The translations under genes were made by a program, and so were the position numbers. Of a DNA stretch of 64,000 bases, positions 1-64,000 are shown in pieces; the first letter of the stretch is position 1, and every line of letters begins with the position of its first letter. The DNA comes from Tetragenococcus halophilus subsp. halophilus DSM 20339 (lineage in GTDB: Bacteria; Bacillota; Bacilli; Lactobacillales; Enterococcaceae). A model generated the notes under the pieces. The model made no database searches, was not told where the DNA came from, and saw nothing but the letters and a program-made list of their open reading frames with translations. The stretch is taken from the NCBI RefSeq assembly GCF_003841405.1, contig NZ_PXYA01000003.1, positions 372,001-436,000 on the forward strand, written 5' to 3'.

Positions 1-181
1 TTCCCCGCATCAACCACACATATACTTGAATAATTGACTTGAAAATTTTTGAACGGCTACATAATACAAATGCTAAAATAATACCAATAGGAACTGAGCC
101 AATAATCGTTAGACCAAATAAGCGAAAAGTGACTTCCATTCCGTTAAGCAATTGTGGAAAAATAGAAATTAAATACTCCAT
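1..181 (-). CDS. Amino-acid ABC transporter permease, N-terminal part (runs off window)
   Basis: This is the first 60 or so residues of an integral membrane permease whose 3' end lies outside the window. The visible part starts MEYLISIFPQLLNGMEVTF and has one long hydrophobic segment. That matches the N-terminus of HisM/GlnP-type permeases of polar amino-acid importers. Two in-frame ATGs exist at 187 and 181. The Shine-Dalgarno AAAGGAG at about 188-194 sits 7 nt before the one at 181, so I chose 181. The gene follows a T-box leader, so expression should rise when one aminoacyl-tRNA runs short. The substrate is unknown because I could not fix the specifier codon. Confidence 0.75.
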   Translation of the reverse strand, partial: MEYLISIFPQLLNGMEVTFRLFGLTIIGSVPIGIILAFVLCSRSKIFKSIIQVYVWLMRG

Positions 182-189
182 ATACATTC

Positions 190-569
190 TCCTTTAAAAA
201 TAAAAATATCCTCTGGTATTACCCAGAGGACGCAAAATACGTGGTTCCACCCCAATTTATCTTTTCCTCACAGAAAAGACCTTAGTAAGTTATCAATCGA
301 AAAATAAAAAAATCCTTTAGCCAAACGGCTAAAGGACGTCAATTACGCGGTTCCACCTTTATTTATTCATTCTTTACAGAATAAAACTCAGTAAGTCATC
401 AATCAATAACTTTGGCTATAACGGGCTGCCCGGACTTTTCTACTTTATTCAAAAAGACGACTCCAAGATGTGGTTCACCATAATTTCATTGTTTCTTCTC
501 ACCAGACAGAAACTCTCTTGAAACAAAACTAAAGTTACTCTTCTTGTTCGAAGTCATTTATTTAAGTTG
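190..569 (-). promoter_or_regulatory. T-box leader with one Stem I and two successive antiterminator/terminator modules
   Basis: Reading the minus strand, a Stem I region with GGTGAGAAG and a GGAGTCG distal motif lies at about 540-440. A canonical T-box TGGAACCGCG at 346-355 follows, then a terminator hairpin at 311-337 with a U-run. A second T-box, TGGAACCACG at 240-249, and a second terminator at 208-231 come next, just before the permease start. The two 3' modules (about 404-300 and 299-196) are similar throughout, including the stretch around GATTGATNACTTACT, so one arose by duplication. Only one Stem I is visible. Uncharged tRNA binding should favour the antiterminator. The specifier codon could not be assigned. 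Confidence 0.85.
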
Positions 570-575
570 TTGCCT

Positions 576-604
576 AGTTTACGTGTAGTAGACAAAATTG
601 TCAA
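576..604 (-). promoter_or_regulatory. Sigma-A promoter of the T-box/ABC permease transcript
   Basis: On the minus strand TTGACA (604-599) is followed after 17 bp by TAAACT (581-576). Predicted transcription start is near 569, giving a leader of about 380 nt before the permease start codon. Confidence 0.7.
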
Positions 605-633
605 GCTTTTTTTGAAAAATTTCCAACTTCAAT

Positions 634-885
634 TCCTGTTTCCTGAGCTTACTTTAGTCCAAAAGACAGACTAGTGGCCTCTTCTTTATTAAACTTTGGG
701 ACAATTACTCTGTTTGTGGCCTTTCCTTTGTCTGACTTAGGGCCAAATGCCAAATGATTGGCCCCTACTTTGCTAGATTAAAGGACAATAGCCAAAGCTT
801 TGGCCTCTTCTTTATCTGTCTTTAGGACAAAAACTATTTACTTTGCTAGACTTAGAGCAGGAAAATTCATTTGTTGGTCTTAGTT
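634..885. repeat. 42-bp periodic degenerate tandem repeat (array 1)
   Basis: GGCC occurs at 676, 718, 760 and 802, exactly 42 bp apart. In each unit a GGRC box lies about 22 bp later (698, 740, 783, 825). About 28 bp of each unit is conserved, with a consensus close to GGCCTCTTCTTT then about 10 bp then GGGACAA. The last 13 bp or so vary. Degenerate units flank both sides (634-675, 844-885). The array lies between two divergent genes, just upstream of the T-box promoter. The same unit recurs near 12.6 kb and 55 kb. Confidence 0.8.
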
Positions 886-974
886 CTTCAAAGGCGGAGA
901 CTCATTCCTGTTTGCGAAATTACAACTTTTAGTTACAATGAAAAAAACGGCTATATTTGAAAGGCAGATTAAAC

Positions 975-1850
975 ATGAATCAGCAAACCCTACAAGAAAT
1001 TTATCCTACATCCTCTTTACACTCTTTTCCTACAATTAACGAAGATTATTTATCCATCGCTGTAGTGCATGGTTTTTTGTGGATTCCAAAGGAGAGTCTC
1101 TCTTTAAGCGAAGAAAAATTATTACAAAGCATGACTAATACTGACTTAACAAATAATCTCCATGATGAAAAGTATGATCATCCTTGGTATGCTGCTTTGT
1201 TTTTTAATGAAGTTATTCCAGCAAGTAAAGGAAGCTTTCGTTTGATTCAATTCGAATATCATACTTTAGAAAAAAACGAGCTTCTATCTTTGCAAGAAGA
1301 AATAACCACGATTTTACCACATACTGTCGATTTATTTTTCCTTAGTAAAAGTTATGGTGTCATTGTCGAATCTTTTAGTGAAGATGCTTTATCCACTGAA
1401 GAATTAGAAGGTCTTTTTCTAGCTTTAGATAGTGATTTTAATAGTTATACTCGGTTTTTTTGTGGCGCATTCCATTCTTTTGAAAAAGATTTTACGCAAC
1501 TTTTCTACGAAGAAGAGCAGTTATTTCTTCACGCATTAAATAATAACACCCAAGATAAATCCTTTGACATAGCTAAAAGTGCTATTTTATTTTTCGTCCA
1601 TCAGGATGTTAGTAAAAGCTACTTAATGCAGAGCCTTTTTGTTGAATGGTTCAATCCAGAATTTATAAAAATTATTTCTAAACTTTGGGAAATGCAAGGT
1701 AACGTTAGTTCAGCCGCCAAAGAATTATTTATGCATCGCAACACACTACAATATAAAGTAGACAAATTCCAAGAACAGACCAAAACAAATTTAAAAAAGA
1801 TGGATGATTTATTTTTATGTTATCTGTTGATTTTAACTTTTAACAAGTAA
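975..1850 (+). CDS. PucR-type helix-turn-helix transcriptional regulator
   Basis: A 291-residue protein. Its last 60 residues contain GNVSSAAKELFMHRNTLQYKV, split here only as a description of the PucR/CdaR C-terminal helix-turn-helix: a GN-xx-AA start, then the HRNTLxYxxxK core. The N-terminal 230 residues are acidic and match no enzyme motif I recognise; they may be a sensor domain. An upstream in-frame TTG at 957 overlaps the ribosome-binding site AAAGG, so I chose the ATG at 975. It is followed in the same direction by an MsmX/UgpC-type ATPase gene, so a role in sugar uptake control is plausible. The target is unknown. Confidence 0.7.
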   Translation: MNQQTLQEIYPTSSLHSFPTINEDYLSIAVVHGFLWIPKESLSLSEEKLLQSMTNTDLTNNLHDEKYDHPWYAALFFNEVIPASKGSFRLIQFEYHTLEKNELLSLQEEITTILPHTVDLFFLSKSYGVIVESFSEDALSTEELEGLFLALDSDFNSYTRFFCGAFHSFEKDFTQLFYEEEQLFLHALNNNTQDKSFDIAKSAILFFVHQDVSKSYLMQSLFVEWFNPEFIKIISKLWEMQGNVSSAAKELFMHRNTLQYKVDKFQEQTKTNLKKMDDLFLCYLLILTFNK

Positions 1851-1861
1851 AAGCGCTTTAA
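1848..1861. promoter_or_regulatory. Possible catabolite response element (cre)
   Basis: The near-perfect palindrome TAAAAGCGCTTTAA resembles the CcpA-binding cre core (AAGCGCTT). It lies at the stop codon of the regulator and about 110 bp upstream of the sugar ABC ATPase gene. CcpA control would suit that gene. The outer TG/CA positions of the cre consensus are not conserved. Confidence 0.4.
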
Positions 1862-1970
1862 CAATATGCACAAAAAGTAACTCCTTTTTTGTGTATATTT
1901 ATATTGCGTTTATAAACCGCTTTCAACTATATTATTTATAACAAATTGATTTGAAAGAAGGAATAAAATT

Positions 1971-3074
1971 ATGGTCGAAATGTCATTAAAAGATATAGGA
2001 AAAAAATATGATAATGCAGAAAACTTTGCTGTTACTGATTTTAACTTAAATATTAAAGACCAAGAATTTATCGTTTTTGTCGGTCCTTCTGGCTGTGGGA
2101 AATCTACTACATTACGTATGATTGCTGGTTTGGAAGATATTACAGAAGGTGAGTTAAAAATTGGCGACAAAGTCATGAACGATGTTGCCCCGAAAGATCG
2201 TAGAATTGCCATGGTTTTTCAAAATTATGCCTTATATCCACACATGACGGTTTTTGATAATATGGCTTTTGGCTTAAAATTACGTAAATATGATAAAAAT
2301 GAAATTAAAAAACGGGTAGAAAATGCCGCCGAAATTTTAGGTTTAAAAGAATACTTAGACCGCAAACCTGCAGCACTATCCGGTGGACAACGCCAACGGG
2401 TAGCTTTAGGGCGTGCTATTGTTCGTGATGCTAAAGTCTTTTTAATGGACGAGCCTCTTTCTAACTTAGATGCTAAATTACGGGTAGCTATGCGAGCAGA
2501 AATTGCTAAATTACACCGTCGGCTAGAAACTACCACAATTTATGTAACTCACGACCAGACAGAAGCCATGACAATGGCAGATCGAATTGTCATTATGAAA
2601 GACGGCATCGTCCAACAGATCGGTACACCTAGAGAAGTTTATGATACTCCTATAAATGAATTTGTTGCGGGTTTCATAGGTTCTCCAGCGATGAACTTTT
2701 TCAATGTTACGCTAAAAAATGGCGTAATTGAAGATGGCTATGGACTAAAATTACGTGTTCCTGAAGGCCGTAACAAGTCGTTAGTCGAAAAAGGCTATAA
2801 CGGAAAAGAAATTACCTTTGGCATTCGCCCAGAAGATATTCACGGTGAACAAGTAGTTATCGACGCCGCACCAGAAACTACTGTACACACTGAAGTGGTG
2901 GTATCTGAACTACTAGGTGCAGAAACTATGTTATATACAAAAATCGGTGATACAGAATTTATCTCAAAAGTAGATGCTCGTGACTTTCACGAACCAGGAG
3001 AAATGGTTGATTTAAGTTTTAACCTTAACAAAGCCCATTTCTTTGACAAAGAAACAGAAGAAGTTATTAAATAG
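1971..3074 (+). CDS. msmX: Multi-sugar ABC transporter ATPase, MsmX/UgpC/MalK type
   Basis: A 367-residue cytoplasmic ATPase that powers carbohydrate importers of the CUT1 class. Walker A is GPSGCGKST (residues 38-46), followed by the signature LSGGQRQR, Walker B VFLMDEPLSNLD, and an H-loop in VTHDQTEAMT. The C-terminal 130 residues form the MalK-type regulatory (TOBE/OB) domain with FGIRPEDI. The length is typical of the family. No permease or binding protein is adjacent, which is usual for MsmX-type ATPases shared by several sugar importers. The start is supported by GAAGGA 8-13 nt upstream. A cre-like palindrome lies about 110 bp upstream. Confidence 0.88.
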   Translation: MVEMSLKDIGKKYDNAENFAVTDFNLNIKDQEFIVFVGPSGCGKSTTLRMIAGLEDITEGELKIGDKVMNDVAPKDRRIAMVFQNYALYPHMTVFDNMAFGLKLRKYDKNEIKKRVENAAEILGLKEYLDRKPAALSGGQRQRVALGRAIVRDAKVFLMDEPLSNLDAKLRVAMRAEIAKLHRRLETTTIYVTHDQTEAMTMADRIVIMKDGIVQQIGTPREVYDTPINEFVAGFIGSPAMNFFNVTLKNGVIEDGYGLKLRVPEGRNKSLVEKGYNGKEITFGIRPEDIHGEQVVIDAAPETTVHTEVVVSELLGAETMLYTKIGDTEFISKVDARDFHEPGEMVDLSFNLNKAHFFDKETEEVIK

Positions 3075-3094
3075 CTTCTTTTAATAAGCCATCC

Positions 3095-3133
3095 GACCTT
3101 TTTGTAAACCCATTGAGCAAAAAGGTCATTTTT
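3095..3133 (+). terminator. Rho-independent terminator after the MsmX-type gene
   Basis: An inverted repeat GACCTTTTTG / CAAAAAGGTC is followed by ATTTTTG. It lies 20 bp after the ATPase stop codon and before the yccF-like gene. Confidence 0.7.
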
Positions 3134-3198
3134 GTTCTTGTTTTCATGATATTTGTTATAGTAAAATAAATAAAATTTATCAGAAAGCAGGAAAAAAG

Positions 3199-3570
3199 AT
3201 GAATCTTTTAGGAAATTTAATTTGGTTTATTTTTGGTGGTTTGTTCGGCGGGCTTTGCTGGTTATTCGCTGCCTTGTTATGGTCTATTACAATTATTGGT
3301 ATCCCTGTTGGACTGCAGTGTTTCAAACTAGCTACCATGAGTTTTTGGCCATTTGGTAAAGAAGTTATTTATTATAATAGCGGTACTTCTTTATTACTAA
3401 ATATTATTTGGTTGCTTTTAAGTGGTCTACCCCTGGCTATTAGTCACCTAATAAGCGCATTCTTTTTATGTATAACAATCATTGGCATCCCTTTTGCTAG
3501 ACAATCTTTTAAACTTGCACGTCTAGCATTAATGCCTTTTGGTGCGCAAATAGTATCTAGCCGTTATTGA
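3199..3570 (+). CDS. yccF: YccF domain inner membrane protein
   Basis: A 123-residue membrane protein with two similar halves, each containing the YccF (DUF307) core ITIIGIPxxxQxFKLA (about residues 30-47 and 91-108) followed by a PFG motif. About four hydrophobic segments are visible. The family is widespread and its function is not established. AGAAAGCAGGAAAAAAG just before the ATG provides a ribosome-binding site. It stands alone between a terminator and the insertion sequence that begins 15 bp after its stop codon. Confidence 0.85.
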   Translation: MNLLGNLIWFIFGGLFGGLCWLFAALLWSITIIGIPVGLQCFKLATMSFWPFGKEVIYYNSGTSLLLNIIWLLLSGLPLAISHLISAFFLCITIIGIPFARQSFKLARLALMPFGAQIVSSRY

Positions 3571-3620
3571 TTATAATTAATTAAAAAAGAGGCTGGGACA
3601 AAAATCATCCCTTCTTAAAT

Positions 3621-3668
3621 AGAAAGTTCCGAGAAGTAACGATAAAGATTACTTTTCGGAACTTTTCT
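3621..3668. terminator. Hairpin inside the left end of the IS
   Basis: AGAAAGTTCCGAGAAGTAA and its near-complement enclose an 8-nt loop, followed by CTTTTCTTC. Such a hairpin upstream of a transposase gene is expected to block read-through transcription entering from outside. Confidence 0.65.
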
Positions 3669-3747
3669 TCTATCATATGTACACAAAAGAAACGCCTTTT
3701 CTGCTATACTAAAGTCACCATGACCAAAAACAGAAAGGACGTTTCTT

Positions 3748-5286
3748 ATGTATACCCACTATACCATGAACCAAACCGTCTTGCCATTAGAAATATCAAG
3801 TTTCTTGCCAGAAAATCACCTAGTTTATTCCATTCATCAAGTTGTGGAAGACTTGGATACACGATCTTATGAGTTGATCAAAAATGACTTGGGTCGACCT
3901 GCTTTTCATCCTAAGATCCTTCTTAAAGCGTTACTTTTTGCGTACAGTGAAGGCATTTTTTCCGGACGTAAAATTGAAAAAATGATGCAAGAAAACTTAG
4001 CTATGCAATGGCTTACGGCACAAACGATCGTTTCTTATCGCACGCTTAATCGATTTAGAGTTTCGGAAGAAACGAAAAAAGTGCTTCAAGATTTATACTG
4101 TACGTTTTCGACTCGTTTAAAGCAAGAGAAACTCATTGAAGGGCAGGCCGTATACATCGACGGAACAAAAGTGGAAGCGAACGCGAATAAGTATACTTTT
4201 GTTTGGAAGAAAGCGGTCGATCGCTTCTATCCTAAATTAAAAGAAAAAGAAATGAAAATTTATGAGGAAGAAATCGCGCCTTTGATCGAACAGGAAATGA
4301 TACGAGAAAATAACGACGCATTTACAAAAGAAGAAATTTTCACGTTAAATGATCTTTTACAAGAAGAAATTGAAAAAGTAAACGAAGAATTACAAACGAT
4401 TACAAAGAAAGAACAAAGCAGCTCTTTAAAGAAAAAACGTCGTCAGTTAAAAAAGTACCGAAACCAATGTCATAATGATTTTATTCCCAGAGAGCAGAAA
4501 TACGAAAGGTATTATAAAACGTTTAAAGGACGAAATAGTTTTTCTAAAACCGATCCCGACGCAACTTTTATGCGTATGAAAGATGACGCTATGATGAATG
4601 GGCAATTGAAAGCTGGTTATAATGTGCAAATTGCGACAGAAAACCAGTTCGTTTTGCATACCCAAATTTATCCCAATCCAACGGATACCCAAACATTGAT
4701 TCCTTTTATGAATACTTTTCCAGAGAGCGTAAAACCTTCGACCTATGTGGTCGCAGATGCTGGCTATGGCAGCCAAGAGAATCTTGAATTCCTAGAAAGT
4801 TCACCTTGGACGGGAATCGTAAAATATGGCATGTATGAAAAAGAGCAAAAACGGAAATATCTTCAATCAGAAAAAAATTTAGCCAACTGGACCTACATAC
4901 AAGAAGAAAATGCTTATGTCCATCCCGATGGGACGTATTACGCCTTTAATTATATTCGACGGCAGAAAACGAACACCGGATATGTAAGGTTTTCTCATGT
5001 TTATCGCTCAACGGACCCTTTTTATCAAAACGGGAAAAAGTCTTTATGGATAAACTACGACTATGAAGCCCACAAATTAAAAATCAAAGAAAAGCTTTCA
5101 TCAAAAGAAGGCGCGAAACGTTACGGACAGCGTAAAATCGATGTGGAACCCGCCTTTGGACAAGTGAAGGCGAATTTAGGTTTCACTCGATTTTCTGTCC
5201 GTGGGCAATCTAAGGTGGAAAATGAAACCCAACTGATCTTTATGGCGAATAATCTACGAAAATACCATAAAAGAAAAGAGAAATAA
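3748..5286 (+). CDS. IS1182 family DDE transposase
   Basis: A 512-residue transposase. The N-terminal 110 residues match the DUF772-type DNA-binding domain of IS1182/IS5 relatives (HPKILLKALLFAYSEGIFS). The DDE catalytic core shows VYIDGTKVEANANK (first Asp about residue 138), VADAGYGSQENLEFL (second Asp) and the terminal AFGQVKANLGFTRFSVRG region with VEPAFGQ supplying the Glu. A charged, probably coiled-coil insert (about 160-250) separates the first two. The reading frame is intact and the ribosome-binding site is AGAAAGGA before the ATG, so the element is potentially active. Confidence 0.92.
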   Translation: MYTHYTMNQTVLPLEISSFLPENHLVYSIHQVVEDLDTRSYELIKNDLGRPAFHPKILLKALLFAYSEGIFSGRKIEKMMQENLAMQWLTAQTIVSYRTLNRFRVSEETKKVLQDLYCTFSTRLKQEKLIEGQAVYIDGTKVEANANKYTFVWKKAVDRFYPKLKEKEMKIYEEEIAPLIEQEMIRENNDAFTKEEIFTLNDLLQEEIEKVNEELQTITKKEQSSSLKKKRRQLKKYRNQCHNDFIPREQKYERYYKTFKGRNSFSKTDPDATFMRMKDDAMMNGQLKAGYNVQIATENQFVLHTQIYPNPTDTQTLIPFMNTFPESVKPSTYVVADAGYGSQENLEFLESSPWTGIVKYGMYEKEQKRKYLQSEKNLANWTYIQEENAYVHPDGTYYAFNYIRRQKTNTGYVRFSHVYRSTDPFYQNGKKSLWINYDYEAHKLKIKEKLSSKEGAKRYGQRKIDVEPAFGQVKANLGFTRFSVRGQSKVENETQLIFMANNLRKYHKRKEK

Positions 5287-5301
5287 GGAAAGAAAAAGGA
5301 A

Positions 5302-5349
5302 AAATCCGGGGAAGTTTGTTAGTTCATACAAACTTTCCCGGATTTTTTT
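5302..5349 (+). terminator. Transposase terminator
   Basis: A long perfect stem (AAATCCGGG..AAGTTTGT paired with ACAAACTTTCCCGGATT) is followed by a run of T. It lies 16 bp after the transposase stop codon and inside the IS right end. Confidence 0.8.
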
Positions 5350-5413
5350 GTGATTCAAAGTTAGGTTAGGCTTTTTGTCCCAGCCTCTTTTAAACATCAT
5401 CCTAACATAAACG

Positions 5414-7489
5414 TTAGTCTTTATTCATCGCTTCTTTCATCGCGATCGCTAGTGGGCTTTCTTCTGGCTCATCTGGTTTGGAATATTGTTTTAACAAACG
5501 TTTTTCTTCTTGCTTGGACATTTTTTTCTTTTGTTCTTTTTTATTTGGGATCTTTTCGGTAATACCATCAAACTTACAACGGAAATAGGCCCCGTTTTTA
5601 CCTTCAATAATTTCCATTTTCTTATGACATTGAGGACATCTATGATTACTTACCTTAGGATCCTTACGACGATGGTAACTACATTCTGAATTTGAACAAA
5701 CGTAAATTTTACCATTACGCGTATTTTTTTCTCTTAAGAAAGATCTACACTCCGGGCATTTCTTCTGTGTTATCGAAAAGTCTTGATACTTCTTCTGACT
5801 GTTTTTTACTTCATTAACTAACTCTTTTGTATCTTTTTCAATCTGTGCTAAAAACTTTTTGCTCGAGAATTTATTTTGTGCAATAGCTTCTAGTTCTTCT
5901 TCCCATTTCTTAGTTAAATCAGGGGTTACTAACGATGGATTTACCAAATCAAGTAATTGCTTACCTTTAGGAGAAACTTGCAAACCACTCGGTGTTCTTT
6001 CCATTAGCTCTGAACGAAGTAATTTATCAATAATTTCTGCTCGTGTAGCGGGTGTCCCTAAGCTAAATTTTTCCATCTTAGCCAGTAAACTCGCTTCATT
6101 CAAAGGTTTTGGTGGCTTGGTTAATTCTTTTTTTATAGAAAAATTAGGTTGAATTTTTTGTCCTTCTTGCCATTTGTTAACATTTTTTTCAGATTCTTCT
6201 TGACCTTTCCAGCCAGCTTCAATAATTTTATTTTGAGTAAATACAAAAGTTTCATCACCAAATTTAACTGTCGCTTTTTGTTGCAGTTTTTTATGAGCTT
6301 TAGCAAATAAAGTTAGAAAACGCGTAACAATCATATTGTAAATTTTTTGTTCGTCATTTGAAAATTTGGCTGGATTAGCGCCTTGTTCAGTAGGAATTAA
6401 ACCAGAGTGATCAGATACTTTTGCATCGTTAAATACGGCTTTTTGCTCAACCTTGGCTCCTGATTTAATATAGTCTTTTACTTCAGGGGAAAAATTCGCT
6501 ATTGCCTGTAGACGCTCTTTCATCGTCTTTTTCATATCGTTTGTTAGATATTTGCTATCAGTACGTGGATAAGTAACTACCTTATGCGTTTCATAAAGAC
6601 TTTGAACTACAGAAAGCGTCTTTTTAGCTGAAAAACCGTACCGCTGATTAGCCTCGCGTTGAATTTCAGTTAAATCATATGGCAATGGCGCATTTTCTGT
6701 TTTATTTTTTTCATTCACAGACACTACAGCACCCGCATGCTGACTCATTTGTGTAATCAAGTTTTGTGCTTCTTGTTGTTCTTTTATTTCATAAGGATTT
6801 TTTTGTATGCGAGCTGCTTTTTGACCAGCCACCTCTAATTCAATGACATAATAGGTCTGTGGTCGAAATTTATCAATTTGTTTTTCTTGCTGCCTTACAA
6901 AAGATAATGTCGGTGTTTGAACCCTTCCGGCACTTAAACTGTCTTCATACTTCACTGTTAAAGCCCGTGAAATGTTCAGTCCTACTAACCAATCTGCTTT
7001 GGACCTAGCTAGCGCTGATTCATAAAGTGCATCATATTCTTTTGCTGGTTTTAATTGTTTGAATCCTTCTTTTATCGCTTTATTTGTTTGCGAAGAAATC
7101 CACAAACGTTTTACTGGCTTGTCAAAATGAACCCATTCGAGAATCCAGCGAGCTACTAACTCGCCTTCTCTTCCCGCATCGGTTGCAATAACAAATTCTT
7201 TAATATCTTTTCTATGAGCTAATTGTTTAATCGCTTTTAATTGTTGCCCAGTTTTTGGTAATGGTTTAATCCCAATGTTTTTGGGAATCATCGGTAATGT
7301 TTCCATTTGCCAAGTCTGCCAATTTTTATTGATATCTTCTGGCATTTTTAGACCCAATAAATGACCGAGGGCCCATGTGACAATCACATTAGGGCCTTCG
7401 TAGTAGTTCTTTGTTTTTTTATTAGCTCCTAATACTCTGCCCAGGTCTTTTGCAACGCTTGGCTTTTCCGCTAGAATTAGTTGCTTCAT
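5414..7489 (-). CDS. topB: DNA topoisomerase III
   Basis: A type IA topoisomerase of 691 residues that passes single strands through a transient break to resolve replication and recombination intermediates. The Toprim domain holds LAEKPSVAKDLG (7-18) and the metal-binding DAGREGE (104-110). The catalytic tyrosine is Tyr308 in TYPRTDS. The C-terminal 100 residues carry two zinc-ribbon-like motifs (CPEC..CSNSEC and CPQC..C) and a basic tail. An upstream in-frame ATG at 7510 is possible, but AAAGGAAATTTT places the ribosome-binding site for the ATG at 7489. The first 68 bp overlap the end of the upstream DUF1033 gene. Confidence 0.92.
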   Translation of the reverse strand: MKQLILAEKPSVAKDLGRVLGANKKTKNYYEGPNVIVTWALGHLLGLKMPEDINKNWQTWQMETLPMIPKNIGIKPLPKTGQQLKAIKQLAHRKDIKEFVIATDAGREGELVARWILEWVHFDKPVKRLWISSQTNKAIKEGFKQLKPAKEYDALYESALARSKADWLVGLNISRALTVKYEDSLSAGRVQTPTLSFVRQQEKQIDKFRPQTYYVIELEVAGQKAARIQKNPYEIKEQQEAQNLITQMSQHAGAVVSVNEKNKTENAPLPYDLTEIQREANQRYGFSAKKTLSVVQSLYETHKVVTYPRTDSKYLTNDMKKTMKERLQAIANFSPEVKDYIKSGAKVEQKAVFNDAKVSDHSGLIPTEQGANPAKFSNDEQKIYNMIVTRFLTLFAKAHKKLQQKATVKFGDETFVFTQNKIIEAGWKGQEESEKNVNKWQEGQKIQPNFSIKKELTKPPKPLNEASLLAKMEKFSLGTPATRAEIIDKLLRSELMERTPSGLQVSPKGKQLLDLVNPSLVTPDLTKKWEEELEAIAQNKFSSKKFLAQIEKDTKELVNEVKNSQKKYQDFSITQKKCPECRSFLREKNTRNGKIYVCSNSECSYHRRKDPKVSNHRCPQCHKKMEIIEGKNGAYFRCKFDGITEKIPNKKEQKKKMSKQEEKRLLKQYSKPDEPEESPLAIAMKEAMNKD

Positions 7490-7799
7490 AAAATTTCCTT
7501 TCGCTTTCAACTGTAATTGGTTGATAATTTTTTAATAGTGCCAAACCCTTATACTGTTGCAAATCATCATCACATTCCTCACACCAACGTTCTTCACCAT
7601 CATTCCAAAAAGCACTTAAGAAGTTGGTTTTAGAGTTAATATATGTATAATTATTGCAAATCAAATCCCATTTTTTCTGAAAGAAAAGTTTTGCGTCATC
7701 TAATGACAAAAAACTAGTCTCTTCTTGAATGTCATTTTGCCAATCCTCAAAAAACCACCATGGCTCGTTGTCCCCATACATGGTTATTACTTGATACAT
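7422..7799 (-). CDS. DUF1033 family protein
   Basis: A 125-residue acidic cytoplasmic protein, tryptophan-rich at its start (MYQVITMYGDNEPWWFFEDW), matching the DUF1033 family of Lactobacillales. No function is known. It contains a CEEC motif that might bind metal. The last 22 codons overlap the beginning of topB in another frame, giving a basic tail (KAKRCKRPGQSIRS) that may not be conserved. The gene is cotranscribed with topB, since no terminator lies between them. Confidence 0.75.
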   Translation of the reverse strand: MYQVITMYGDNEPWWFFEDWQNDIQEETSFLSLDDAKLFFQKKWDLICNNYTYINSKTNFLSAFWNDGEERWCEECDDDLQQYKGLALLKNYQPITVESERKFYEATNSSGKAKRCKRPGQSIRS

Positions 7800-7890
7800 A
7801 GACTCACTCCTATAAAGTATTTTCTAAAAATAATGGTAGTGAGTTTTAAAAAAAGTTGCAATGAATTAGCTTGTGAAAATTTGTATTGCT

Positions 7891-7927
7891 AATAATAAAA
7901 GACAGGAAGCGCTCCTGCCTTTTATTA

Positions 7928-7929
<2 letters not shown>
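7891..7929. terminator. Bidirectional-type terminator at the mnmA 3' end
   Basis: AATAATAAAAGACAGGAAGC pairs with GCTCCTGCCTTTTATTATT. The stem ends at the mnmA stop codon and has A- and T-rich flanks on both sides. Confidence 0.75.
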
Positions 7930-9064
<1,135 letters not shown>

Positions 9065-9121
9065 TCAATATAGATTCTGAAATATCTACGATTTGAAGGT
9101 CGCAACTTTCCAGTAATTGCC

Positions 9122-9150
9122 ATTATACAGCAGAACCCAAAGAATTTCAC
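9122..9150 (-). promoter_or_regulatory. Promoter of mnmA
   Basis: Minus strand TATAAT (9127-9122) with a weak -35 (GTGAAA) 17 bp upstream, about 70 bp before the mnmA start. The rest of the 305-bp spacer (9050-9354) is A/T-rich. It holds the terminator at 9308-9339 and an unassigned small inverted repeat (CATGTTT..AAACATG at about 9222-9238). Confidence 0.6.
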
Positions 9151-9307
9151 GCAAGGATTCTTAAAGTCAATAAATAATTAAAAGAACAAATATGAGAGAG
9201 TGAAGCTTCGATCTATTCCTCATGTTTTCAAACATGATGAGTAAAAACGAAAAACACTCCCTGAAAATATAAAATTAAAAATGATTTTTCCCATAGTAAA
9301 ATCTAAC

Positions 9308-9339
9308 AAAAAACTTGCAAATTCTATTTTGCAAGTTTT
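9308..9339 (-). terminator. Terminator after the DUF1831 gene
   Basis: AAAACTTGCAAA pairs with TTTTGCAAGTTTT around a 5-nt loop. On the minus strand the stem is followed by a T-run. It closes the cysteine desulfurase-DUF1831 unit. Confidence 0.7.
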
Positions 9340-9354
9340 AAATAATAAACTATT

Positions 9355-9693
9355 TTAAGCTTTTTCAAATAATCCGCGGTCGATAAATCCATCCATCAAA
9401 AAATAAAATTTTTCCTGTAACAATTCATTTTTCATCTTAAAAATGTTCACTGCCTTTAAACCGTTAGCTGTTGTCACTGACATCTTCATTTTTTGGATAT
9501 CTTTATCTACAGTAATTTTCAGTTTCAGTCCTTCTTTACTCTGCGGGGTCGCTTCAAGGGGACGAATCAATTGAAAGTTTCCACTGGATGTTTCACTAAA
9601 GCCATTATCGCGCAAAGTATATTTTTTAGCCGTAGGGGCTAGTTTATAACTAGTCTGTGCGCCTAAAATTGTTGTTACTTCTTGAAAAGCCAT
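9355..9693 (-). CDS. DUF1831 family protein, partner gene of cysteine desulfurase
   Basis: A 112-residue protein matching the DUF1831 family, which in Lactobacillales is usually encoded directly after a NifS-type cysteine desulfurase, as here (43 bp apart, same strand). There is no signal peptide or membrane segment. The conserved start MAFQEVTTILG and the central FQLIRPLE are typical. The position suggests a role in sulfur transfer or regulation of the desulfurase, but no activity has been shown for the family that I know of. Confidence 0.75.
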   Translation of the reverse strand: MAFQEVTTILGAQTSYKLAPTAKKYTLRDNGFSETSSGNFQLIRPLEATPQSKEGLKLKITVDKDIQKMKMSVTTANGLKAVNIFKMKNELLQEKFYFLMDGFIDRGLFEKA

Positions 9694-9735
9694 TTTTTCA
9701 CCTCATCAATACTTTTAACATTATTATAAGGGCTT

Positions 9736-10893
9736 TTATCCGGTTTTTCTAGTATTTCTTTTCAAACGTTCTACAGTGTCGATAATCGTTTGCGCAAAAC
9801 GATCTACCTCATCTTCAGTATTACCATAACCAAAGCTTATACGCACAGACTCCCCAATGGCTGGCGAATTTTTTCCATACATTGCTTCAAGCACATGTGA
9901 AGGTTCAACATTGCCAGCCGTACAAGCAGAGCCAGTGGAAATAGCAAACCCTTTTAAATCTAAGTGCATCAACATCAGGTCATTAGAAATACCCGCAAAT
10001 TGTAGATTTAATACATGAGATAATTTATTTTCTATATCGCCATTTACGTGATACTCAATTCCTGCAGCTGTTAAAGCGTTCAATAATTGAGTAGAAAAAG
10101 CTTGGTACTTTTCTTGATTACTCTTTTGTACTTCTGGGGACAAAAGTTCAATTGCTTTAGCCATTCCACAAATAGCTGCCAAATTTTGCGTGCCTGCTCG
10201 ACGTTTTTCTTCTTGTTCTCCGCCATGCAAAAAAACAGGAAGACTGACATCGTCACGTTTATATAAAAAGCCGACCCCTTTAGGACCGTTAAACTTATGG
10301 GCAGATACACTCAACAAATCTACCTGTAATTCATTCGGATGAACTGCAATTTTCCCGTAAGCTTGTACAGCGTCCGTGTGGAAAACTGCTGGATGATCTT
10401 TTAATAATTCGCCAACCTCAGCGATGGGAAAAAGATTACCAGTCTCATTGTTTGCCATCATAATTGAAACTAGAATAGTATCATCACGTAAAGTTTTTTT
10501 CACCTCATCAACAGACAATTGTCCATTTTCATCTACTGCTAAATAAGTTACTTCAAAACCTATTTTTTCTAAATATTTTGCTGTATTCAAAACCGCTGGA
10601 TGTTCGACTGCGGTTGTGATGATATGCTTTCCTTGCTTTTGTTTAGACAAAGCTATCTCAATTAACGCTGTATTATCACTTTCTGTACCACCACTATTAA
10701 AAATAATTTCATGCGGCTTTACCTGCAAGCTATCCGCGATGATTTGTCTGGCATTTTCTAACTTTGCTTGCCCATTACGTCCATATTGATGGATACTAGA
10801 AGGGTTACCGAAAGTTTCTGCCATCACTTTACTCATTTCATCGATAACAGCTGGATGCATAGGAGTCGTTGCTGCATGATCTAAATAAGTCAT
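9736..10893 (-). CDS. nifS: Cysteine desulfurase (IscS/NifS type)
   Basis: A 385-residue PLP enzyme that converts cysteine to alanine and delivers a protein-bound persulfide. The PLP lysine is Lys200 in SAHKFNGPKG. The sulfur-accepting cysteine is Cys324 in STGSACTAG. HEIIFNSGGTESDN (61-74) forms part of the cofactor site. It is upstream of DUF1831 and near mnmA on the same strand, so thiolation of tRNA is the likely main role. No Fe-S scaffold gene is adjacent. Length and motifs are normal. The paralogous name iscS would fit equally well. Confidence 0.92.
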   Translation of the reverse strand: MTYLDHAATTPMHPAVIDEMSKVMAETFGNPSSIHQYGRNGQAKLENARQIIADSLQVKPHEIIFNSGGTESDNTALIEIALSKQKQGKHIITTAVEHPAVLNTAKYLEKIGFEVTYLAVDENGQLSVDEVKKTLRDDTILVSIMMANNETGNLFPIAEVGELLKDHPAVFHTDAVQAYGKIAVHPNELQVDLLSVSAHKFNGPKGVGFLYKRDDVSLPVFLHGGEQEEKRRAGTQNLAAICGMAKAIELLSPEVQKSNQEKYQAFSTQLLNALTAAGIEYHVNGDIENKLSHVLNLQFAGISNDLMLMHLDLKGFAISTGSACTAGNVEPSHVLEAMYGKNSPAIGESVRISFGYGNTEDEVDRFAQTIIDTVERLKRNTRKTG

Positions 10894-10934
10894 TTTCTCA
10901 CCTTCTTTTATTTACAACTTAAACCATTATTGAG

Positions 10935-10973
10935 AAAAATACCAATGAAAAAATTCAACATTTTTCCATTGGT
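10935..10973 (-). terminator. Terminator after prs
   Basis: ACCAATGGAAAAATG pairs with its near-complement across a short loop, followed on the minus strand by ATTTTT. It lies just past the prs stop codon. Confidence 0.65.
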
Positions 10974-10980
10974 TTCTTTT

Positions 10981-11952
10981 TTACAAAAAATCTTTATCTA
11001 CTTTGTTAAATAAAGGACTCATCGGCGTATTTTCATGGATTCTTTTAACACCTTCGCCTAGCAGTTTTGAGCAAGTAATATAGCTAGCATTTTGAGGTTG
11101 TTGTTCTTTTTCAGTTAAACAAGAATCGGTCACACAAATATCAAGAATTTCTGATTGCTCCAACACTTCTTTTGCACCGTCAGAAAATAATGCGTGAGAA
11201 GCACATGCGTACACCTTGTTAGCGCCATTTGCTTTTAAAAGCTCTGCAGCATTGGCTAAAGTTTTTCCAGTGTTCAAAATATCATCAACGAGGATACAAT
11301 TCTTACCTTGAACGTCTCCAATCACGTAACCTTCGTCTGCTTCTGTCTCACCTTGATCAACGATTGCAATCGTTGTATCCAAATACTCTGCCAAGCTTCG
11401 TGCACGTTGAACACCGCTATTTTTGGGTGAAACAACAACATAGTCATCATCCATCATACCTTTTTCCCGATAATATTGTGCAAACAAAGGCATGGTAAAC
11501 AAATTATCAACAGGAATATCAAAAAAACCTTGGACTTGTACTGTATGAAGATCTAACGTTAATACACGAGTGGCCCCCGCTTCGACAATAAGATTAGCAA
11601 TCAACTTTGCCGTAATCGGTTCGTGAGGATTCGCTGTGCGGTCTTGTCGTGCATAGGCATAATAAGGCAAAACCACATTAATAGTTTTTGCACTCGCTCG
11701 TTTCATCGCATCAATCATGATTAATAATTCCATATAATAATCATTCACCGGTCGATTAGTAGCCTGGATGATAAAAGTATCTACCCCTCGTACACTCTCT
11801 TCGATGCTGATAGAAATTTCCCCATCACTAAAGCTTTTGATCGAGCACTCGCCTAATTCTGTGCCAAAAACTTGAGCGACCTTTTTTGCTAATGGAATAT
11901 TACCATTCAAACTAAAAATTTTTAACGATTCATCTTCATTTTTTGCGACCAT
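10981..11952 (-). CDS. prs: Ribose-phosphate pyrophosphokinase
   Basis: A 323-residue cytoplasmic enzyme making PRPP from ribose 5-phosphate and ATP for nucleotide, histidine and tryptophan synthesis. The PRPP-binding loop is [13 protein letters not shown] (about 215-227). The flexible-loop ATP-binding region YARQDRT and the [11 protein letters not shown] segment are class I Prs hallmarks. A longer TTG-initiated frame starts at 11964, but its first bases are the Shine-Dalgarno GGAGG itself, so the ATG at 11952 is chosen. Its own terminator and the gap before the desulfurase gene suggest a separate transcript. Confidence 0.93.
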
Positions 11953-12015
11953 GTGTGCCTCCAATTAAACTTTTTCTTTATTTTAACATATTTTTATTCT
12001 AATTTGCCATTATGT

Positions 12016-12555
12016 TTAAGGTAAAGAAATCGTCCCATTTATCCACTTTGCGGGAATAATTTTCTGATAATTTCCCCAATTGTCATGAATTTTTACAAAA
12101 CGTTGCCCCTTATCTGTCTTCCTATAAGCATAAGCAACTACCCAATGATTGCCATAACTACTTCCTAAATATTTATTCAGTCCAATAATTACAGGCTTTC
12201 CTTGATCAATCCTTTTAGTCACACGTTGCCAGCCCCCGATCATGGTCGCACGCGCCCGATAACTAAGATCAAAATAAGAAAAATAACTTGATAGTCCATG
12301 AGCTAGTTGAAAAGCAATTGTAGGCCAGCCCCGTTTTTGAATAAATAAGCGTAGAAAATGCACTAAATGCGTATTATTTTTACTATTTTTTTCCCGAATA
12401 AAACTTGGAACAATCGTCTCATCTAAATTATCCTGATAAAAAGCTATGAACACGCTAGCAGCGTTTGTCCCACATAAACCACTTTTAGAAGTGATCCAAT
12501 TTTTATACGGTTTGAACTTATCTGCTGTTAAGCCAGTCCACTGATTCTTCTCCAT
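12016..12555 (-). CDS. Papain-like (C39-type fold) cysteine peptidase homologue
   Basis: A 179-residue protein with the order and spacing expected of a papain-like fold. A Cys lies in SGLCGTNAASV (about residue 29), a His in GNHWVVAYAY (about 142), and an Asp/Asn in KIHDNWG (about 161). There is no signal peptide or obvious transmembrane segment and no ABC transporter next to it, so it is not a bacteriocin-processing C39 peptidase. The substrate is unknown; it may act on peptides or as an amidase. It is a single-gene unit divergent from pepO. Confidence 0.6.
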   Translation of the reverse strand: MEKNQWTGLTADKFKPYKNWITSKSGLCGTNAASVFIAFYQDNLDETIVPSFIREKNSKNNTHLVHFLRLFIQKRGWPTIAFQLAHGLSSYFSYFDLSYRARATMIGGWQRVTKRIDQGKPVIIGLNKYLGSSYGNHWVVAYAYRKTDKGQRFVKIHDNWGNYQKIIPAKWINGTISLP

Positions 12556-12585
12556 AACTATCCCCTCTTTTTGACATTGTACTAT

Positions 12586-12745
12586 AACTATTCAGCAAAA
12601 ATCATTTAGGACTTCTTATTTTAATATGACCTTTACTTTTGCATAGTTGAGTTTAAAAGCTTCCTTACTGGACCCTCATTTGCCTAACTTAAGTACAAAT
12701 GATTACCGTTTGACCCTTACATTGATTTAAATTTAAAACTTAAAA
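12586..12745. repeat. 42-bp periodic degenerate repeat (array 2, eroded)
   Basis: GACC boxes lie at 12628, 12671 and 12712 (43 and 41 bp apart), with a GGACTT at 12608 and an AGTACAA at 12692 in the expected mid-unit positions. The sequences GACCTTTACTTTTGC and GACCCTTAC resemble the units at 0.7 and 55 kb. It lies in the divergent spacer between the papain-like gene and pepO. Confidence 0.55.
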
Positions 12746-12807
12746 ATAAGAAACTTGTTTCTCCTTTTTATTTGTATCATAATTGATGATATGAATGGAG
12801 GTTAAAC

Positions 12808-14694
12808 ATGACAAATATAAAAGATGATTTTTATGAAGCAGTTAACCAAGATTGGTTAGAAACTGCAGAAATCCCGTCTGATAAGCCCGCTACAGGAGGA
12901 TTTCAAGATATAGCAGAAAATATTGAACAACTTTTAATCAAGCAATTAAACGAAATGAGTACAGATGAAAGCAAAATCCCTGAAGGTAAAATGAAGGAAG
13001 CTGTTGCTTTCTATCGTTTAGCAAATGATTATGACAAAAGAAATTCGCTCAAATCCGAACCAATCCAAGATCTGCTTGATCGGATTCATGCTATCGATAG
13101 TTATCAAGACCTTAATCAACAATTAGCGAGTTGGATAAAAGATGGACTTCCATTACCCTTTGAATTTTTTGTCGATGCGGATATGAAGGATACGCAAAAA
13201 CATGCCTTATACCTGGGGCCAACTGCTTTGATTTTACCAGACAAAACCTATTATGATAGTGAACAAGGTGAAAAATTATTGCAGGTCTTTTTTGATATGG
13301 TAGTTGAACTGTTAAATTTGACCGGATGTAGCCAATCAGAAAGCGAAACAATTGCAGAACAAGCGCTAGCTTTTGATCGAAGCTTAGTCCCTTATGTGCG
13401 AACAGCCGAAGAAAATGCTGACTATACAAAAATCTACAATCCTCGGGATAGAGAAACTGTCACTACTTATTCTGATCAAATTGATTTTACACAAGCTTTT
13501 GATCAATTATTTGATGATACTGTTGATCAAATCATTATCACCGAACCTGAATATTTCGAAAACTTTAATACCTTTATCACAGACGGTCACTTACCTTTAC
13601 TAAAAAGTTGGATGTTTGCATTAACTGTCGTTGGCTATGCCAGATACTTAAGCGAAGATTTCCGTCAAGCAGCCAGCCAATATCGCCGTGCTTTATCTGG
13701 TATTGAAAACATCCCCAGTCAAGAAAAAGCTGCTTTTCATTTGACTTTAAACCAATTTGATCAAATTATTGGTCTTTATTATGGAAAAAATTATTTTGGT
13801 GAAAAAGCCAAACAAGATGTAGAACATATGGTTCATTCAATGATTGCTATTTATAAGGATCGTTTAAAACAAAACGATTGGCTAGGAGAAGCAACGAAAG
13901 AAAAGGCGATTTTAAAATTAGATAATATAGGAATTAACGTAGGTTATCCAGATAAAATTCCGGCTGTCTATAATCAATTAGTAACCAATAAAGAAGACTC
14001 TCTGGTTGCTAATGTTCGAAATTTTTCAAAGCTAGCAAGACTCGCTAACTTTAAGAAATTCAAAAAGCCAGTAGATCGGAACGAATGGGAAATGGCCGCT
14101 TCTACTGTAAACGCCTATTATAATGGCTCCTTAAATATCATTGTATTCCCAGCGGCTATTTTACAAGCACCATTTTATAGCCTTGAACAATCAGCAAGTG
14201 CTAACTATGGAGGCATTGGTGCTGTGATTGCCCATGAAATTTCTCATGCTTTTGACAATAACGGCGCGAAATTTGATGAGTACGGAAATATGAACAATTG
14301 GTGGACAAAAGAAGATTTAGCTTCCTTTGAAAAACTGGCGCAAGAAATGATCAAAGAGTTTGATGGTTTACAATTTGCTGAGGGTACAGTCAATGGTACA
14401 TTAACTGTTTCAGAAAATATCGCAGATGCTGGCGGACTCAGTTGTGCTTTAGAGGCAGCAAAAAAAGAAGATCAAAACAACTTAGAAGCTTTCTTTTATA
14501 ACTGGGCCAAAATTTGGCGCACAAAAGCAAAACAACAATATCAACAATTATTGTTAGCTATCGATGTACACGCACCAGCAAAACTAAGAGCCAATATTCA
14601 GCTACAAAATCTAGACGACTTTTTTACTGTTTTTGACATCCAATCTACTGATGGTATGTACCGCAAAACTGAAAATCGAGTGAAAATTTGGTAA
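12808..14694 (+). CDS. pepO: M13 family metallo-endopeptidase PepO
   Basis: A 628-residue neprilysin-like zinc endopeptidase. The zinc site is HEISH (residues 476-480) with the third ligand Glu536 in ENIADAGG, where Asp540 is also conserved. An N-terminal M13 domain (about 5-390) caps the active site. There is no signal peptide (MTNIKDDFYEAVNQDWL), as in the cytoplasmic PepO of lactic acid bacteria that degrades oligopeptides. The substrate-binding NAYYNGSLN (about 435-443) is the M13 NAxY motif. ATGGAGG gives a good ribosome-binding site. Confidence 0.92.
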   Translation: MTNIKDDFYEAVNQDWLETAEIPSDKPATGGFQDIAENIEQLLIKQLNEMSTDESKIPEGKMKEAVAFYRLANDYDKRNSLKSEPIQDLLDRIHAIDSYQDLNQQLASWIKDGLPLPFEFFVDADMKDTQKHALYLGPTALILPDKTYYDSEQGEKLLQVFFDMVVELLNLTGCSQSESETIAEQALAFDRSLVPYVRTAEENADYTKIYNPRDRETVTTYSDQIDFTQAFDQLFDDTVDQIIITEPEYFENFNTFITDGHLPLLKSWMFALTVVGYARYLSEDFRQAASQYRRALSGIENIPSQEKAAFHLTLNQFDQIIGLYYGKNYFGEKAKQDVEHMVHSMIAIYKDRLKQNDWLGEATKEKAILKLDNIGINVGYPDKIPAVYNQLVTNKEDSLVANVRNFSKLARLANFKKFKKPVDRNEWEMAASTVNAYYNGSLNIIVFPAAILQAPFYSLEQSASANYGGIGAVIAHEISHAFDNNGAKFDEYGNMNNWWTKEDLASFEKLAQEMIKEFDGLQFAEGTVNGTLTVSENIADAGGLSCALEAAKKEDQNNLEAFFYNWAKIWRTKAKQQYQQLLLAIDVHAPAKLRANIQLQNLDDFFTVFDIQSTDGMYRKTENRVKIW

Positions 14695-14698
14695 TAAA

Positions 14699-14899
14699 AA
14701 AAGGAACCGTGACATAAGTAAAAATAAGACAAAAATATCCGAACTATATTTATTAAGAATTGCTAATCGTTGTGAATTTGCCACGAGAACCTGCTAGACC
14801 GCAGGAGCAATGCAGTTCATGCGACGAGTAACCGCAGGAGCAATCTTTTTATAGTTCGGATATTTTATTAGCCAATAAACTTATGTCATAGTTCCTTTT
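14699..14899. repeat. Nested palindromic element (MITE-like insert inside a terminator?)
   Basis: Outer arms of about 20 bp (14699-14718 and 14880-14899; GGAAC..TGACATAAGT) pair with two mismatches. Inside them, perfect 15-bp arms AATATCCGAACTATA (14734-14748) and its complement (14850-14864) enclose about 100 bp. The loop holds two direct copies of CCGCAGGAGCAAT (14799 and 14832) and a small CCTGC..GCAGG hairpin. It fills the whole gap between the convergent pepO and mtnN genes, so the outer stem probably works as a bidirectional terminator. Confidence 0.7.
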
Positions 14900-14901
14900 A
14901 T

Positions 14902-15594
14902 TTAAATAGAACGGATAAACGTCAGCACCATCTCAGCTGAACGTTGACCTGCTTCATCAATAAACTCATCAAAGCTTTGCGTCGCAGCATGATCTGCTGT
15001 ATCGCTCATTGCTCGAATAACAACTACCGGTACATCAAATTGGTAAGCTGTTTGAGCGATTGCTGTTCCTTCCATTTCACAACATAAGGCTGCTGGAAAA
15101 TGACTTAAAATTTCTCGGATTTTATCTTGATCATCGATAAAAGAATCCCCCGTAACAATCAAACCCTTTTTTACAGAAAGATTAGATTTTTCTGCTGCAT
15201 CAGCAATTTGTGTTACCAGCTTACTATCTGTTTCATAATAAAGAGGCATTCCACCTGGAAGTTGACCATAACTATATCCAAAGCCTGTAGCATCTACATC
15301 ATAATAAGCTAGTTTTTCTGCGATAACCACATCTCCAACGGACAGCCCTTCACCAATCCCGCCAGCCGATCCGGTATTAATTAAAAGATCGACTTGGTAG
15401 TGTTGAATCAGAAGACTTGCTGTCAGTGAAGCTAATACTTTACCAATACCAGACTGTACTACAATAACTTCATTGCCAGCCATTTCGCCGGAATAAAAAG
15501 TAGCGCCAGCTTTCTCCCATTTTTTTATTTCTTTGAACGATTCAGTCAAAACTTTTACTTCTTGTGCCATTGCACCAATAATTCCTATTTTCAT
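14902..15594 (-). CDS. mtnN: 5'-methylthioadenosine/S-adenosylhomocysteine nucleosidase
   Basis: A 230-residue enzyme that cleaves adenine from methylthioadenosine and S-adenosylhomocysteine, recycling by-products of methylation and yielding the AI-2 precursor. Family marks are the start MKIGIIGAMAQEVK, the central LINTGSAGGIG and the substrate site CCEMEGTAIAQ, with the catalytic Asp in RAMSDTAD (about residue 197). It follows macP and a nudix gene in one operon (24-bp and 3-bp gaps), an arrangement also found in streptococci. Confidence 0.93.
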   Translation of the reverse strand: MKIGIIGAMAQEVKVLTESFKEIKKWEKAGATFYSGEMAGNEVIVVQSGIGKVLASLTASLLIQHYQVDLLINTGSAGGIGEGLSVGDVVIAEKLAYYDVDATGFGYSYGQLPGGMPLYYETDSKLVTQIADAAEKSNLSVKKGLIVTGDSFIDDQDKIREILSHFPAALCCEMEGTAIAQTAYQFDVPVVVIRAMSDTADHAATQSFDEFIDEAGQRSAEMVLTFIRSI

Positions 15595-15618
15595 GTCTTT
15601 CCTACCTTTTCATCAAAT

Positions 15619-15900
15619 TTATATAAAGAAAACCATCATTAACACCAGTACCAATAATAAAAATACAATAACGATCCATTTCATCAAGAAACTGTTCATT
15701 TGTCTTGAGCGCTGGTTTTGACTAGATCGTGTTGCATTAAGAGGTTTATTTTTTTTCAATTGTTTACGATAGTAATTGTCAATTTGTTGCTCCTCTTTAT
15801 GATACTGTGCTTCCTCTTGTTTTTGTTCTTCTTGCTTTTTTTCGTCCTCGACACGATGTTTGCGCAACTGCGAGCGAGAAATAAGCGGTCCTTTTGCCAT
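15619..15900 (-). CDS. macP: MacP-like cell wall synthase accessory membrane protein
   Basis: A 93-residue protein with a highly charged, probably helical cytoplasmic region (about 15-60, rich in Lys, Glu and Gln) and one C-terminal membrane segment (about 73-93). The start MAKGPLISRSQLRK and the position between a nudix gene and mtnN match MacP of streptococci, a phosphoprotein that activates the class A penicillin-binding protein PBP2a. The sequence is too short and biased for certainty; synteny is the stronger argument. Confidence 0.6.
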   Translation of the reverse strand: MAKGPLISRSQLRKHRVEDEKKQEEQKQEEAQYHKEEQQIDNYYRKQLKKNKPLNATRSSQNQRSRQMNSFLMKWIVIVFLLLVLVLMMVFFI

Positions 15901-15903
15901 ATG

Positions 15904-16473
15904 TCAAACACTCCCTTGTGCGATCAACAACTTCCACCAGGTGATCGCATAAATCGTTTTAGCATCACAAATCGTTTGATCTTTAATAGCCTGCTCAGCT
16001 TCAGCTAATGTCAATTCGTAAAGCTCAAGCAGCTCATCTTCATCTTGTGCTCTAGGATGAGCTGTTTTTTTGATATCATTGGCTTGATAAATATACATCA
16101 TCTCATTGGAAAACCCAGGCGATAAATACATGGAAGTAAGAAAAGTCATAGAACCACACTTATATCCAGTTTCTTCTTCTAATTCTCTTTTTCCTGTATC
16201 TTCTGGATGCTTCCCTTCGCCTTCATCAATTTTACCCGCGGGTATTTCTAAGATTACTTTTTCCATTGGTTTTCTAAATTGACGTACAAATACCATCTTA
16301 TTTTCTGGCGTTAGCGCAATAATCCCCACGCCCCCTGCATGGAAAACTAATTCTCGTTTAGAAGTTTGACCATTGGGTAGCTTTACATCATCTAAAGCTA
16401 CATCAATGATTTTTCCTTTATATATCTCTTTTCTAGTTAGCGTTTTTTCTGCAAAATCGTCAAAATTCAGCAT
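15904..16473 (-). CDS. nudF: Nudix hydrolase, ADP-ribose pyrophosphatase type
   Basis: A 189-residue enzyme predicted to hydrolyse ADP-ribose to AMP and ribose 5-phosphate. The Nudix box begins at GEGKHPEDTGKREL and continues with EEETGY, giving the REx2EExGx core (about residues 83-105). The upstream PAGKIDEGE and the preceding FVRQFRKP are typical of the ADPRase subfamily. It is the first gene of the nudix-macP-mtnN operon and ends 3 bp before macP. Substrate assignment rests on the subfamily only. Confidence 0.85.
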   Translation of the reverse strand: MLNFDDFAEKTLTRKEIYKGKIIDVALDDVKLPNGQTSKRELVFHAGGVGIIALTPENKMVFVRQFRKPMEKVILEIPAGKIDEGEGKHPEDTGKRELEEETGYKCGSMTFLTSMYLSPGFSNEMMYIYQANDIKKTAHPRAQDEDELLELYELTLAEAEQAIKDQTICDAKTIYAITWWKLLIAQGSV

Positions 16474-16661
16474 TATTTCACCAATCTTTCTTTTTTATCC
16501 TACACAATTTCTTATATTTTAACACAAAAAAAGTTATGTTTTTTCTAAATTATAGAAATACACCGTAAGTCGGGTTCTTTTATTTACTATATCATGATAG
16601 AATGAAAGAGTAGAGAAATAAGACAAAACGTTTATATACAAGGATTTTAGGAGGTTTAGAA

Positions 16662-17339
16662 ATGAAAAATTCAAAATGGGCATTGTGGATTGGCGTCATT
16701 TTGGGAGTCATTTTTTTGCTTAACATTTTTTCTGGAAATGACTCATTTGATTATTTCCCATTGCTGTTTTTTGTTGCCGGCGGCTTTTTAATCTATTATG
16801 GTTTTAAGGGCAAATCGAAGTATTCTAAAAAAAGTGAACTACCTACACTATCAAAAAAAAGAGAGCAAAATTATATCGATGCTGGGATGTCTGACAGTGA
16901 AATCGATATGTTCCGTCAAACGATGAATCAAACGAAAAAACAAATTGATCACTTACAAATAACGATGAACAAAAGTGGCAAACTAAGGGCCGTTGATTTA
17001 CGTCATGATACCATCAAAGCAGCTAAGGCTTTATTTAAAGAAATTGTGGACTCTCCTAAAAGAATGCCTGAAGCAAACCACTTTTTATACACTCATCTAC
17101 CAAACTTAGTGGATTTAACCGACAAATTTATGGAAATCAACGAACATGAAATAAAAAATCGTGATACTTATGATAAAATCGAAGAAAGTATTCAAATCAT
17201 CGATCAAATGGCTGCTTTAATCACAATTGATTATCAGAAATTTGTCGCTGATGATTTAGACGATTTAGATGTAGAAATGACTATTGCTAAACAAAGTTTA
17301 AAACAAAACGGTGATTACAAACAACATGAAGCTAGATAA
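16662..17339 (+). CDS. xpaC: XpaC family protein, partner of TelA
   Basis: A 225-residue protein with two N-terminal membrane segments (about 7-24 and 30-47) and a long helical cytoplasmic domain. It matches the XpaC family (annotated as 5-bromo-4-chloroindolyl phosphate hydrolysis), whose biochemical role is unclear. The conserved region AGMSDSEIDMFRQTM is visible. It is 54 bp upstream of telA, and the two form the usual xpaC-telA pair linked to tolerance of cell-envelope stress. TTAGGAGGTTTAGAA precedes the ATG. Confidence 0.8.
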   Translation: MKNSKWALWIGVILGVIFLLNIFSGNDSFDYFPLLFFVAGGFLIYYGFKGKSKYSKKSELPTLSKKREQNYIDAGMSDSEIDMFRQTMNQTKKQIDHLQITMNKSGKLRAVDLRHDTIKAAKALFKEIVDSPKRMPEANHFLYTHLPNLVDLTDKFMEINEHEIKNRDTYDKIEESIQIIDQMAALITIDYQKFVADDLDDLDVEMTIAKQSLKQNGDYKQHEAR

Positions 17340-17393
17340 AAGTTCAACTTTTATCTTCTTCTGTTTTTCAAACTATTGAAGGAGGAAATTGTT

Positions 17394-18593
17394 ATGTCCG
17401 ACCGCTCGAACCAACCAACTTCTGTTGACAAGACTTTAGAAGATTTAATGGATGATTCATTTACACCCGATTTAAATCAATTAACAGCCACTCAACAAAA
17501 GGAAATCGCCGATCTACATACGCAAGAACAAGCACCTCGCTTAGTTGATAAATTATCAGAAGAAAGGCAACAGCAAGCCAAGCAACTAGCCGATCAGATT
17601 GATGCTACAGATCAACAAGCGGTGTTAACTTATGGGACAAAAGCACAAACAAAATTGAGTGAATTCTCACAATCAATGTTAAGTCAAGTACAAACTTCTG
17701 ATATTGGACCGATTGGAGATACGCTTAACGATCTAATGTACCGTTTGCAAGAAGCCAATCCTGACGAACTCCGTGCCGGTGAGGGCAACATTTTTCAACG
17801 TATGTTTGGTAAAGTTAAACAGTCGATTTATGAAATCACAGCAAAATACCAAAAAATCGGTGCACAAGTGGATAAGGTTGCCGTTAAATTAGACAAGGAA
17901 AAAGAAGGCCTACTTGATGACCATGCGATGCTTGAACAACTTTATCAAAAAAATAAGGATTATTTTGACGCTTTAAATATTTATATTGCCGCTAGTGAAG
18001 TTAAAATGGAAGAATTAGAACAAAAAACTATTCCCGAAGCAATGGAAAAAGCAAAACGAACAGGCGAACAAATGGACGTGCAAATAGCAAATGATTATGC
18101 TCAATTTTTAGATCGCTTAGATAAACGGACACATGACTTGCGCTTAACTCGTGAAATCTCCTTGCAACAAGCGCCGCAAATTCGCTTAATTCAAAACACA
18201 AATCAAGCTTTAGCAGAAAAAATTCAGTCTTCGATCAATACAGCGATCCCTTTATGGAAAAACCAAGTCGTTATTGCTTTAACGCTGTTACGTCAAAAAG
18301 ATGCTGTAACTGCTCAAAGACAAGTCTCTGAAACAACAAATGATTTATTGAAGAAAAACGCTGAAATGTTGAAAGTTTCGGCCATCGAAACTGCAAAAGA
18401 AAATGAACGCGGTATTGTTGATGTCGACACCTTGCAACAAACACAAAATGACTTAGTAGAAACGATCGAAGAAACTTTACGTATTCAAAAAGAAGGTAAA
18501 GAAAACCGTCGTCATGCAGAACTAGAACTTGGCGAAATGGAAGAAGACCTAAAACAAAAATTGATCGAATTAACAACTAAAAAAGAGCAATAA
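17394..18593 (+). CDS. telA: Toxic anion resistance protein TelA
   Basis: A 399-residue, mostly alpha-helical cytoplasmic protein of the TelA family. The family signature regions are [19 protein letters not shown] (about 142-160), the [19 protein letters not shown] stretch (about 211) and [20 protein letters not shown] (about 268). Despite the name, these proteins mostly affect resistance to envelope-active antibiotics rather than tellurite. A longer TTG-initiated frame at 17376 overlaps the Shine-Dalgarno AAGGAGG, so the ATG at 17394 is used. It forms an operon with xpaC and ends in a double hairpin. Confidence 0.88.
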
Positions 18594-18664
18594 AAAAGAG
18601 CTTAATGTTACTCCCCGAAAGAATTAATTCTTTCAGGGAGTATTTTACATCAGCTCTTTTTTTC
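18593..18664. terminator. Double terminator between telA and the convergent permease gene
   Basis: An inner stem ACTCCCCGAAAGAATT / AATTCTTTCAGGGAGT (18610-18641) is followed by ATTTT. An outer AAAAAGAGCT / AGCTCTTTTT pair spans both gene ends, so it can serve both strands. Confidence 0.8.
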
Positions 18665-20032
18665 ATTTAAATCACTATGTTGATAACCATAACTAAAATA
18701 AATAATTAATCCTAAAACAAGCGATATAATAAAAACTGTCCAAGTAATTTTGTCTAACTGTAACATTAAAAATACACAAGAAATTACCGAAATAATCGGA
18801 ATTAGCGGCACCAATGGAACTTTAAACTCATCTTTTTTAGGAGGGCCTAGCATTTTACGTAAGCGGATTACACCTAAAGCCATCAATGCAAAACATGTAA
18901 GTGCTGTAATATTTGTCAGTTCGGCTAAAATATTCAATGGAAAAGCGGCCGCAAAGAACAAGCCCATGCCACCAGCGACAAAGGTTGCATGTTTAGGTGT
19001 CTTTCTTTTTTCATCAATCTGTTGTAAGTATTTCGGTAACAAGCCATCTTTACTAATAGAATAAATCAGCCTTGCTAGAGAATAAAGCATCGATATCGTA
19101 ACCGTTAATAAGGTTAAAATCGTTCCAACGGAGATGACAGAGCCGATAAAACCTTGATCGATATAACGCATAGCAAAAGCCACTGGATCTGCAACGCCTA
19201 ATTTTGAAAAAGGTACTATACCTGTCAAAATTAAAGTAACAACTACATATAAAATCGTTGCAATTGAAATAGAACCAATAATTCCCCGTGGTACATCTTT
19301 TTGGGGATTTTCGGCTTCCTCAGCTGCCATGGAAATCGAATCAAAGCCCAAAAAGGCAAAAAATACTAAAGCTGCACCGTTAAAAATACCTTGCGTACCA
19401 TAAGGCATATAAGGTTGCCAATTGTCAGGCTGAATAAAAAATATACCAATAGCAACAAATAAAATAATTACAGCAAATTTCACCCATACCATAGCATTGT
19501 TTAAGCGCAATGCTTTTTTTGCTTCTTGTGTAACCCATAATGTTACTAAAATCATTATTAGGGCTGCGATCAAATCAATATATGTACCTTCTTCTGGATT
19601 ATAACCAGCAGTTAATGCTTGGGGTAGTTGAATTCCCCAATTACTCAGAAATCCCTGAAAATAACCAGACCAACCTGAAGCAACGGTAGAAACAGCTAAC
19701 ATATACTCACAAATCAAAAGCCAACCAGCGATCCAAGCCGTCAACTCGCCAAAGACCACATACATATAGCTATAAGGCCCGCCAGAAACAGGCACGCGTG
19801 AAGCAAATTCCGCAAAACAAATACCATTTAAGATAACAACTAAAGCTGCGATAATAAAGGAAATCATGGAAGCTGGACCTGCGTAATCTGCTGAAGCCTG
19901 CCCGGTTACAACGAAAATCCCCGTCCCAATAATGGCGCCGATTCCTAACATAATTAAATCTTTTAATTTTAATTCTCTTTTTAATGTATTGAATGAATTC
20001 TTTTCAATTGGTCTTTTCCGGAAAATTTCCAT
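18650..20032 (-). CDS. APC family amino acid permease (YfnA/CAT type)
   Basis: A 460-residue permease with about 12 membrane segments. The first helix holds the APC substrate-binding signature GIGAIIGTGIFVVTG (about 31-45). FAFLGFDSISMAAEEAENPQKDVP (helix 6 and loop, written here as one landmark) resembles cationic amino acid transporters and B. subtilis YfnA. It probably imports amino acids with protons. The exact substrate cannot be read from sequence. It stands alone, with a terminator on each side. Confidence 0.85.
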   Translation of the reverse strand: MEIFRKRPIEKNSFNTLKRELKLKDLIMLGIGAIIGTGIFVVTGQASADYAGPASMISFIIAALVVILNGICFAEFASRVPVSGGPYSYMYVVFGELTAWIAGWLLICEYMLAVSTVASGWSGYFQGFLSNWGIQLPQALTAGYNPEEGTYIDLIAALIMILVTLWVTQEAKKALRLNNAMVWVKFAVIILFVAIGIFFIQPDNWQPYMPYGTQGIFNGAALVFFAFLGFDSISMAAEEAENPQKDVPRGIIGSISIATILYVVVTLILTGIVPFSKLGVADPVAFAMRYIDQGFIGSVISVGTILTLLTVTISMLYSLARLIYSISKDGLLPKYLQQIDEKRKTPKHATFVAGGMGLFFAAAFPLNILAELTNITALTCFALMALGVIRLRKMLGPPKKDEFKVPLVPLIPIISVISCVFLMLQLDKITWTVFIISLVLGLIIYFSYGYQHSDLNEKKS

Positions 20033-20128
20033 TCATTTCCCTCCATTCTTTAATCGCTGTCTATTATATAGATTTTTCTTTTCATTTTCAAACAAAGTTC
20101 TACCACTATTTCTAGACTTATTGTAATA

Positions 20129-20169
20129 AAAAATTCCCAGCAAAGACTATTCTTCACTTTGCTGGGAGT
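20129..20169 (-). terminator. Terminator after the phosphohexomutase gene
   Basis: CCCAGCAAAG pairs with CTTTGCTGGG across an 11-nt loop, followed on the minus strand by AATTTTTT. It lies 19 bp beyond the stop codon. Confidence 0.8.
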
Positions 20170-20187
20170 CATTTTATCTTTTAAGGA

Positions 20188-21690
20188 TTACACATTTGCT
20201 ATTAAGGGTGTTAATTTTTCTTGATTTACCTCTGGATAGTTATTTAAAAATTGTTGCATCTTTTTTAGCACAGGAACAATATATCCTTTTTCATCATTTT
20301 CAATTTGTAATACCAATAAAGGTTCGTGCAGGCTCATACGTAGTAAAAACCATCCTTGTCCATATGGCTGAGATAAGCGAAAACGAATACCTTCATCATT
20401 TTCAGGATCGATTTGCCATCCAGGAATTTGAATATCGACAATTTGTTCAATGATTTTTTTACCTAATGCACGATAATTTTCCGCCTCTAATTTAAAACGA
20501 ACTTCTTGGGTTTCAAGTGGCTGCTTTAAATCAGCAATCAATGACTCTAAAGATTTTCCTTCTTCTTGTAATTTTGGCAACAACATTAAAATTTTAGCAA
20601 TGACATACGCCCCATCATCTAAGAAATAATTTTCTTTAAAAGCTGCATGTCCACTGGTTTCAATCGCTAATTGTGTATCAACACCTGCGTGATTAAGTTC
20701 TAGTGCTTTATTGATTACATTACGGTAACCAGAAATATAACGAACTTGTTTACCATCTAAGGATTCGATAAAATCCTTTAAATGATCAGAAGTCGGCGAA
20801 TTCGTAACGATACTTGTCCCCGGATGTTCGGTTAACACAATACGACTTAATACAGCGATAAGATTATTACGATTCAATACATCACCTGATTTTGTTACCA
20901 CTGCCGAACGATCCACATCAGTATCAAAAATCACTCCCAAATCCGCATGATTTGTTAAAACAGCGTCTTGAATACTTCGCATCGCTTCTTTATTATCTGG
21001 ATTAGGGATGTGATTGGGGAAATTGCCGTCAGGTGTTAAAAATTGCGAGCCTGAAGTGTCTGCGCCTAGAACTTGTAAAACTTTCTCTGTAAAAAACCCA
21101 CCTGCGCCGTTACCAGCGTCAACAACAATTTTAAAGCCAGTCAATGGTTTTTCAGTATCTTTATAGCTGGCCGTACGTATTTTTGCAACCAAATTATTCG
21201 CATAAACAGTAAGCAGATCAGCTTCTGTCAGCTTACCAGCAGTTACTCCTTGTCTTTTTTCTGTATGAGACAAAATATAAGTAATATCTTCTTTTTCTGC
21301 GCCGCCTTTTTGACTGAAAACTTTTATACCGTTGTAATAATAAGGTAAGTGGCTAGCAGTCAACATAACACCTGCATCACACGAAAATTGTGAAAATTGC
21401 GTACTCATAAATAAGGCCGGTGTTGTTGCAAGTCCAAAATCATAAACATTTACGCCGCTATGGATCAGTTCTTCTATAAGTGCTTCTTTCAATTCAGGAC
21501 CACTTAAGCGGCTATCTCTGCCTACCCCTACTGTTAGTTCATCTTTTTTTTCCATTTTATTTAGCCAATTTACGATACCTGCAGCAATTTCTCGTACCGC
21601 TGAAACTGTCAAATTTGCTTGATATTCTTTGGTATCCATAGCAATACCACGAATATCTGATTCATTTTGTAGGTTCATTATTTCTTCCAC
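20188..21690 (-). CDS. Phosphoglucomutase/phosphomannomutase family protein
   Basis: A roughly 500-residue alpha-D-phosphohexomutase. The catalytic phosphoserine is in LTASHLPYYYNG. The metal loop is DTDVDRS, where most family members have DGDxDR. The sugar-selecting loop is ETSGHAAF, and the phosphate-binding loop is near RMSLHEP close to the C-terminus. The GTG at 21690 is chosen because GGGGGAG lies 6-7 nt upstream; an ATG at 21747 has no such site and adds 19 hydrophobic-start residues. The substrate (glucose or mannose phosphate) cannot be decided. It is monocistronic. Confidence 0.82.
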   Translation of the reverse strand: MEEIMNLQNESDIRGIAMDTKEYQANLTVSAVREIAAGIVNWLNKMEKKDELTVGVGRDSRLSGPELKEALIEELIHSGVNVYDFGLATTPALFMSTQFSQFSCDAGVMLTASHLPYYYNGIKVFSQKGGAEKEDITYILSHTEKRQGVTAGKLTEADLLTVYANNLVAKIRTASYKDTEKPLTGFKIVVDAGNGAGGFFTEKVLQVLGADTSGSQFLTPDGNFPNHIPNPDNKEAMRSIQDAVLTNHADLGVIFDTDVDRSAVVTKSGDVLNRNNLIAVLSRIVLTEHPGTSIVTNSPTSDHLKDFIESLDGKQVRYISGYRNVINKALELNHAGVDTQLAIETSGHAAFKENYFLDDGAYVIAKILMLLPKLQEEGKSLESLIADLKQPLETQEVRFKLEAENYRALGKKIIEQIVDIQIPGWQIDPENDEGIRFRLSQPYGQGWFLLRMSLHEPLLVLQIENDEKGYIVPVLKKMQQFLNNYPEVNQEKLTPLIANV

Positions 21691-21823
21691 AAAAAACTCC
21701 CCCTCTAAGCTACTTTTTGTAAGCATTTTATTTAACGTCAAAATCATTATACCAAACTTTGGTGCTAAATAACGAGGAGGAATTTATTATATTTTATCTT
21801 ATAGAAGCAAATAGGTTTTTAAA

Positions 21824-24484
21824 TCAATGATGGTATTTTATTTTATTAAACAACCCTACAATAACTGTAGAAATGATAGCTGCACCGAGAATTCCTAACC
21901 AAGTAACAAATCTTAGAGGCTCAGTACCTAAAAGATCATTCATAAATGGCGCGTACACTGCAACTAATTGTAAAGCAATAGATAGTGCGATTGAACCTAA
22001 TAGAGCTTTATTTTGGAAAAAGCTACGGTCAATCCCGAAAGAATTTGTCTTTCTAACGTTAAAAATATGCATTAATTGTGCAACTGCCATAAAAGTAAAT
22101 ACAGCGGTCTGTAGATATTCACCTGATCGGTTACCATTTAGTAATACCCAAAATAGGATAAAAGCTGATAGTCCGATAATTACTCCACTAAAAACAATAC
22201 GTGTTAAAAAGTGGCGATTGACTAAGCTATCTTTTTTGGAACGTGGTCCTCTTGCCATTACATTATCCTCAGCTGGTTAAAAAGATAATGACATTGCAGG
22301 AGCGATATCAATAATTAAATTTAAAAATAAAATGTGTAAGGGTGCGATCGGCATCGGCAATAAAAAGACTACGCTTGCGAAGATCGCGACAATTTCTACC
22401 ATATTACAGGCAAATAAGAAAGAAACATATTTTTTAATATTATCAAAAATAATTCTTCCTTCTTTAACTGAATCCACGATTGTACCAAAACGATCATCTG
22501 TTAGGATCATATCCGAAGCTTCTTTAGCAACTTCAGTACCTCTGATACCCATAGCAACACCAATGTTGGCATCATTTAAAGCAGGCGCATCGTTTACACC
22601 GTCACCGGTCATTGAAACAACTTCGCTTTCTTTTTTAAGTGCTGATACAATTTGCATTTTATTTTCTGGCGAAACACGAGCAAAGACTGCCGTTTCATCC
22701 ACTAATTCAGCAAAATTTTCATTATCTACTTGTTCATCGATTTCTTTACCGGTCATAATTCTTTCATGATCAGCTATGCCAATATCTTTAGCAATAATAG
22801 AAGCTGTTTTAGGATGATCTCCAGTAATCATTTTCACCTTAATACCAGCATTTTGTGCACTTTCAACAGATTCATATGCATCTGGTCGTGGTGGATCAAT
22901 AATACCTACTAATCCTTGAATTTTTAAACCATCCAAAGAATTTTTCATTTCCTCTTCGGTCAATCCGCCATCATAATTTTCGATACTTGCAATTGCAATA
23001 ACACGTTGGCCTTTTTCGGCAAACATTTCATTTTGTTGTTGCAAATTATCTTTGGTTTCTTGTGTCTGATCAGCTAAATCTAAAATGACATCAAAAGCTC
23101 CCTTAATAATTAACTGACGTTGATCTTCTTTTTCATAAACTACAATCATATATTTATTTTCAGAAGAAAATGGAACTTCAGCTATTTTTTCGAAGGCTTC
23201 GTTTTCAAGATCTTCACGATCTAATCCTACTTTTTTACCTAGCGTAACTAAAGCGCCATCTGTAGGATCACCCACAACTTCATATTGTCCATCTTCATTT
23301 TGATCTATATGAGCAGTATTACATAAGACCCCCGATTGAATAAATTGCATTAAATCTTGATTATTTTCTGGAACAATTTCTTCTCCATCTTTTTTGACAG
23401 AACCATGTGGGTCGTAACCTTCCCCTGTAACTTCATAGTGTGTTTTTTCACCTAGTACTAATTCAGAAGCCATCATTTGGTTTTCAGTTAATGTACCTGT
23501 TTTGTCACTAGCAATTACACTAGTTGCCCCTAGCGTTTCTACTGCTGGCAGTGACTTCACTAAAGCTTTGCGTTGGGCCATAGTGTTCATGCCTTTTGAT
23601 AAAGTAATTGTTTCTACTGCTGGCATTGCTTCTGGTATCGCAGCAACAGCTAAAATAATAGCGATATGGATCATTTCAACAAAGGGTTTATCAGTAATAA
23701 GTCCTGCAACAAGTACTGCAACTCCAGCAATGAAAGCCGCAACAATAATAGCCTTACTTAATTTATCTAATTCTATATCTAGTGGTGTTTTTTCATCGCT
23801 TGCTTCATCCAACATCCCACTAATTTTACCAACTTCAGTTTCCATACCAGTTTCAGTCACAACAACATAAGCATATCCACGGGTCACAGCTGTACCGGAA
23901 AAAACCATGTTTTGTTGATCGCCTAAGGGTACTTCTTCTTCAGAAATATCATCTGGGCTTTTTTCAACCGCTTCTGATTCTCCCGTCAATGCTGATTCAA
24001 TACAGGCAAAGTTATTGCTAGAAATAATTCGACCATCCGCAGCAATAGCATCACCTTCTCTTAATAAGAGCACATCTCCGGGGACAACACTTCCTGCATC
24101 GATGGTTTGCGTCTTTCCATCACGAATAACCGTGGTGGTAGTATAAATCATGCTTTGCAAGGATTCAACTGATTTTTGTGCTTGTAACTCGGTAAAAAAA
24201 CCAGTGAGTACCGCAAGTAACAAAGCCAGTAGTATTGCAATGGTCTCTGCTAAATCGTCCATAAGAAAGGAGATGACGGCAGCTGCTAATAATAAATACA
24301 CAATTAAGTCATTTATATTATTCCACAACAATTTCCAAGGGGAGGTTTTCTTTCCTTCTTGGATCTCATTACGCCCATTTTCTTCTAAGCGCTTATCGAC
24401 GATTTCCTGCGTGAGACCTACTTTTTGATCCGTATCAAATTTTTCTATTGTTTCCTCAATTGATACCTGATAGTCTTCTTTCAT
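21824..24484 (-). pseudogene. Cation-transporting P-type ATPase interrupted by an in-frame stop codon
   Basis: Conceptually 886 residues. The N-terminal 735 contain actuator loop TGESEAVEKS, phosphorylation motif DKTGTLTENQ, hinge MTGDGVNDAPALND and helix-4 motif IPEAMPAVET. A TAA at 22279-22277 follows NLIIDIAPAMSLSF. Reading on in the same frame gives PAEDNVMARGPRSKKD and the last four membrane helices, exactly as in intact P2-type ATPases, where GAA (Glu) stands in place of TAA. This is therefore one G-to-T nonsense change, not an indel. The truncated protein lacks helices 7-10. The ion is unknown (Ca or monovalent). It is translationally coupled (ATGA) to an upstream XRE gene. Confidence 0.85.
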
Positions 24485-24831
24485 TCATTAGCCTCCTTGT
24501 TTTCTTTAATTTCATCTTCAGAATTTACTGGACAAAAAACTTCAATTAAATTTAAAATGGCTGTCTTTTGTTCAGTATTCATATTTGCAAATTTATGAAA
24601 TAGCTCTACATCTAAGGGTGCTTCCTCCTCTTGGAAAAATTCACTTAATGAAACATCTAACCCATTGCACAAATTTTCCAATGTTGTAATTGAAGCACTC
24701 GTTGTATGATGCTCTAACGCTGAAATAAACGCAGCAGATACACCCACCTTCTTCGCAAGATCTTTTGCACTCATTTTCTGATTTGTTCGCAATTCATAAA
24801 TTCGCTTACCTATATCCATTTGCAACCCCAA
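24481..24831 (-). CDS. XRE family transcriptional regulator
   Basis: A 112-116-residue protein with an N-terminal Cro/CI-type helix-turn-helix (KRIYELRTNQKMSAKDLAKK and VGVSAAFISALEHH, about residues 8-42) and an acidic tail. The stop codon overlaps the ATG of the P-type ATPase (ATGA), so it probably regulates, and is coupled to, that transporter. The start is uncertain: TTG at 24831 or 24825, or ATG at 24819; GGGAGG at about 24836-24841 best fits a TTG. The palindrome TTAAG-N5-CTTAA just upstream is a likely autoregulatory site. Confidence 0.8.
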   Translation of the reverse strand: MGLQMDIGKRIYELRTNQKMSAKDLAKKVGVSAAFISALEHHTTSASITTLENLCNGLDVSLSEFFQEEEAPLDVELFHKFANMNTEQKTAILNLIEVFCPVNSEDEIKENKEANE

Positions 24832-24854
24832 CTTGCCTCCCTTCGTTTTTCAGA

Positions 24855-24869
24855 TTAAGTATACCTTAA
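24855..24869 (-). promoter_or_regulatory. Likely operator of the XRE-ATPase operon overlapping a -10 box
   Basis: TTAAGTATACCTTAA has perfect 5-bp arms. On the minus strand TATACT (24863-24858) inside it reads as a -10 element, 20-30 bp before the start codon, so a bound repressor would block RNA polymerase. No clear -35 lies 17 bp upstream. Confidence 0.5.
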
Positions 24870-24951
24870 CATTTCTCCACTTTTTTGTAAAGTGTGAGTT
24901 TATTTATTCAGATAAATATTAAGTGGCAATATACAAACGCTTTTTTAGTCA

Positions 24952-26822
24952 ATCGAGTAGGTGACTAGCCATTAATTGGCTAGTCGACCTCTCACACCAC
25001 CGTACGTACGGTTCCGTATACGGCGGTTCAATATCTTGCGTAAGCAGACTCTACCAAGGCGCTTAGTGAAACTAAGCCCCATCGGTGGAGTCTTTCGTTT
25101 GTAAGTGTCCGATGAACTTCAGACGTTTTGGACAGTCGCCAATATTTCTTTCTAGAGGATCCGATTTTCTTGGCGCCGTTTAAATCTAAACCATAAGACA
25201 ATAACTTCGTTATTTTCGTTTTGGGAACTTTCCAACGTTTGAGGATCAGCTGCCTGATGCGGTGATGTAACCATGGTTCAATTTCCTTTTGAATAAAACC
25301 TCGAATAAATCCCAATCCGAAATAGCCTATCCAGCCACGCGTGACTTGATTGATTTCCTCTATGATCGTTCGAAAATCACCCGCACGCTTACGGCTTGTT
25401 CGACGTTTCAATTCGGCTTTGAATTTCTTCTTGGCTTCTTTGGTAGGGATAAAACGACAGGTGCCATTGACTTTCATTATCAGACAGCTCAAGAATTTTA
25501 AACGCGTTGGTGCCCCCACTTGACTCTTGTCTTGATTAACAATGAGTTTAAGATCTTTTTCAATGAAACGGGTCACACTTTTTAACACTCGTTCGCCCGC
25601 ACGTTTTGACTTGACATAGATGACGAAGTCATCGGCATAACGAACAAATTGGTGTCCTCTTTTCTCAAGTTCTTTATCCAGTTCATGTAAGTAAATATTA
25701 CAGAGAAGAGGCGATAAGACCGCCCCTTGAGGTGCACCCGACTTTCTTTCTACGTATTCGCTAGACAGGTTAATCACACCACTCGTCAAGAACTTACGAA
25801 TAACCTTGAGAATTGCCTTATCTTGAATAAACTGCTCTAAGTGATACATGAGCTTGTCATGATTTAGTGTGTCAAAGCATTGTTTCAAGTCACAATCGAC
25901 CACCACTTTATAGCCTTCCTCATAATAAGCGACACATTGCTTCAAAGCAGTGTGTGTTCCCTCATTCGGGCGAAATCCGTGGCTTTGTGGAAGAAAGTAT
26001 GGGTCAATGATGGGCTCAATGACTTGTCGAATCGCTTGTTGAACTACGCGATCACGCGCACATGGGATTCCCAATTGGCGTTTTTCACCATTGGGTTTCG
26101 GTATTTCGACTTGTTTGACCGGTTGTGGCTGGTAGGTCCCTTGAAGCAATTTCTGCCTTAGTGGCGCATACAACTTCTCAATGTGGTCTTCTACTTCATC
26201 CACAGCCATACCATCGACACCAGCGGCTCCTTTATTACGTCGGACCCTTGTTGCGGCTGTCTTAAGATTTTCTTTTCTTACAACGGACTTCATCAAAGAT
26301 GAAGACTTACGATACATTTCTTTCATTTCTCCTAGAGGATAACTCGACACATCTACATACGCTTTCAGGTTCCACCTTATCCCTCTGTAGATTGCCAACC
26401 TTATGGTTGTTTTCTGTCTTCTTTGCTTCCTCTAACCTCCAATCTATACTTTGTATGAATATTGTTCGGTCCTTCGGTACATTTTCCCTACTATGACCTC
26501 AGCTGACTTCTATCTATTCGTTATTACTACGACAGCTGTCGCTAGATAGATATCCTCGGGTAAGGAGTGATAACCTTCCACTCATGCCGCTGCCTCATTT
26601 ACTGTATGGGGTTCGGGCAGTATTGGACTTTGCTTTGTTTGGCAAGCTCATCCGTCCCAATCCAGCCTTCCTATGAGGTTTCTGTTCGTCAGCGCGAGTG
26701 TTTGCCTCCAGCTTCCTTCAGATTCCACTTCGCAGTGGACACCCTTGCTTTTGGCTAACAGTTCCTACTGCCAAGCCTGTAGTGGACTTTCACCACCAAG
26801 TTATCGCCCATGCCGAGCGCAC
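24952..26822 (-). mobile_element. Group II intron (class C type) inserted after the pckA terminator
   Basis: The minus strand starts GTGCGCTCGGCATGGG at 26822, the GUGYG 5' end of group II introns. It immediately follows a rho-independent hairpin and T-run, the classic IIC target. A domain V-like stem (ACCGCCGTATACGG..CCGTACGTACGGTGG, about 25026-24985) follows the maturase stop. A domain VI-like hairpin (GACTAGCCAATTAATGGCTAGTC region) comes last, with the 3' end near 24952. Total about 1.87 kb. The empty site would read T-run-G joined to GACTAAAAAAGCG. The exact 3' base is uncertain by one or two positions. Confidence 0.88.
25028..26326 (-). CDS. ltrA: Group II intron reverse transcriptase/maturase
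   Basis: About 430 residues. The reverse transcriptase domain shows RNKGAAGVDGM (RT0-1), IPKPNGEKRQLGIP, DCDLKQCFDTLNHD, the catalytic FVRYADDFVIY and the thumb/maturase domain (TRGWIGYFGLG, then IRRW-like KRWKVPKT). There is no HNH endonuclease domain, consistent with class C introns that use a replication-fork primer. Start choices are ATG 26326 or 26317 behind AGGAG; an upstream ATG at 26398 adds 24 residues with no family match. The reading frame is intact. Confidence 0.88.
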   Translation of the reverse strand: MKEMYRKSSSLMKSVVRKENLKTAATRVRRNKGAAGVDGMAVDEVEDHIEKLYAPLRQKLLQGTYQPQPVKQVEIPKPNGEKRQLGIPCARDRVVQQAIRQVIEPIIDPYFLPQSHGFRPNEGTHTALKQCVAYYEEGYKVVVDCDLKQCFDTLNHDKLMYHLEQFIQDKAILKVIRKFLTSGVINLSSEYVERKSGAPQGAVLSPLLCNIYLHELDKELEKRGHQFVRYADDFVIYVKSKRAGERVLKSVTRFIEKDLKLIVNQDKSQVGAPTRLKFLSCLIMKVNGTCRFIPTKEAKKKFKAELKRRTSRKRAGDFRTIIEEINQVTRGWIGYFGLGFIRGFIQKEIEPWLHHRIRQLILKRWKVPKTKITKLLSYGLDLNGAKKIGSSRKKYWRLSKTSEVHRTLTNERLHRWGLVSLSALVESAYARY

Positions 26823-26863
26823 CAAAAAAACTGATAATTAACCGTTAAAGTTAATTATCAGTT
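26823..26863 (-). terminator. pckA terminator and intron insertion site
   Basis: AAACTGATAATTAAC pairs perfectly with GTTAATTATCAGTTT, followed on the minus strand by TTTTG and then directly by the intron 5' end. It lies 15 bp after the pckA stop codon. Confidence 0.85.
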
Positions 26864-26877
26864 TACTAATACTTTAG

Positions 26878-28528
26878 TTATAATTCACTTATTACATGAC
26901 GCATCATTTCTGCTGTTTCTTCAGGTAAAGCATCATAACCTTCGTTTGTATTATTTTCTTTTAAAATAAAATCTAAACGACTTTGTAAACGTACATGAAT
27001 ATCTTTTATATATTTTTCGTCATTAAAATCCAGTTCGTATCCTTCAATTGGCAAGTAAGACATTTCTTTAATTGGGCCGAATTGTTCAAAAATTGCTTCA
27101 CCTGTAATAATTTCTTCAATGCTGGATAAAGTGACTTGTGGAGTGATATCCTCACCATGGAAAGCATCTGTATTCAAAATATAGCAGGAAGTTTTATTTT
27201 TATTAAATAAATCACGGAAATTACGGTAGTCCTCTGCTAAAGGATAAGCACGAAATGGATCGGCGTAAGGCTCAATAACCAGCTGACTTAAATCGACATC
27301 GCCTACAACATTTTCTGCTGTTGACCGTTTTGTTGCAAGTGTTAAACCAAAAACTGCAGCTAGAATAGGGTCCTCCACTTTTACTACAGGAGGTAAGCTA
27401 TCATCTTTCATAATCCAAAAAATAGCATCTAATTTCTCATCTAAAGCATCTACTCGATTTTTTTGTGACATAACGTGATTTAACTGTTCGACCATTGCCA
27501 TTTCTAATATCTTGTAAAACAGGAACAGTTTTACCCTCTTTATCTTTTGTTGCCCCGACATTTTGCATGGTTAAGTAGTAATCAACTGTATTATGAGTTA
27601 ACGGATAATCTTGTACTTTATCAAAATACGCAGGCTCTAATGCAATCGTTGATCCTGTATCTCGATCAATAACAAATGCATCATCATGCAAAACATCTAC
27701 CTTATATTTCCCACCATGTTGAGTTAAAGTGATCGTTGATTTTCCTGAACCAGAAAGACCAAAAGCAGCCATTGTATATTTATTACCTCCGGGTAGTTGG
27801 TACTGCTTAATCCCTCCATGACAAGCTACATAGTTATTCCGGTGAGCAGTAGCCCAAGCAAGTGTCAGCGTACCTTTTTTCAATTCACCAAAGTAACGTA
27901 AACCTAAGATAGCGGCTACATTATGTTCAGGATCAAATAAAGCTAAGCCAAAAGGAAAATCTGGATGTTGCCAGTTAGGGTCAGCAAAAAGATAGATGTC
28001 ATTTTCTTCATAAGAAACAGAGTCTTCATAACGTTCCTGCCACTGCTCGTTTGCTATCTGGAAATTCAATAAATAAGAATAGAGATTATTTTCAAATCCT
28101 TCTGGCAGCATCAGATGACTTTTGACCATGAACTTTTCATCAAGACCGACAACAACATCAGCTGTATAAAAGTTTTGTTCCTTTGATTGATATAGTGCTT
28201 CTCTTAATATTCCTTGATAATAATCAGAATCAACCCCAGGGTGACCAATAACTACACGTGCTGCTGCTGTTCTTCCCACAATTTTTCCATCATTAAAAAT
28301 AAGCATCTTAGCCTCTTCAGGTAAACCTAAGTCACTAGTATGCTTTACTGGCAAATCTGTAACAACCGTTCCTAAAGCTTGTGTAGCTAAATGATAAGCT
28401 TTTTGCAAATTTGTGACTTTTGTCACATTATTTCCATAAAAAGCTGTCTCAACTAAAGTTTTAAAACGCGAAAATAACTGATTTTCTTTTTTAACTTCAC
28501 TGCGATTAAACTTTCCAATAGTTGCCAT
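26878..28528 (-). pseudogene. pckA: ATP-dependent phosphoenolpyruvate carboxykinase, frameshifted
   Basis: PckA interconverts oxaloacetate plus ATP and PEP plus CO2. The first 350 residues are normal: P-loop GLSGSGKST, metal/kinase motif HDDAFVID, and DIRNGNGRTVKSR. At the A7 run on the minus strand (27464-27458) the frame shifts. Six A would continue RYVTKNRVDALDEKLDAIFW into the C-terminal frame (KNRVDALDEK is visible there), whereas seven A lead to an early stop after KKSSRCFR at 27437. The C-terminal 215 residues are intact but out of frame. So it is one extra A: a real mutation, a sequencing error, or a slippage site. The group II intron follows its terminator. Confidence 0.85.
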
Positions 28529-28677
28529 AAATCATCGAAACTCCTTTCATTGTAAATAAAATAAATATTTATAAATACGTTTATATAAAGGGAAATCCCT
28601 CCTGCCATTTTATTATCTCATAATTATAAAGCACTTACAAATAATTTTACGGAAAAAATACATGTTTTATTAGTAGA

Positions 28678-28737
28678 ATAAAAAACTAGTGTTGATAAAA
28701 CAAGAAGGTTAGTTTCTTGTTATCAACACTAGTGTTT
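28678..28737 (-). terminator. Terminator after dtd
   Basis: ACACTAGTGTTGATAACAAG pairs with CTTGTTTTATCAACACTAGT (one bulge), then TTTTTTATTC on the minus strand. A strong, long stem separates dtd from pckA. Confidence 0.8.
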
Positions 28738-28750
28738 AGTTTAAGCCCAC

Positions 28751-29200
28751 TTATGTCTTTTCTCTAGTATCATAAATAATAGTGACTGGACCATCATTTA
28801 CTAAAGAAATTTGCATGTCTGCGCCAAACTCCCCCGTTACTACAGGAATTCCTTGTTGGCTTAAGCCATCATTGAAAGCTTCGTACAAAGGAACTGCTGT
28901 TTCTGGCCGCGCAGCTTTAATAAAGCTAGGACGGTTACCTTTTTTCGTATCTGCATTCAAAGTAAACTGCGAAACGCTTAAAATACTCCCGCCAACTGCA
29001 TCAATACTTAAGTTTAATTTTCCATTTTCGTCTTCAAAAACGCGCAATTTTGCTATTTTTTTTACCAGATACGCCACATCGTCCTGACTATCTTCTTCAT
29101 GAATTCCTAATAGGATCATAAAGCCTTGATCGATTTCACCTACGATTTTATCATTAATCGTAACATGCGCACTTTTTACTCTTTGAACAACTGCTCGCAT
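28751..29200 (-). CDS. dtd: D-aminoacyl-tRNA deacylase
   Basis: A 149-residue enzyme that removes D-amino acids wrongly attached to tRNA. Conserved motifs are the start MRAVVQRV, the active-site SQFTLNAD (SQFTL) and NDGPVTI near the end, which carries the cross-subunit GP motif. The length is normal. It is 4 bp downstream of rel on the same strand, the common rel-dtd pair in Firmicutes, so the two are cotranscribed. Confidence 0.95.
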
Positions 29201-29204
29201 ACCT

Positions 29205-31418
29205 CTATCCTTTCAAACGATGGACACTATATATATCAGGAACTTGTTTAATTTTATCTACAATTGATTGTAAATGTGAAAGATTTTTAATCGAAACAGT
29301 AATCCGAATCGTCGCTGTTTTTTCTTTATTAGAATGTGCTTCTACATTAATAATTCGATGATTTTGTGAACTTGCTGCTTGTAAAATATCATTTAATAGT
29401 GCCGAACGATCGTAACCATAAACTTCGATTTCAGCATCATATTCTTTACTAGTATTACTTGTATCTTCCCACTCCACTTCGATTAAGCGGTCTTGCATTT
29501 GCGATGAATTTTGTACATTAGGACAATCTTTTCTATGAATAGAAACGCCACGGCCCTTTGTAATATAACCAACAATGTCATCTCCTGGCACAGGATTACA
29601 GCAATGGCTGATACGGATCAACAGGTTTTCTACGCCTTGAATGACTACACCGCCGTCATGGCGAATCTTCATTTTTTCCGTGTCTTTTTTCGGACCATTA
29701 TTGACCATATCTTGTACACGTTGTTTTTCTTCTGCTGCTTGTTGTTGACGCCGCTCCTCTTCGGTTAAACGATTTGCTAGAGTAGTCGGACTCATTTCAC
29801 CAAAACCAACTGCTGCGTATAAATCATCTTCTGAGTGATAATTATATCTTTCTAAAGCTTCTTGGATTTTGCTTTTTGAAAGAACCTCTTTGGCTGAAAA
29901 GTTCATTTCTTGTAATGTTTTGACCAATAGACTGTGCCCTTTTTCAATATTCTCGTCACGGTCTTGGGCTTTAAAGAAACGCTTAATTTTATTCTTAGCT
30001 TTACTCGTAGCAACAAATTTTAACCAATCCCGACTGGGACCAAAAGAATTAGGAGACGTTAATATTTCTACAATATCACCATTTTTTAAATTATAATCAA
30101 GCTGCACCATTTTTCCATTAATTTTTGCTCCTACAGTTTTATTACCAATATCTGTATGAATATGATAAGCAAAATCTAAAGGACCCGAACCTTTCGGTAG
30201 TTCAGAAACATCTCCTTTAGGCGTAAATACGTACACCTTATCACTGAAAATATCTCCTTTGACACCTTCCATAAAATCAGAAGCGTCAAAACTTTCATCT
30301 TGTAATTCTAATAATTCTTTAAACCAGCCGACTTGGTTTGTCATTTCATCCGGCTGAATTTCTTCTGTATGTCCTTCTTTATACGCCCAATGAGCAGCTA
30401 CACCAAATTCAGCAATTTCATGCATCTGGTGTGTTCGTATTTGAATTTCAACTGGGTTACCGTTAGGGCCGATAACTGTAGTATGAATCGATTGATACAT
30501 ATTGGCTTTAGGCATAGCAATATAATCTTTAAACCGACCAGGCATTGGTTTCCATTTTGTATGAATAGCCCCTAACACAGCATAACAATCTTTGATCGAA
30601 TCAACGATCACTCGAATCGCTAATAGATCATAAATTTCATCAAACTGTTTCTTTTTATCAACCATTTTCCGATAAACAGAATAAATATGTTTAGGACGAC
30701 CATATATTTCAGCATAAATGTCTAAGTCTTCAGTAGCAATGCGAATTTCTTCTACTGCCTGTTTCACATATTTTTCTCGTTCGTCTCGTTTAGATTGCAT
30801 CAAATGAACAATGCGATAATATTGTTTAGGATTTAAATAGCGCAGGGATAAGTCTTCTAATTCCCATTTTATGCGACTAATCCCTAAACGGTCAGCTAAA
30901 GGAGCATAAATTTCAAGGGTTTCTCTAGCAATTCTTCTTTGTTTATCATCTCTAAGATGTTTTAACGTACGCATATTATGAAGTCGGTCAGCTAATTTCA
31001 CCATAATAACACGCAGATCTTGCGCCATAGCTAAAAGCATTTTTCGATAGTTTTCTGCCAACTGTTCTTCATGCGATTTGTATTTAATTTTTCCCAGTTT
31101 AGTCACACCATCAACAATCATCGCTACGTCATGACCAAATTCGTTTTTCAAATCATCTAAAGTCACATCAGTATCTTCGACAACATCATGTAAAAAACCA
31201 ACTGCAATTGTATGTGGGTCCATATGTAACTCAGCTAAGATACCTGCTACTTGAATAGGGTGAATGATGTAAGGTTCTCCTGATTTACGATATTGATCTT
31301 TATGTGCATCTACTGCATATTCATAGGCTTTTTTTACAAAAGCAGTATGTTCGTCACTCATATAATAGGAAACTAATTTGATCACACTAGCTCCTGATAT
31401 CACACTATCTTTTGCCAT
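29205..31418 (-). CDS. rel: Bifunctional (p)ppGpp synthetase/hydrolase Rel
   Basis: A 737-residue stringent-response enzyme. Domains in order: HD hydrolase (about 30-190, with [13 protein letters not shown] and FLHDVVEDT), synthetase (about 230-345, with IYSVYRKM and [13 protein letters not shown]), TGS (about 395-455, [15 protein letters not shown]), a helical and conserved-cysteine region ([15 protein letters not shown], about 620), and a C-terminal ACT domain. The HD motif is intact, so both activities are predicted. The longer frame from 31463 encodes the leader hairpin. GGAGG 6 nt before the ATG at 31418 fixes the start. It is cotranscribed with dtd. Confidence 0.95.
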
Positions 31419-31434
31419 ATTGACCCTCCTTGTT

Positions 31435-31461
31435 AAAAAGGTCTGGGTCTTTAACCCAGAC
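31435..31461 (-). terminator. Terminator-like hairpin just upstream of the rel ribosome-binding site
   Basis: GTCTGGGT and ACCCAGAC form a perfect 8-bp stem with a 5-nt loop, followed on the minus strand by CTTTTT. It ends about 10 bp before GGAGG of rel, and lies downstream of the rel promoter, so it could act as an attenuator. Confidence 0.65.
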
Positions 31462-31544
31462 ACTTTGCTTATTTATATACAAAAGAAGAAAAGTAAATAA
31501 ACGCTCTTTTACAAAAGCGCTTATTGCTGCTATCTAACAAGTAT

Positions 31545-31574
31545 ATTATACAATAAATACTTGCCTTTTTTCAA
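31545..31574 (-). promoter_or_regulatory. Promoter of rel
   Basis: Minus strand TTGAAA (31574-31569), an 18-bp spacer, and TATAAT (31550-31545). Predicted start near 31538 gives a leader of about 120 nt with a small GCGCTTTT..AAAAGAGCG hairpin and the terminator-like hairpin. Confidence 0.7.
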
Positions 31575-31694
31575 ATATTCACTCTAATACCATCGGCGAG
31601 ATATCAAACAATGTAGTCTAGTCAGTGAAAATATTGGTGGCACTTTTCTTGATGTCCCTCCAATCTATAAATTATTGGCGGCATCTTTAGTTTT

Positions 31695-32450
31695 TTATCT
31701 ATACAAAAGTTCCCAATGATAGCTAATAGCACTTAATAAGTATAAAGGTGCTGTTTCTGCACGTAATATCCTAGGTCCTAAACCGCAAAAGAGTGCCTGA
31801 TTTTGTTCAAACATAGCAATTTCTTCTGACGTGAAACCACCTTCTGGTCCGAAAACCGCTAATATTTGAGCATTCACAGACACATTCTGCAATAACTTGG
31901 CCAATGTAGCCGTCTCACCTTGCTTAGCGGACTCTTCATAAGCAACCAAAACATAATCGTAATCCGAAAAAAGAGGAAACAAATCTCCTTCATTAGCCAA
32001 AAGACTGACATCCGGCAAATAACTACGTTGAGATTGCTCAGCTGCTTCTTGCGTAATTTTTTCTAATCGCTGCTGTTTTTTGCTTAATTTTTTTGGGTCC
32101 CATTTTACAACGGAGGTTTTAGCAGGAAAACCTATAAATGCTGCAGCGCCTAATTCAGTAGCCTTTTGTACCAGCCAGTCGAACTTATCTCCTTTAGGAT
32201 AACCACAAGCAATCGTGATCGCAAGTGGTAATTCCTTTTCCTGACTTTCTTTAGCCACTTCTTCAACAAACACTTTTTGATCATTTATCGATGTGATTTT
32301 GGCATGTATGGTTACTTGATCAGAAAAAACTAAGTCGATTTGATCTCCTTCTCGCATTCGCATTACGTGGGTTATATGATGATAAGGTTCTCCGCTTAAT
32401 GAATAAGTGTCTTTTTTTTCGTACTTTTCATTTGTAAAGTAGCGTTGCAT
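31695..32450 (-). CDS. rsmE: 16S rRNA (uracil(1498)-N(3))-methyltransferase
   Basis: A 251-residue SPOUT-class methyltransferase that methylates U1498 of 16S rRNA using S-adenosylmethionine. The N-terminal PUA-like domain (MQRYFTN, HHITHVMRMREGD) binds RNA. The knot region shows ACGYPKGDKFDWLVQKATELG, FGPEGGFTSEE and the C-terminal LGPRILRAETAPLYLLS. It starts 5 bp after the prmA stop, so the two form an operon. There is no clear terminator after it; the spacer to rel carries imperfect stems. Confidence 0.93.
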   Translation of the reverse strand: MQRYFTNEKYEKKDTYSLSGEPYHHITHVMRMREGDQIDLVFSDQVTIHAKITSINDQKVFVEEVAKESQEKELPLAITIACGYPKGDKFDWLVQKATELGAAAFIGFPAKTSVVKWDPKKLSKKQQRLEKITQEAAEQSQRSYLPDVSLLANEGDLFPLFSDYDYVLVAYEESAKQGETATLAKLLQNVSVNAQILAVFGPEGGFTSEEIAMFEQNQALFCGLGPRILRAETAPLYLLSAISYHWELLYR

Positions 32451-32455
32451 GGTCG

Positions 32456-33400
32456 TTACTCCTCCACTTTTTTAAATGTTAAAGCATACCAATCTTTTTG
32501 CTGAAAAGTTTGGTCTAAAACAAAGCCTTGTACCTGCATTGCCTCCAGCACACTTTGTTTTTTTGCCTCGATAATCCCTGACACAATCAGTGTGCCATCT
32601 TTTTTTAATAAGCGCCAAGCATCAGGTAACATTTCAATAATAATATCGGCCAGGATGTTAGCGACAATAACATCAGCTTTTTTCTCTACATCGACTAACA
32701 AATTATTAGCCTTTACTTGAATGTTTTTTGCCGATGGATTAAGCGCAATATTTTCTTTGGCTGCTTTAACGGCCACATCGTCTAGATCATAAGCTACAAC
32801 TTCTTTTGCGCCAAAAAAACTGGCTGCAATACTTAATACACCAGAACCTGCACCTACATCAAGAACCGTTTCATTACCACGCAAAACCGTCTCTAAAGCT
32901 TGTAAGGTTAAACGGGTCGTAGGATGAGTCCCTGTGCCAAAAGCCATTCCTGGATCTAAATCGATCACTTGCTCGTTTGGATCTATCGTTTGATAGTCTT
33001 CCCAACTAGGTTTAATGGTCAAAAAACGCGAAATCCGAACGGGATGATAATACTTTTTCCAAGCTGTAGCCCAATTTTTTTCTTCAACTTCTGTTACCTC
33101 TACTTCATTTTTGCCAACCGAAAGCCCAAAATCTGGTAACTCTGCAATTCTTTCCTTAATAGCAGGTAAAATTTCTGGGACAAAGATCGTTTCTGGAAAA
33201 TAAGCTTTAACATAAGCTCCTTCATTTAAAGAGCTAATCATTTCAACGTCAATCACTTCGCCAAAGCTGTCTTCCTGAAAATTTTCTAGGTCCTTACTAT
33301 CTTCAATAGCTACGCCACTGGCCCCTGCTTCCATTAAAATATTTGCAACAGCTTCAACAGCTTCACTAGCAGTTTCAACGCTTACTTCATTCCATTTCAT
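32456..33400 (-). CDS. prmA: Ribosomal protein L11 methyltransferase
   Basis: A 314-residue enzyme that trimethylates ribosomal protein L11. The N-terminal 100 residues form the L11-recognition domain (MKWNEVSVETASEAVEAV). The SAM-binding motifs are GMAFGTGTHPTT, VLDVGAGSGVLSIAA and the VANILADII motif. The longer frame from a GTG at 33421 contains the Shine-Dalgarno GGAGG, so the ATG at 33400 is chosen (10-nt spacing). It sits between mpg and rsmE in one operon. Confidence 0.94.
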   Translation of the reverse strand: MKWNEVSVETASEAVEAVANILMEAGASGVAIEDSKDLENFQEDSFGEVIDVEMISSLNEGAYVKAYFPETIFVPEILPAIKERIAELPDFGLSVGKNEVEVTEVEEKNWATAWKKYYHPVRISRFLTIKPSWEDYQTIDPNEQVIDLDPGMAFGTGTHPTTRLTLQALETVLRGNETVLDVGAGSGVLSIAASFFGAKEVVAYDLDDVAVKAAKENIALNPSAKNIQVKANNLLVDVEKKADVIVANILADIIIEMLPDAWRLLKKDGTLIVSGIIEAKKQSVLEAMQVQGFVLDQTFQQKDWYALTFKKVEE

Positions 33401-33420
33401 CTGTGACAAACCTCCAATCA

Positions 33421-34068
33421 CTAGTCATTATCGTTTTCTTCTTGCCAACCACTGTCAGAATCAATTTGTTGGCGCCGAATTTTTGTTATATATGGATTGC
33501 CACTGGCGACAAACCGCAAAGGCATATCCGTCCATTCTCCCTTATTTGGAATCCCTACACGCGGAAGCTCTGCTATTTTTTTAGGCGTTTTTCGCTTTTC
33601 GGGCACTAAATGTAAATCACTAGAGAAAATAGATTGGCCATAAAGATTTTTAGGTATCCCTAAAGCTTCCACTAATTTTCCTGGCCCATTGGAGACCTCG
33701 CGCCCTATTTTAGCTCGTCTTTTTTCCATCTGTTCTTTTCCTTCTACAGGTTCAATTGCTCGGATCATCACCCCTTGTGGCATGCCTTCAGCTTGTGTCA
33801 CCATATTTAAAATCAAATGTGTATGCATAGTATATAAATAAATCGTGCCAGGTTTTTGATACATCGCTTTTAGTCTAGGCGTTTTTCTCATCCCGTAACT
33901 ATGAGCTGCCATGTCATCAGGACCTAAATATGCCTCACAGTCAACAATATATCCCCCTAGTTTTCCTTTTGGAGTATCATGTTCAAGATACATCCCCACT
34001 AAAAAACGAGCAATATCGACTGTTGAGGCTGTTTCAAAAATTTTTATTGTCTCTTTCATTGCTATCAC
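33421..34068 (-). CDS. mpg: DNA-3-methyladenine glycosylase (AAG/Mpg family)
   Basis: A 215-residue base-excision repair enzyme that removes alkylated purines. Family motifs are LVGMYLEH, the catalytic region IVDCEAYLGPDDMAAHSY (Glu about residue 46) and the MRKTPRLKAMY segment, followed by SNGPGKLVEALGI. The length and ending are normal. It is the first gene of the mpg-prmA-rsmE group on the minus strand and divergent from rarA. Its stop codon lies 21 bp upstream of the prmA start. Confidence 0.92.
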   Translation of the reverse strand: MIAMKETIKIFETASTVDIARFLVGMYLEHDTPKGKLGGYIVDCEAYLGPDDMAAHSYGMRKTPRLKAMYQKPGTIYLYTMHTHLILNMVTQAEGMPQGVMIRAIEPVEGKEQMEKRRAKIGREVSNGPGKLVEALGIPKNLYGQSIFSSDLHLVPEKRKTPKKIAELPRVGIPNKGEWTDMPLRFVASGNPYITKIRRQQIDSDSGWQEENDND

Positions 34069-34199
34069 CTAATGCCATGATACACAAAACATAGTGTTCA
34101 CGCCATCCTTTTTATTTTATTGAGATGAACTCATTTAAATTAAGTAATAGATGTTCATATGTTATAATAGCAGTAATGAGAAAAGAAAGAAGGATAAAC

Positions 34200-35471
34200 A
34201 TGCAGCAGCCACTAAGTTATCGGATGCGGCCGCAAAATTTAAATGAAGTTGTCGGTCAACAACATTTAGTTGGTAAAGGTAAAATCATCCGTCGAATGAT
34301 TGACGCCCAAATGCTTTCATCTATGATTTTATACGGGCCTCCAGGTACTGGAAAAACAAGTATTGCTAGTGCTATTGCTGGTACAACACAATATGCTTTT
34401 CGCATGCTTAATGCCGCAACTGACACTAAAAAAGACTTACAAATTGTTGCTGAAGAAGCAAAAATGAGTGGGACGGTCATTTTACTATTGGATGAAGTCC
34501 ATCGTTTAGATAAAACCAAACAGGATTTTTTACTGCCTCATTTGGAAAGCGGACGAATCATTATGATTGGTGCTACAACAGAAAATCCCTATATTACAAT
34601 TAATCCAGCCATCAGAAGCCGAACACAGATTTTTGAAGTTTTACCTTTGACAGAAACAGATTTAGCCCAAGCGCTTGAGTTTGCCTTAGCAGACAAAGAA
34701 CGTGGTTTAGGAAACTATCCTGTGATTTTAGATGAAAATGCTAAAATACATTTATGCCGTGCAACCAACGGTGACTTACGTAGTGTGTTAAATGGCCTCG
34801 AATTAGCTGTAAAATCTACGCCTGCTGATGATAATGGTCAAATTCACATTACCCTAACGATCATTGAAGAATGTATTCAAAAAAAGGCCTTAACCCATGA
34901 CAAAGGCGGCGATGCGCATTATGATGTCATCTCAGCCTTTCAAAAATCCATTCGTGGCAGTGATGTAGATGCCGCTTTGCATTACTTAGCAAGATTGGTA
35001 GAAGCAGGCGATTTAGCGATTATCTGTCGTCGTTTAATGGTTATTGGTTATGAAGATATTGGCCTAGCTAATCCCCAAGCTGCCGCTCGTTGCGTCGAAG
35101 CAGTCCTTGCTGCTGAAAAAATTGGTTTGCCTGAAGCACGTATTCCGCTAGCTGAAACTGTTGTTGATTTATGTTTATCACCTAAATCAAATTCTGCTCA
35201 TACAGCTTTAGATCAAGCAATTGCAGATGTACAAAGTGGAAAGTCTGGAGACGTGCCAACTCATCTACGCGATAGTCATTATAAAGGAGCTAAAAATTTA
35301 AATCGTGGTGTAGATTATCATTATCCTCACGATTATCCAGAAGCCTGGGTTGATCAACAGTATCTACCAGATAAGCTAAAAAACACGACTTACTACGCCC
35401 CTAAAACTACTGGAAAATACGAAAAAGCATTGGCAATGCGTTATAAACAACTAAGTGATTGGAAAAAATAA
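34200..35471 (+). CDS. rarA: Replication-associated recombination protein RarA (MgsA)
   Basis: A 423-residue AAA+ ATPase acting at stalled replication forks, related to clamp loaders. Walker A is GPPGTGKTS, Walker B is LLLDEVHRLDKTKQD, sensor 1 is GATTENP, followed by the RarA C-terminal domain (SAFQKSIRGSDVDAALHY, MVIGYEDIGLANP). The long frame from 34125 adds 25 residues without homology. AAGGA before the ATG at 34200 is the better start. A -10 TATAAT lies at 34163-34168. The next transcription unit is the predicted 6S RNA, as often seen in Firmicutes. Confidence 0.93.
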   Translation: MQQPLSYRMRPQNLNEVVGQQHLVGKGKIIRRMIDAQMLSSMILYGPPGTGKTSIASAIAGTTQYAFRMLNAATDTKKDLQIVAEEAKMSGTVILLLDEVHRLDKTKQDFLLPHLESGRIIMIGATTENPYITINPAIRSRTQIFEVLPLTETDLAQALEFALADKERGLGNYPVILDENAKIHLCRATNGDLRSVLNGLELAVKSTPADDNGQIHITLTIIEECIQKKALTHDKGGDAHYDVISAFQKSIRGSDVDAALHYLARLVEAGDLAIICRRLMVIGYEDIGLANPQAAARCVEAVLAAEKIGLPEARIPLAETVVDLCLSPKSNSAHTALDQAIADVQSGKSGDVPTHLRDSHYKGAKNLNRGVDYHYPHDYPEAWVDQQYLPDKLKNTTYYAPKTTGKYEKALAMRYKQLSDWKK

Positions 35472-35660
35472 TGTCATTTGTTCTGCATTAAACTCATAAA
35501 AATGATAAATCTATGAAACTAATTGCAAATAGTTTCATTAAAATAACAAAATTACATGTTTAATTGCTGTTTATCTCATCAAAATCCTAAGATAATGTGT
35601 TTATTTCGTTGAAAATTAAAAACTATGCTAATAAACACATCTAGTTGATGAGTCTGTCTA

Positions 35661-35689
35661 TTGCCACATTTGAAAGATTATGCTACTAT
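35661..35689 (+). promoter_or_regulatory. Promoter of the predicted 6S RNA
   Basis: TTGCCA (35661-35666), a 17-bp spacer and TACTAT (35684-35689). The start is predicted at about 35696, at the first base of the closing stem. Confidence 0.65.
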
Positions 35690-35695
35690 AGGTTT

Positions 35696-35902
35696 GGGAA
35701 TTCTGTGATGTACGAGTTATCCATTTTTAGTATTGACCGAACATTTTTATTGATATATTGGGATCCGTTAGGTGCCAATGTCAGCAGCACGCCTTATCAT
35801 TTGGTAGCTCAAGACCTTGGCCATGGAACCCACCTGCTTAGACTTTGCGGGATCAATACTCCAGGACAATAAACGGCATCCACGGATATTACCCTTTTTT
35901 TA
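35696..35902 (+). ncRNA. ssrS: Predicted 6S RNA
   Basis: About 200 nt without a credible gene, with a promoter in front and a T-run at the end. The 5' end (GGGAATTCTGTGATG) pairs with the 3' end (CATCCACGGATATTACCC), forming the closing stem that 6S RNA needs around its open central bubble. The gene lies directly after rarA, where 6S RNA is found in many Firmicutes. 6S RNA mimics an open promoter and sequesters sigma-A polymerase in stationary phase. I base this on structure and position, not on an alignment. Confidence 0.65.
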
Positions 35903-35905
35903 AAA

Positions 35906-35941
35906 TAAAACCCCTTATCATTTTTGATAAGGGATTTTTTA
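35906..35941. terminator. Terminator between the 6S RNA and psiE
   Basis: CCCCTTATCA pairs with TGATAAGGG across a TTTT loop, with A- and T-runs on the two sides, so it can serve the convergent psiE gene as well. Confidence 0.75.
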
Positions 35942-35970
35942 GTTTACGCTCATATTGTTATCTTTTTTAA

Positions 35971-36402
35971 TTAAAAAAGATCTTTTTCCTCTTCTGAAGA
36001 TTTATGTGTATGAAAAGCATTCACTTTTTCTAGTAAAAACAGATCAAGGACTAAAATTAAGATCGCCAATGCTAACATTAAAGCATCTAATCCTCCACCG
36101 TGCTCTAACAAAAGCTTCCGTGAAACAGCTGTAAGATCAATTAAAATAAGATAACGTACCGGCACATGATGACCTTCTTTTACATAACGCAATAACATTA
36201 AGAATACTTCTAAAAGAATAAACCAAGTGGCGATTTCTTCAATAACATAATAAAGTTCGCTCATTGAACTCATTGTTAATACATGAGTAAAAATGTCATA
36301 AATAGCTGTTGCCATAGCAATTAAAACAACAATTACTAATACTGCTAGCATAAGATCAACAATTAAACTTACTACTCTTGCAAAACTATCAAATCGCTTC
36401 AT
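35971..36402 (-). CDS. PsiE family membrane protein
   Basis: A 143-residue protein with four predicted membrane segments (about 10-30, 50-70, 78-97, 105-125). The core FILLEVFLMLLRYVKEGHHV followed by PVRYLILIDLTA matches the PsiE (phosphate-starvation-inducible) family, whose function is unknown. The C-terminus is acidic and cytoplasmic. The ribosome-binding site AGGAGG is just upstream. It stands alone and is convergent with the 6S RNA. I see no phosphate-regulon (Pho) box upstream. Confidence 0.8.
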   Translation of the reverse strand: MKRFDSFARVVSLIVDLMLAVLVIVVLIAMATAIYDIFTHVLTMSSMSELYYVIEEIATWFILLEVFLMLLRYVKEGHHVPVRYLILIDLTAVSRKLLLEHGGGLDALMLALAILILVLDLFLLEKVNAFHTHKSSEEEKDLF

Positions 36403-36631
36403 CTAAAACCTCCTTTATCATCACAGTTTTACAAATTCCTAAAATAAAATACGCTTCACTAACAAAAACAAGAAAAATTTAAATTACATATTGATGAAAA
36501 GGTATACAGTTATTATATTATAAAAAGAATTATTTTTTACAAAAAAACAATTTAAATACTTCTATACGTGAGTTGCCCTTTTCTGTTTCTTGCCTTATAA
36601 TTTAATCAAACTCACATGCAAGGAGTATTAG

Positions 36632-36904
36632 ATGATCATTACTTTACTGTCTATCATGGCGATAATTTTAGTTGCCATGGGAGTCATATTATGTATAAAA
36701 CAAACAATCTTTTTTTCCTTAATCACTAAAAATTCGCAGAACAAAACATTTCTATCAACTTTTGGTGTAATATTTATTTTTCTAGGTATGATATGTTTAC
36801 TTGTCGGTTTTTTTAACCAATTAGAGTGGGCTATCGCTTTTTTATGTTTTATGTTAGTTATTTCAGGAATTTTTAGTTTCTTACTCGCTAAAAAGATGTC
36901 ATAA
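36632..36904 (+). CDS. Small membrane protein of unknown function (90 aa)
   Basis: A 90-residue protein with three hydrophobic segments (about 3-22, 42-63, 66-86) and a basic C-terminus (AKKMS). It is preceded by AGGAG 6 nt before the ATG, so it is very probably translated. I do not recognise the family. It stands before the universal stress protein gene (72 bp), which seems to have its own promoter (TATAAT at about 36940). Confidence 0.6.
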   Translation: MIITLLSIMAIILVAMGVILCIKQTIFFSLITKNSQNKTFLSTFGVIFIFLGMICLLVGFFNQLEWAIAFLCFMLVISGIFSFLLAKKMS

Positions 36905-36976
36905 ATGCATTAAGTTTTTATTTTTGGGGCAAAAAAGGTATAATAAAATTAGAAATAAATGGAAGGTCGTGGTGTG

Positions 36977-37450
36977 ATGTTACAACAATATCAAAAAATT
37001 ATGGTCGCCGTTGATGGGTCCAACGAAGCAGAACTAGCATTTCAAAAAGCAGTTAATATTGCAAAGCGAAATGAAGCAAGCTTATTGTTAGTACATGTGA
37101 TTGATACAAGAGCGTTCCAAGATGTAAACTCCTTTGATTCAATGTTAGCAGATCAAGCGACTGAATTAGCAAAACAATCTTTGAGTGATTATAAAGAAAA
37201 TGCCAAAAACAGTGGTGTTGAACAAGTCGAAACTGTAATCGAATATGGTTCGCCTAAGTTAATTGTTGCTAAACAAATCCCCCAAGATAAAGACGTTGAT
37301 TTAATTATTTTAGGCGCAACAGGGCTAAATGCAGTTGAACGTCTATTTATCGGCTCTGTTTCAGAATACGTCACACGTAACGCTTCATGCGATGTTTTGA
37401 TCGTACGCACGGATGTAGAAAATAAAAGAATATATAGTGAAGATGAGTAA
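36977..37450 (+). CDS. Universal stress protein (UspA family)
   Basis: A 157-residue single-domain UspA. Typical elements are the start KIMVAVDGSNEAELAF and the ATP-binding motif GATGLNAVERLFIGSVSEYV (G-2x-G-9x-G-S) about 25 residues before the end. It probably binds ATP and helps survival of stress; the precise role is unknown. GGAAGG precedes the ATG at 36977; a GTG two codons upstream is an alternative. It ends in a strong terminator. Confidence 0.88.
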   Translation: MLQQYQKIMVAVDGSNEAELAFQKAVNIAKRNEASLLLVHVIDTRAFQDVNSFDSMLADQATELAKQSLSDYKENAKNSGVEQVETVIEYGSPKLIVAKQIPQDKDVDLIILGATGLNAVERLFIGSVSEYVTRNASCDVLIVRTDVENKRIYSEDE

Positions 37451-37487
37451 AAAACCAAGCGAGCTATTTAGTTCGCTTGGTTTTTTA
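37449..37487 (+). terminator. Terminator after the UspA gene
   Basis: AAAACCAAGCGAGC pairs with GTTCGCTTGGTTTTTT across an ATTTA loop, directly at the stop codon. Confidence 0.85.
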
Positions 37488-37517
37488 AAATCCACGTATT
37501 GTAAAAGAGGTGATGTC

Positions 37518-37907
37518 ATGGAAAACAATTTGGTTACCATATCTTCAATCATTGTCGCAATCATCTTTGTATCTCTGGCAATTTTTCAGGAATTACTGAC
37601 ACTCGGATTTCCTCTTGCTGAGTTTACATTAGGCGGATATTATAAAATCTTACCTAAAAAATTACGTGCGATAAGTGCGATTAGTTCTTTGATCCTCTTA
37701 TTCATGGCGGTAGTTGTTCTAAAACATGCTAAGATATTTAATGGTTTAGACTTTTTACCTAGTTATGTATTAATGTGGATAATCACAATCGCTTTGGGTT
37801 TAATGACTCTGGCAAACTTTATATCTCAAAGTAAAAAAGAAAAATACACTATGACACCAGTATCAGCAGTCACTTTTCTATTATGTTTATATATTACTTT
37901 AGCATAG
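37518..37907 (+). CDS. Integral membrane protein of unknown function (129 aa)
   Basis: A 129-residue protein with four hydrophobic segments. The second half of the first helix and loop reads LLTLGFPLAEFTLGGYYKIL, and LPKKLRAISAISSLIL follows, a pattern I have seen in uncharacterised Firmicute membrane proteins but cannot name. A longer frame starting at 37437 runs through the UspA terminator, so the ATG at 37518 behind GAGGTG is the likely start. It ends 80 bp before the convergent HAD gene. Confidence 0.65.
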   Translation: MENNLVTISSIIVAIIFVSLAIFQELLTLGFPLAEFTLGGYYKILPKKLRAISAISSLILLFMAVVVLKHAKIFNGLDFLPSYVLMWIITIALGLMTLANFISQSKKEKYTMTPVSAVTFLLCLYITLA

Positions 37908-37926
37908 TAACCTTGGGTCAATTAAA

Positions 37927-37969
37927 TAAAAAGCTAGCAACACATTTACTCGTTTACTAGCTTTAAAAA
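37927..37969. terminator. Terminator between convergent genes
   Basis: AAAAAGCTAG pairs with CTAGCTTTAA across about 18 nt, with A- and T-rich flanks on either side. It serves the HAD gene and the membrane protein. Confidence 0.6.
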
Positions 37970-37986
37970 ATTTCAGTCAAGTAATA

Positions 37987-38823
37987 CTAAGAAAGGTACT
38001 TTTCTAAGGCATGAGCAATGCCATCTTCATTATTAGACAAAGTTATTTCATCAGCTACTTGCTTTAGTTCTGTTGTAGCATTATCCATTGCAATCCCAAT
38101 GCCAGCATATTCAATCATTGCTTGATCATTTTGACCATCTCCAAATGCCATTAATTCTTCTTTTTTTACATTTAACTTAGGTAAAACCGCAGCAATTGCT
38201 TTGGCTTTAGTAACGCCCAGGTCAGTAAATTCAAAATAAAAAGGGGCTGAAAAAAGTGCACTGACTTGGCCTTTAAATGGTCTCATCATCTCTTGATAAT
38301 GTTTCTTTAAATAATCAGGGTCTGCTGCTACCAGGACTTTATGCAAAGGAAAATCACAAAATCCTGCTAAATCGTTAACCTCACAAAGCTTGTAGCCACC
38401 AGCTCTTGCTTCATATTCAATAATATTGATCTCTTCATTTGCAAAATGAATTTTATTGTCAAAAACATCGTTAACGTACATATAATTTTGATGACATACC
38501 ATCGGTTTAACATCAAAGCCCTTTAGATGCTCTAAGATGGCTTTAGAAGTTTCTAATGGTAAAGGCTGTTCGAACAACACCTCATTTGTTTGATAATCCA
38601 GTACATGAGCACCATTAAATGAAAGTCCAATACCATCATATTCCTCCATTGCCAGTTCTTCTGCGTACTTGAATAAGCCAGGAGTGGGTCTACCTGATGC
38701 TAAGATTACTTTAATGCCTTGTCTTTGTGCTTCAAGCAAGGCCGCTTTCGTTTTGCTACTTATGGTTTTTCCTTCATTAAGTAATGTGCCGTCCATGTCC
38801 ATTGCAATTGCTTTAATTGTCAT
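37987..38823 (-). CDS. Cof-type HAD-IIB sugar phosphatase
   Basis: A 278-residue HAD hydrolase of the Cof/YidA type, which dephosphorylates sugar phosphates and other small phosphoesters. Motif I is MDMDGTLLNEGK (catalytic Asp8/Asp10). Motif II is LASGRP. Motif III/IV is LPKLNVKKEELMAFGDGQND followed by GIGIAMDNA. The IIB cap domain lies between about 90 and 200. The substrate is not predictable. GGAGG precedes the start. It has no operon partners. Confidence 0.9.
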   Translation of the reverse strand: MTIKAIAMDMDGTLLNEGKTISSKTKAALLEAQRQGIKVILASGRPTPGLFKYAEELAMEEYDGIGLSFNGAHVLDYQTNEVLFEQPLPLETSKAILEHLKGFDVKPMVCHQNYMYVNDVFDNKIHFANEEINIIEYEARAGGYKLCEVNDLAGFCDFPLHKVLVAADPDYLKKHYQEMMRPFKGQVSALFSAPFYFEFTDLGVTKAKAIAAVLPKLNVKKEELMAFGDGQNDQAMIEYAGIGIAMDNATTELKQVADEITLSNNEDGIAHALEKYLS

Positions 38824-38884
38824 CGTTTACCTCCAAATTTTATAACTTCTTACATAGTAGCGGAAAAATACAATCCTTGCAATC

Positions 38885-38938
38885 TTCTATAAAAAAATAA
38901 AGCTATATCAGCGATCGATATAACTTTATTTTTTTATA
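38885..38938 (-). terminator. Terminator after the first aldo/keto reductase
   Basis: AAATAAAGCTATATC and GATATAACTTTATTT form an A/T-rich stem around GCGATC, with T-runs on both sides. Confidence 0.65.
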
Positions 38939-38942
38939 TTTT

Positions 38943-39752
38943 CTATTGTGCGCTAATCAATTGTTTGTCTTCATCTGAAAGTTTGAAGTCAAAAATTTCT
39001 AGATTCTGTTCTTGTCGCTTTTGATTATGTGATTTAGGAATAACAACTACACCACGTTCGATTTGATAACGTAGAATAACTTGTGCCCAAGTTTTGTTAT
39101 ATTTTTCGCCTATTTCACTCAATTTTTCTTTGGCTTGATCACTCACTCTAGTTAAAGGACCCCAGGCTTCTGGAACAACTTCTTGCGCTAGTGAATAATT
39201 AATAATTGCGTCATTCCAATTTCCAGGGTGAGATTCTACTTGGTTTACAGCTGGTTTAATTCGTCCATTTTCTACTAAATAACCCAACTCTTTTTCATTA
39301 AAGTTAGATACGCCGATAGCTTTTAATTTCCCTTGATCTACATAGCCTTCTAATACTTGCCACATAGACAACATTTGCGCTAAGCTGTCCCAAGGATGAT
39401 GAATCAAATACAAGTCAATATACTCCGTATTAAGTGCCTGTAAGCTTTGTTCAACGCCCTTTTTTACAGCTTCTTCATCCGCATAATATTCTTGTCTTCC
39501 AGGAATTTTAGAGGTAATGAAAAACTCATTACGCGCCTTTTTGCTTTCTCCTAGTGCTTTTCCTACAACGGATTCATTACGATAAGAAATTGCTGTATCA
39601 AAATGACGATAACCAGCATCGATTGCCATCAGAATTTCTGTGGTATCACCGTTAATTTCACCTTGATAAGCGTGATCGACTTTCCCAAAGGTGTTAGTAC
39701 CGCTACCGATAATAGGTAACTTGATTCCCGTATTTAATGTAACAGTTTCCAT
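38943..39752 (-). CDS. Aldo/keto reductase
   Basis: A 269-residue NAD(P)H-dependent reductase of aldehydes and ketones. The catalytic tetrad includes Asp in DAGYRHFDTA, Tyr in YRNESVVGKAL, Lys in ITSKIP and His in YLIHHPW. The cofactor-binding VVIPKSHNQKR lies near the C-terminus. Substrate and role are unknown. It resembles the YtbE/diketogulonate reductase group and shares architecture with the second reductase at 40745. GAGG precedes the ATG. It is monocistronic. Confidence 0.88.
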   Translation of the reverse strand: METVTLNTGIKLPIIGSGTNTFGKVDHAYQGEINGDTTEILMAIDAGYRHFDTAISYRNESVVGKALGESKKARNEFFITSKIPGRQEYYADEEAVKKGVEQSLQALNTEYIDLYLIHHPWDSLAQMLSMWQVLEGYVDQGKLKAIGVSNFNEKELGYLVENGRIKPAVNQVESHPGNWNDAIINYSLAQEVVPEAWGPLTRVSDQAKEKLSEIGEKYNKTWAQVILRYQIERGVVVIPKSHNQKRQEQNLEIFDFKLSDEDKQLISAQ

Positions 39753-39934
39753 GCAAAAACCTCCTCATCATGACTATACTTTCAGTCTACTAGTCTTTAA
39801 CAAAAGCGGCAAATAAAAAAGAATCTTTCACAGCTGTAAAAAGCTTTTTTCCATAATCATTATGCTACTTTTTATAAGAAAAATGTTGTATACTACAAAC
39901 AAAATAATGAAAAACACAATTTTGGGAGACAACG

Positions 39935-40705
39935 ATGATGACTTTAAATGCTGAACTTGCTTTAGATAATGAAAAAGCTGAATTAACACTGACAGATTTT
40001 GATAGCAAAGTGATTATTTTTTATGATAAAAATGAACTTACTGATATTAAACATGGTCTTTTCTTATTTTTTAAAGATAAGAAATTCAAGTCGATCCAAT
40101 CCACTCCAGATCACAAAAATATCCCCACTGCAGATACTATGGTTCAAATTATTCCTCCCCAAACATTAGATAATGATGATTTAAAACAGTGCCTTACTAA
40201 TATAGCTAAAGGAAAAAGCTTACCGGAACTAACAGAAGTAAACGAGCCAAGCCAAGTGGAGATGTATGATTATTTAGGTAAATTACTTTTACTTTTAGAA
40301 AAATTTGGCTTTACTTTTACCCAGAAAAAAAGAACGCCTGCTAAAGCGCAGCACCGTTGGAAAAAAACATTAAGTGAAATTGAATTTTTTGTTGACGATT
40401 TTCACAGCCAAGCTACTGTTATTTGGCAAAAACGCAATGAATTTCTTATTAAAAAAGGAGCACATTTACGCCCATCTTATTCCCTAAACAAAGACGGTTC
40501 TGTAGGCTTAGGTGCACGAATGGGGACGCAATTACGTGATGAACAAAAAGATAAAATACAGAATTTCATTACGACTGAAGATATTATTTTAAAAAGTGTC
40601 AATGAAGTTGGCTTGTTCCTTTACTTTGGTGGAACAAACAGCTGGTTAGTATTAAAAGATAATAATGGCCAAACAATCGATGAATGGTCTAAAGTAAAAA
40701 AATAA
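39935..40705 (+). CDS. Uncharacterised cytoplasmic protein (256 aa)
   Basis: A 256-residue protein with no signal peptide or membrane segment. The N-terminal half is acidic and beta-rich in pattern (AELTLTDFDSKVIIFYDKNEL). The C-terminal 80 residues look better conserved and are glycine-rich: SLNKDGSVGLGARMGTQLRD, then VGLFLYFGGTNSWLVLKD. I do not recognise either part. GGGAG before the double ATG supports the start. It is convergent with the downstream reductase and shares no operon. A -10 TATACT lies about 45 bp upstream. Confidence 0.6.
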   Translation: MMTLNAELALDNEKAELTLTDFDSKVIIFYDKNELTDIKHGLFLFFKDKKFKSIQSTPDHKNIPTADTMVQIIPPQTLDNDDLKQCLTNIAKGKSLPELTEVNEPSQVEMYDYLGKLLLLLEKFGFTFTQKKRTPAKAQHRWKKTLSEIEFFVDDFHSQATVIWQKRNEFLIKKGAHLRPSYSLNKDGSVGLGARMGTQLRDEQKDKIQNFITTEDIILKSVNEVGLFLYFGGTNSWLVLKDNNGQTIDEWSKVKK

Positions 40706-40742
40706 CTCTACTATTAATTTTTTAACAGCAGAGTTATTTTTC
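40705..40742. terminator. Terminator between convergent genes
   Basis: AACTCT pairs with AGAGTT across a loop of about 20 nt; both sides carry T- or A-runs. The stem is short, so confidence is moderate. Confidence 0.5.
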
Positions 40743-40744
40743 TT

Positions 40745-41587
40745 TTATTTATTATCAGGATCTGGCCCTACGCCAGCAGTGCCTTTTAATCCATCAATTG
40801 CTTGCATATCTTTACCACTTAGTTCAAAATCAAAAATTTGTGTGTTTTCGATAATACGTTTTTCATGTACAGATTTAGGCAGCGGCAAGAACCCTTTTTG
40901 TAAGCTCCAGCGTAAAACAACTTGGGCAATCGTCTTATTATAAACACGAGCTAAAACATTTAATTCAGGCACATCAAAAATCTTACCTGTTCCTAATGGA
41001 CTATATGCTTCACTTAAAATGTCATGCGTTTTATTATAAGCAACAAGATCTTCTTGTTGGTCACTTGGATTTAAGAAAATTTGATTAGCCACAGGTTTTA
41101 TTCTTGCTGTTTCTAATAAAGCGTCAATATGATGACTTAAAAAGTTCGACACTCCTAGTGAGCGAATCTTGCCAGCATCTACAGCTTCTTCCATGGCACG
41201 CCAAGTATCTGCATTGGCTTGTTGCCAGTGGTCTCTAAATTCGCTTGGGTTAGGCCAATGGATAAGATACAAATCAACATAATCTAAGCCCAGTCTTTCT
41301 AACGAGGCATCAATTGCTTTTTGTGCCAATTCATAGGAATGATTTGCATTCCATAATTTAGTAGTGACAAATAGTTCTTCACGAGGAACACCGCTTTTAG
41401 CAATACCCCGGCCCACAGATTCTTCATTCCCATAAATTGCTGCTGTATCAATATGACGATAACCCGCTTTTAAAGCTGCTAAAACAGAAGATTCAGCAAC
41501 TTCTCCATCTGGTGTTTGCCAAGTACCGAAACCAACTACAGGAATCTTTACACCATTTGATAAAGTATACGTATCTGTTAAACTCAT
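40745..41587 (-). CDS. Aldo/keto reductase
   Basis: A 280-residue reductase of the 2,5-diketo-gluconate reductase type. Catalytic residues are visible in AGYRHIDTAAIYGNEESVG (Asp and Tyr), VTTKLWN (Lys) and YLIHWPNP (His). LPLPKSVHEKRI is the cofactor phosphate-binding region. The C-terminus GVGPDPDNK is typical of this subgroup. It is clearly a distant paralogue of the reductase at 38943-39752. The substrate is not predictable. AGGAGAG precedes the ATG. Confidence 0.9.
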   Translation of the reverse strand: MSLTDTYTLSNGVKIPVVGFGTWQTPDGEVAESSVLAALKAGYRHIDTAAIYGNEESVGRGIAKSGVPREELFVTTKLWNANHSYELAQKAIDASLERLGLDYVDLYLIHWPNPSEFRDHWQQANADTWRAMEEAVDAGKIRSLGVSNFLSHHIDALLETARIKPVANQIFLNPSDQQEDLVAYNKTHDILSEAYSPLGTGKIFDVPELNVLARVYNKTIAQVVLRWSLQKGFLPLPKSVHEKRIIENTQIFDFELSGKDMQAIDGLKGTAGVGPDPDNK

Positions 41588-41779
41588 TTAATCTCTCCTT
41601 CATTTCTATGTCCTTATAAAAATCATAAAATGGGAACCTTATAATGTCAACTTTTAGAAACAGTTCCTACATTTAAAAATTATTGGAAAAAACTAATGGG
41701 CTTATCTTGAATTACTACAGTTAAAATGTTCTAATCCAATTAAATAGCTCGGATTTATTATTTTTAATTCTTTCATTCC

Positions 41780-42427
41780 CTAATTTCTATCTGGAAATTT
41801 CACTTCTACACGATAAATCGGTTGCCCTTTTTGCGAAAACTTTTCTTCATACTCAGTCATAACATTGCCAGTAAAATTACTTGCGTGTAAGTCGAGCCAA
41901 ACCTCTTTAATGATCATACCGTATTGCGAAAAGCTGGCCAATGAATATTCAAACATCCCTTGGTTATCCGTTTTAAAATGGATTTCTCCACCTGGTTGCA
42001 AAATTTTCTCATCCACAGCTAAAAATTTAGGCGAAGTAAGGCGCCTTTTAGCATGTCTTTTTTTAGGCCAAGGATCGGAAAAGTTTAAATAAATTAAATC
42101 AATTTCATTGTCAGCAAAGTATTCAGTCAAAGCTGATCCATCCACATGAAGCAACTGAACATTGGAAAGCTCAGCTTCTTTTACCTTATCTAAGGCAAAA
42201 GATACTACTGTTGTTTCTAAATCGACCCCGATATAATTGATCTCAGGATGAGCTTTAGCCATTTCAGTAATAAACTGCCCTTTTCCCATACCAATTTCGA
42301 TATGTAACGCTTGTTCATTGCCAAAGCGTTCCTTCCAGTGTCCACGCCATGCTTTTGGGTCAGAAACTACAAATTGTGGATTGTCAGCAACTATCTCGGC
42401 AGCACCCGGTCGTTTTCTAATTCTCAT
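41780..42427 (-). CDS. trmB: tRNA (guanine-N(7)-)-methyltransferase
   Basis: A 215-residue SAM-dependent enzyme that forms m7G46 in tRNA. The conserved N-terminus MRIRKRPGA, the SAM-binding [15 protein letters not shown], the GVDLE acidic residue and the substrate site [17 protein letters not shown] (Asp-Pro-Trp-Pro) are all present. It lies 54 bp downstream of ccrZ on the same strand, an order conserved in streptococci and enterococci. A short stem separates the two. Confidence 0.95.
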
Positions 42428-42481
42428 ACTTAACTCCTTCTAAAAAGGGTGGTTGTCGTCCTCATAGACACATCCACCCTT

Positions 42482-43261
42482 TTATCCTGTATAAATTCGT
42501 TTTAATTGTAGAATTTCTTCATTCATTTGTTTTAAATCACCTTGAAGATAACACTTCTTTATTTCTTGGAGCATACTAAGTAGCGCATACCAATAAACCT
42601 TTTCAATGTTTTCTTCAGTGCTTTGCAGTCCATAGCTCATTAACCACTGACTCCAACTAGAGATAGGTAAATAATTTCCTAAAATCATGCCAATATCTAC
42701 AGCTGGATCAGCAAACATCACAGAATCCCAATCTACCAAATATAAATAATTTTGACAGACAATCCAGTTGCGATAGTTTACATCGCCATGAACAACACTT
42801 TTTTCTGATGATTTAAAAGTCGGGATATTTTTTCTAAGATAATGTGCAACCATCCCTAGAAATTGGTTTTTGGCTAATGTATCGGGTAAAGTTTCTTCAT
42901 ACTCTCCCAACATTTTTTTAGGAGGTTTTATAATACCACCCATTTTTTTTAACATGTCTTTTAAAGACTTTGAATGATGTAAATGATAAAGAACATCAAT
43001 GACATCGTTTCTTTGACCGATCTCTTCAGGATCTAATAGTTGCCCTTCCAACCATTCTTGAGCCGAAAGCGTGTCTCCGTCCCCCGTTCGCTTTGTCCAA
43101 ATCAACTTAGGGGTAATCCCTTCTTTTGATAAAGCAGCAAGCATTGGTGTTGTATTACGTTTGATAAATATTTTGTCTTGTTCTTTTAATCCAATATATG
43201 CTTTTCCCGTATCCCCTTTGATGGGGCGTAGTTGCCAATCATTATCCATACGCATATTCAT
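42482..43261 (-). CDS. ccrZ: Cell cycle regulator CcrZ (aminoglycoside phosphotransferase fold)
   Basis: A 259-residue kinase-like protein. Brenner's motif is HGDVNYRNWIV, and the metal-binding LVDWDSVMFADPAVD follows. Together these mark the choline/aminoglycoside kinase family. Its place between ecsAB and trmB matches ccrZ of Streptococcus pneumoniae (ytmP in Bacillus), which couples DNA replication start to cell division and may phosphorylate a sugar nucleoside. The in-frame TTG just before the ATG is less well spaced from GGAGG. It ends 54 bp before trmB and follows ecsB by about 100 bp. Confidence 0.8.
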   Translation of the reverse strand: MNMRMDNDWQLRPIKGDTGKAYIGLKEQDKIFIKRNTTPMLAALSKEGITPKLIWTKRTGDGDTLSAQEWLEGQLLDPEEIGQRNDVIDVLYHLHHSKSLKDMLKKMGGIIKPPKKMLGEYEETLPDTLAKNQFLGMVAHYLRKNIPTFKSSEKSVVHGDVNYRNWIVCQNYLYLVDWDSVMFADPAVDIGMILGNYLPISSWSQWLMSYGLQSTEENIEKVYWYALLSMLQEIKKCYLQGDLKQMNEEILQLKRIYTG

Positions 43262-43359
43262 CAAAGCTTACCTCCTTTTTCGCAGTAATTCTTATTTTAG
43301 CTTGCTAATTTCATATCGTCAAGCACATGTATGTTCGATTTTCATTACAAAAATATTGT

Positions 43360-44574
43360 TTAATTATCCATTTTTTTGAGCCGATAAGGAAGATAAAATT
43401 TTACAAAGAAAAGCACCATTAATAGATAAGCAAACGTAGCAATTAAGCCTTCACTCCAATCAGATAAAGAAAACCAACTAATAACCGCAAATACTACAGC
43501 GCAAAAAATTAGAAGTAAAAATAGCAATTTTTGCATAGCTAGCAGTTTCTGTTCTTTTTTAACTGGGTATAATTTCGTTAAAGGTACATATTGAAACTGC
43601 TGATACAATGGAAGAAGCTGGAAACCAATCAGATAAATAAAAAGGACACCGATCCCTAAAGCAAACCACTGCTCAGCGACAAAATAAAGTAAAACTCCTC
43701 CTAAAATCACTAGCCGTAAATATAAGCCGCTGTATTCATTACCCCGTAATACACGACGAGCGTATAAATACAAATAAGTATTATCTTGTGAAAAAGAGAT
43801 CCGTGCTAATAAAGGATCAAGATATTTTCGACGTTTCATTTTAGTCGCAATTTCAGGTACATCCGTAAATAGGTTAATGAATTGATAAATACGATGCAGA
43901 CGATCTTGTTCTTCATTAATCATTTCTTCCCAGTCTAGGGCCACATTCATCGACTGCCAACATAACTTGTGAAACAAAATGATTTGTATCGCAGAGATCA
44001 TTGTCGCCAAAATCGGTTGGAACCATATGCTAATTGTCAAAATAATCAGTGTAAAAATAATCCATAAGAAATAAGCGTTCTTTTTGGCTTTTTTCATATC
44101 CTGAAAAATACTCATTCGTTGAATTTCTAGATGACTAATTTTAAGGCCCCATAAACTAAGTAAATAAAAGAAAAAAGTCGCAAACGAATTCCCAGTAGAT
44201 ACCACGACTAAAGGCATCGTAAAAGCCAAAATTAGTAGAATAACCACAAATGGAAAAATACAACTGTAGGAAAAGGCCGCCGACAAATAAGATCGCATCT
44301 GCTTTTCCTTAGGTAATAAGAAAATTTGATCTGCTGGTTGGGCTAAACTCACAAAACGACCCATATGTAGGGAAACAATCCAAATAACTAAAACAAGTAA
44401 ACCACCGAGTGAATAACCTGGAGATAGTGTTTTTAACCAGTTGGAATAATAAAATCCGATGCCACCTAATAAAAAAGTCATCATCAATACAAAATGATCG
44501 TTAAGTACATATTTCATATAGCGCAATATACGCTTTTGATGTTTTTTCAAGCGTGCCTGAAAGAAAGCTTTCAT
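43360..44574 (-). CDS. ecsB: ABC transporter permease EcsB
   Basis: A 404-residue membrane protein with about nine hydrophobic segments and a central cytoplasmic loop (about 215-260), matching the EcsB family. With EcsA it forms an exporter that in Firmicutes affects intramembrane proteolysis and peptide pheromone export (PptAB in streptococci and enterococci). The gene begins 2 bp after the ecsA stop codon. It belongs to the conserved ecsA-ecsB-ccrZ-trmB group. Confidence 0.85.
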   Translation of the reverse strand: MKAFFQARLKKHQKRILRYMKYVLNDHFVLMMTFLLGGIGFYYSNWLKTLSPGYSLGGLLVLVIWIVSLHMGRFVSLAQPADQIFLLPKEKQMRSYLSAAFSYSCIFPFVVILLILAFTMPLVVVSTGNSFATFFFYLLSLWGLKISHLEIQRMSIFQDMKKAKKNAYFLWIIFTLIILTISIWFQPILATMISAIQIILFHKLCWQSMNVALDWEEMINEEQDRLHRIYQFINLFTDVPEIATKMKRRKYLDPLLARISFSQDNTYLYLYARRVLRGNEYSGLYLRLVILGGVLLYFVAEQWFALGIGVLFIYLIGFQLLPLYQQFQYVPLTKLYPVKKEQKLLAMQKLLFLLLIFCAVVFAVISWFSLSDWSEGLIATFAYLLMVLFFVKFYLPYRLKKMDN

Positions 44575-44576
44575 TG

Positions 44577-45305
44577 TTAAGCCTCCTTTGTCAACGCCAA
44601 ATAGATATCATCTAATGACGCTTGGGGCATATTAAATTTCTGACGTAATTCTCCTAGAGTTCCTTGAACTTTTATTTGTCCATCATGAAGCATAATAAAT
44701 CGATCGCAGTATTTTTCCGCCGTTGCCAAAACATGCGTAGACATCAAAATGGACGAACCTTGCGCTTTAAAAGACTGCATTAATTCCAGTAATGAGTGAA
44801 TAGCTAAAGGATCTAAGCCTAAAAATGGCTCATCGATAATATAAAGACTTGGTTCTACCAAAAAAGCACATAGAATCATTACCTTTTGTTTCATTCCTTT
44901 AGAAAAATTAGCAGGAAACCACTCTAAACGTTGGTCTAAGCGAAAGGTTTTCAGTAGTGGTTCAGCTCGTTTCCACGCTTCTTTTTCCTCAATATTATAA
45001 GCCATCGCTGTAACTTCTAAATGTTCTTTTAAGGTTAGTTCTTCATATAAAAGTGGAGATTCGGGTATATAACCAATCTTTGACCGATAGCTTTCCGGAT
45101 CTTTATTGATCGTAAGTCCGTCTAATTCAATGCGTCCTTGTTGAGGCTGTAGTAAGCCGATAATTTCTTTAATCGTCGTACTTTTGCCTGCACCATTTAA
45201 TCCGATCAAAGCAACCAATTCTCCATCATTGATCGTAAAATTTAAATCTTTTAGCACAGGAATTTGATTATAGCCGCCTGTTAAGTTTTCTACGCGTAAG
45301 GTCAT
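44577..45305 (-). CDS. ecsA: ABC transporter ATPase EcsA
   Basis: A 242-residue ATPase. Walker A is GLNGAGKST (about residues 36-44), the signature is FSKGMKQKV instead of LSGGQ, Walker B is LYIIDEPFLGLD, and the H-loop is STHVLAT. The altered signature FSKGM is characteristic of EcsA. Partner is the downstream EcsB. A -10 TATAAT lies about 30 bp upstream (45333-45338). A strong terminator separates it from the upstream exporter genes. Confidence 0.88.
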   Translation of the reverse strand: MTLRVENLTGGYNQIPVLKDLNFTINDGELVALIGLNGAGKSTTIKEIIGLLQPQQGRIELDGLTINKDPESYRSKIGYIPESPLLYEELTLKEHLEVTAMAYNIEEKEAWKRAEPLLKTFRLDQRLEWFPANFSKGMKQKVMILCAFLVEPSLYIIDEPFLGLDPLAIHSLLELMQSFKAQGSSILMSTHVLATAEKYCDRFIMLHDGQIKVQGTLGELRQKFNMPQASLDDIYLALTKEA

Positions 45306-45356
45306 ATTTTTTCCTCCAAATTTTTCTACCTTTATTATAGCATGGATAACGCATAG

Positions 45357-45408
45357 AAAAAATTCGAAGGGTCGGCTACAGCCGAGAAAATCCCATTCGA
45401 ATTTTTTA
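45357..45408. terminator. Terminator after the ABC exporter operon
   Basis: AAAAAATTCGAA pairs with TTCGAATTTTTT, with an inner GGGT..CGGCTACAGCCG hairpin. It lies just past the stop codon of the second exporter gene. Confidence 0.8.
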
Positions 45409-45414
45409 AATGAA

Positions 45415-47277
45415 CTATGAGGCTAACTCTCCTGAAGAAAATTGACTATTATACAAATCAGCATAGAAGCCATTTTTTTCCATCAATTGGTCATGATTTC
45501 CGGTTTCAACAATAGAACCTTGGTTCATAACAACAATATTATCTGCTCCTTGAATCGTAGAAAGTCGGTGAGCCACGACAAAGCTAGTACGATTTTCTAA
45601 GAGACGATTCATCGCTTTTTGAATCAAAGTTTCTGTCCGCGTATCCACGCTAGAAGTCGCTTCATCCAAAATTAAAACTTCTGGATCTGCTAAAAAGGCC
45701 CGCGCAATGGTGATTAATTGTTTTTGCCCTTGCGAAATATTACTAGCATCTTCATTTAAGATTGTATCATAGCCGTCTGGTAATTGATGGACAAAGTCAT
45801 CCACATGTGCTGCCTTAGCAGCTTCTTTGACCTCAGCAGAACTTGCTTGATCATTACCATAACGGATATTTTCATAGATACTTCCACTAAATAACCAGGT
45901 ATCTTGTAAAACCATCGATAATTTACTACGCAATCCTTTTTTAGACATATCTCGAATATCTACGCCATCATATCGAATGCTACCACCAGAAACATCATAA
46001 AAACGTTCTAGCAAGTTAATTAATGTGGTTTTTCCAGCGCCAGTCGGTCCCACAATCGCAACAGTTTCTGCTGGTTTCACATCCAAACTAAAGCCTGTAA
46101 ACAATAATTGGTCACGACTATAACCAAATTGCACGTCTTCAAAACGGACTTTATAAGCAGTATTTTCTTCTACTGGTAAATTAGACGGTTGGTCTACCAT
46201 CTCTTGTTCATCTAAGATTTCAAAAATACGCTCTGCTGAAGCAATGGTAACCTGTATCGTATTTACTAAATTAGATAACTGCCTAATCGGTTGTGAGAAC
46301 TGATTCGTATATTGTAAGAAAGCTTGCACATTTCCCAGAGGCATATTCCCGTTAGCAACTTTGATACCACCGATTATAGCAACAAACACATAATCTAGAT
46401 TTTTAATAAAATTCATTAAAGGCATGATAATCGCCGAAACAAATTGCGCTTTCCAACCTGCTTCATATAATTGTTGATTTTCTTTTTCAAAAACTTCTTG
46501 GTCTGCGGCTTCATGATTAAATGACTTAACCACCGTATGTCCCCCATAAGTTTCTTCAACTTGGTCGTTTAAAAGGCCCATGCGCTTTTGTTGCTCAGCA
46601 AAAAAACGTTGTGACTTAGGCGCAATAATCGTAACCACAATTAAACTTAAAGGTACGGTCACTAAAGCTACCAAAGTTAACTGCCAACTGATAGTTAACA
46701 TCATAATTAAAACACCAATAAATGTTACAACACTAGTAACAAATTGTGTTAAGTTTTGTTGTAACATGCCAGCGACATTATCCATGTCATTTACCGCACG
46801 TGACATAATATCCCCATTACTATGCGTATCAAAGTAAGACATTGGAAGGCGGTCCATTTTTTGATCCAAATCTCTGCGCATTTGATAGACAGAACGTTGT
46901 GATACTCTTGTCATGATGAATTGTTGTAAAAAATTAAAAACTGCTGAAGTCAAATACATTGCAATAACCACTAGTAAAATACGTCCTATAGCGTCAAAAT
47001 CAATAGGAAGTGTATTCACTTGTTCACCGGCCTGCATTTGTTTAACACCGGCCATTACCCCTTCAAATATCTCAGTCGTAGCTTGACCTAAGACTTTCGG
47101 CGTTTGAATTTGAAAAATAACGGCGCCAATAGCCAAGATAAAAACAGATATAATGGCAATCGATCGGCTGGACAAATAACGTATGAGACGACGAACGGTT
47201 TTCCAAAAATTTCTAGGTTTTCGCCTCCTTAGAGGAGTAGGTTCTTGCTCTGTTGCATTTTTTTGTTCTTTACTCAT
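45415..47277 (-). CDS. ABC exporter half-transporter, canonical ATPase (EfrB-like)
   Basis: A 620-residue half-transporter: an N-terminal six-helix domain (about 35-340) and a C-terminal ATPase. Walker A is GPTGAGKTT, the signature is ISQGQKQL (noncanonical), Walker B is VLILDEATSSVD with the catalytic Glu, and the H-loop is VAHRLST. It pairs with the upstream gene, which has a degenerate ATPase. The two start codons and stops overlap (ATGA, 47277-47274). The pair resembles EfrAB, a multidrug exporter of enterococci. The drug range is not predictable. Confidence 0.82.
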   Translation of the reverse strand: MSKEQKNATEQEPTPLRRRKPRNFWKTVRRLIRYLSSRSIAIISVFILAIGAVIFQIQTPKVLGQATTEIFEGVMAGVKQMQAGEQVNTLPIDFDAIGRILLVVIAMYLTSAVFNFLQQFIMTRVSQRSVYQMRRDLDQKMDRLPMSYFDTHSNGDIMSRAVNDMDNVAGMLQQNLTQFVTSVVTFIGVLIMMLTISWQLTLVALVTVPLSLIVVTIIAPKSQRFFAEQQKRMGLLNDQVEETYGGHTVVKSFNHEAADQEVFEKENQQLYEAGWKAQFVSAIIMPLMNFIKNLDYVFVAIIGGIKVANGNMPLGNVQAFLQYTNQFSQPIRQLSNLVNTIQVTIASAERIFEILDEQEMVDQPSNLPVEENTAYKVRFEDVQFGYSRDQLLFTGFSLDVKPAETVAIVGPTGAGKTTLINLLERFYDVSGGSIRYDGVDIRDMSKKGLRSKLSMVLQDTWLFSGSIYENIRYGNDQASSAEVKEAAKAAHVDDFVHQLPDGYDTILNEDASNISQGQKQLITIARAFLADPEVLILDEATSSVDTRTETLIQKAMNRLLENRTSFVVAHRLSTIQGADNIVVMNQGSIVETGNHDQLMEKNGFYADLYNSQFSSGELAS

Positions 47278-49001
47278 TTTAAATCCTCCTCTCTTAGTTG
47301 CGAATAAGCAATTTCTTGATAGGTTTTATTATTGTCCAGTAATTCTTTATGTGTACCTTTACCCACAACTTTACCTGCTTCTAAAACTAAAATAATATCT
47401 GCATCCATAATCGTACTTACACGTTGGGCAACAATCACTTTGATTGCATTTTGTATTTCTTGTTGCAGTGCTTGTCTTAAGTTTGCATCCGTCTTAAAGT
47501 CCAAAGCTGAAAAAGAATCATCAAATACATACAAATCAGCTGCTTTAATCAATGCACGCGCGATAGCCAATCGTTGTCTTTGACCTCCGGAAAAATTGCC
47601 GCCGCCTTGTTCAACATGGCTATCTAAGCCATCTGGCATTTCTAAGACAAAATCTTGTGCCTGCGCTATTTTTAATGCTTGCCAGATTTGTTCTTCTGAA
47701 GCTTCTACATTACCATAACGCATATTTTCTCGAATCGTTCCGCGAAATAACACCGCTGTTTGGGGGACAAAACCGATAAGCTCCCGTAAGTCATGTTGAC
47801 GGATGTTTCGAATATCATGACCATTTAAACGTATTGTCCCTGAAGAAACTTCATGTAAGCTGGGTAATAAATTGGCAAAAGTTGTTTTACCAGAACCTGT
47901 ACCCCCAATAATTGCTACGGTTTGACCAGCTTTTGCTTTAAAATTAACATCTTCTAAAGCCAAACTATCCGCATCTGCATAGCGAAAATTTACTTTATCA
48001 AATGTCAAAGTAGCCTCTTCTTTACTCAAAGAAATCTCTTCCGGCTGCTTTTTGTCAGTTATATCAGGGGTTTCTTCTAACACTTCATTAATCCGATCAG
48101 CTGAAGCTTGTGCTCTTGGAACCATAACAAATATCATAGAAAGCATCATAAAGCTAATCAATATTTGCATAGCATAAGTAATAAAAGCAATCATATTCCC
48201 CACTTGTAATTGCATGTCAGCAATATACTGACCACCAAACCAAGTAATTCCAATATTTGTACCACTCATAATCAGTGTCATCAAAGGCATCATAAAAGCA
48301 ACAATAGTGTTGACTTTAATCGCTGTATGAGTGAAGTCACGGTTGGCTTGATCAAAACGATCTGTTTCATGGTTTTCCTTGTTAAAAGCCCGTATCACAC
48401 GGACACCTGTTAATTCTTCGCGAAATATTAAATTAATACGGTCCGTCTTTTTTTGCATACTCCGAAACAAAGGAACAGCAAAATACATAATCCCTCCGAC
48501 AGCAACAATTACTAAAGGAATGACAACTAAAAATACCTTTGTTAACTGTGCATCTTTTTGATAGGCTAGAAAGCTTGCGCCCAGCAACATAATAGGCGCT
48601 TGAATCATTAAACGTAGAAACATTTGCATCACTCTTTGAACTTGCTCTACGTCATTGGTCGTCCGAGTAATTAAGGAAGCTGCACCATAATTACCAAACT
48701 TATTAATTGAAAAATTCTCAGCTTTTTTATAAATTTCAGTACGTAATTTTTTTCCTAATCTTTGTGATTCTCTTGTTGCGAAAAAAGCATTCCCAAAAGC
48801 TGCTATAATACTTATGACGGAGATTATCATCATAATACCGCCGATTCGCCAAATATAATCTATATCTCCTTTAGCAACACCATTATCAATGATATTTGAT
48901 GTCATATTTGGTAAATATAAATCAGCAAGTACTTGAAATGCCATAAAAACAACTGCTAACAAAGCAGAAACAACAGACGCTTTTTTTACTACTTTTATCA
49001 T
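47274..49001 (-). CDS. ABC exporter half-transporter, degenerate ATPase site (EfrA-like)
   Basis: A 575-residue half-transporter: membrane domain (about 5-300), then an ATPase with Walker A GGTGSGKTT and signature FSGGQRQR. Walker B reads LYVFDDSFSALD, with Asp in place of the catalytic Glu, and the switch region is VAQRVSTI (Gln in place of the His). These changes define the inactive site of heterodimeric exporters, complementing the canonical partner. The ATG at 49001 overlaps the TetR stop (TGATG). A longer frame reaching 49046 lies inside the TetR gene. This is part of the tetR-efrA-efrB operon. Confidence 0.82.
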   Translation of the reverse strand: MIKVVKKASVVSALLAVVFMAFQVLADLYLPNMTSNIIDNGVAKGDIDYIWRIGGIMMIISVISIIAAFGNAFFATRESQRLGKKLRTEIYKKAENFSINKFGNYGAASLITRTTNDVEQVQRVMQMFLRLMIQAPIMLLGASFLAYQKDAQLTKVFLVVIPLVIVAVGGIMYFAVPLFRSMQKKTDRINLIFREELTGVRVIRAFNKENHETDRFDQANRDFTHTAIKVNTIVAFMMPLMTLIMSGTNIGITWFGGQYIADMQLQVGNMIAFITYAMQILISFMMLSMIFVMVPRAQASADRINEVLEETPDITDKKQPEEISLSKEEATLTFDKVNFRYADADSLALEDVNFKAKAGQTVAIIGGTGSGKTTFANLLPSLHEVSSGTIRLNGHDIRNIRQHDLRELIGFVPQTAVLFRGTIRENMRYGNVEASEEQIWQALKIAQAQDFVLEMPDGLDSHVEQGGGNFSGGQRQRLAIARALIKAADLYVFDDSFSALDFKTDANLRQALQQEIQNAIKVIVAQRVSTIMDADIILVLEAGKVVGKGTHKELLDNNKTYQEIAYSQLREEDLK

Positions 49002-49687
49002 CAATGATTCCCCCTTTCGTTTGTTTCCATTCCTTTTTGTAACCAATTTAATTTCAAATGGAATTCTTCATTAATTTTTTGAATATCATACTCTCCATTT
49101 TTACAGTGGTGACGGTAACCATCAGCAATGGTTGAAAAAGTAATATGTATCAATAAACGAAAGAGCAATTCCAACTGTTGATCATCAACAACCGCTAATT
49201 TCGTCTGATCAATCTCTTTTAACATCGCTTTTGTGATTTCTTGCATTTTTTCATGCGCCGCATCACTCGTTTTCCGTAGTTCTTTCTGCTGATTTGCTTC
49301 ATTAAAAGTAATAAATCGATGGATAGCACGAGGATCTAAACTTGTAAACAAGTTTTTATAAAAAAGTACATTTTCACCTTTAAATATTTCTAGAATCCAA
49401 CTTGAAAAAAATTCTTCAAAAGTAGCAAACAAATCTCCTTGATGTTGTCTCAAATGAATAAGAAATTGTTTATGGTTATCTTTTCCTAATGAATGAAAAT
49501 AATATAAATATAAATCTTCCATATCTTCAAAGTATTGATAAAAACTACCCCTGGAAATATCTGCTTCTTTTACGACATTAGCAATAGAAGCATCCTTTAA
49601 TGCACTTTGTGAGAACTCTTTTTTTGCTGCTTTTAAAATCCGCTTTTGTTTTTCTTTGGGGAGGTTAAAAAAGGTCTCATTGGGCAT
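49001..49687 (-). CDS. TetR/AcrR family repressor of the ABC exporter operon
   Basis: A 228-residue regulator. The N-terminal HTH (about residues 10-57) contains KQKRILKAAKKEFSQSALKD, then IANVVKEADISRGSFYQYFE, the TetR signature, including the YxYFx end. The C-terminal ligand domain is unrelated to well-known members. The gene lies first in an operon with the exporter and overlaps its start. Two TGACA-N3-TGTCA palindromes upstream are likely its own binding sites, making it autoregulated and inducer-released. Confidence 0.88.
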   Translation of the reverse strand: MPNETFFNLPKEKQKRILKAAKKEFSQSALKDASIANVVKEADISRGSFYQYFEDMEDLYLYYFHSLGKDNHKQFLIHLRQHQGDLFATFEEFFSSWILEIFKGENVLFYKNLFTSLDPRAIHRFITFNEANQQKELRKTSDAAHEKMQEITKAMLKEIDQTKLAVVDDQQLELLFRLLIHITFSTIADGYRHHCKNGEYDIQKINEEFHLKLNWLQKGMETNERGNH

Positions 49688-49721
49688 AACAAGTTCCCTC
49701 CTTTATTTCTCTAAGAATTTA

Positions 49722-49749
49722 TGACACGCTGTCATATGACAATATGTCA
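49722..49749. promoter_or_regulatory. Two tandem TetR-type operators
   Basis: TGACACGCTGTCA (49722-49734) and TGACAATATGTCA (49737-49749) are perfect TGACA-N3-TGTCA palindromes with centres 15 bp apart. They lie between the tetR start and its promoter, overlapping the -10 box. Confidence 0.8.
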
Positions 49750-49776
49750 TTGTACGCTGTTGATATGAGTTTGCAA
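49749..49776 (-). promoter_or_regulatory. Promoter of the tetR-exporter operon
   Basis: Minus strand TTGCAA (49776-49771), a 16-bp spacer and TACAAT (49754-49749). The second operator touches the -10 box, so repression by occlusion is expected. Confidence 0.7.
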
Positions 49777-49925
49777 GAAAAATGTTTTCAAATTTCATGA
49801 AAATTTTTATACATTTTTTATAAAAAAAATTCAGCTATAATTACTTTTTATCGAAAAAGCGCTATTTTTTACATACACATCGTGATAAACTGAGCATGAA
49901 TACAAAATAAGGGAGATTTACAAAA

Positions 49926-50735
49926 ATGAAGAAATGGCAAATTGGATTAACCGCTGCTGTTGGGTTAATATTTTTAGGAGGATGCGCTAATTCCAATGGC
50001 TCAAAAAATGCCACTGCAGCCACAACAGAGGAAAAAGCTGATACTACGATTCATTTAGCTGCGGCAGCAAGCCTGGAATATGCATTTGAAGAAAAATTAA
50101 TCCCCATGTATGAAAAAGAATATGACAAAGTAAAAATCGAAGGTACTTATGATAGTTCTGGTAATTTGCAAACACAAATTGAACAAGGAATGGACACAGA
50201 TATCTTCTTTTCAGCGGCTACTCAGCAAATGGATGAATTAATTGCGGAAGAATTCATTGATAAAGACTCAGAAATAGGCTTATTAGAAAATAAATTAGTC
50301 TTAATCACACCAGAGAATAATCCTAAAGAAGTGGAAGACTTCGCTGATTTAAAAAATGCAGATACAATCGCAATTGGGGACCCAGAAAGTGTCCCGGCAG
50401 GACAATACGCTCAAGAATCACTAACTAATTTAGATTTATGGGATTCACTCAAAGATCGTTTCAGTATGGGAACTAATGTGACCCAAGTATTAAATTGGGT
50501 AGCTGAAAATAGTGCAGATGCAGGTTTAGTCTATGAGACAGACGCCAAGACGACCGCTGACGTGACCGTGATTGATGAAGCACCAGAAGAAAGTATCAAA
50601 GACCCTATCCTTTACCCAGTTGCTCAGTTAGAAGACAGCCAGAATGCAAAAACAGCCAAGGACTTTTTAACATTCTTGCAAACTGATGAAACTGTTAAAG
50701 TTTTTGAAGATTATGGTTTTACTGCAGCACAATAA
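49926..50735 (+). CDS. modA: Molybdate ABC transporter substrate-binding lipoprotein
   Basis: A 269-residue lipoprotein: signal peptide then lipobox LGGC (Cys about residue 21), followed by an acidic linker and the ModA fold. Family marks are IHLAAAASLEYAFEEK, IEGTYDSSGNLQTQIEQG and DIFFSAATQQMDEL in the first half, and the hinge region SVPAGQYAQESL. It binds molybdate or tungstate outside the membrane. Its transporter partners, modB and modC, are on the other strand, convergent and 1.6 kb away. Its own terminator follows. The mature protein is very acidic. Confidence 0.9.
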   Translation: MKKWQIGLTAAVGLIFLGGCANSNGSKNATAATTEEKADTTIHLAAAASLEYAFEEKLIPMYEKEYDKVKIEGTYDSSGNLQTQIEQGMDTDIFFSAATQQMDELIAEEFIDKDSEIGLLENKLVLITPENNPKEVEDFADLKNADTIAIGDPESVPAGQYAQESLTNLDLWDSLKDRFSMGTNVTQVLNWVAENSADAGLVYETDAKTTADVTVIDEAPEESIKDPILYPVAQLEDSQNAKTAKDFLTFLQTDETVKVFEDYGFTAAQ

Positions 50736-50776
50736 TTTTATATTTACAAAAAATATAAGTTCGTTTTAACACACCT

Positions 50777-50815
50777 AAAAAAGAGATTGGAAAAATTTTC
50801 CAGTCTCTTTTTTTA
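50777..50815. terminator. Terminator between modA and the convergent mod operon
   Basis: AAAGAGATTGGAAAA pairs with TTTTCCAGTCTCTTT, with A- and T-runs on the two sides. It can serve both strands. Confidence 0.8.
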
Positions 50816-50826
50816 TCATTGGTTGA

Positions 50827-51318
50827 CTAATGTTTATAAGCTTCATTTTGTCTATCCTGTATCAAGCCGATTGCATGAGGCAGCTGATCAATAATATAAG
50901 TTAATGATTCTTCTACTGCTTTAGGACTTCCCGGTAGGTTGATAATCAATGTCTGATGACGTATGACCGATACTCCTCGACTCAGCATTGAACGTTTGGT
51001 AATCTGCATACTAAAATTACGCATTGCTTCAGAAATTCCCGGTACATTCCTTTGTCCAACTGCTTGCGTAGCTTCTGGCATACAATCTCTTGGCGCTAGT
51101 CCTGTGCCCCCTGTTGTCAAAATTAAATCGGCATTTTTTTGATCGCAAATTCTTTTCATGGCTTTGATCAGTTGTTCTTTATCATCTGGCAACACCAATT
51201 GTTCACTAATTTTTAAGTCCTTTTGCTGACAAAGTTCAACAATTTTTTTCCCGCTGGTATCTTCACGTTTGCCCGCATAAGCACTATCGCTTGAAACGAT
51301 AACTGCTACTCTATACAT
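50827..51318 (-). CDS. mogA: MogA/MoaB family molybdenum cofactor protein
   Basis: A 163-residue protein of the MoaB/Mog family, which adenylates molybdopterin before metal insertion. Motifs are VSSDSAYAGKREDTSG, TTGGTGLAPRDCMPEAT (the molybdopterin-binding TGGTG) and LIINLPGSPKAVEE. It begins 4 bp after the modC stop (TAATAAATG), last in the moeA-like-modB-modC-mogA operon. Whether it acts as MogA or MoaB is unclear; either fits cofactor assembly. The reading frame is intact. Confidence 0.88.
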   Translation of the reverse strand: MYRVAVIVSSDSAYAGKREDTSGKKIVELCQQKDLKISEQLVLPDDKEQLIKAMKRICDQKNADLILTTGGTGLAPRDCMPEATQAVGQRNVPGISEAMRNFSMQITKRSMLSRGVSVIRHQTLIINLPGSPKAVEESLTYIIDQLPHAIGLIQDRQNEAYKH

Positions 51319-51321
51319 TTA

Positions 51322-52358
51322 TTACTCCCTCGCTTTTAACAACTGAATATTTTCTGGCAGTACTGCCAATTTCCCTGAAAATGCCGCTTGTGCTTGTGAT
51401 TTATCAACTTTCCACCAAATTGTTTCTTTAGCCTCTTGATTTTGACATAAGTGCTGTCGTTCAAAAAGTGTCTGAGCAGTATCAATCATTGTAGGAGAAA
51501 AAGAATTATCTACTTGTTGGTCGAAAGGATCATAAAAGTCATGTGCACGCACACCAACCCATCCAATATCGTCTGTAATTGTTTTTTCAGTTTTCAACTG
51601 GACTCCCCAATCACAGGCAAACAATTGATGCTCAGTGATTTTCTTTATGCGGGAAAAATTTTTACATCCTGTTAGTTTTGAAGTTGCCAAATGTTGCGGC
51701 TGTTCAAAAATCTCTTTTAAATCCCCTTTTTCAATTGTCTGTCCTTCATCTAAAATAACTAACTTTTCACATAATCGATACGCTTCGCTTCTATTATGGG
51801 TTACCATAATAACATCGCCTGAGAATTCAGCTAAAAAATTTTTCATTTCAATCTCTACTTTTTCCTTTAAAAAAGTATCTAAAGCTGAAAAAGGTTCATC
51901 TAACATTAATATTTCCGGTTCACTAGCCAGTAAACGAGCTAAAGCCACTCGCTGTTTTTGTCCTCCAGACAATTCTGCGGGATAAGAATCAGCAATTTCT
52001 TCTATATCAAAACGTTGTAGAAGAGATCTTACTTTTGTTTTTTTATTCCCTTTATTTTTCACACAGGAAATGTTCTTTCGAACAGTAAAATTCGGGAACA
52101 AAGCATAATCCTGAAAAAGATAGCCTACTTTACGTTTTTGTGGTTTTATGTAAATCCCTTTTTTATCATCAAATAAAGTACGTCCGTTTACTTTAATTAC
52201 CCCTTTATCAGGAGTTTCAATGCCGGCAATACATTTTAAAATCATACTTTTTCCTGAGCCTGAAGCTCCTAGCAAAGCAGTATGATTAGAATTCATTGAA
52301 AAAGAGCTATTTAAAGTAAAGGAATTTAATTTTTTTCAATATTAATCTCCAAACTCAT
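51322..52358 (-). pseudogene. modC: Molybdate ABC transporter ATPase, N-terminal frameshift
   Basis: The ATG at 52358 overlaps the modB stop (ATGA) and begins MSLEINIEKN, then stops. On the minus strand the A7 run (52336-52330) needs eight A to continue as KKLNSFTL and so on into the intact frame that begins MNSNHTALLGASGSGKS. The remaining 324 residues are normal: Walker A GASGSGKS, signature LSGGQKQRV, Walker B LMLDEPFSALD, and a C-terminal TOBE-like domain. So one A is missing. Without slippage, translation would need an internal start at 52296, which has no ribosome-binding site and loses the first beta-strand. Confidence 0.85.
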
Positions 52359-53035
52359 AGCTTTTTCCTCTTCATTCCTTTTTTATTACTTTTTAAAGTA
52401 ATTAAATTCATTGCTACAACGACTACAAAAGAAAAGAGTACAATAATTCCTACTTCTTGATAAGCATCTTCCATTCTTCCAGCAGCTACCGATGAATAGA
52501 TTGACAATGGCAATGTCCGAGTTTTTCCTGCAATATTGCCAGCAATCATCGCCGTCGCGCCAAATTCTCCCAATCCTCTAGCAAAAGATAAAATCCCTCC
52601 AGAAAGAATACCTGGTGTGGCAAGTGGTAACTGTATCTTAAAAAATATATAACTCTCTGATAAACCAAGTGTTTGTGCTGCGTAACGATAATTTTTGTCC
52701 ACTTGTTCTAATGCTCCCCGAGCAGAGCGATACATTAAAGGAAATGAAATTACGATGGCAGCTAATACCGTTGCACTCCAAGAAAAAGCGATTTTCCAAG
52801 AGAAGTATTCCAAGAAAAAACTACCAACAGGTCCTTGAACACCAAAAATATATAATAGAAAAAATCCAGCAACCGTAGGCGGCAAAACCATAGGGAGCGT
52901 CAAAATACCATCAATCGTCATTTTCCAATAGTCATTTTTCATTGAAATGACTAATTTAGCAGCTACTATGCCCAGAAAAAAAGTAATAACACCAGACACA
53001 GCTGCGGTTCTCATAGATATAATAAACGGTGACAT
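52355..53035 (-). CDS. modB: Molybdate ABC transporter permease
   Basis: A 226-residue permease with about five or six membrane segments. The EAA-type motif is AAQTLGLSESYIFFKIQLPL (about 145-164), which contacts the ATPase. The motif ILTLPMVLPPTVAGF near the N-terminus is typical of ModB. AAAGGA before the ATG at 53035 supports this start; the frame itself extends to 53068. The stop overlaps the modC start. It is in an operon with a MoeA-like gene and modC. Confidence 0.9.
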   Translation of the reverse strand: MSPFIISMRTAAVSGVITFFLGIVAAKLVISMKNDYWKMTIDGILTLPMVLPPTVAGFFLLYIFGVQGPVGSFFLEYFSWKIAFSWSATVLAAIVISFPLMYRSARGALEQVDKNYRYAAQTLGLSESYIFFKIQLPLATPGILSGGILSFARGLGEFGATAMIAGNIAGKTRTLPLSIYSSVAAGRMEDAYQEVGIIVLFSFVVVVAMNLITLKSNKKGMKRKKL

Positions 53036-53049
53036 ATAAGACTTCCTTT

Positions 53050-54033
53050 CTACAACAGACCGCCGCAACCAAGTGAAGCAATATCTGTAAAAGATAGCTT
53101 AATATCAGCCATCACACGCGGCAAAATTAAGTCAAAGACTGTTCTGGCTGAAAACATAACGGCTCCTGGAAGTCCCATCACAGTTGCTCCATTATCTAAA
53201 TAAGACAAAGCAAACATAGATCCTGGTAAAACAGGTGTGCCATAACAAATGAACTGCTCACTTGTATTTTGTATTGCTGTCGGTGTACAATCATCAGCAT
53301 CAACACTCATTCCTCCTGTGCACAAGATGATATCGCATCCCTTATTTTTCATTTCCTTGATAGCTTGTTCGATCATTTCTAGTTGATCATCAACAATTTT
53401 AGTTGCGATAATCTCAGCTGGAAAAGGCGTAATTTTCTTTCTTAGTACCGGCTCAAAACCATCTTTGATACGTTTATAATAGACTTCGCTACCGGTTGTT
53501 ATAATGCCAATTTTTTTAAAAGTAAATGGATGTAATTGTAGTAAAGGCCTTTTTCCGATATGTTGTTTTAGATCCTTTAATTTGTTTTCCTCCATAACAA
53601 GTGGAATAATCCGCATACCTGCAGCAACTTCTCCTTTTTCCAGCGAATAAAAATTTGGTTTTGTCGCAATCATCGTTTTTCCAGTTGCATTCACTATCTC
53701 TAATCGTTTTTGATCAACTGTTAAAACTCCTTGTTTTTCAGCGATAGCTTCAATTTTCCCCTCTTTTATTTCAGAAGGCACCAAATGCTCACTATTACAC
53801 ATTTGAAAAAGATATTGTGCCGCTTCTTCTTCATGGATCATCCCAACTTGCTTTTCACCGACATAAATATGAGCTTTTCCCATATTTAGTAATATGGCTA
53901 CATCTTCTTTGGTTATAACATGGCCTTTGCGAAAACGTGGCCCCTTTTTTTCCTTAGGGATAATCTGAGTCATATCTTGCCACAAGGTCATCCCTACTGC
54001 ATCCTCTACAGCAATAATTTTCACTGCTGCCAC
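53050..54033 (-). CDS. Molybdopterin-binding MoeA-like protein
   Basis: A 327-residue protein with a MoeA-type N-terminal region and a MoCF-binding domain containing GIITTGSEVY and IILCTGGMSVDADDCTP, the molybdopterin-binding TGG signature. It is shorter than classic MoeA (about 400) and resembles the molybdopterin-binding proteins found near molybdenum hydroxylases in Firmicutes. It is first in the operon with modB, modC and mogA. No genes for the earlier steps of cofactor synthesis (moaA, moaC, moaD, moaE) are in the window. Confidence 0.8.
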   Translation of the reverse strand: MAAVKIIAVEDAVGMTLWQDMTQIIPKEKKGPRFRKGHVITKEDVAILLNMGKAHIYVGEKQVGMIHEEEAAQYLFQMCNSEHLVPSEIKEGKIEAIAEKQGVLTVDQKRLEIVNATGKTMIATKPNFYSLEKGEVAAGMRIIPLVMEENKLKDLKQHIGKRPLLQLHPFTFKKIGIITTGSEVYYKRIKDGFEPVLRKKITPFPAEIIATKIVDDQLEMIEQAIKEMKNKGCDIILCTGGMSVDADDCTPTAIQNTSEQFICYGTPVLPGSMFALSYLDNGATVMGLPGAVMFSARTVFDLILPRVMADIKLSFTDIASLGCGGLL

Positions 54034-54262
54034 CTCCTTATATGATATGCTTGTTTACTATTATACAATTAGATTATCACGATATGACCAATAAAGACAG
54101 CGCTAACTAAAAAATAATTAAACATAAGAGGAGCGTTTTGCTTAAATTTTTACTTTTTAGCGCAAACATTTTTCACGCCACTACTATTTTTTTGTGTTAA
54201 ACTAACACTTGGGCAAAGAAAACCTACATATGAAGATATAGTTGAGAGGAGTTTGGTCATCA

Positions 54263-54826
54263 ATGATCACAATGGATGATATTATTCGTGAAGGTCGTCC
54301 TACTTTACGAAAAGTGGCCGAAGAAGTCACATTACCTTTAAGTGATGAAGACAAAAAATTAGGAAATGAACTGATGGAGTTTCTAGAAAATAGTCAAGAC
54401 CCCCAAAAAGCTGAAGAGTTAGAACTACGAGGTGGTATTGGTTTGGCTGCTCCACAAGTGAATGTTTCAAAACGTATTACCGCTGTTTTAGTTCCAAGTT
54501 TGGACCCTAACGTCGAAGAACCTGAATTTAAGGATGTTTTATATAATCCAAAAATTTTAAGTCACTCTGTACAAGGCGCTTGCTTAGGCGAAGGTGAAGG
54601 CTGTTTGTCAGTAGATCGAGATGTCCCTGGCTATGTGGTGCGTCAAGCAAGAATTACTTTACGTTATTATAATGCCGAAGGTGAAAAGAAAAAAATTCGT
54701 CTGAAAAACTATCCAGCAGTTGTTGTACAACATGAACTTGATCACTTAAACGGTGTTCTTTTTTATGACCATATCAACGAAGAAAATCCATTTGCACTAA
54801 ATGAAGGTGTATTAGTGATTGAATAA
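54263..54826 (+). CDS. def: Peptide deformylase
   Basis: A 187-residue Fe/Zn hydrolase that removes the formyl group from nascent proteins. The three motifs are [15 protein letters not shown] (metal Cys) and QHELDHLNG (two metal His, catalytic Glu). It is a type 2 deformylase by length and by the insert before motif 2, common in Gram-positives. A TTG-initiated longer frame exists at 54242; GGAG about 11 nt before the ATG at 54263 supports the shorter form. It ends in a good terminator. Confidence 0.95.
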
Positions 54827-54874
54827 AAAAATTCATCAACCGTAATAAAAATTAGCGGTTGATGAATTTTTTAT
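54826..54874 (+). terminator. Terminator after def
   Basis: AAATTCATCAACCG pairs with CGGTTGATGAATTTTTT across an 18-nt loop, directly at the stop codon. Confidence 0.85.
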
Positions 54875-54908
54875 AATATCAGATATTTTGTTCTTTCTAG
54901 GAAGAATT

Positions 54909-55095
54909 GGCCCTAACTTCCCCTGATAAAGGCCCACAAATCAAGTTAGTGGACCAAAAGTAATGAAACTAAGGGACAAGATGCTTACTATTGGCCCTTA
55001 CTCTAGGTTAGCATGGACCAATTGTCTCACTGGTGGCCCTTCTTTTAAGTATCTTGGGGCCATTTTTTTGCCTCACTGGCTAAAATTTGCCTTAA
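54909..55095. repeat. 42-bp periodic tandem repeat (array 3)
   Basis: GGCC/GGAC boxes lie at 54909, 54951, 54993 and 55035, exactly 42 bp apart, with a mid-unit GGRC box 22 bp after each (54931, 54973, 55015, 55057). Typical unit start is GGCCCTTACT. A degenerate unit follows at 55077. The array lies between def and the convergent metQ gene. The remaining spacer (55096-55254) has only an ATCGTTTATT/AATAAACGAT inverted repeat (55175-55184, 55229-55238). Confidence 0.85.
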
Positions 55096-55254
55096 ACCAT
55101 TTAAAGAAAGAATCGTAGCTTCTAATTGTGGTTCGCAAAAAACTAAAATCACAAATAGCTAACATAAGCCATTTATCGTTTATTCTGCCTTCCTGTTTCT
55201 AGCTAAATAGTGTCTTGCTAAGTCACAAAATAAACGATAGCTAAATTTTCTTTC

Positions 55255-56103
55255 CTATTTTCTGCCAAATTCTTCCCATGCCGGAATATCTGCACCATTT
55301 GACGTTTCTTCGATCACTTCTTTTGTCTCTTCTGATTGGTAAGCATCGACAACTTTTCGATAGACTTCGTTGTCTTCATCTTCTTTTCTTGCTGCGATGA
55401 TGTTCACGTAAGGACGTGAGGTATCATCTACCGGCTCTAGAAAAATCGCGTCATCATTTGGTGAAAGGCCGGCATCCACTGCCATACCACTATTAATTAC
55501 AGACGCATCAACATCTTCCATCGCACGCGCAGTTTGCGATGCCTCTAATTCCGTAATTTCTAAATCTTTCGGATTGGCGGTTATATCAGAAACTGTCGGA
55601 TTTTGTGCATCTTCGTCAAGTTGGATCAAATCAGCCGTCTGTAAAAGTTTCAAAGCGCGCCCACCATTTGTTACATCATCAGGTATGGAAACTTCTGCGC
55701 CGTTTTCTAGTTCTTCCACATCTTCAATTTTTTCGGAGTAGATTCCTAAAGGAGCATTCACAGTATTTCCAATAGATACCAGATCAGATCCTCGTTCATC
55801 ATTATAATTATCCAAGAAGTCTTGATGTTGGAAAGAATTAAGGTCGATATCACCGTTTTCTAAGGCTGTATTGGGCTGACTATACTCGGTGAACTCTACA
55901 TATTCTATATCTATCCCCTCATCTGCCAAACGGTCTTTTACATCATCCCAAACATCCGTATCTGCTCCGATTACACCTAGATTAACTGTCGTATCTTCTG
56001 AAGTACTTTCTGCTGCTTCTGAATCACCTTGTCCACTACTGCACCCAGTAATAATAAAAAGAGCTGCAAAAGCAAAAGCTAACAAACTTTTTCTTTTTTT
56101 CAT
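55255..56103 (-). CDS. metQ: Methionine ABC transporter substrate-binding lipoprotein
   Basis: A 282-residue lipoprotein: signal peptide, lipobox ITGC (Cys about residue 21), an acidic Ser/Glu linker, then the NlpA/MetQ fold with VNLGVIGADTDVWDDVK, NSFQHQDFLDNYNDE and INSGMAVDAGL. It binds methionine outside the membrane for MetNI. The mature protein is extremely rich in Asp and Glu. It is the last gene of metN-metI-metQ, 17 bp after metI, under tandem T-boxes. The methionine assignment rests on family and synteny. Confidence 0.9.
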   Translation of the reverse strand: MKKRKSLLAFAFAALFIITGCSSGQGDSEAAESTSEDTTVNLGVIGADTDVWDDVKDRLADEGIDIEYVEFTEYSQPNTALENGDIDLNSFQHQDFLDNYNDERGSDLVSIGNTVNAPLGIYSEKIEDVEELENGAEVSIPDDVTNGGRALKLLQTADLIQLDEDAQNPTVSDITANPKDLEITELEASQTARAMEDVDASVINSGMAVDAGLSPNDDAIFLEPVDDTSRPYVNIIAARKEDEDNEVYRKVVDAYQSEETKEVIEETSNGADIPAWEEFGRK

Positions 56104-56120
56104 TTAACATTCCTCCCAAT

Positions 56121-56801
56121 TTAATGACTCACTTTTTTGATTAACCAATTACTAATTGCCTGGCTGATAAACACTACGATCAAAATGATAATCAAAGCGA
56201 CCCAAGTCACATCTGTTTGGAAACGATTATAACCTCTAGTAACGGCTAAGTTCCCTAGCCCCCCAGCACCAACAGCACCTGCCATAGCTGTCAAGCTAAT
56301 CACATTAATAATTGACAAGGCTGAAACTCGAATGATTCCAGGTAATCCCTCTAATAAATACACTCGGAAAATAATGCCGATTGGACTCGTTCCCATCGCT
56401 TCTGCAGCTTCAACTACACCCGGATCAACTTCTAGTAAAGCTACTTCCACTTGTCGCGCGTAAAAAGGGACTACACCGACAATCAATGGTACTAAAGCGG
56501 CAGTCGCACCAATGGAAGTTCCTACAATAAAACGTGTGACTGTAACCAACAATGCTAACAAAATAATAAAAGGTATAGAACGGACAATATTGACAATTTG
56601 ATCTAAAATATTAAAAAATACACGTTGTTCTAATATCCCTCCAGGTCTAGTAACAACTAACAAAATACCAAAGAACAGACCCAAGACACCTGCAATTAAG
56701 GAAGTATAAACAGTCATATATATGGTCTCTTGCGTTGCTTCAATAAACTCATCAGGGATTTCCATGACATTAGGTAAATATTCTTCAAGTATAGCTTGCA
56801 T
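56121..56801 (-). CDS. metI: Methionine ABC transporter permease
   Basis: A 226-residue permease with five membrane segments. EAMGTSPIGIIFRVYLLEGL (about 135-154) is the ATPase-contacting EAA loop, and NIVRSIPFIILLALL is the typical MetI helix. It lies 1 bp after metN and before metQ, completing the MetNIQ importer. Length and motifs are normal. Confidence 0.92.
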   Translation of the reverse strand: MQAILEEYLPNVMEIPDEFIEATQETIYMTVYTSLIAGVLGLFFGILLVVTRPGGILEQRVFFNILDQIVNIVRSIPFIILLALLVTVTRFIVGTSIGATAALVPLIVGVVPFYARQVEVALLEVDPGVVEAAEAMGTSPIGIIFRVYLLEGLPGIIRVSALSIINVISLTAMAGAVGAGGLGNLAVTRGYNRFQTDVTWVALIIILIVVFISQAISNWLIKKVSH

Positions 56802-56802
56802 A

Positions 56803-57849
56803 TTAAAGGCCTCCTTCGGTTTGTTTTAGCACGTTGACATATACGCCTTCATTGACTAAATACTCATAAGCTTTTTGTCTTTGTTCCAAAGTCCCTGATA
56901 GGGTCACAATTAAACTTCCTAAAGGGGTATCTTGAATAATTTCAACATTACCATACAAAATATTAGTAATGACTTGAAATTGGCTATATAACTCCGCAAT
57001 CAACGGTTCACTTGTTTGATCGCCTACATAAGAAAGTTCAACTAGCCATTCATTTTCTCCCAACTTCGAAAAACTAGTACTCCCAAGTATGGTATCCAAG
57101 GCTTGGTCAATATGCGTTGCTGTTCGAATAAAATCTTTAGTCAACGGTTGTTCTGGCTTACTAAAAATTTGAATACTTTCGCCATGTTCAATAATTTTTC
57201 CATCTTCCATAACCGCTACTTTATTGCAGATTTCTTTAACAACTTGCATTTCGTGGGTGATTATAACGATAGTTAGTCCTAATTGCTTATTTAATTTTTT
57301 TAGTAAATCTAAAATCTGTAAGGTAGTTTTGGGATCCAATGCACTAGTAGCTTCGTCACATAATAAAATTTCTGGATCATTTGCTAAAGATCTGGCAATT
57401 GCCACCCGTTGTTTTTGTCCTCCAGATAACTGGCTGGGGTAGGAATTGATTTCTGCTGACAGTCCCACTAAATCCAACAATTCATTTACTTTTTGACGAC
57501 GATCTTCTTTTGAAACACCAGCATATTTTAAAGAAAAAGCGACATTATCAAAAATAGAACGATGGTTCATTAAATTAAAATGTTGAAAAATCATCCCTAT
57601 TTTTTTACGTCTAGCTCGTAGTTCTTTTGGTTTTAACGTTGTATAATCCGTCCCATTCACTTCCACTGTGCCTTCTGTGGGCTGTTGCAATAAGTTGATC
57701 ACCCGGACCAAGGTACTTTTACCAGCGCCCGAATAACCAACAATGCCATATACATCTCCTTGATCCACTGAAAGATCAACATTTCTTACAGCAGGGATTT
57801 CTCGATTCCCTTGACGAAAAGTTACTGATATATCTTTTAATTCGATCAT
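56803..57849 (-). CDS. metN: Methionine ABC transporter ATPase
   Basis: A 348-residue ATPase. Walker A is GYSGAGKST (about residues 38-46), the signature is LSGGQKQRV, Walker B is [12 protein letters not shown], followed by the H-loop ITHEMQV. A C-terminal NIL (ACT-like) domain of about 90 residues (about 255-345) senses methionine in this family. GGAG lies about 10 nt before the ATG at 57849; an upstream ATG at 57870 is possible. First gene of the metNIQ operon, preceded by two T-boxes. Confidence 0.93.
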
Positions 57850-57894
57850 TTTTATCCTCTCCTCATTCATTGATGAAATTCATTTGTATTTTAT

Positions 57895-58150
57895 AAAAAA
57901 AGTCCTCAAGAAAACAGCTTCTTCCTTGTTTTCTTGAGGACGCTTAAAGCGCGGTACCACCTCAATTAAGCTGTATAAACAGCTTCTTCTCATCTGTACA
58001 TATCTGTACACATTAGCAAAATATCGGTTGCCCCGTCATCTTTTTGTTATATTAACTTAAAGATGAATCACTCGATGGCCATTTTCAATAAGCTATTTTC
58101 CTCCTTCTCAGCTATCGGAGTTTTCTGTAAAAAAATCGCCTATTTACTTA
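57895..58150 (-). promoter_or_regulatory. T-box leader, downstream copy (nearest metN)
   Basis: The minus strand has a Stem I-like region (GCTGAGAAG, GAAAATGGCC, about 58115-58075), then T-box TGGTACCGCG (57959-57950) and a strong terminator (57941-57902) with T-run. GAAAATGGCC matches the upstream copy, so the two leaders are duplicates. Specifier codon not assigned; methionine is expected from the downstream genes. Confidence 0.8.
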
Positions 58151-58164
58151 CCATGTCATTGTTA

Positions 58165-58455
58165 TTTCCTATTAAAATAAAAAAATCCTTTTACCAGCCT
58201 GAGCCAGTAAAAGGACGAATATTCGTGTTACCACCTTTTGTTCAGAAGTTAAACCTTCCCTTAGTCCGACATTTCATGTTTGAAAGATCGGTGTTCTTTT
58301 TAACGGTTGAACCTCCGAGTATGCCTACTTATCGACATACTATCCTCCCAGGCCATTTTCAATTTTTCATACTTAACTCTTCTCACCAACCAGAGTCTCT
58401 CTTTAAAGAATCCAAATTTACTTCCCTGCTCTACAGATATTATTTTCTTATTAAT
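58165..58455 (-). promoter_or_regulatory. T-box leader, upstream copy
   Basis: The minus strand has the AG box GGTTGGTGAGAAG (about 58391-58379), a CTGGGAGG distal motif, T-box TGGTAACACG (58233-58224) and a terminator (58215-58176) with T-run. It is complete, so transcription must pass two T-box decisions before metN. Confidence 0.85.
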
Positions 58456-58461
58456 GTGAAC

Positions 58462-58490
58462 AATGTATCGTATCTCCAAAGGAATGTCAA
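58462..58490 (-). promoter_or_regulatory. Promoter of the tandem T-box metNIQ transcript
   Basis: Minus strand TTGACA (58490-58485), 17-bp spacer and TACATT (58467-58462). It lies just after the stop codon of the acetyltransferase gene. Confidence 0.7.
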
Positions 58491-58492
58491 TA

Positions 58493-59332
58493 TTAATCTC
58501 TAAATTTTTCTTCCATTTCTTGCGTATGCCTCAAAAGATCTTTGAAAGTCTTTTGAATGATCTCTTCATATGCAGGGTTGGTCACAGCTTTTTGGACGTG
58601 TGACAATATCTTTTCATAACGTTCTGATGTAAAAAAATCTGTGTCATCATTCGTTTTTGTCTGTAAAATATTACTTACAGCTGCTATTCTTTTTTCTAAC
58701 AATTCAACAACTTGCCAATCTAAGTCGTCAATAATGTCTTGTTGCTGCTCTAATGGCGTCGCTTCTTCTGGATCTAGTTCAATTGTTTTGATAACTTTGG
58801 CTGGATTTCCAGCGATCACTACGTTATCAGGGTAAGATTTGGTTACCACGCTGCCTGCGCCCACAACAACATTATCACCTAGAGTAACCCCCGGTATTAT
58901 GACAGAGCCTCCACCGATCCACACATCATTTCCTATCGTAATGGGCTTTCCGTCTTCTAGACCACTTTTTCTTTTGATAGGATGCAGTGGATGGGAGGCT
59001 GTATATAGTTTAACATTAGGTGCTAACATGCAATTATCACCAATGGTAATAGGACAAATATCAAGTAACACGCAGTCGTAATTCGCATAAAAATTTTCGC
59101 CCACAGATATATTATAACCATAATCAAAACGAATTGTTTGCTCAACATGGAGGGAGTCACCAACACTACCGAATGTTTCTTTTACCCGTTGATTGCGGCG
59201 TTTGCTGTCATCTTCATGGTTAATTAAAATCTGCTTCTTTCTGGCTGCTTTCCTATCTGCAGCTAATTCTGGGTCAGCCGAAAAGTATAAATCTCCAGCG
59301 ATCATTTTCTCTTTTTCACTACGTTCAGGCAT
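58493..59332 (-). CDS. Maltose-type O-acetyltransferase fused to a chorismate-mutase-like domain
   Basis: A 279-residue protein. Residues 1-185 are a hexapeptide-repeat acetyltransferase of the Maa/LacA family ([14 protein letters not shown] start, [15 protein letters not shown], catalytic His in YTASHPLHP, end GNPAKVIK). Residues about 200-279 form three predicted helices resembling AroQ-type chorismate mutase: [20 protein letters not shown], then a conserved Lys, an ERYEKIL segment and a final HTQEM. The first active-site Arg seems absent (LEQQQ), so activity is doubtful. The frame is continuous. The gene is monocistronic, upstream of the metN promoter. Confidence 0.75.
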
Positions 59333-59525
59333 CTTTTCCTCCCGTCAATCACTTATTAAAAGTTTTTCAATGACAATTTCTCTATCTATCATACAATAAC
59401 TACATCCGTTTGTCTTGGACTTTAACCAAGCAAATTTGATGAAAAAATTCACAATTTTTGTGACAACTTATATAAAACATGATAAAATTACTTTGATTGA
59501 AATAATAAGCGAGGTGAACAAAATT

Positions 59526-59825
59526 ATGTTAGCAGCTTTTATATATTGGGGTCTTATTTTGATTAATATTGCTTGGCTAGCCCTTAGTTTATACTTTTCT
59601 ATATTCTATCTTGTTCGTAAAGAAAATGGAAACTTATGGGTTTTTGGACTTTTGAATGTTCTTTCAGCAGTTGTGCTCTGGGTCACAATGTTAATTTATC
59701 ATACTTGGGGCTGGGGTATCACGCAATATTCAAGTCTCATTTATTTGATTTTAGGTCTTTTAATTGGATTAACAGTCATACAAGCTATTTTGGGACGTGA
59801 GCCAAAAAATCCAAAAACGGCATAA
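59526..59825 (+). CDS. Small membrane protein of unknown function (99 aa)
   Basis: A 99-residue protein with three hydrophobic segments (about 5-25, 37-57, 65-85) and a short basic tail (EPKNPKTA). An upstream frame exists from 59415, but GAGGTG 9 nt before the ATG at 59526 sets the start. I do not recognise a family. It lies in front of, but is separated by a promoter from, the lysine-riboswitch transport operon. Confidence 0.6.
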   Translation: MLAAFIYWGLILINIAWLALSLYFSIFYLVRKENGNLWVFGLLNVLSAVVLWVTMLIYHTWGWGITQYSSLIYLILGLLIGLTVIQAILGREPKNPKTA

Positions 59826-59861
59826 GTTATAAAAGTGTTTAATATTTAAGCTGATTTTCAG

Positions 59862-59890
59862 TTGACAACTACCCTTTTTTCTTCTAAAAT
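59862..59890 (+). promoter_or_regulatory. Promoter of the lysine riboswitch operon
   Basis: TTGACA (59862-59867), a 17-bp spacer and TAAAAT (59885-59890). Transcription should start near 59897, shortly before the aptamer. Confidence 0.75.
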
Positions 59891-59914
59891 CAGAGCGAGT
59901 CAAAATTTGAATAA

Positions 59915-60105
59915 AAGTTACCTTTGAACAGGTAGAGGTCGCAAATTTCATTAACCCTATGGAGTGAAGCAACATGTAGAAATAGGTCTAGGGAAATTAG
60001 CCGAAACGGTTTTTCATTGCTTTGAATCATCGTTGGGGCGTAAGTAAACAGCTTGCGTACTGTCTTAGCACAAGCTAAGGTGCGCTATGTTTTGTGAGAA
60101 GTTTG
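59915..60105 (+). promoter_or_regulatory. Lysine riboswitch (L-box)
   Basis: The leader contains the L-box landmarks in order: AGGTAGAGGTCGC (59930-59942), ATTTCATTAACCC, AGGGAAATTAGCCGAAACG (about 59989-60008), TTTCATTGCTTTGAATCATCG with GGGGCG, and GCTTGCGTACTGTC near 60051-60064. This is the lysine-binding five-way junction of Rfam family RF00168. Lysine binding should favour the terminator just downstream, so lysine lowers expression of the transporter. Stem ends are approximate. Confidence 0.8.
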
Positions 60106-60117
60106 TTGACAAATTGT

Positions 60118-60156
60118 CCGCAGTCGTTTTCCAATCATGGAGTACGGCTGCTTTTT
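60118..60156 (+). terminator. Riboswitch terminator (expression platform)
   Basis: GCAGTCGT pairs with ACGGCTGC across about 15 nt, with an inner TCCA..TGGA pair, then TTTTTCTTT. Antiterminator sequence AAGTTTGTTGACAAATTG lies immediately upstream. Confidence 0.7.
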
Positions 60157-60213
60157 CTTTGCGTTGCTTGTATTTTCAAATATATTGCACAAAAAAAGAG
60201 GGGGAATGAAAGT

Positions 60214-61812
60214 ATGAGGAAAAATTATTGGCTATTATTAGTTTCTTTATTTATGGTGTTGTTTGCAGGTACAATTACTGCAGATGCAGATGAAAAAACG
60301 CCTGACGATCAATTTAGAGTAGGAATGGAAACATCCTATGCGCCTTTTAATTGGACGCAAACCAGCGATGAAAATGAAGCCGTGCCTAAAAGCGGTGATT
60401 CGAGTTCCTACGCAGGTGGTTATGATGTCCAAATGGCTAAAAAAATCGCTGAAGGAATGGATAAGGAATTAGTTGTTGTCCCGATCGAATGGGATGGTTT
60501 AGTTCCCGCTTTAAAATCTGGAAAAATTGATGGCATTGTCGCTGGTATGTCACCTACAAAAGAGCGACGGGAAGAAATTGACTTTACTGATCCATATTAT
60601 GAATCAGATTTGGTTACTGTAACTCGTAAAGATAGTGAATATGCCGACGCAAAATCACTCGATGATTTAAATGGTGCAAAAATCACTGCTCAACTAAATA
60701 CCTTTCATTACTCTGTTATTGATCAAATTCCCGGTGTAGACAAACAACAAGCACAAGATGATTTTTCTGCCATGCGTGTCGCTTTATCTTCAGGAATTAT
60801 TGACGGCTATGTGAGTGAACGCCCTGAAGGGATTACTGCAACCAATGTAAATGACGATTTGACCATGATCGATTTTGATGAAGGAGAAGGCTTTGAAACC
60901 GCGCCTGAAGATGTTCAGGTAGCTGTTGGTTTGCGTAAAGGTGATCCTGATGTGTCCACTGTAAACGACATTTTAAGTGGAATTTCTCAGGATGAGCGAA
61001 CCCAAATTATGGATCAGGCAGTAGAAAACCAACCTTCATCTTCAAGTGATAGTGATGATGAGGAGGAATCTAGTGGTGGATTGTTTGCGACATTTGGCGA
61101 TATTATTTCACAATACGGTACGCTTTTCTTAAAGGGTGCTGGTATGACACTGCTCATCGCGGTTTTCTCGACAATTGCCGGAACAATAATCGGCTTATTA
61201 ATAGGTGTTTTTCGGTCTTTACCTGATTCGGAAAGTCCTCTTTTAGCTGTATTGCAAAAAATTGCCAATGGTATTTTACGTATCTATATAGAGATCTTTC
61301 GTGGTACGCCTATGATGGTACAAGCAATGGTTATCTTTTATGGGGTCGCCCTACTATTTTCAATTGATATGAACCGAACAGTAGCGGCTTTATTGATCGT
61401 ATCTGTTAATACGGGGGCTTATATGTCTGAAATTGTACGTGGTGGGATTTTTGCAGTCGATGATGGACAATTCGAGGCCGCTCAAGCAATTGGCATGACC
61501 CATGGACAAACCATGCGCAAAGTTATTTTGCCACAAGCAATTCGAAATATTTTACCAGCAATCGGCAATGAATCCGTCATTAATATCAAAGATACAGCAG
61601 TACTAAGTGTTATTAGTGTAGGGGATCTTTTCTTCCAAGGTTCAGCTGCCGCTGGAACAAATTTACTGTTTTTCCAAACCTTTACCATCGTAGGCGCAAT
61701 TTATTTGGTTATGACCCTAGCAGCTACCGGGTTATTACGTCTTATGGAAAAGAAAATGGACAGTCCCAATTCCTATACAAAAGTAGAAGAAAGCACCACA
61801 GGTCACGAATAG
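60214..61812 (+). CDS. Amino-acid ABC transporter, binding protein fused to permease (probably lysine)
   Basis: A 532-residue fusion: signal peptide (1-26), a periplasmic-binding-type domain (about 30-275, [20 protein letters not shown] is the family motif), an acidic linker ([12 protein letters not shown]) and a permease domain (about 310-525) with [20 protein letters not shown] as ATPase contact. Such fusions are usually annotated as glutamine transporters. The lysine riboswitch upstream argues for lysine. The ATG at 60214 follows GGGGG; an upstream frame from 60094 lies inside the terminator. Confidence 0.85.
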
Positions 61813-61822
61813 GAGGTCACAC

Positions 61823-62557
61823 ATGTCAGCGATTATCGAACTTAAACACTTAAAAAAGAATTTTGGCGAAAATGAAGTATTAAAAGACATTTCAACGACG
61901 GTAAATAAAGGACAAGTTTTAACCATTATTGGTTCTTCCGGTTCTGGAAAATCCACCTTATTACGTTGCATCAATTTATTGGAAAAACCAACAGATGGAC
62001 AAATCCTTTACAAAGACGAAAATGTGTTAGAAAAAGGATATAATCTACCAAAATATCGTACGCATTTAGGCATGGTCTTTCAATCCTTTAATCTATTTGC
62101 CAACATGGATGTATTAGAAAATTGTACAACCGGACAAACGACGGTTTTAAAAAGAAAGCCTGAAGAAGCAAAAGAGATTGCGTTAAAACATTTAAAAAAT
62201 GTTGGAATGGACCAATTTGTTTCTGCTAAACCAGCTCAATTATCTGGCGGACAAATGCAAAGAGTAGCCATCGCTCGTGCTCTTTGTATGAACCCAGATG
62301 TCTTGCTTTTCGATGAACCAACATCGGCTCTTGACCCAGAAATGATCGGTGAAGTATTAAAAACGATCCAGGATCTAGCAGAGACTGGACTGACTATGGT
62401 CATTGTTACGCACGAAATGAGTTTTGCTAGAGATGTTTCCGATCGAGTGATTTTCATGGATCAAGGCCTTATCGCCGAAGAAGGAGCGCCGACAGAGTTA
62501 TTTGATCATCCAAAAGAAGCACGAACACAAGAATTCTTAAAACGAATTCGTTCATAA
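61823..62557 (+). CDS. Amino-acid ABC transporter ATPase (GlnQ type, probably lysine)
   Basis: A 244-residue ATPase. Walker [10 protein letters not shown] (about residues 35-43), signature LSGGQMQRV, Walker [12 protein letters not shown], and the H-loop VTHEMSF all match the polar amino-acid importer class. It starts 10 bp after the fusion permease gene (AGGAGGTCACACATG) and shares its riboswitch-controlled transcript. It ends in a hairpin terminator. Confidence 0.92.
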
Positions 62558-62561
62558 ATAA

Positions 62562-62627
62562 CAAAAAAGAATTGAGACAAAAATCTGCAGTAGTGCGGAA
62601 AATACTAATGTTTCAATTCTTTTTTGT
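62562..62627 (+). terminator. Terminator after the amino-acid ABC ATPase gene
   Basis: AAAAAGAATTGA pairs with TCAATTCTTTTTT, enclosing a loop with its own small stem. It lies just past the stop codon. Confidence 0.7.
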
Positions 62628-62732
62628 AAACAAATAATTTAGAAAATAAAAAAAATTTCTTCTTTTCTAATTGCTATTTCTTGTTGATTTTGTTAAGTTG
62701 TTAGTTATAAAACGTGAAAGAAGTTGGTTTAT

Positions 62733-64000
62733 ATGGAAAAAAAGCTATCATTTAGAGATTATTTAACCATTGGTTCCATGCTTTTCGGCTTGTTTTTTGG
62801 TGCAGGAAATTTGATTTTCCCCGTTCATTTGGGCCAGGAAGCAGGCGCAAATGTCACTGCTGCTAACTTAGGTTTGTTAGTTACAGGTGTTGGTTTACCT
62901 TTTTTAGGAGTTATTGCAATGGGGGTTTCACAAAGTAGCGGTGTGTTTGAATTATCCTCAAGAGTCAATAAGCCTTATGCTTATATCTTTACTATTTTGC
63001 TTTATTTGGTCATCGGTCCTTTCTTTGCGCTACCGCGTTTAGCTACGACTTCTTATGAAATTGGGATTGCCCCTCATATCCCAAATGACCAGCAAGGTCT
63101 AGTATTAGCAGTTTTTAGTATTTTGTTTTTCATAACGGCTTGGTGGTTTTCCAGAAAGCCTTCAAAAATTTTAGATTATGTTGGTAAGTTTTTAAACCCA
63201 GTCTTTTTAGTCTTACTTGCAATTTTACTACTATTAGCATTTGCTAATCCCTTAGGAGACGTTGCTAACGCTCCAGTACAAGCTAGTTACCAGAGCGGTG
63301 CCTTTTCAGGTGGTTTTATCGAAGGTTATAATACCTTAGACGCATTAGCTTCATTAGCTTTCGGGATTCTAATTATAGAAGCAATAAAAAACCGGGGTAT
63401 CAAAGAACCCTCGACAGTTGCAGTAGATACGATAAAATCCGGTACTATTAGTATCATATTGATGGGAATTATTTACAGTCTTTTGTCTTACATGGGAACG
63501 ATGAGTCTAGGAGGATTTTCTGTTAGTGAAAACGGTGGTGTTGCTTTAGCACAACTTTCGCAACATTACTTAGGGACTTATGGTAGCATTATCTTAGCGT
63601 TGATCGTTATTGTTGCTTGTTTAAAAACAGGAATCGGTTTGATCACCTCATTTTCCGAAACCTTTTCAGCGCTATTCCCTAAAGGAAATTACATGTTTTT
63701 TACTATACTAGTTAGTGCAATGGCTTGTTTATTTGCTAACGTTGGTTTAACAAAAATCATAGAACTAGCTACACCTGTCTTGATGTTTTTATATCCTTTA
63801 GCAATGACATTGATTATCCTAGCCATTATCGGCCGACTATTTAATAACGATCCTCGTGTATATCAAATTACTACTTTATTTACCTTAGTGGCTTCCATTA
63901 TTGACGGTTTAAATGCTGCACCAGCCGTTGTAAGTCAAACAGGATTTGCTCAAACACTTATCCAATTAGGCGAACAATATTTCCCACTATTTGCAATCGG
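62733..64000 (+). CDS. brnQ: Branched-chain amino acid transport system II carrier protein, 5' part
   Basis: An open reading frame runs from the ATG at 62733 to the window end (422 codons) without a stop. It encodes a 12-helix type membrane protein starting [19 protein letters not shown] and containing [17 protein letters not shown], the LIVCS/BrnQ signature, and [16 protein letters not shown]. It imports leucine, isoleucine and valine with sodium or protons. A GAAAG site precedes the start. It stands after a terminator, with no T-box seen in the 90-bp gap. Confidence 0.93.

Follow-up and report, generated by a model that had tools for sequence, protein, structure and literature searches.

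The gene at positions 58493 to 59332 of the window, by which we mean the whole 64,000-nucleotide stretch of Tetragenococcus halophilus subsp. halophilus DSM 20339 that was analysed, raises the question of why a sugar O-acetyltransferase should continue, in the same reading frame, into a chorismate mutase (CM), and of what this second domain does. The reading that we favour, with a probability of about three in four, is that maa and a CM gene fused in frame in an ancestor of the Enterococcaceae, that the enterococcal product is bifunctional and the sole CM of the cell, and that in the Tetragenococcus halophilus group, where a separate CM took over, the domain was disarmed and kept as a fold-retaining tail. 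The features of the locus are the following.

58493..59332, reverse strand: fused gene, Maa-type O-acetyltransferase followed by an AroQ-type CM domain, 279 aa (ORF, Pfam)
58772..59332, reverse strand: acetyltransferase domain, residues 1-187, with Mac cap, hexapeptide repeats and His114 (Pfam, alignment, Foldseek)
58754..58771, reverse strand: linker, about residues 188-193 (AF2 model, motif spacing)
58496..58753, reverse strand: CM domain, residues 194-279, with helices 194-226, 236-249 and 253-278 (Pfam, AF2, Foldseek)
58511..58741, reverse strand: the eight AroQ active-site positions Q198, R215, K226, T235, R238, Y239, T270 and E274, three of eight kept
56803..57870, reverse strand: metN-like ABC ATPase adjoining the fused gene and opening a metN-metI-metQ-like set (named by eye)
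59526..59825, forward strand: divergent small membrane protein that recurs beside the gene in Tetragenococcus and many Enterococcus (locus comparison)
60094..61812, forward strand: amino-acid ABC transporter (binding protein and permease), a recurrent neighbour (named by eye)

The ORF starts with ATG, is uninterrupted and encodes 279 aa, in which Pfam places Mac (PF12464; residues 9-58, 50.7 bits), Hexapep (PF00132; residues 131-165, 50.3 bits) and CM_2 (PF01817; residues 201-274, 46.2 bits against a gathering cut-off of 27, E 5.3e-12). These matches bear out the first-pass annotation, which had described a Maa/LacA acetyltransferase running without a break into a CM domain and had suggested a profile search of the C-terminal extension. 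His114, which we take to be the catalytic His of the Maa/LacA family, is invariant in the 53 rows of the acetyltransferase alignment (53/53), and the N-terminal part matches maltose transacetylase 2p2o with a TM of 0.97 by target length (Foldseek); the maltose O-acetyltransferase equivalog NF007499 is not reached (247.6, cut-off 314). Using the same number of rows, 53, AlphaFold2 modelled the full-length protein at a mean pLDDT of 90.9 (two of the five models at 89.6 or above, the other three at 59.5-71.0), with a strand up to residue 183, a helix starting at 194 and, after the beta-helix, the three helices listed above. The GNPAxxxK motif and the CM helix lie 9-18 residues apart, with a median of 10, over the 67 proteins in which both motifs were found. 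Modelled by itself, the CM domain reached a pLDDT of 89.5, and its first 11 Foldseek matches in the PDB are all CM-domain chains (TMq 0.63-0.83; entries 5gmu, 3nvt, 5go2, 2d8e, 5j6f, 6al9, 2d8d and 1ybz, the last being titled conserved hypothetical protein in the Foldseek listing and chorismate mutase in another search), followed by unrelated helix bundles at TMq of 0.46 or less; E-values are weak for so small a helical domain, the best being 0.016. Profile match and predicted structure thus agree with the AroQ-like three-helix fold that had been proposed.

The CM part is present at 72 of the best 80 related loci, in Tetragenococcus and Enterococcus species, with a contig end truncating one of the 72; the eight without it belong to Tetragenococcus muriaticus (L044), three Trichococcus, Enterococcus sp. 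PF1-24 (L077) and three other Bacilli. CM_2 was found by profile search in 103 of 105 Enterococcaceae genomes, the two with no match being G100 and the incomplete G067. The CM lies in a frame of at least 269 aa, long enough for Maa, in 99 of the 105, such frames being taken as Maa fusions by direct check for the loci in hand, by a junction profile for 67 genomes and by length for the rest. Three genomes (G064, G093 and G094) have a separate CM only and one (G101) has a separate CM plus a Maa without CM. Among 385 Lactobacillales genomes, 68 pass the junction profile at 1e-42; 67 are Enterococcaceae, including one (G039) where a stop within the match is the gene's own end, and the remaining one (G283) has two separate genes. 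In 398 Bacilli genomes the junction is spanned only by five Enterococcaceae among the matches listed (down to about 1e-25), and in 279 Bacillota genomes the window's genome alone passes; this rarity outside the Enterococcaceae holds for the sampled genomes, beyond which distant fusions may be missed. The survey of occurrence that had been recommended therefore reveals a family-wide trait and not the oddity of one strain. An apparent reach of a Fictibacillus locus (L082) into the CM part was rejected as noise, the frame stopping at 187 aa. Among the matches listed from other Lactobacillales, CM_2 also occurs in long frames of 332, 403 and 507 aa (L098, L099 and L100), with no Maa nearby.

Outside Tetragenococcus, the long-frame CM is the sole full CM_2 in 91 of 96 Enterococcaceae genomes, extra CM_2 fragments being seen in G056 and G006. 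A second, divergent separate CM (RRKDRVFE) stands beside the long-frame CM in G057 (L090). No AroH-type CM (CM_1) was found in any of the 105 Enterococcaceae genomes, in which chorismate synthase was detected in 102, prephenate dehydratase (PheA) in 95 and TyrA, over cut-off, in 94. The columns invariant in the alignment of 21 intact fused domains include R5, R22, K33, D42, R45, E46, S77 and Q81, which we take to correspond to R11, R28, K39, D48, R51, E52, S84 and Q88 in E. coli CM. The complete octet occurs in 67 of the 75 distinct fused domains; two others, from E. nangangensis and E. timonensis, carry Asn in place of D48, and the remaining six, all from Tetragenococcus, have a degenerate active site. 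The five intact fused domains tested all pass TIGR01805, the equivalog of Gram-positive monofunctional AroQ (84.4-97.9; cut-off 71.2). As far as sequence can tell, most of the enterococci examined thus have the pathway and, as its only CM found, the fusion; since this domain is the sole CM detected, no AroH was found and the octet is intact in 67 of 75, it is most likely the housekeeping CM, and in most enterococci examined most likely a working enzyme.

Six of the Tetragenococcus copies are different. In the window, Arg215, Lys226 and Arg238 are kept, and the missing first active-site Arg, already remarked in the first-pass annotation, is a Gln (Gln198) accompanied by four further changes (Thr235, Tyr239, Thr270 and Glu274). 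The octets of the six degenerate copies read QRKTRYTE (window), QRNARYTK, QRKTRYME, QRKARQVQ, QRKADEIQ and QRKDRYVQ, so that the loss of the first Arg is common to all six and the Arg215 position is the only one of the eight that is identical throughout; the Lys is lost in L003 and the Arg at the position of Arg238 in L061. The TIGR01805 cut-off is failed by the window (55.3), L003 (51.9), L061 (31.4) and, narrowly, L005 (71.1). Retention in the window is 8 of 10 for structure-bearing and 21 of 22 for hydrophobic positions, against 3 of 8 for catalytic ones, a contrast that is absent from T. solitarius, where core positions are also lost and 16 of 22 hydrophobic positions are kept; no individual sequence shows a significant difference between loss in the active site and loss at other conserved positions (Fisher 0.054-1.0). 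T. pullicola (G102) has all eight residues, in a fused CM that is the only one found in its genome.

The window's genome also encodes a separate CM (G000:C1:218007-218240, 81.6 bits), and the six Tetragenococcus genomes in which a fused and a separate CM occur together are exactly the six with the degenerate fused domain. The separate Tetragenococcus CM passes TIGR01805 (84.8). The separate CMs have the octet RRKDRETQ and are 89-100% identical between the six genomes, as against 42-91% for the fused domains; the S-to-T change that they carry is also present in three genomes of family f2 and one of family f6. Those of seven Tetragenococcus form one clade (SH-aLRT 99) away from the fused CMs, in a tree of few columns and weak forks. 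The separate enzyme very likely performs the prephenate chemistry in the window's organism; either order of its arrival and the first active-site losses fits the data. The tyrA gene of the same genome lacks an open N-terminal part (L138, G000:C1:453500-459500, 1407-1634; profile match 41-153 with one in-frame stop, the first ORF beginning at 1634), so that tyrosine synthesis may be broken in this organism. T. muriaticus L044 (G429, apparently the same genome as G100) has no CM_2 at all, possibly through a draft gap; PheA, TyrA and chorismate synthase are present in G100, yet no CM was found.

A probable history of the fusion can be read from its neighbours. Most enterococcal loci have the order sir2 - [maa::CM] - niaR; the Sir2-like and NiaR-like genes are both absent from the T. 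halophilus locus. In genomes of family f8, sir2 adjoins a separate CM (L107, L108, L111 and L117), with niaR found behind the CM in L111, and three f2 genomes (L104-L106) have maa, a VOC-like gene and CM in succession. The middle gene in L104-L106, named by eye as VOC/glyoxalase-like, is tightly packed between maa and the separate CM. In G283 (f8, outside the Enterococcaceae; L141) the separate genes sir2, maa, CM and niaR follow each other; maa and CM share a reading frame, and the 15 nt between the maa stop and the likely GTG start codon of CM contain another in-frame stop and the sequence AGGAG. Removal of these stops would give a fused protein of the enterococcal type, and the arrangement, in an assembly that is fragmented, 89% complete and possibly contaminated, is likely to represent the state that preceded fusion. 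Either half may be lost: in G064, whose two sampled congeners carry long-frame CMs, the locus has lost the Maa part, leaving a lone CM and an apparent linker remnant, and only distant Maa relatives (37-40%) were found elsewhere; in G093 and G094 the CM occupies the maa::CM locus and Maa is a separate gene in another place; in T. muriaticus and G101 the locus retains Maa but has no recognisable CM. The CMs of G064, G093 and G094 fall among the fused rows of the tree with modest support (87-88).

On the reading that we prefer, maa would have entered an ancient cluster of sir2, chorismate mutase and niaR, coming to lie immediately ahead of the CM gene and in its reading frame, and would have fused with it in the ancestor of the Enterococcaceae. 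In enterococci, the N-terminal hexapeptide part would transfer acetyl groups from acetyl-CoA to a sugar or a similar acceptor, and the AroQ part at the C-terminus, as the cell's only CM, would provide prephenate for PheA and TyrA. No chemical link between the activities would be required, transcription, stoichiometry and assembly being shared; shared expression and assembly is the simplest benefit of fusion, and the loss of each half without the other in some genomes makes a strict coupling of the activities unlikely. In the T. halophilus group, a separate CM would have taken over prephenate synthesis and the fused domain would have lost its active site but not its fold, probably serving the acetyltransferase as a tail for packing or oligomer formation. 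The suggestion of a regulatory or oligomerisation module made in the first-pass annotation is plausible for this Tetragenococcus copy, which has lost catalytic residues, mostly kept its core and stayed under selection, but misleading for the family, as most enterococci keep the full active site in the sole CM found.

It is possible, though rather unlikely, that the domain of the window is instead a plain vestige, free of constraint once the separate CM was present and on its way out. Such a decay would explain the active-site loss in all six genomes holding both CMs and the absence of the domain from G101 and T. muriaticus, and it agrees with the relative rates: compared with T. pullicola over 42 Enterococcus references, the CM of five Tetragenococcus has accumulated +0.37 to +0.91 substitutions per site (positive in 39-42 of 42), against +0.01 to +0.05 for Maa (positive in 23-33 of 42). 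However, among three T. halophilus genomes, that of the window included, dN/dS of the CM domain is 0.20, 0.14 and 0.13 (bootstrap upper limits 0.34-0.52; Maa of the same genomes 0.08, 0.06 and 0.06), the excess of silent changes is significant (Fisher p 8.3e-4, 1.2e-5 and 1.7e-5), and the near-complete hydrophobic core also speaks against free decay. Enterococcus CM pairs give about 0.03-0.29 where dN/dS is estimable, one identical pair being 0 and two saturating. Moreover, the ratio of CM to Maa distances has a median of 2.73 among Tetragenococcus (10 pairs), close to the 2.50 of Enterococcus (861 pairs). As the loss of the first Arg is common to all six degenerate copies, purifying constraint most likely acted after that loss, and the low ratios fit a retained scaffold better than free decay. 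From distances, rather than from a codon model, we infer a burst on the Tetragenococcus stem followed by renewed constraint. Such ratios fall short of demonstrating a new role, since selection against misfolding might yield the same values and the domain has been dropped by two relatives, G101 and T. muriaticus.

A bolder account, which we consider doubtful, makes the Tetragenococcus domain a pseudoenzyme with a new constrained job, for example AroQ dimers tying trimers together, and gives the enterococcal fused CM a service beyond Phe and Tyr. Maa forms trimers. The AroQ domain of E. coli is an intertwined dimer according to the part of the article consulted (PMC10520331), and the fusion could build larger assemblies. 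The second element stems from lineages that keep a full active site without PheA and TyrA: neither enzyme is over cut-off in eight genomes (G022, G024, G030, G031, G032, G034, G068 and G096), and seven of them have the full octet (G022, G024, G030, G031, G032, G034 and G096; L128-L133 and L097), the eighth, E. timonensis, having D48N. In three of the eight (G022, G032 and G034; domains of L024, L031 and L025), dN/dS of the CM is 0.18-0.19 in two pairs. Were prephenate for Phe and Tyr the sole role, decay of the CM would be expected in such genomes, and this counts against the explanation that we prefer. Prephenate is acid-labile; the intact CM may reflect a recent loss of PheA and TyrA, another use of prephenate or its non-enzymatic conversion.

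That the degenerate domain binds chorismate, prephenate or another dicarboxylate through Arg215, Lys226 and Arg238 and so regulates the acetyltransferase appears improbable. DAHP synthase is regulated by CM-like domains in some members of the Bacillota, and such a domain from the B. subtilis enzyme (5gmu), which we take to be regulatory, has the fold nearest to that of the window domain; the window retains all three cationic positions. Against such a ligand site, L003 has no Lys and L061 no Arg at the position of Arg238, only the Arg215 position is constant in the six degenerate copies, and there is no metabolic ground for tying sugar acetylation to chorismate. It is more improbable still that the fused domain remains an active CM in the window strain with an altered active site: PF01817 is above cut-off and purifying selection persists, but five of the eight residues invariant in the 21 intact domains are replaced, the TIGR01805 cut-off is failed and an intact separate CM is present in the genome. 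A generic helical tail or a join created by a sequencing or assembly artefact can be ruled out for practical purposes, no supporting point having been found for either, since the same join occurs at 72 of the best 80 loci, 67 Enterococcaceae genomes match across the junction and CM chains take the top 11 Foldseek places, ahead of the unrelated bundles.

The preferred history, if true, places the only CM of most enterococci inside a gene that resembles a sugar acetyltransferase, with a bearing on annotation, metabolic models and screens. The likely stages of the fusion would be alive today: separate gene, in-frame neighbour, fusion, loss of either half and silencing beside a second enzyme. Why unrelated enzymes stay fused is thereby a directly testable question. 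No description of a maa::CM fusion was found among the papers listed from the open-access literature, judged mostly by titles and abstract openings.

When compared with known systems, the N-terminal half resembles the Maa/LacA family (PF12464 with PF00132) in its cap, hexapeptide helix, conserved His114 and fold (2p2o and 3srt), and differs in the attached CM domain and in a score below the maltose O-acetyltransferase equivalog cut-off. The C-terminal half resembles Gram-positive monofunctional AroQ-alpha CM (PF01817, TIGR01805) in its three-helix fold, profile match and the octet intact in 67 of 75 fused domains; here, by contrast, it is appended to the C-terminus of an acetyltransferase, and the window copy keeps three of eight residues and fails TIGR01805. 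AroQ domains joined to a second enzyme are known from PheA (CM-PDT), TyrA (CM-PDH) and the exported CM-CDT, as given in the part of PMC10520331 consulted, and DAHP synthase-CM fusions from the PDB titles 3nvt and 5j6f; the partners in all of these act in aromatic biosynthesis, whereas Maa lies outside it. In the AroF-TyrA fusion of Pseudomonas syringae, going by the part of PMC1173090 consulted, one catalytic half is disrupted and truncated and the other kept. The window gene would resemble it in discarding one half of a fusion and retaining the other, and would differ in that its lost half still has its full length, a predicted fold and the mark of purifying selection. The maa::CM gene is a real, family-wide gene fusion that adds to those in which AroQ domains are known to take part, and the window copy is most likely a disarmed descendant.
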